A DNA stretch of 16,620 nt. Origin: Synechococcales cyanobacterium PMM_0073 (lineage in GTDB: Bacteria > Cyanobacteriota > Cyanobacteriia > Elainellales > Elainellaceae). The stretch lies in assembly GCA_949127695.1 (NCBI GenBank), contig CASBQH010000039.1:1-16620 (forward strand), in the 5' to 3' direction. The position numbers and the translations under genes were made by a program. Under the pieces are notes generated by a model, which did not search any database, was not told the DNA's origin, and saw only the letters and a program-made list of their open reading frames with translations. Below are positions 1-16,620 of the stretch, piece by piece. Position 1 is the stretch's first letter. Each line of letters starts with the position of its first letter.

Positions 1-303
1 CTCCGAGATGAACCAGACAACGCTTTCACTTTATCCTGTTTGTCTCAGACTGGAAAGTCCTGAAAAGCTTATTCTATAAGCAATTCTAGACGAATTAGAC
101 CCGGGTGATATATTCTCTCACCTGGATTTAACACCTAGACAGGTATCGTTAATTAAACCGACTGAAAGTTCTGCCTGAGCTGCGATCTTGCTCCAGTCCT
201 CTCTAGAATAGGATGGAATCGATTTTTCTTGCAAGACCATAAATTCTAGGGAAGTTGATCCCGCTCAACAGAATCAGGCTAGTTGCCCTATGCTAACGCT
301 CCT
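1..303. other. Upstream region without a clear gene
   Basis: No convincing reading frame is seen. The region holds a hairpin at 101-125 (stem 101-108 with 118-125, eight pairs including one G-T wobble, nine-base loop) that is not followed by a T run, so it is at best a weak terminator of something upstream. Near the right edge an 11-bp unit, CCTATGCTAAC, occurs at 287-297 and again at 301-311. The second copy carries the chosen ATG of the deacetylase gene; the ATG in the first copy is out of frame. No convincing -35/-10 pair was found. Confidence 0.4.
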
Positions 304-1335
304 ATGCTAACCGTCTACAGCGACGCCCATCGGCTGCAAAACGCCCGATTTGAGCTAGTTGATGGCAAGTTGCTGCCGCCGTTTGAGTCGCCATTGCGGG
401 CAGATCGGGTGCTGGCGCAGGTGCGGCAGGCTGGGCTGGGAGCAGTCTTGCCCATCCAGGACTTCGGCCTAGAGCCAATCTTGCGGGTGCATGATCCCAA
501 ATATCTAACGTTTTTGCAGCAGGCTTGGCCAGATTGGGTGGCGGCACATGGCGAATATGACGCGCTGCCGCTGAACTGGGCGGTGCGAACCATGCGCCAT
601 GATCGGATTCCGACCACAATTGACGGCAGGCTGGGCTACTATTCATTTGATGCCGGGACGCCGATTACCAGCGGCACTTGGTCTGCTATCACCGCTTCGG
701 CCAATGTGGCGCTCACCGCCCAGCAGCAAATCACTCAGGGAGCTACGGCGGCCTTTGCGCTTTGCCGTCCGCCCGGTCATCATGCGGCCAAAGATTTTTA
801 TGGGGGCTACTGTTTTTTAAACAATGCGGCAATTGCGGCGCAGGCGTTTCGAGATGCTGGGGCTGAGCGAGTGGTTATCTTAGATCTGGATTATCATCAC
901 GGTAACGGCACACAGGCGATTTTCTACGACCGAGCCGATCTGCTGTTTATCTCGCTGCACAGCGATCCGAGCCAAGAATATCCATATTTTCTGGGGTTTG
1001 AGGATGAACGAGGCGAAGGCGAGGGTGAAGGCTATAACTACAATTATCCGCTGCCTTATGGAACAGACTGGCCGCAGTATCAGGTGGCGTTTGAGCAGGC
1101 TTTAGGCCAAATCACTGCCTACAGCCCAGATGTGCTGGTGGTGTCGCTCGGCGTTGACACCTTTGAGCATGACCCTATTTCTGAATTTAAGCTCACATCT
1201 ATTGACTATTTGAAAATGGGCGCAGGGCTGGCCAGCCTGAAAAAACCAACGCTGTTTGTGATGGAGGGCGGATATGCGGTTGAGCAAATTGGCGTGAACG
1301 TTGTAAATGTTTTATTGGGATTTGAAAATACCTAG
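304..1335 (+). CDS. Histone-deacetylase-family amidohydrolase, acetylpolyamine amidohydrolase-like
   Basis: Zinc-dependent deacetylase of the arginase/HDAC fold. About 343 aa, the usual length for the bacterial group. Numbering from ATG 304, visible motifs are RPPGHH near residues 155-160 (the catalytic His pair), GGYCFLNN shortly after, DLDYHHGNG near 194-202 (zinc ligands Asp196 and His198), SLGVDTFEHDP (zinc ligand Asp285) and EGGY (transition-state Tyr324). The N-terminus (VYSDAHRLQ, then ELVDGKLLPPFE) resembles acetylpolyamine amidohydrolases more than class I HDACs, so acetylated polyamines or similar small amides are the likely substrates; this is inference. The frame opens earlier at TTG 283, but ATG 304 gives the normal family start; there is no good Shine-Dalgarno site for either. 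Residues around 237-252 hold a low-complexity GEGEGEG stretch from a six-base repeat at 1012-1032. It stands alone, about 200 bases before the next gene. Confidence 0.9.
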   Translation: MLTVYSDAHRLQNARFELVDGKLLPPFESPLRADRVLAQVRQAGLGAVLPIQDFGLEPILRVHDPKYLTFLQQAWPDWVAAHGEYDALPLNWAVRTMRHDRIPTTIDGRLGYYSFDAGTPITSGTWSAITASANVALTAQQQITQGATAAFALCRPPGHHAAKDFYGGYCFLNNAAIAAQAFRDAGAERVVILDLDYHHGNGTQAIFYDRADLLFISLHSDPSQEYPYFLGFEDERGEGEGEGYNYNYPLPYGTDWPQYQVAFEQALGQITAYSPDVLVVSLGVDTFEHDPISEFKLTSIDYLKMGAGLASLKKPTLFVMEGGYAVEQIGVNVVNVLLGFENT

Positions 1336-1499
1336 AAGATAAAGAAAGAGCTTGATTGTGAGAGCTTTACTGGATTAACCGACAGATCGCAGATTTAAGC
1401 GCTCAGCACCATCAATACCCTAAATTATCCACTGCCTTTCGCTAGATAGATGCGGATTTGTTTAGAAGCGCGACAAAATCAGGATAAATATTAATCATC

Positions 1500-1505
1500 G
1501 GGAGG
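1500..1505 (+). promoter_or_regulatory. Strong Shine-Dalgarno (GGGAGG) without a standard start codon
   Basis: GGGAGG is the best ribosome binding site in the left third of the window, yet no ATG, GTG or TTG lies 5-13 bases downstream. The in-frame codon at proper spacing is ATC at 1512. The nearest usable start, TTG 1536, is 30 bases away. Either the flavoprotein gene starts at a non-standard codon, or an original ATG was changed (by mutation or sequencing error), or the match is chance. Confidence 0.35.
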
Positions 1506-1535
1506 CCAGCTATCGCTACGCAATTCTTTCCTCAA

Positions 1536-2795
1536 TTGGCATCTGACCCAATTGCCCAGCCAGAGTCTTACCCAGAGTCTTACCCAGAGTCTACAGTGCT
1601 AGCCCCCAACAACTCAGCATCACCGCCAGTCACAGAATCCGTCACAGAAGCAGTCGCACGAGCGGTTCAAGTGGCCGATTACTGTGCGGCTCATGCCAGC
1701 GAGATTGATCACCATGGAGCTTTGCCCAAGCGTGAGTTTGAGCAGTTGCGTCAGGCTGGGCTGCTCAGTGCACCGCTAGCTGCTAAATGGGGTGGTTTGG
1801 GCTTGGGTATTGACGCCAGATGCATGTATCCGCTATTGCAAATTCTCAAGCATATCGGTCGAGGTAATTTAGCAGTCGGGCGAATATATGAAGGTCATGT
1901 CAATGCATTGCAGCTGATCCAGACCTTTGGCAGCGCTCAGCAAGTTGCGGCCTATGCTCAAGATGTTTTAGAACGGCACAAAGCTTTTGGCGTTTGGAAC
2001 GCTGAGGAAAACGATGGCGTGAAGCTGATTCCAACCGAGTCAGGATACCGAATCACTGGCTCTAAAACATTCTGCTCTGGAGCTGAACTGGTAGAGCGTC
2101 CTTTTACCAGCGGGGCTTTGCCAGATGGCCGCTGGCAGATGTGTATCGTGCCTATGGAACAAGCCGTCACGCGCAGTCAGCCTGACTGGTGGCAGCCAAT
2201 GGGCATGAAGGCTACGGCTAGCTATAAAATTGATTTTACCGGCGTGCAGCTTGATGCCAGCGCCATGATTGGTCAACCCGATGACTACCATCGTCAGCCC
2301 TGGCTATCGGTGGGGGCAATTCGGTTCGCGGCAGTGCAGCTAGGCGGAGCCGAAGCACTGTTTGACGCAACGCGGCGCTATTTGCAGGCGCTCAATCGAA
2401 CTGACGATCCCTATCAGGCGGCTCGGCTGGGGCAGATGGCAGTTGCCATAGAAAGCGGCAACCTCTGGCTGCAAGGGGCAGCAGAGCGAATCGCCCGCTA
2501 TGCGCCAGAATTTGGCGGAGCCGCTAGCCAGACGGCAGATGCCCGCACTGAGCAGCTGGTGAACTATGTAAACATGGCGCGCACGGCAATTGAGCAAATT
2601 TGCATTGATGCAATTCAGCTCTGCCAGCGCTCGGTGGGAACCAGAGGGCTGCTGCCGCCGCATCCAATGGAGCGGATTCTGCGAGATCTGTCGCTCTATT
2701 TACGTCAGCCTGCGTTTGATGCAGCGTTGGCTGCGCCTGGACGCTACGCTCTGACTCAAACTGCGCCTGCTCATGCGCTCTGGCAAGATGAATAG
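1536..2795 (+). CDS. Acyl-CoA dehydrogenase-like flavoprotein
   Basis: About 419 aa with the acyl-CoA dehydrogenase fold: an N-terminal helical domain (VADYCAAHASEIDHHG, EFEQLRQAGLLSAPL, about residues 45-85), a middle beta domain (GVWNAEE and TGSKTFCSGA, about 150-185), and a C-terminal helical domain that should bind FAD. The C-terminus (SVGTRGLLPPHPMERILRDL, then LYLRQPAFDAAL) lacks the usual YEGT segment that carries the catalytic glutamate of true acyl-CoA dehydrogenases, so it may be an oxidase, an N- or C-hydroxylase or another flavoenzyme of this fold. The first 40 residues are a Pro/Glu/Ser-rich linker with a PESY repeat from a 12-bp tandem DNA repeat. The start is uncertain: TTG 1536 is the first listed codon, GTG 1596 is also in frame, and ATC 1512 sits at ideal distance from GGGAGG. 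The 3' end overlaps the PIG-L gene, implying one operon. Confidence 0.8.
   Translation: MASDPIAQPESYPESYPESTVLAPNNSASPPVTESVTEAVARAVQVADYCAAHASEIDHHGALPKREFEQLRQAGLLSAPLAAKWGGLGLGIDARCMYPLLQILKHIGRGNLAVGRIYEGHVNALQLIQTFGSAQQVAAYAQDVLERHKAFGVWNAEENDGVKLIPTESGYRITGSKTFCSGAELVERPFTSGALPDGRWQMCIVPMEQAVTRSQPDWWQPMGMKATASYKIDFTGVQLDASAMIGQPDDYHRQPWLSVGAIRFAAVQLGGAEALFDATRRYLQALNRTDDPYQAARLGQMAVAIESGNLWLQGAAERIARYAPEFGGAASQTADARTEQLVNYVNMARTAIEQICIDAIQLCQRSVGTRGLLPPHPMERILRDLSLYLRQPAFDAALAAPGRYALTQTAPAHALWQDE
1561..1592 (+). repeat. 12-bp in-frame tandem repeat in the flavoprotein gene
   Basis: Two perfect copies of CAGAGTCTTACC (1561-1572 and 1573-1584) followed by a partial copy (1585-1592). They encode the PESYPESYPES tract of the N-terminal linker. 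The length keeps the frame. Confidence 0.9.
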
Positions 2796-3567
2796 GACGC
2801 CGAGGGCAGAGCAGTGGTTTGAATGCCCAGAGCATCTGCCTTTGCGTACCATAGAGCAAATCTGGGCGGCTCGCGTCTTGGTCGTCGCGCCTCATCCGGA
2901 CGACGAATGTTTAGGCTGCGGCGGGGCGATTGCCATGCTGGCGGGCTGCTGCGATTTGCGGGTGCTGGTGATCACAAACGGCACGATGTCTCACCCCAAC
3001 TCGCGGCAGTTTCCGGCGGCGGCTCTACGGGCACTGCGTGAATCTGAGACCAGAGCTGCCATGAATTATTTGGGGGTAGAGCCAGCGGCGGTTCACTTTT
3101 TGGGGTTACAAGATGGAGCAGTCCCGATGAAAGGAATTGAAGGAGACGCAATTGGAGGAGACGCAACTGGAGGAGACATATTTGACATTGCCCTGCAACA
3201 GTGCCGTGACTATTTGGCTGAGGCTCAACCGCAGCTGATTTTTCTACCTTGGCGAGCTGATCCACATCCTGACCATCGGGCGAGCTGGCAATTAATTAAT
3301 GCTGCTTTGCCGCAGCCTGCTCCCCGCCGAGTTGAGTATCCGATCTGGGACTGGGATGCAGCGCAGCGCGGCAGTATTCCCAGCCATATCGACGTTTGGC
3401 GACTGAATATTCAGGCAGTTCTGCCGCAGAAGCGCGCTGCGATTTCACTCTATCGCTCTCAGGTCAGTGACTTAATTGACGATGATCCAGACGGGTTTCG
3501 GCTGTCATCTGAAATGCTGGAGCGATTTTTACAGCCTTGGGAAATATACTTTGAGGAGATAACTTGA
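2773..3567 (+). CDS. PIG-L/LmbE-family deacetylase
   Basis: Zinc-dependent N-deacetylase of the family that includes GlcNAc-PI deacetylase, MshB and BshB. 264 aa from ATG 2773; an alternative in-frame ATG at 2788 lies eight bases before the end of the preceding gene. Visible motifs: VLVVAPHPDDE (residues about 35-45; His41 and Asp44 as zinc ligands, Asp43 as general base), VLVITNGT, LRESETRAAM, and DPHPDHR (163-169; His168 as third zinc ligand). Between FLGLQDGAVP and FDIALQQC is a Gly/Asp-rich insertion (about 121-135) made by a 15-bp tandem DNA repeat in what should be a surface loop. It overlaps the flavoprotein gene and its stop codon overlaps the methyltransferase start, so the three are almost certainly co-translated. 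The substrate is not known; an N-acetylated amino sugar is the family expectation. Confidence 0.88.
   Translation: MRSGKMNRTPRAEQWFECPEHLPLRTIEQIWAARVLVVAPHPDDECLGCGGAIAMLAGCCDLRVLVITNGTMSHPNSRQFPAAALRALRESETRAAMNYLGVEPAAVHFLGLQDGAVPMKGIEGDAIGGDATGGDIFDIALQQCRDYLAEAQPQLIFLPWRADPHPDHRASWQLINAALPQPAPRRVEYPIWDWDAAQRGSIPSHIDVWRLNIQAVLPQKRAAISLYRSQVSDLIDDDPDGFRLSSEMLERFLQPWEIYFEEIT
3142..3178 (+). repeat. 15-bp in-frame tandem repeat in the PIG-L gene
   Basis: Units at 3142-3156 and 3157-3171 (GGAGACGCAATTGGA, one T-to-C difference) with a partial third at 3172-3178. They encode GDAIG, GDATG, GD. The surrounding protein is well conserved in type, so this looks like a recent loop expansion. Confidence 0.85.
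3553..3558 (+). promoter_or_regulatory. Shine-Dalgarno for the methyltransferase gene
   Basis: GAGGAG inside the last codons of the PIG-L gene, eight bases before ATG 3567. The ATG shares its A with the PIG-L stop (TGATG), the usual layout for translational coupling. This favours ATG 3567 over the TTG three bases upstream. Confidence 0.7.
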
Positions 3568-4139
3568 TGCAGTCTGTTTCGCCAGTTTATTTTGAATCGC
3601 TCTATCAGCAGCAGTCTGATCCTTGGAACTACGAGACTAGCCCCTATGAGCAGCAAAAGTATGCAGAGACTCTGGCTGCTCTGCCTCGGCGCTATCAGTC
3701 CGGCCTAGAAATTGGCGGCTCAATTGGTGTCTTAACTGAGCAGCTAGCGCCTTACTGTCAGTTCTTGCTGTCGATAGATCTCTCGCCCACGGCTCAAGCC
3801 AGAGCTAAGCAGCGCTGTCAGCATCTGCCGCATGTTCAGTTCCAAACCATGCAGATTCCGCAGCAGTTTCCCGCCCAAAAATTTGATCTGATTGTGCTAT
3901 CGGAAGTTGGCTACTATCTCTGCCAGCCAGATTTGCTGAAAGCTCAGCAGCTAATGATTAAGGCGCTGCTGCCAGGTGGGCATTTGCTGTTGCTCCATTG
4001 GCTGGAACAGGCGAGTGATTTTCGGCTGAGCGGTGAGCAGGTGCATGACTGCTTTCTGGCGGCTGAAACTGGCCTGACTGCTTTGGTTAGCCTGCGGCGT
4101 CCGCAGTATCGATTAGATCTGCTGACGCTAGACGTTTAA
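3567..4139 (+). CDS. NodS-like SAM-dependent methyltransferase
   Basis: 190 aa, class I Rossmann methyltransferase. The N-terminus YFESLYQQQSDPWNYETSPYE and the following KYAETLAALP are characteristic of the NodS-type family (NodS N-methylates the free amine of a deacetylated chitin oligosaccharide in Nod factor synthesis). SAM motif I is LEIGGSIG at about residues 47-54, where relatives commonly have Cys in place of the second Gly; the acidic residue after strand 2 is Asp71 (LLSIDLS). FDLIVLSEVGYYL is motif IV and LLPGGHLLLLHW follows. Placed directly behind a deacetylase, it plausibly methylates the amine that enzyme exposes; this is inference. Its TAA (4137-4139) overlaps the stop codon of the convergent glycosyltransferase gene, leaving no room for a terminator between them. 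Confidence 0.85.
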   Translation: MQSVSPVYFESLYQQQSDPWNYETSPYEQQKYAETLAALPRRYQSGLEIGGSIGVLTEQLAPYCQFLLSIDLSPTAQARAKQRCQHLPHVQFQTMQIPQQFPAQKFDLIVLSEVGYYLCQPDLLKAQQLMIKALLPGGHLLLLHWLEQASDFRLSGEQVHDCFLAAETGLTALVSLRRPQYRLDLLTLDV

Positions 4140-5356
4140 AGTACGCTGGGCTGCTGCCGCAGATGGCTGATCCGAGTTCTCAAATCGATCATGGCCTGCT
4201 CAATCGGCACCTGCGGCCAGTGCTGCTGCCAATGTCCCAGCTCCACTTGACGGGTTTCGACGCGCTCATTTAAAAAGCCAAACGAGCTAGCCTGCTCTAG
4301 CTCAGCCTTTAGCCAGCAAGACTCGACGCAAAGCCGCTTGGCCAGCAGCTGCCAGTCGCCGAGAGGCCGCGACTGCTGCAAATTCTGCCAGAGTTGACGG
4401 AGCTGCCGCTTCGATTGCAGCTTTATTTCGACTGCCGAGGCTGACTCTACTAAATAGGACTGCTGCTGGTTGCCCCGATTCGCCCAAAGCTGGAGCTGAT
4501 TGGCCATGCCGTTGGAAGTGCGCCCCTGCTGTCGTGCTGAGGTTTTGACCCAAACCAGCGGGCTATGTCGAAACTTGGCCTCAACTCGCAAGAGGGAGCG
4601 GTAAAACGCCAGATCTTCAGGCGTGCGAACCGGCGGCATTCCGCCTGCTTTGGCATAGGTTTCTGCCGTCACAGCAAGGCTAGCGCCACAGTGCTGGTGA
4701 TGTCGCGGCAGTCGATCAAACGGATCAGGATCAACGTAAAATTCTAAAGTAACGCAGAGGTAGCCATAGCCAATTGCGCGCAGGTAGCAGGCTCTAGTAT
4801 GTGGATCAAGACTGGCTCGATCGGCCTGTTCAATCATAATTCTGCCGCTGACTCCATCTGCACCTTGATCAATTTCGTGCTGAATGGCGGCTAGCCAAGT
4901 GGGAGCAACGCAGGTATCGCCATCGGTTGAGGCAATGATGCCGCGCGGTCGTCCGTTGGCAGTCAGCCGAGCGTAGGCTTCGTCCATCAAAAGTTTTCGC
5001 ACGCGACCAATATAGGCATCGGCGGGCGCAAAATTGCGCTCTACGACATGAACCGGCATTTCATGCTGCTTCGCGGTCTGTCGAGCGACTGCTGCTGAAC
5101 AATCTGTGCAGTTGTTCGCCAAAATAATTACTTCATAGGTGCGCGGATCGAGTCGCTGTCCGTTGAGATCATACTGTTGGCTTAACGCCGCTAGCATTGC
5201 AGGAATATGCTCGGCTTCATCGCGAACTGGAACAATAACGCAGAAATTACAGAGTACGTGAGGAGATATTTCAATAGATAGAGATAACGGCGGCTCAGAA
5301 ATTAATTCTGAGCGCGTGAATTTTTCAGCAATTGCTGGTAAGCAACCACTCTGCAT
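4136..5356 (-). CDS. GT2-like glycosyltransferase (GT-A fold)
   Basis: 406 aa. A GT-A nucleotide-sugar domain starts at about residue 36 (FCVIVPVRDEAEHIPAML), with VIILANNCTD (about 77-84), a DxD-like metal motif in STDGDT (Asp145, Asp147), and PEDLAFYRSLL (about 246-256) where family 2 enzymes carry the catalytic acid region. No clear transmembrane helix, so it is probably cytoplasmic or peripheral. The last 100 residues are Gln/Leu/Trp-rich and helical with no domain I recognise. Start ATG 5356 has a modest AAGG about ten bases upstream. It converges on the flavoprotein/PIG-L/NodS-like operon, and I infer that it acts on the same product. A 6-bp hairpin with a 3-base loop (5383-5397) lies in its 5' leader. 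Confidence 0.83.
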   Translation of the reverse strand: MQSGCLPAIAEKFTRSELISEPPLSLSIEISPHVLCNFCVIVPVRDEAEHIPAMLAALSQQYDLNGQRLDPRTYEVIILANNCTDCSAAVARQTAKQHEMPVHVVERNFAPADAYIGRVRKLLMDEAYARLTANGRPRGIIASTDGDTCVAPTWLAAIQHEIDQGADGVSGRIMIEQADRASLDPHTRACYLRAIGYGYLCVTLEFYVDPDPFDRLPRHHQHCGASLAVTAETYAKAGGMPPVRTPEDLAFYRSLLRVEAKFRHSPLVWVKTSARQQGRTSNGMANQLQLWANRGNQQQSYLVESASAVEIKLQSKRQLRQLWQNLQQSRPLGDWQLLAKRLCVESCWLKAELEQASSFGFLNERVETRQVELGHWQQHWPQVPIEQAMIDLRTRISHLRQQPSVL

Positions 5357-5658
5357 AGATCGGATACCTTATCTAGAAGTTGGGCTTTGATAAAGCCATC
5401 TGTAATATTGATGACCATTCTAAAGTTACTTATATTTATAAGCTTGCTGCTCTATCTTTTGGATGATTTGTTGAATCTATATAAATATAAGTTTAGCTGC
5501 CAATTTAGCTGCGCCTGCGAAGCAAATCTTTTCTGGAGCTAAGCGTAGCGCCCCCCATCTGCATAGGTCAACCCACCGCCAGTCTATTCACAAACGTGGG
5601 CTGAGTCATATCTTTGACGAGGCTCATAAGACAAAACATCATCGGAGAAATCTATAGT
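5357..5658. other. Divergent intergenic region, AT-rich, with inverted and direct repeats
   Basis: About 300 bases between the divergently transcribed glycosyltransferase and RTX genes. It holds a GGCTTT/AAAGCC hairpin (5383-5397), a perfect 13-bp AT-rich inverted repeat (5428-5440 with 5480-5492), two copies of TTTAGCTGC twelve bases apart (5492-5500, 5504-5512), and a stretch at 5511-5556 with GCGC ends that may be a remnant of a dispersed repeat. A weak promoter for the RTX gene may use TATAAA at 5480-5485 with TTTTGG 17 bases upstream. No gene is seen. Confidence 0.6.
5428..5492. repeat. Perfect 13-bp inverted repeat with a 39-base spacer
   Basis: ACTTATATTTATA at 5428-5440 is the exact reverse complement of 5480-5492. 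The outer flanks continue as CTAAA (5420-5424) and TTTAG (5492-5496) with a small gap on one side. Both arms contain TATAAA-like boxes, one for each strand, so it could be a pair of divergent promoters or operator half-sites. Confidence 0.75.
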
Positions 5659-6579
5659 ATGGCTAGAGTTACGGGTACGCGAGGCAACGACCGCCTGACT
5701 GGCACCAGCCAGAACGACGAGCTATTTGGCCTAGAGGGTGATGATACCCTGGTTGCCTCAGCTGGCAGCGATATTTTAGACGGCGGGCTGGGCTTCAATA
5801 CTGCTGACTACAGTGGACTCAGCAACCAGATTACGCTGAAGCCAACCGGCGTTCTAGAGAAAGCAGGTCTGGGCACTGATCGACTGGTGAAAGTGCAGCG
5901 GATCATTGGCTCGAATAACTTCAACATCATTGATGCTGCGAGCATTGGATTGGGCGCAACCAGCCTAGATGTGAATCTGGCGCAAGGTTCAGTGGTGGTA
6001 CGCAACGTGCCCGGTGTTGGTAATATTAGCCTCTCAGTTTCCAACTTTAACTGGGTAATTGGCACCGCGAATGCTGATCGCCTGGTCGGCGGCGACTTTA
6101 GCGATCTGCTGCGGGGCGTTGGTGGTAACGATACGATTGCTGGCGGCGGCAGAGATGATATTCTGATTGGCGATGGCGGCAATGACGTGGTGCTGGGGCA
6201 GGCGGGCAATGACCGCTTGCTGGGCAGCGACAATACGACCGGAGGCCGCAACGAAATCGATATTGTTTCGGGCGGTGCTGGCAACGATACCTTTGTGCTG
6301 GGCAGTCGCAACGGGGCGTTTTTTGTCGGCGGCGGCAATGCAGACTATGAGCAGATCCAGGACTTTAGCGCTGGCGATCGCTTTGAGCTGGGCATTAACG
6401 AAACCTATCAGGTGCAGCGCACGAGCGACGGCTTTAATCTATTTGCTGTTCGCAACGGCGCGCGAGATCTGGTGGCTGACGTGAATACGACCAGCTTTAT
6501 CAATAATCTACCGCAGGGCAACTTTACGATCACGGCTAGTCAGGGGCGTGGAATCTTCCAGCCCTCTAATTCGTTCTAG
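5659..6579 (+). CDS. RTX-type calcium-binding repeat protein
   Basis: 306 aa. Degenerate RTX nonapeptides (GGxGxDxUx type) at about residues 6-43 (GTRGNDRLTG, GLEGDDTL, AGSDILDGG) and a second, better block at about 137-213 (ADRLVGGDFSD, GVGGNDTIAGGGRDDI, GDGGNDVVLGQAGNDRL, GGAGNDTF). These form calcium-loaded beta-rolls. Between them is a beta-rich region, and after them a C-terminal domain with DFSAGDRFEL. There is no N-terminal signal peptide, which fits export by a type I secretion system with a C-terminal signal; no such transporter is in the window. ATG 5659 is chosen because GGAGAA lies about nine bases upstream; the frame is open back to TTG 5614. No enzymatic domain is recognised, so an exoprotein or surface role is only inferred. 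Confidence 0.88.
   Translation: MARVTGTRGNDRLTGTSQNDELFGLEGDDTLVASAGSDILDGGLGFNTADYSGLSNQITLKPTGVLEKAGLGTDRLVKVQRIIGSNNFNIIDAASIGLGATSLDVNLAQGSVVVRNVPGVGNISLSVSNFNWVIGTANADRLVGGDFSDLLRGVGGNDTIAGGGRDDILIGDGGNDVVLGQAGNDRLLGSDNTTGGRNEIDIVSGGAGNDTFVLGSRNGAFFVGGGNADYEQIQDFSAGDRFELGINETYQVQRTSDGFNLFAVRNGARDLVADVNTTSFINNLPQGNFTITASQGRGIFQPSNSF
6374..6381. repeat. HIP1 octamer
   Basis: GCGATCGC, the highly iterated palindrome of many cyanobacterial genomes, here inside the RTX gene. Confidence 0.8.
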
Positions 6580-6604
6580 CAAGCTGCCTGCTGAGTGCCT
6601 AGAT

Positions 6605-6652
6605 TCAGGTTGCTGAGCGCTGGGTTTAGCTGACCTGACGTTCGGCAACCTG
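6605..6652 (+). other. Two mutually exclusive hairpins downstream of the RTX gene
   Basis: CAGGTTGC (6606-6613) pairs perfectly with GCAACCTG (6645-6652), extendable by two T-G pairs. Alternatively TCAGGT (6605-6610) pairs with ACCTGA (6633-6638). Both use the same left arm, so only one can form. No T run follows, so a factor-independent terminator is doubtful. It lies 25 bases after the RTX stop codon. Confidence 0.45.
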
Positions 6653-6662
6653 GAAAGATTGC

Positions 6663-6692
6663 TTGACAATTTATGTAACATAATTGTAGTAT
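6663..6692 (+). promoter_or_regulatory. Sigma70-like promoter for the tRNA-like transcript
   Basis: A consensus -35 box TTGACA (6663-6668), an 18-base spacer and a -10 box TAGTAT (6687-6692, four of six). The expected start is about 6699-6700, precisely the first base of the 69-nt hairpin. This coincidence and the lack of a coding region downstream on this strand suggest a promoter for a non-coding RNA. Confidence 0.5.
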
Positions 6693-6699
6693 TAGTGTA

Positions 6700-6768
6700 G
6701 GCAGATCCATTAAAAGATCGGCGTCTGCTTGGAACACAGGCGCTTCCGACCTTATTAATGAATCTGCC
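6700..6768 (+). ncRNA. 69-nt near-perfect hairpin, 5' part of a putative structured RNA
   Basis: The two arms pair over 28 left-arm bases: 6700-6713 with 6755-6768 (14 positions, one C-A mismatch), then eight positions with one A-C mismatch, then CGTCTG with CAGGCG (one T-G wobble), with bulges of one and three bases on the right arm and a nine-base loop. It begins at the predicted start of a TTGACA/TAGTAT promoter and ends seven bases before the tRNA-like element. The termini GGCAGAT/ATCTGCC could also be ends of a small miniature mobile element, but I see no target duplication. Confidence 0.5.
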
Positions 6769-6775
6769 AGACTCT

Positions 6776-6856
6776 GGGGCTGCGAATGGCGTTCGACTGC
6801 TCTGAAACCGACAAATGGACAGTTGCAGGACTCGGGTTCGATTCCCGACAGCTCCA
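6776..6856 (+). ncRNA. tmRNA-type tRNA-like domain lacking the mRNA-like domain
   Basis: An 81-base element. Bases 6776-6782 (GGGGCTG) pair with 6849-6855 as a 7-bp acceptor stem whose third pair is G-U, the alanine identity element shared by tRNA-Ala and tmRNA. A perfect T arm follows GGAC (6828-6831): stem 6832-6836 with 6844-6848, loop TTCGATT. The 5' side reads CGAATGGCGTTCGAC, close to the conserved D-like loop of tmRNA. Instead of an anticodon arm, CGACTG (6794-6799) pairs with CAGTTG (6820-6825), in the place of tmRNA helix P2, closing only a 20-base loop. No tag reading frame or pseudoknots exist here or within 200 bases. CCA is not encoded, as is common in cyanobacteria. Gene order is not the permuted order of two-piece tmRNAs. 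It could be a deleted ssrA copy, an integration scar or a functional small RNA. I cannot fold a normal tRNA from it. Confidence 0.6.
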
Positions 6857-6882
6857 TCTCAATTGGGCAATATTTACGGATT

Positions 6883-8364
6883 TTACTGCGGTAGATCAGT
6901 CGCTCCCATCAGATACAGATCGCAGGCGCGGGCTGCTCCCCGCCCTTCGTTGATGGCCCAAACCACTAGGCTCTGGCCGCGCCGACAGTCACCTGCGGCA
7001 AATACTCCCGGCAGGCTCGTCGTATAGCTTTCATATTCGGCCTTGATATTGCTGCGCGGATCGCGGTCGAGTCCGAGTGCCTCTACCAGCGGCTGTTCTG
7101 GCCCCAGAAAACCCATTGCCAGCAGCACTAGCTGTGCAGGTCGCACCTGTTTAGTGCCCGCAATTGGATTGGGGATAAACTGCCCCTTTTCGTTGCGCTG
7201 CCACTCAACTTCGACCGTATGCACAGCTTTCACATGACCGTTCTCATCGTCTTCAAATTGCGTGGCGGTTGTGGTATATACGCGCGGATCATCGCCAAAT
7301 TTTGCGGCGGCTTCCTCTTGACCGTAATCCATCTTATAAACCTTCGGCCATTCCGGCCAGGGATTATTGGCGGCGCGGGTTGCGGGCGGTTTTGGCATGA
7401 TTTCTAGCTGCACCAGGCTATTGCAGCCATGCCGCATTGAAGTACCCACGCAGTCAGTTCCGGTATCGCCGCCGCCAATAATCACCACATCTTTTCCGGC
7501 AGCTGAAATTGCAGTTTGGCTTGCATCCAAGACAGCCTGTGTATTCTGGGTTAAAAACTCCATCGCAAAATGAATGCCCTTGAGGTCGCGTCCTGGAATG
7601 GGCAGATCACGCGGCTTAGTGGCTCCGGTACAAAGCAGCACCGCATCAAAGTTCTGCATCAGCTGCTCGACGGGCAGATCTTTGCCCACTTCGGTATTGC
7701 AGACAAACTTTATGCCTTCTTGCTCCAGCAGATGCAACCGTCGCTGCACGACTTCAGCTTTGTCTAGCTTCATGTTGGGGATGCCATACATCAGCAGCCC
7801 GCCTGGACGATCGGCGCGTTCGTATACTGTCACCCAATGTCCAGCCCGGTTGAGCTGAGCGGCAGCCGCGAGTCCGGCGGGGCCGGAGCCAATCACGGCC
7901 ACCTGTTTGCCCGTGCGCTGTTCGGGCGGTTCGGGCATGATCCAGCCTGATTCCCAGCCTTTTTCGACAATTGAATACTCAATGTTTTTGATGGTCACAG
8001 GCGGGTTGTGAATGCCCAGCACGCAGGAGCCTTCGCAGGGAGCCGGACAGACGCGCCCGGTGAATTCCGGGAAGTTGTTGGTCTTGTGCAGCCGAGTCAG
8101 GGCTTCTTGCCACAGCCCGCGATAGACCAGATCGTTCCATTCGGGAATTAGATTATTGATCGGACAGCCGCTAGCCATGCCGCTAATTAGGTTACCCGTA
8201 TGGCAGAAGGGCGTGCCGCAGTCCATGCAGCGGGCGCTCTGGTTCCGCAGCTTCTCGTCGGGCATGGGCAGATGAAATTCGTCCCAGTTTTGGATGCGCT
8301 GCTGCGGCTCTAGTTCAGAAGGCAGTTCGCGCAGGTATTCGATGAAGCCGGTTGGTTTTCCCAT
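6883..8364 (-). CDS. gltD: Glutamate synthase, NAD(P)H-dependent, small (beta) subunit
   Basis: 493 aa, full family length. It passes electrons from NAD(P)H through FAD and iron-sulfur clusters to the large subunit, which makes two glutamates from glutamine and 2-oxoglutarate. The N-terminal cysteine-rich region is intact ([12 protein letters not shown] and GCPINN, about residues 46-75; [12 protein letters not shown], about 107-118). The FAD site [12 protein letters not shown] is at about 155-166, the NAD(P)H site [12 protein letters not shown] at about 293-305, and the C-terminal FAD motif [11 protein letters not shown] near 455-465. ATG 8364 has no obvious Shine-Dalgarno. It follows gltB in the same direction, but the 368-base gap between them holds an opposite-strand gene. 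Its stop lies 26 bases from the end of the tRNA-like element. Confidence 0.96.
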
Positions 8365-8430
8365 GATTTTTTCTGGTTGATAATGAATGAAGCTAGAATG
8401 CGAGTGGTGGCAGTTTAGTTTAAAACCGTT

Positions 8431-8730
8431 ATGCAGATTCCTGATAACACAGACGGTGATGATGTTCGTAACGCTTTAGTTGACTTGCGAGTAGTGTTGG
8501 AACAGTTGCGAGCAGAATTTGACCAGAAGTTAGAGCAAAGATTTGATACTCTTAATCAAAAAATAGAGCGGCTGGACTACAAGTTTGACACTTACCAGAA
8601 GGGCACAGACGGAATGGTAAGGATGGCTACCACGATTATTATTGCAACTGCCACCGTTGTTGTACTCTCCAGCTTAAGTCCAGCCGTCACCGCAATTGTC
8701 ACGGCTCTCTCTGTTGCCAATGGTTCATAG
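8431..8730 (+). CDS. Small coiled-coil protein with a C-terminal membrane helix
   Basis: 99 aa. Residues about 12-55 form a charged heptad-like coiled coil ([31 protein letters not shown]), followed by [14 protein letters not shown] and one hydrophobic segment (about 66-92) that should span the membrane. The layout resembles short tail-anchored coiled-coil proteins common in cyanobacteria; no function is known to me. Translation starts at ATG 8431 without a visible Shine-Dalgarno. It lies exactly in the gap between gltB and gltD, on the opposite strand: its stop is two bases from the gltB stop, and its start is 66 bases from the gltD start. Composition and codon use look less GC-rich than its neighbours. 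I judge it real because the protein pattern is coherent and it is not overlapped by another gene. Confidence 0.75.
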
Positions 8731-8732
8731 CG

Positions 8733-11700
8733 TTAGCTGCCTCCCACTCGCGCCAGATCGCGGGCGTTCGCTTCAAAGGCGGCAGTTAGCGCCTCGTCTC
8801 CGCTGAGGCCAGAGGCTTCGGCATCGTGTAGCGCCTGCAAGACTCGCTTATAGTCGCGCGGCATTACCTTCACGAATTTTGGCAGCATCTCTGTCCAGTT
8901 CTCCAGTATATTAGCTGCTTTTTTGCTCTGAGTGTATTTAACGTGATTCTGGATAGTTTCGCGTAAGGTCGCTTGATCATCTGCCTCCACAGGTTCCAGC
9001 GCCACCATCTGAGTATTACAGCGCGAGGCAAAATCACCTGTTTCGTCTAGCACATAGGCCACACCGCCGCTCATGCCTGCTGCGAAGTTGCGTCCAGTTT
9101 CGCCCAGCACCACAACTGTGCCGCCCGTCATATATTCGCAGCCGTGATCGCCTACGCCTTCAATCACCGTTGTCACGCCCGAATTACGGACGCAGAACCG
9201 TTCACCGGCAATGCCTGAAATATACGCTTCACCGCTGGTTGCGCCATAGAGCGCTACGTTGCCGATGATGATATTTTCAGCAGCCACAAAGCTGGAGCCA
9301 TGCGGCGGATAGATCAAAATTTTGCCGCCGCTCAGCCCTTTGCCCACATAGTCATTGGCATCACCTTCAAGTTCGAGCTTCACGCCTTTGGGCAGAAATG
9401 CGCCGAAGCTTTGACCCGCGCTACCCTGAAAATGCAGATGCACCGTATCTTCTGGTAGGCCGTGCCAGTGCCGCTTGGTAATTTCGTTCCCCAAGATGGT
9501 GCCAACCACGCGATTGATATTACGAATTGGCAGCGTCGCTTTGACGGGCTTACCCGACTCAATTGCATCTTTACAGAGGTCGAGTAGCACCGTCATATCC
9601 AGCGAGTTCTCCAAGCCATGCTCTTGGGGTATCTGACAGTAGCGCCCCACTGTATCAGGCGCGTCCGGCTGGTGCAGCAGCTTCGAGAGGTCAATGCCTT
9701 TGGCCTTCCAGTGGGCGACGGCCTGTTTGGCTTCCAGAATTTCGGTGTGACCGACCATTTCGTTCAGGCTGCGAAAGCCGAGCTGCGCCATGATTTCGCG
9801 CACGTCTTGGGCAATGAACTGCATGAAGTTGACCGTATGCGCCGGATCTCCCGTGAAGTTTTGGCGCAGGATGGGGTTCTGGGTGGCAACTCCGACTGGA
9901 CAGGTGTTGAGGTGGCAGACGCGCATCATGATGCAGCCTAGCGTCACGAGCGGCGCGGTGGCAAAGCCAAACTCTTCGGCTCCCAGCAGTGCGGCAATCA
10001 CTACGTCGCGTCCGGTTTTCATTTGTCCGTCCGTTTCGACCACGATGCGCGAACGCAGGTTGTTGAGCACCAGCGTTTGGTGGGTTTCGGCTAAGCCTAG
10101 CTCCCAGGGCAGTCCGGCATGTTTGATCGAAGTTTGGGGCGATGCGCCCGTGCCGCCGTCGTAGCCAGAAATTAGCACCACGTCGGCATGGGCTTTGGAG
10201 ACTCCGGCGGCAATCGTGCCCACCCCCACTTCTGAAACCAGCTTGACGCTGATTCGGGCGGCGCGGTTGGCGTTTTTCAGATCGTGAATCAGCTCGGCCA
10301 GATCTTCAATTGAGTAAATATCGTGGTGCGGCGGTGGTGAAATTAGACCCACTCCGGGCGTGGAGTGACGCACTTTGGCAATCCAGGGATAGACTTTTGC
10401 ACCGGGTAGCTGTCCGCCCTCGCCCGGTTTCGCCCCCTGCGCCATCTTGATTTGCAGCTCTTTGGCCTGCGATAGATAGAGGCTGGTGACGCCAAACCGA
10501 CCGGAAGCAACTTGCTTAATGGCGCTATTTTTGGAATCACCCTGCTCGTTCGTCCAGGTATATCGGGCTGGATCTTCGCCGCCTTCACCCGTATTAGATC
10601 TGCCGCCGATCCGGTTCATGGCAATTGCCAGCGCTTCGTGGGCTTCTTGTGAAATCGAGCCGTAGCTCATTGCCCCGGTTTTGAAGCGGCTGAGGATGGC
10701 TTCGACTGGCTCCACCTCTTCAATCGGAATCGGCTGGCGCGGCTGAAATTGCAACAGTCCCCGCAGCGTAAAATACTTCTGGTTTTGCTCATTTACCAGC
10801 AGGGCATATTTTTTGTAGAGATCGTAGCTACCCTCGCGTACTGCCTTTTGCAGAGTGTGAATGGTTTCGGGGCTAAACAGATGCGCCTCGCCGTCTTTGC
10901 GCCACTGATATTCGCCGCCCACCTCCAGGTTATGGCCATTCACCTCGCGCTCTGGAAACGCATGATGATGCCGCAGCGCTGCCTCTTGAGCAATCACCGC
11001 CAGATCTGCGCCTTCAATCCGCGAAGCCGTCCAGGTAAAGTAGGGATCAATGACCGACTGATCCAGGCCAACTGCCTCAAAAATCTGCGCCCCTCGGTAG
11101 CTTTGCAGCGTTGAAATGCCGATTTTGGATGCGACTTTGGTAATCCCCTTGGTTGCCGCCTTGATGTAATTTTTGCGGGCGGCGGCTGGCTCTACGTTCA
11201 GCAGTGAGCCTTGGTCAATCATTGCCTCTAGCGTTTCAAAGGCTAGATAGGGATTGATCGCGCCGCAGCCGTAGCCCAGCAGCAGCGCGTAATGATGCAC
11301 CTCACGCGGTTCGCCCGACTCTAGCACCAGCCCGACTCGCGTCCGGCTGCCCATGCGAATCAGGTGATGGTGCAGCCCCGCCACGGCCAGCAGCGCCGGA
11401 ATTGCCGCCTGAGTGCGGCTGATCTGGCGATCGCTGAGAATTAAAATGCTGACTCCAGCGGCAATGGCTTGATCTGCCTGCTGGCAGAGCGTTTGAATCG
11501 CCGCTTCCAGACCTGCGGCTGCGGTGGTTGGATCAAACAAAATATCCAGCGTTTGAGATGGGAAATCGGGCTGCTGCTTCAGCTTGGCTAAATCGGCGTT
11601 GCTCAAAATCGGCGACTTGAGCTGGATTAAGCGACAGCTTTCAGGCTCTGGCTTCAGCAGATTGCGCTCGGCTCCGATGGTGGTAATCGGCGAGGTGATG

Positions 11701-13322
11701 ATCTCTTCGCGGATCGAGTCAATGGGCGGATTCGTGACTTGTGCAAACAGCTGTTGAAAGTAGTCGTAGAGCAGCTTAGGACGATCGGACAGGACGGCTA
11801 GCGGCGTATCAGCGCCCATTGAGCCAATCGCCTCCACGCCGTCTCGCGCCATTGGGGTTAGCAGTAATCGCAGCTGTTCAAAGGTATAGCCAAACGCGAT
11901 TTGACGCTGCATGAGCGGCAGCGTAGGCGATGATGCTTCATCCGGTATATCTGGCGTGATATCTGGCGTGACATCTGGCAGTTCAGATAGCTTCACCAAA
12001 TGCTGATCGAGCCACTGCCGATAGGGCTGTGCGGTCACAATCTCCTGCTTAATTTCGTCATCCGAGACAATCCGCCCCGCCTGCATATCCACCAAAAACA
12101 TCCGTCCGGGCTGAAGCCTGCCCTTGAAGGCGACGCGCTCTGGCTCAATCGGCAGCACGCCTGCTTCTGAGGCCATAATCACCAGATCATCTTTGGTAAC
12201 GTAGTAGCGCGAAGGCCGCAGCCCGTTGCGATCCAGCACTGCGCCCATGATTTGGCCGTCGGTGAAGGCAATCGAGGCGGGGCCATCCCAGGGTTCCATT
12301 AAGCAGGCATGGTATTCGTAGAAGGCTTTTTTGGTCGCGTCCATCGTCTGATGCGCCGCCCAGGGTTCTGGGATCATCATCATCATCGCATGGGGCAGCG
12401 AGCGTCCAGCCAGCGTCAGCAGCTCCAGCGCGTTATCAAAAATCAATGAGTCGCTGCCGTCAACGTTAATCACCGGGCGAATTTTCTGAATATCTTCCCC
12501 GAATAGCTCTGACTCAAACAACGATTGGCGGGCGTGCATCCAGTTAATATTGCCGCGCAGCGTGTTAATCTCGCCATTGTGAGCGATATAGCGATAGGGA
12601 TGCGAACGCTCCCAGCTGGGAAATGTGTTGGTGCTAAAGCGCGAATGCACCAGCGCCAGCGCGCTCTCAAACTCGGCATCCTGCAAGTCAAGGTAATATT
12701 GCCCCACCTGCACCGGCATCAGCATTCCCTTGTAAACAATCGTGCGGCTCGACAAGCTTGACGGATACCAGCAGGGATCGATACCAGGCTGACGCAGACC
12801 GTGCGACCGCTTGCGAATCATGTAGAGCTTGCGCTCAAAGGCCAGCTGGTCAATGCCCTCGGCGCTGGCAATAAACACCTGCTGCACAAACGGCTCGCTG
12901 GCTCTAGCCGTCGCGCCCAAGCTGCTGTGATCGGTCGGCACATCGCGCCAGCCCAGCAGCAGCTGCCCTTCTTCGGCCACAATCTGCTCAAATTTGCGGC
13001 GGCTCGCGGCTCGCTGGCTGGCTTCTGGCGAGCTGTAGATCATGCCGACGCCGTACTTGCCCGCAGCTGGCAGCGCAAAACTCACGGCCTTTTGAAAAAA
13101 CTTATGCGGAATCTGGAGCAAAATCCCGGCTCCGTCGCCGCTGTTTTTCTCGGCTCCGCAGGCTCCCCGGTGGTTGAGGTTGAGCAAAATAGTCAGCCCT
13201 TGCTCCACAATTTCATGGGATGCCAGCCCTTTCATCTGCACAATGAAGCCGACACCGCAGGCATCATGCTCAAACTGCGGATCGTATAAACCTTGCTTAG
13301 CGGGTGTGGAATTGCTGTTCAT
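8733..13322 (-). CDS. gltB: Glutamate synthase large (alpha) subunit
   Basis: 1529 aa, full length. The N-terminal class II glutamine amidotransferase domain (about 22-430) begins after a 21-residue propeptide at Cys22 (HDACGVGF), the catalytic nucleophile after processing. A central linker domain follows, then the FMN-binding synthase domain ([12 protein letters not shown] near residue 965), the 3Fe-4S cluster cysteines CX5CX4C in [13 protein letters not shown] near residue 1130, and the C-terminal beta-helix (GXXGXXXG-type repeats, 1270-1450). It yields ammonia from glutamine and adds it to 2-oxoglutarate. Ferredoxin-dependent GOGAT of cyanobacteria has the same length; adjacency to gltD argues for the NAD(P)H type. 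An unusual TPDI repeat at about residues 447-458 sits in the linker after the amidotransferase domain. No clear Shine-Dalgarno precedes ATG 13322. Confidence 0.96.
11427..11434. repeat. HIP1 octamer
   Basis: A second GCGATCGC, inside gltB. Two copies in 16.6 kb is more than chance but fewer than in HIP1-rich cyanobacteria. Confidence 0.8.
11948..11979 (-). repeat. 12-bp in-frame tandem repeat in gltB
   Basis: On the plus strand TATCTGGCGTGA occurs at 11948-11959 and 11960-11971 with a partial third copy to 11979. On the coding strand it gives [10 protein letters not shown], a four-residue repeat in the linker after the amidotransferase domain of an otherwise strongly conserved enzyme. Confidence 0.88.
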
Positions 13323-13828
13323 TGGTTAGGCGATGAAGTAGGCGAGTGAAAAATGACGACAGGGCGAACCAAACTTCGGTCAGAAGCCTCACTCAGAATC
13401 AGTCCAGAAAGTGTCTGAGCTAAAAATAGCTGAGATCGAATTCTCTACCGAACTGGCGTTTAGCAGGTGGTTCTTAAGGAAATTGTCAGATATTATCCCC
13501 TTTAATTGCTCTAGTATTTCGATTCTTTAACATCTGACGGCAATGCACTAATTAATGCACTAATTTGTCAAAAAAACAGTTGCGTATTAGCAATTTACTC
13601 AACTTCAAGCAATGTGAAGAATCACAACGAGATGTTGACAAAGGCAGATGATGTTTGGGCGGATGATCTGATTGCAGAGAATCGGCACGGGCATTGCTGG
13701 CTTGATGCCTGCATGACCTCAGCCGGAGACTCAATGCCTTGATCGCGGCTGTAGGCAACTGAAGCTTCTGCAATAGATTCTGGTAGGGGGAGGCTGAGGC
13801 TAAAACTGTTTCGTCAGCCCAGCTTGTT
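13323..13828. other. Upstream region of gltB without a supported gene
   Basis: About 500 bases between gltB and the DUF1902 gene. A perfect 12-bp tandem duplication lies at 13542-13565, next to a minus-strand TTGACA (13571-13566) that has no good -10 partner. A minus-strand GATAAT-like box near 13490-13497 might serve gltB. I looked for an NtcA site (GTA-N8-TAC) and found none that fits. The only open frame (minus, 13773-13552) has an unlikely composition and no recognisable domain. Confidence 0.5.
13542..13565. repeat. Perfect 12-bp tandem duplication upstream of gltB
   Basis: AATGCACTAATT at 13542-13553 is repeated exactly at 13554-13565. The junction makes a palindromic ATTAAT. Two adjacent identical sites on one face of the helix are a possible regulator site, but they may equally be replication slippage like the coding repeats elsewhere in the window. 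Confidence 0.85.
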
Positions 13829-14053
13829 TCAGAACGGCAGTTGAAAAACTACCGTCCCAACGTAGTCTTCGGAAATGACATGGTTCAACCGCAATAATTC
13901 TGGAATCAAGACTCGGAGTTTGTGGCTTAATGCCTCGATTGTTTCGGATTCAGTTGCAAGCCCAGGCACATTATCACTGGTTGCCACCCAGACTGCGGCA
14001 TCCGCATCCCAGAACGCATTGACGTGATAGGTCGATTGTTCGATTGTTTGCAT
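13829..14053 (-). CDS. DUF1902 domain protein, HicB-like antitoxin fold
   Basis: 74 aa from ATG 14053. The core YHVNAFWDADAAVWVATSDN, then VPGLATESETIEALSHKL and VLIPELL, matches the DUF1902 pattern, a small HicB-like fold found in cyanobacteria and proteobacteria and often next to a HicA-like mRNA interferase. The frame extends to TTG 14071, which has GGAG six bases upstream, so translation could begin there and add six residues; I keep the ATG because it gives the usual family start. No HicA-like partner is recognisable on either side, so it may be an orphan antitoxin or a remnant. Confidence 0.7.
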   Translation of the reverse strand: MQTIEQSTYHVNAFWDADAAVWVATSDNVPGLATESETIEALSHKLRVLIPELLRLNHVISEDYVGTVVFQLPF

Positions 14054-14071
14054 AGAGATTATAATCAGCAA

Positions 14072-14491
14072 CGATATCTCCAGTGTAAAACATCTGCACT
14101 CTTTGCCTCATAAGTTTGCGTTACCGTTTCCAGCACCCTCTTCCGCAATCGGCTGGCTGGCTCTAGAATGCTCTCAGGTGATGTTCTGGGGCTAGTTTGA
14201 ATAGGAGTATTGGTAGTCAGTGCCCTGCAAGTCTGCTGAATCAAGTGGGTCAGTTTATATATGCTGTCGCTGTGCGGCAAGCTGAGCTTGAACCTGCATC
14301 ATGGCCTTAGTCCTTGTTGATTCCATCTGGTCAGTTCCCTGCGTCCCATTAGCCAGATATCGCTCGATTTCAGCAATCTCAACGAGACTCCCACTCCAGC
14401 ATGATCTCCAGATGCATCCAATGAGCTAGCCCAAACTGTCAGAGCCAACCCCCTAGAATAGAACAGGACAATATTAAGAACTGTACAAGCT
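14072..14491. other. Intergenic region with possible coding remnants
   Basis: About 420 bases before hslO. On the minus strand a frame is open from 14425 to its stop at 14255-14257. Its last 40 or so codons look protein-like (EIAEIERYLANGTQG, then MQVQAQLAAQRQHI), but it has no start codon. An ATG at 14402 is in another frame and would need a frameshift. A second minus frame (14280-14065, TTG start) ends inside the DUF1902 start. These may be pieces of a decayed gene. No convincing hslO promoter was found. Confidence 0.35.
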
Positions 14492-15403
14492 ATGGTGGAT
14501 CAGCTATTGCGGGCAACCGCAGCAGAGGGCGGCATTCGGCTCGTTGGCGTCATTAGCACAAGGCTGACCGAAGAAGCCCGTCAGCGGCATCAGCTCTCTT
14601 ATGTGGCAACGGCGGCGCTGGGGCGGACAATGGCAGGCGGGCTGCTGCTCGCTTCTAGCATGAAGCGCGAGGATGCTCGGATTAATCTACGGGTCAAGGG
14701 GGATGGACTCTTGGGCGGCGTCATGGTCGATGCTGGAGCAGACGGCACGGTACGCGGCTATGTAGACTATCCAGAAGTCGAGCTGCCGCCCAACGCCAAA
14801 GGCAAGCTAGACGTGGGCGGTGCAGTGGGTCACGGCTTTCTCTATGCCGTGCGGGACATGGGCTATGGCTACCCCTACTCCAGCACAGTCGAGCTAGTGT
14901 CGGGTGAAATTGGCGATGATTTAACCCATTATTTGGTCACTTCTGAGCAGACGCCCTCGGCGCTGGTGCTGGGCGTGTTTGTGGGGGCAGCGGGCGTGAC
15001 GGCGGCGGGCGGACTGTTGGTGCAGGTCTTGCCCAAAGCAGCTAGAGATGAGGCTTTAGTCGAAAAGCTGGAGTCGCGGGTGGCTAGCCTGAGCGGGTTT
15101 ACGCCATTGCTGCAAGCAGGCAAATCTCTGCCGCAGATTTTCACCGATCTGGTGGGCGATTTGGGGCTGCAAATTTTCCCTGAAACACAGCTGGTGCAGT
15201 TTCAGTGCAATTGCTCGTTTGACCGGGTGCTGGGGGCGCTAAAAATCCTGGGCGAGCGAGAGCTGCGCGATATGATTGAGACAGATCAAGGGGCTGAGGC
15301 CACCTGCCATTTTTGCGGTCAGGTCTATCAGGCTGGCCGCACCGAGCTAGAAGTGTTAATCACGCAGCTCAAGGCGGATCAAGCTGAGTCTGCCTCGTCG
15401 TGA
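14492..15403 (+). CDS. hslO: Redox-regulated chaperone Hsp33
   Basis: 303 aa, cytoplasmic holdase chaperone activated by oxidative unfolding. The N-terminal domain is complete (LLRATAAEGGIRLVGV, GRTMAGGLLLASSMK, RINLRVKGDGLLGGVMVDA, GYVDYPEV), with the conserved YLVTSEQTPSAL at about 147-158. The C-terminal redox switch carries the zinc-binding cysteines CXC (Cys239, Cys241) and CXXC (Cys272, Cys275), so all four are present and the switch should work. ATG 14492 gives the normal family start; no Shine-Dalgarno is visible. It is followed, 143 bases later, by the pentapeptide-repeat gene in the same direction. Confidence 0.96.
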   Translation: MVDQLLRATAAEGGIRLVGVISTRLTEEARQRHQLSYVATAALGRTMAGGLLLASSMKREDARINLRVKGDGLLGGVMVDAGADGTVRGYVDYPEVELPPNAKGKLDVGGAVGHGFLYAVRDMGYGYPYSSTVELVSGEIGDDLTHYLVTSEQTPSALVLGVFVGAAGVTAAGGLLVQVLPKAARDEALVEKLESRVASLSGFTPLLQAGKSLPQIFTDLVGDLGLQIFPETQLVQFQCNCSFDRVLGALKILGERELRDMIETDQGAEATCHFCGQVYQAGRTELEVLITQLKADQAESASS

Positions 15404-15502
15404 TTGATCTATTTAATCTGGAGTCAAGCCGATTTCAGTCAACTGCCGTAGAACTTTGCTAGGTTGGCGGATGACTGAAGCCTTGGGCTGAATATCCAAC
15501 TA

Positions 15503-15520
15503 GGCTCCAACCGTGGAGCT
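15503..15520 (+). other. Hairpin between hslO and the pentapeptide gene
   Basis: GGCTCCA (15503-15509) pairs with TGGAGCT (15514-15520) around a four-base loop, seven pairs including one G-T. A smaller AGCC/GGCT hairpin lies just before it (15479-15489). No T run follows, so it is not a typical intrinsic terminator; it would lie in the 5' leader of the next gene. Confidence 0.4.
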
Positions 15521-15546
15521 GCCCGCATCCTGTCACTTAGTATGCT

Positions 15547-16620
15547 ATGACCTTGCCTCCTGCCTCACCAGCCGCCAAACGTCCTGGACGCTTCAATCTG
15601 CTGCCTGGAATCCGGACGCGGATTAACCTCTGGAGTGGCCACAAGCAGTTTCAGGGAGCCAATCTGCGGGGAGCCAATCTGGGGCGCGTCAACTTTATTG
15701 GCACGCTGCTGCTCTGGGCAACCTTTGCCTGGGCCGCTTTGCTCTGGATGTGGCTACCCGAAGCTAAGTTTGTCGGCGTAGTTTTGATCTGGGCAAACCT
15801 GCTCTGGACAATTTTGGTCTGGATCAACCTGCGCGAAACCAACCCGCAGTCTGCCCCGCAGTCTGGACGGGGCAGCCTCAGAAATATGGTGCTGCTGGGC
15901 ATTATTTTGATCTGGGCGACGGTAATTTGGTCTATGGTGGTGGCGGTCAAATCTGAGCGCTCGTTTTTACTCTGGGCCAATCCCAACGTGGCCTTTATTC
16001 TCTGGGCGCTGCTGAGCAAGGTTGACCTGAGCAATAGCGACCTCAGCGCCACCAATTTGAGCCATGCCAACCTGAACCGGGTGGATCTGCGCGATGCCAA
16101 CTTGAGCCATGCCAATCTGCAAAAGGCGAATCTGCGCGAGGCGATTCTACGCGGAGCCAACTTGAGCCATGCCGATCTGCGCGGAGCTGAGCTGAGCGAG
16201 GCAGATTTGCAAGAAGCCGTGCTGTTTGGCGCTAACCTCAGCGGCACTGACTTAAGTGATGCCAACCTCAGCGGCGTCGATCTGCGCGAAGCCAATCTGC
16301 ATCGCAGCAACCTCAGCGCCACCAACTTGAGCTGGGCAAGACTGCATCGCGCCAACCTCAGCTGGGCGAATCTCAGCTGGGCCAACCTCAGCCGCGCCAA
16401 GCTGGTACATGCCAATCTGAACGACGCTGACTTGAGCGGCGCTGACTTCCGCGAAGCCCTGCTATATGGCGCGGCGGTGAATCAGGTGGATCTCAACGCG
16501 ATCTTGGTTAAGGGCGCAAAATTTGGCCAAAATGATGGCCTGAAAGATAGCGAATGCATCAAGCTGAAGGCCAGAGGGGCAATGCTCAACAGTCAGATTG
16601 ATATTACTGCTGAGCAGAAG
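15547..16620 (+). CDS. Pentapeptide-repeat membrane protein (3' end outside window)
   Basis: 358 codons are open from ATG 15547 to the window edge, so the protein is incomplete. After a basic N-terminus, pentapeptides start at about residue 33 (KQFQG ANLRG ANLGR). From 35 to 95 every fifth residue is Leu or Phe, although residues about 53-95 are hydrophobic enough for two membrane helices. A linker of 96-113 shifts the register by one; a second hydrophobic stretch (114-133, 140-156) then leads into a long classic A(D/N)LXX array (157-326). Trp recurs five residues apart in the hydrophobic parts (57, 62, 67; 82, 87, 92; 123, 128; 143, 153). Pentapeptide arrays form right-handed quadrilateral beta-helices; here the array is probably cytoplasmic and membrane-anchored. 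The function is unknown. Upstream ATG 15542 reads into a stop after two codons. Confidence 0.88.
   Translation, partial: MTLPPASPAAKRPGRFNLLPGIRTRINLWSGHKQFQGANLRGANLGRVNFIGTLLLWATFAWAALLWMWLPEAKFVGVVLIWANLLWTILVWINLRETNPQSAPQSGRGSLRNMVLLGIILIWATVIWSMVVAVKSERSFLLWANPNVAFILWALLSKVDLSNSDLSATNLSHANLNRVDLRDANLSHANLQKANLREAILRGANLSHADLRGAELSEADLQEAVLFGANLSGTDLSDANLSGVDLREANLHRSNLSATNLSWARLHRANLSWANLSWANLSRAKLVHANLNDADLSGADFREALLYGAAVNQVDLNAILVKGAKFGQNDGLKDSECIKLKARGAMLNSQIDITAEQK

Follow-up and report, generated by a model that had tools for sequence, protein, structure and literature searches.

A conserved cyanobacterial small RNA that resembles the tRNA-like domain of tmRNA and bears a short private loop in place of the tag message

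The prevailing view is that tmRNA needs both of its halves to rescue ribosomes. What, then, is a tmRNA-type tRNA-like domain doing on its own in a cyanobacterial genome? The question is raised by the window analysed here, a whole stretch of 16,620 nucleotides that constitutes contig 39 in a cyanobacterial draft genome of 3.6 Mb and 78% completeness. On its forward strand, at 6776-6856, lies a tRNA-like domain that lacks the mRNA-like domain, hereafter referred to as mini-tmRNA. The gene upstream encodes an RTX-repeat protein, those downstream a GltD-like oxidoreductase, the large subunit of glutamate synthase and Hsp33, and none of these neighbours explains the RNA. A sequence-only reading had offered two origins for it, a deletion product of an extra ssrA copy or a dedicated small RNA.

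The RNA element and its kinship with tmRNA

The marks on which that reading was founded, namely a 7-bp acceptor stem with G3-U70, a T arm preceded by GGAC, a D-like loop with AATGG..TTCGAC and a P2-like stem, are all present in the sequence. The features of the locus are as follows.

6663-6692, + strand: promoter with a -35 element TTGACA (6663-6668), an 18-nt spacer and a -10 element TAGTAT (6687-6692); 10/12 matches
6685-6692, + strand: TGTAGTAT box overlapping the -10 element, identical in sequence to the site of the TrcR footprint on the trn promoter of Anabaena, as reported in PMC10272220
6700-6768, + strand: extended, imperfectly paired hairpin in what is presumably the 5′ leader (-31 kcal/mol and z -5.4 when 6696-6775 is folded)
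6776-6856, + strand: mini-tmRNA, G1 to A73, a tRNA-like domain of the tmRNA type with the mRNA-like domain missing (sequence, Rfam, covariation)
6776-6782, + strand: 5′ strand of the acceptor stem, whose partner is 6849-6855; G3 (6778) lies opposite U70 (6853) (fold, covariation)
6783-6796, + strand: D-like loop CGAATGGCGTTCGA, with a full D stem absent; AATGG and TTCGAC lie within 6783-6797 (sequence, Rfam, fold)
6797-6828, + strand: P2-like stem closing the short apical part, with pairs 6797-6800/6825-6828 and 6802-6804/6820-6822 (fold, covariation)
6804-6820, + strand: private apical loop, family consensus GAAACCAACAAACGGAC, its ends overlapping the P2-like stem (family alignment)
6832-6848, + strand: T arm, with GGAC directly before it at 6828-6831 (sequence, covariation)
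6849-6856, + strand: 3′ strand of the acceptor stem (6849-6855) and discriminator A73 (6856) (sequence)

Folding of 84 nt (6776-6859) yields the acceptor stem, the P2-like stem and the T arm (-29.8 kcal/mol, z -1.95). This single-sequence fold adds a 5-bp hairpin within the D-like loop; read by eye, at most three outer pairs (CGA/TCG) of it can form in relatives, and these are near-invariant. The 20-base loop first described for this RNA needs a small correction: the stem encloses 15 nt of apical sequence, within which lies a conserved 2-bp CC/GG pair, in place of a plain loop of 20 bases. In its apical loop (6804-6820) the window copy carries two substitutions relative to the family consensus. 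The CCA that would follow A73 is not encoded, and ARAGORN made zero calls on the window. As a side observation, the leader hairpin sits between promoter and mini-tmRNA and is not evident in the printed upstream sequences of relatives.

A covariance check against Rfam bore out the kinship with tmRNA. The stretch 6776-6859 matched RF00023 (tmRNA) at 50.8 bits, above the gathering cut-off of 47 (E 1.2e-17), with both ends of the model (1 and 374) aligned to the RNA and the message-like middle almost wholly skipped; the pseudoknot ring is absent. When three family types were compared within the clan, tmRNA was the best family at 23.4, 30.0 and 38.1 bits, all below the cut-off of 47; this cut-off was passed by 3/16 mini copies compared and, among further copies, by L044 (54.2 bits) and not by L043, L048, L008 or L072. 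The likeness to ssrA resides in the G3-U70 acceptor, the D-like loop with UGG..UUCGAC, the P2-type stem and the GGA(C) before the T arm. However, ssrA has a resume codon, a tag reading frame, a stop and pseudoknots, whereas mini-tmRNA has none of these, nor room for a message, and instead bears a private loop and is found in arrays or cassettes. The enclosed part of 44/59 distinct copies contains zero stop codons in any frame, and therefore no ordinary tag could be read from it.

A complete ssrA, for which the earlier reading had suggested a search, is present in the window genome on contig 414 (tag ANNIVPFARKAVTA), as is an SmpB gene (210 bits). Moreover, a full ssrA was found in 16/16 mini-bearing genomes searched. 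The host ssrA stretches measure 382-405 nt compared with 84 nt for mini-tmRNA, whose 3′ tRNA-like part is identical to that of the ssrA in its own genome at 26/29 positions. Judged by motif, fold and family match, the RNA is the tRNA-like half of tmRNA carrying a short conserved loop instead of the tag message.

Distribution, conservation and origin

A DNA search of 386 cyanobacterial genomes returned three strong matches outside the window's own genome (86-88% identical), and a plasmid search matched pNSMS105 of Nostoc sp. MS1. Using a covariance model built from four copies and a genome threshold of E 1e-4, we found the RNA in 8/386 evenly drawn genomes under stricter filters, in 9/36 genomes of the window's own family (own genome included) and in 60/217 of the Nostoc-rich family to which genome G386 belongs. 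The two family-level searches together give 69 genomes that carry the RNA. Within the window's genus the DNA search identified it in the window genome only (1/5), and the sole other member with a model match (G002, taken as L091) has its copy in a tRNA array. In phage records only the 3′ part, T arm plus acceptor, was matched. A virus-borne family was considered and gained no support, the single viral scan yielding three viral contigs with the exact loop and no model match.

Covariation was assessed on 76 model-collected copies (62 distinct rows, the decayed L191-L193 included). The compensatory changes among relatives by which the first reading would have its proposal judged were found: 14/21 pairs changed on both sides, 9 of these in ≥2 rows and the other 5 resting on one row, and 98.2% of cells were paired in an alignment that is fitted to the covariance model and thereby biased toward pairing. 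None of 500 shuffles reached the observed covariation, no slid version came near, and the initial four copies alone gave 7/21 two-sided pairs. The decayed L191-L193 were excluded from the G3-U70, A73, flank-identity and SmpB-contact counts. G3-U70 is present in 73/73 intact copies and A73 in 59/59 distinct copies, and both are constant while acceptor pairs 2 and 4-7 vary. The constancy of G3-U70 suggests that alanine charging matters for mini-tmRNA. Across 39 stand-alone copies mean identity is 94.1%, compared with 64.8% and 62.1% for the 81-nt flanks and 57.3% for a shuffled baseline. By these patterns of change, the mini-tmRNA family is under selection. Separately, we observed that 14/59 distinct copies (L182-L190, L134, L135, L010, L108, L109) have a T loop lengthened by about 20-44 nt, an insert that we take to resemble a small dispersed repeat.

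The apical loop, which caps the P2-like stem, ranks among the most conserved parts of the RNA. Among copies collected with a model itself built from copies having the GAAACCAACAAACGGAC-type loop, it is exact in 42/59 distinct copies and shows no more than 1-2 changes in 58/59, the remaining one having a deletion. A set of 63 genome loci (L041-L103) had been gathered by exact loop search (51 with a model match, the other 12 bearing non-cyanobacterial names), and therefore loop conservation was judged on the model-collected set. The same private loop occurs in copies from different families, and its core pieces were found in 0/16 host ssrA genes examined; a single origin is therefore far likelier than repeated local deletion of ssrA. 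This is at odds with the proposal of a deletion product of an extra ssrA. The shared loop, the conservation and the covariation similarly tell against the scar of an island integrated in ssrA. The window RNA is very unlikely to be such a scar, because full ssrA and smpB are both present in its genome and the same RNA recurs in 60/217 and 9/36 genomes. The other proposal, a dedicated small RNA, is upheld by that conservation and by the presence of full ssrA and smpB in the window genome. On comparative grounds, mini-tmRNA is best explained as a dedicated small RNA whose family is conserved among cyanobacteria.

Arrays, cassettes and promoter

The place beside gltD, for which a look at related genomes had been suggested, is not conserved; the other copies examined lie in tRNA arrays, in cassettes or alone elsewhere. 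ARAGORN analysis of 54 loci revealed long tRNA arrays in which two positions account for most of the copies: Asp-Glu(CUC)-Arg(CCG)-mini-Cys-Met-Trp or, in Nostoc, Glu(UUC)-mini-Tyr. In these 54 loci no tRNA call fell on the RNA, and one overlapping tmRNA* call (L053:2487-2849) spans neighbouring tRNAs. The remaining copies stand alone or first in a cassette. There mini-tmRNA is followed by tRNA 1, the gene for a 69-aa protein, in many cases one for a 241-aa protein, and tRNA 2, frequently with genes for an L7/L12 paralogue and a 477-aa vWA protein behind. Because no locus extends beyond 8 kb, gene counts are lower bounds: among 50 loci we counted at least 27 with a gene for the 69-aa protein, 22 for the 241-aa protein, 15 for the vWA protein (complete or nearly so), 13 for the L7/L12 paralogue and 1, at an array locus, for an EF-Tu paralogue. 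The L7/L12 and EF-Tu identities are firm by Pfam and NCBIfam, and the conserved 69-aa (L087:4478-4687) and 241-aa (L087:3222-3947) cassette proteins gave no match in either.

Two further observations concern these loci. At L043:6212-7865, L7/L12 and EF-Tu paralogues follow the tRNA array, suggesting a spare translation operon. In addition, a tRNA gene flanked by the inverted repeats AAAAAGCT..AGCTTTTT is located 3′ of mini-tmRNA in cassettes and also within Nostoc arrays (seen at L100:3771-3843, downstream at L136 and at L048:5952-6023). By eye it is nested in another tRNA-like sequence, and its anticodon is variable, mostly CUA, also CUG, UCU, AGU, CUU and GAA.

Array-bearing plasmid records contained the RNA in 2/15 cases (in the stretches taken). 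Thus arrays do not depend on the RNA, and a role as universal array part is ruled out. A further 18 model hits in these records (19-26 bits) fell on ARAGORN tRNAs, with the exception of L119:1327-1410, which has no tRNA call. In the window genome's own tRNA array (contig 269), a search run without filters found no mini copy; its two strongest hits, at 21 and 20 bits, are tRNAs. Nine tRNAs were recognised in this array (L217) with gaps between them, and it looks partly decayed.

In Anabaena PCC 7120, TrcR binds TGTAGTAT on the -10 element TAGTAT of the trn tRNA operon (PMC10272220). That operon resembles the present loci in being a long tRNA operon with the box on its -10; its description there covers 26 tRNA genes and mentions no tmRNA-like gene (PMC10272220). 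TrcR is a translational-stress repressor, the level of which drops under chloramphenicol, and an HNH endonuclease gene is among its targets (PMC10272220). Deletion of the trn operon in a trcR-deletion strain left kasugamycin and BMAA resistance unchanged (PMC10272220).

The arrangement TTGACA-N14-25-TGTAGTAT was found only once in the 3.6-Mb draft genome, in the window, and 0 times in a read-backwards control. A looser pattern (TTGA[CT]A, TGTA[AGT]TA[TCG], spacer 14-32), loosened after viewing the copies and applied identically to the controls, placed a TGTAGTAT-type box with a TTGACA-type -35 before 48 of the 54 copies without an upstream tRNA within 1 kb, the window copy among them, compared with 0/152 control windows. 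Copies with an upstream tRNA have the promoter pattern within 500 nt in 4/22 cases. At six array loci from the pattern-collected set (L043, L053, L060, L065, L091, L095) the promoter lies about 320-370 nt upstream of the RNA. In the window genome, the RNA is a single gene having its own stress-type promoter. This genome also has a 115-aa candidate RHH gene preceded, at about 145 nt, by an exact copy of the trcR promoter motif; the gene is a candidate for TrcR and matches Pfam RHH_4 only at E 0.098. The operator search (≤3 mismatches) gave 4 places, and 1 in its read-backwards control; imperfect copies precede the genome's tRNA array and an HNH gene on contig 269. By analogy with Anabaena, we infer that mini-tmRNA may belong to a TrcR-type set of spare translation components, in which tRNA arrays are joined at some loci by paralogues of L7/L12 and EF-Tu.

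Possible modes of action

We tentatively propose that mini-tmRNA is a stress-induced, alanine-chargeable RNA that would compete with or tune tmRNA through SmpB and EF-Tu. Under translational stress TrcR would fall and the promoter at 6663-6692 would open, the box being present and its regulation carried over from Anabaena. The transcript would be trimmed at G1 and A73 and receive CCA, and alanyl-tRNA synthetase could charge it via G3-U70 and A73, the determinants for which are present. SmpB and EF-Tu would deliver the RNA to empty-A-site ribosomes, where it would rival full tmRNA. Here it might accept the nascent chain and, having no tag message, bring about less tagging or a tag-free rescue, with phage DS6A as precedent.

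Binding to a stalled ribosome has been observed for an isolated tRNA-like domain together with SmpB and EF-Tu (PMC3968760, PMC8363625), and the tmRNA of mycobacteriophage DS6A, a tRNA-like domain only, reportedly inhibits tmRNA upon expression in E. coli (PMC4131195, PMC11915505). In Helicobacter pylori a mutated resume codon is lethal (PMC2584231), and therefore chain hand-over alone would be no substitute for tmRNA there. Because of these three observations, competition or tuning seems likelier than full replacement. Several points count against this main reading. With the SmpB-contact positions of tmRNA taken from PMC8363625, the equivalent of A15 is present in only 1/59 distinct copies and that of G19 in 49/59, while U17 (59/59) and A334 (58/59) are kept. 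The conserved apical loop would be unneeded by a plain decoy or acceptor. Moreover, the window genome's own array is without a mini copy, and few array plasmids (2/15) have the RNA. Also to be weighed are the failure of most mini copies to reach the Rfam tmRNA cut-off, the read-backwards hit of the operator search, the weak RHH match of the candidate TrcR and the unchanged resistance after trn deletion in Anabaena.

A related and less probable scheme is stress-inducible, tag-free trans-translation, in which the charged, SmpB-delivered RNA would accept chains on stalled ribosomes and its loop would draw in a dedicated factor, so that the complex is ended or recycled with no tag added. In some strains the operon's own EF-Tu and L7/L12 paralogues would perhaps assist delivery.

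It is also unlikely, in our view, that the RNA is a pure SmpB sponge, which uncharged would bind SmpB and lower trans-translation as proposed for the DS6A form. The U17 and A334 equivalents are kept, but A15 is lost, charging would be needless although G3-U70 and A73 are invariant in intact copies, and the conserved loop is left unexplained.

Equally doubtful is a part in RNA damage and repair, either as an anticodon-less, nuclease-proof tRNA mimic that baits tRNA-damaging enzymes or as a Y-RNA-like partner of the vWA protein (possibly TROVE/Ro60-like), with the loop as a protein site. The high conservation of the loop agrees with this, and the 477-aa protein encoded by cassettes at 15/50 loci matches Pfam VWA_CoxE and, marginally, TROVE proteins (phmmer, E 0.002). 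TrcR also represses rtcB (PMC10272220), and in E. coli RtcB reportedly repairs tmRNA (PMC9650030). A further parallel is YrlA of the rsr-yrlBA-rtcBA operons, a tRNA-like RNA in a stress or RNA-repair operon, the tRNA-like domain of which is a suggested nuclease inhibitor (PMC7790460); mini-tmRNA would resemble it in standing possibly beside a TROVE-like protein. Unlike YrlA, however, mini-tmRNA has a complete acceptor stem with alanine identity, and the conservation of G3-U70 is unexplained by repair. Against the curated Y RNA families of Rfam there was no match: the window gave only RF00023 at the gathering threshold, and for three relatives no such family appeared up to E 10. At E 0.01 no PDB entry was hit by a profile built from 15 cassette proteins, and the 477-aa protein had no match in 5 genomes of the window's genus, in a search run without a positive control. 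Its single-sequence structure model, with a pLDDT of 44.7, was not of usable quality.

A tRNA-Ala of aberrant form, which would still decode with this loop as its anticodon loop, is disfavoured already and very improbable. It would account for the alanine identity elements, the position among tRNA genes and a 7-nt loop closed by CC/GG, but that loop is closed by two pairs only where a 5-bp anticodon stem is absent, ARAGORN calls no tRNA at the copies in 54 loci, and a normal tRNA-Ala(UGC) is present in 14/19 array loci holding ≥9 tRNAs. Least credible of all is a scar or pseudogene, whether deletion product or island remnant, which the 26/29 match to the own ssrA, the T-loop inserts (14/59) and the decay of L191-L193 might recall, and which is rejected for the whole family by the shared loop, the compensatory pairs, the contrast with the flanks and the conserved promoter and array slots.

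Message-less tmRNAs are already known from mitochondria, some plastids and phage DS6A, and here there is a conserved bacterial family beside a full ssrA. The organellar message-less RNA stands as the organelle's own tmRNA, unlike mini-tmRNA, which coexists with full ssrA in 16/16 genomes searched. The organellar forms, described from mitochondria and Mallomonadaceae plastids, share with it a tRNA-like domain that is kept and a tag frame that is absent (PMC11915505). By its description the DS6A RNA is alike in having little beyond the tRNA-like domain and no tag frame; however, it is a single phage gene, whereas mini-tmRNA is a bacterial family in 69 genomes with a conserved loop and a TrcR-type promoter (PMC4131195, PMC11915505). 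A literature search and the tmRNA database paper, in the portions covered, gave no cyanobacterial or conserved bacterial array family of message-less tmRNA.

If the proposed competition or tag-free action is true, cells or plasmids adjust trans-translation by means of a natural competitor or a tag-free form. Cyanobacterial tRNA arrays would gain a part with a specific action beyond that of extra tRNAs, and mini-tmRNA may tune ribosome rescue when protein synthesis falters.
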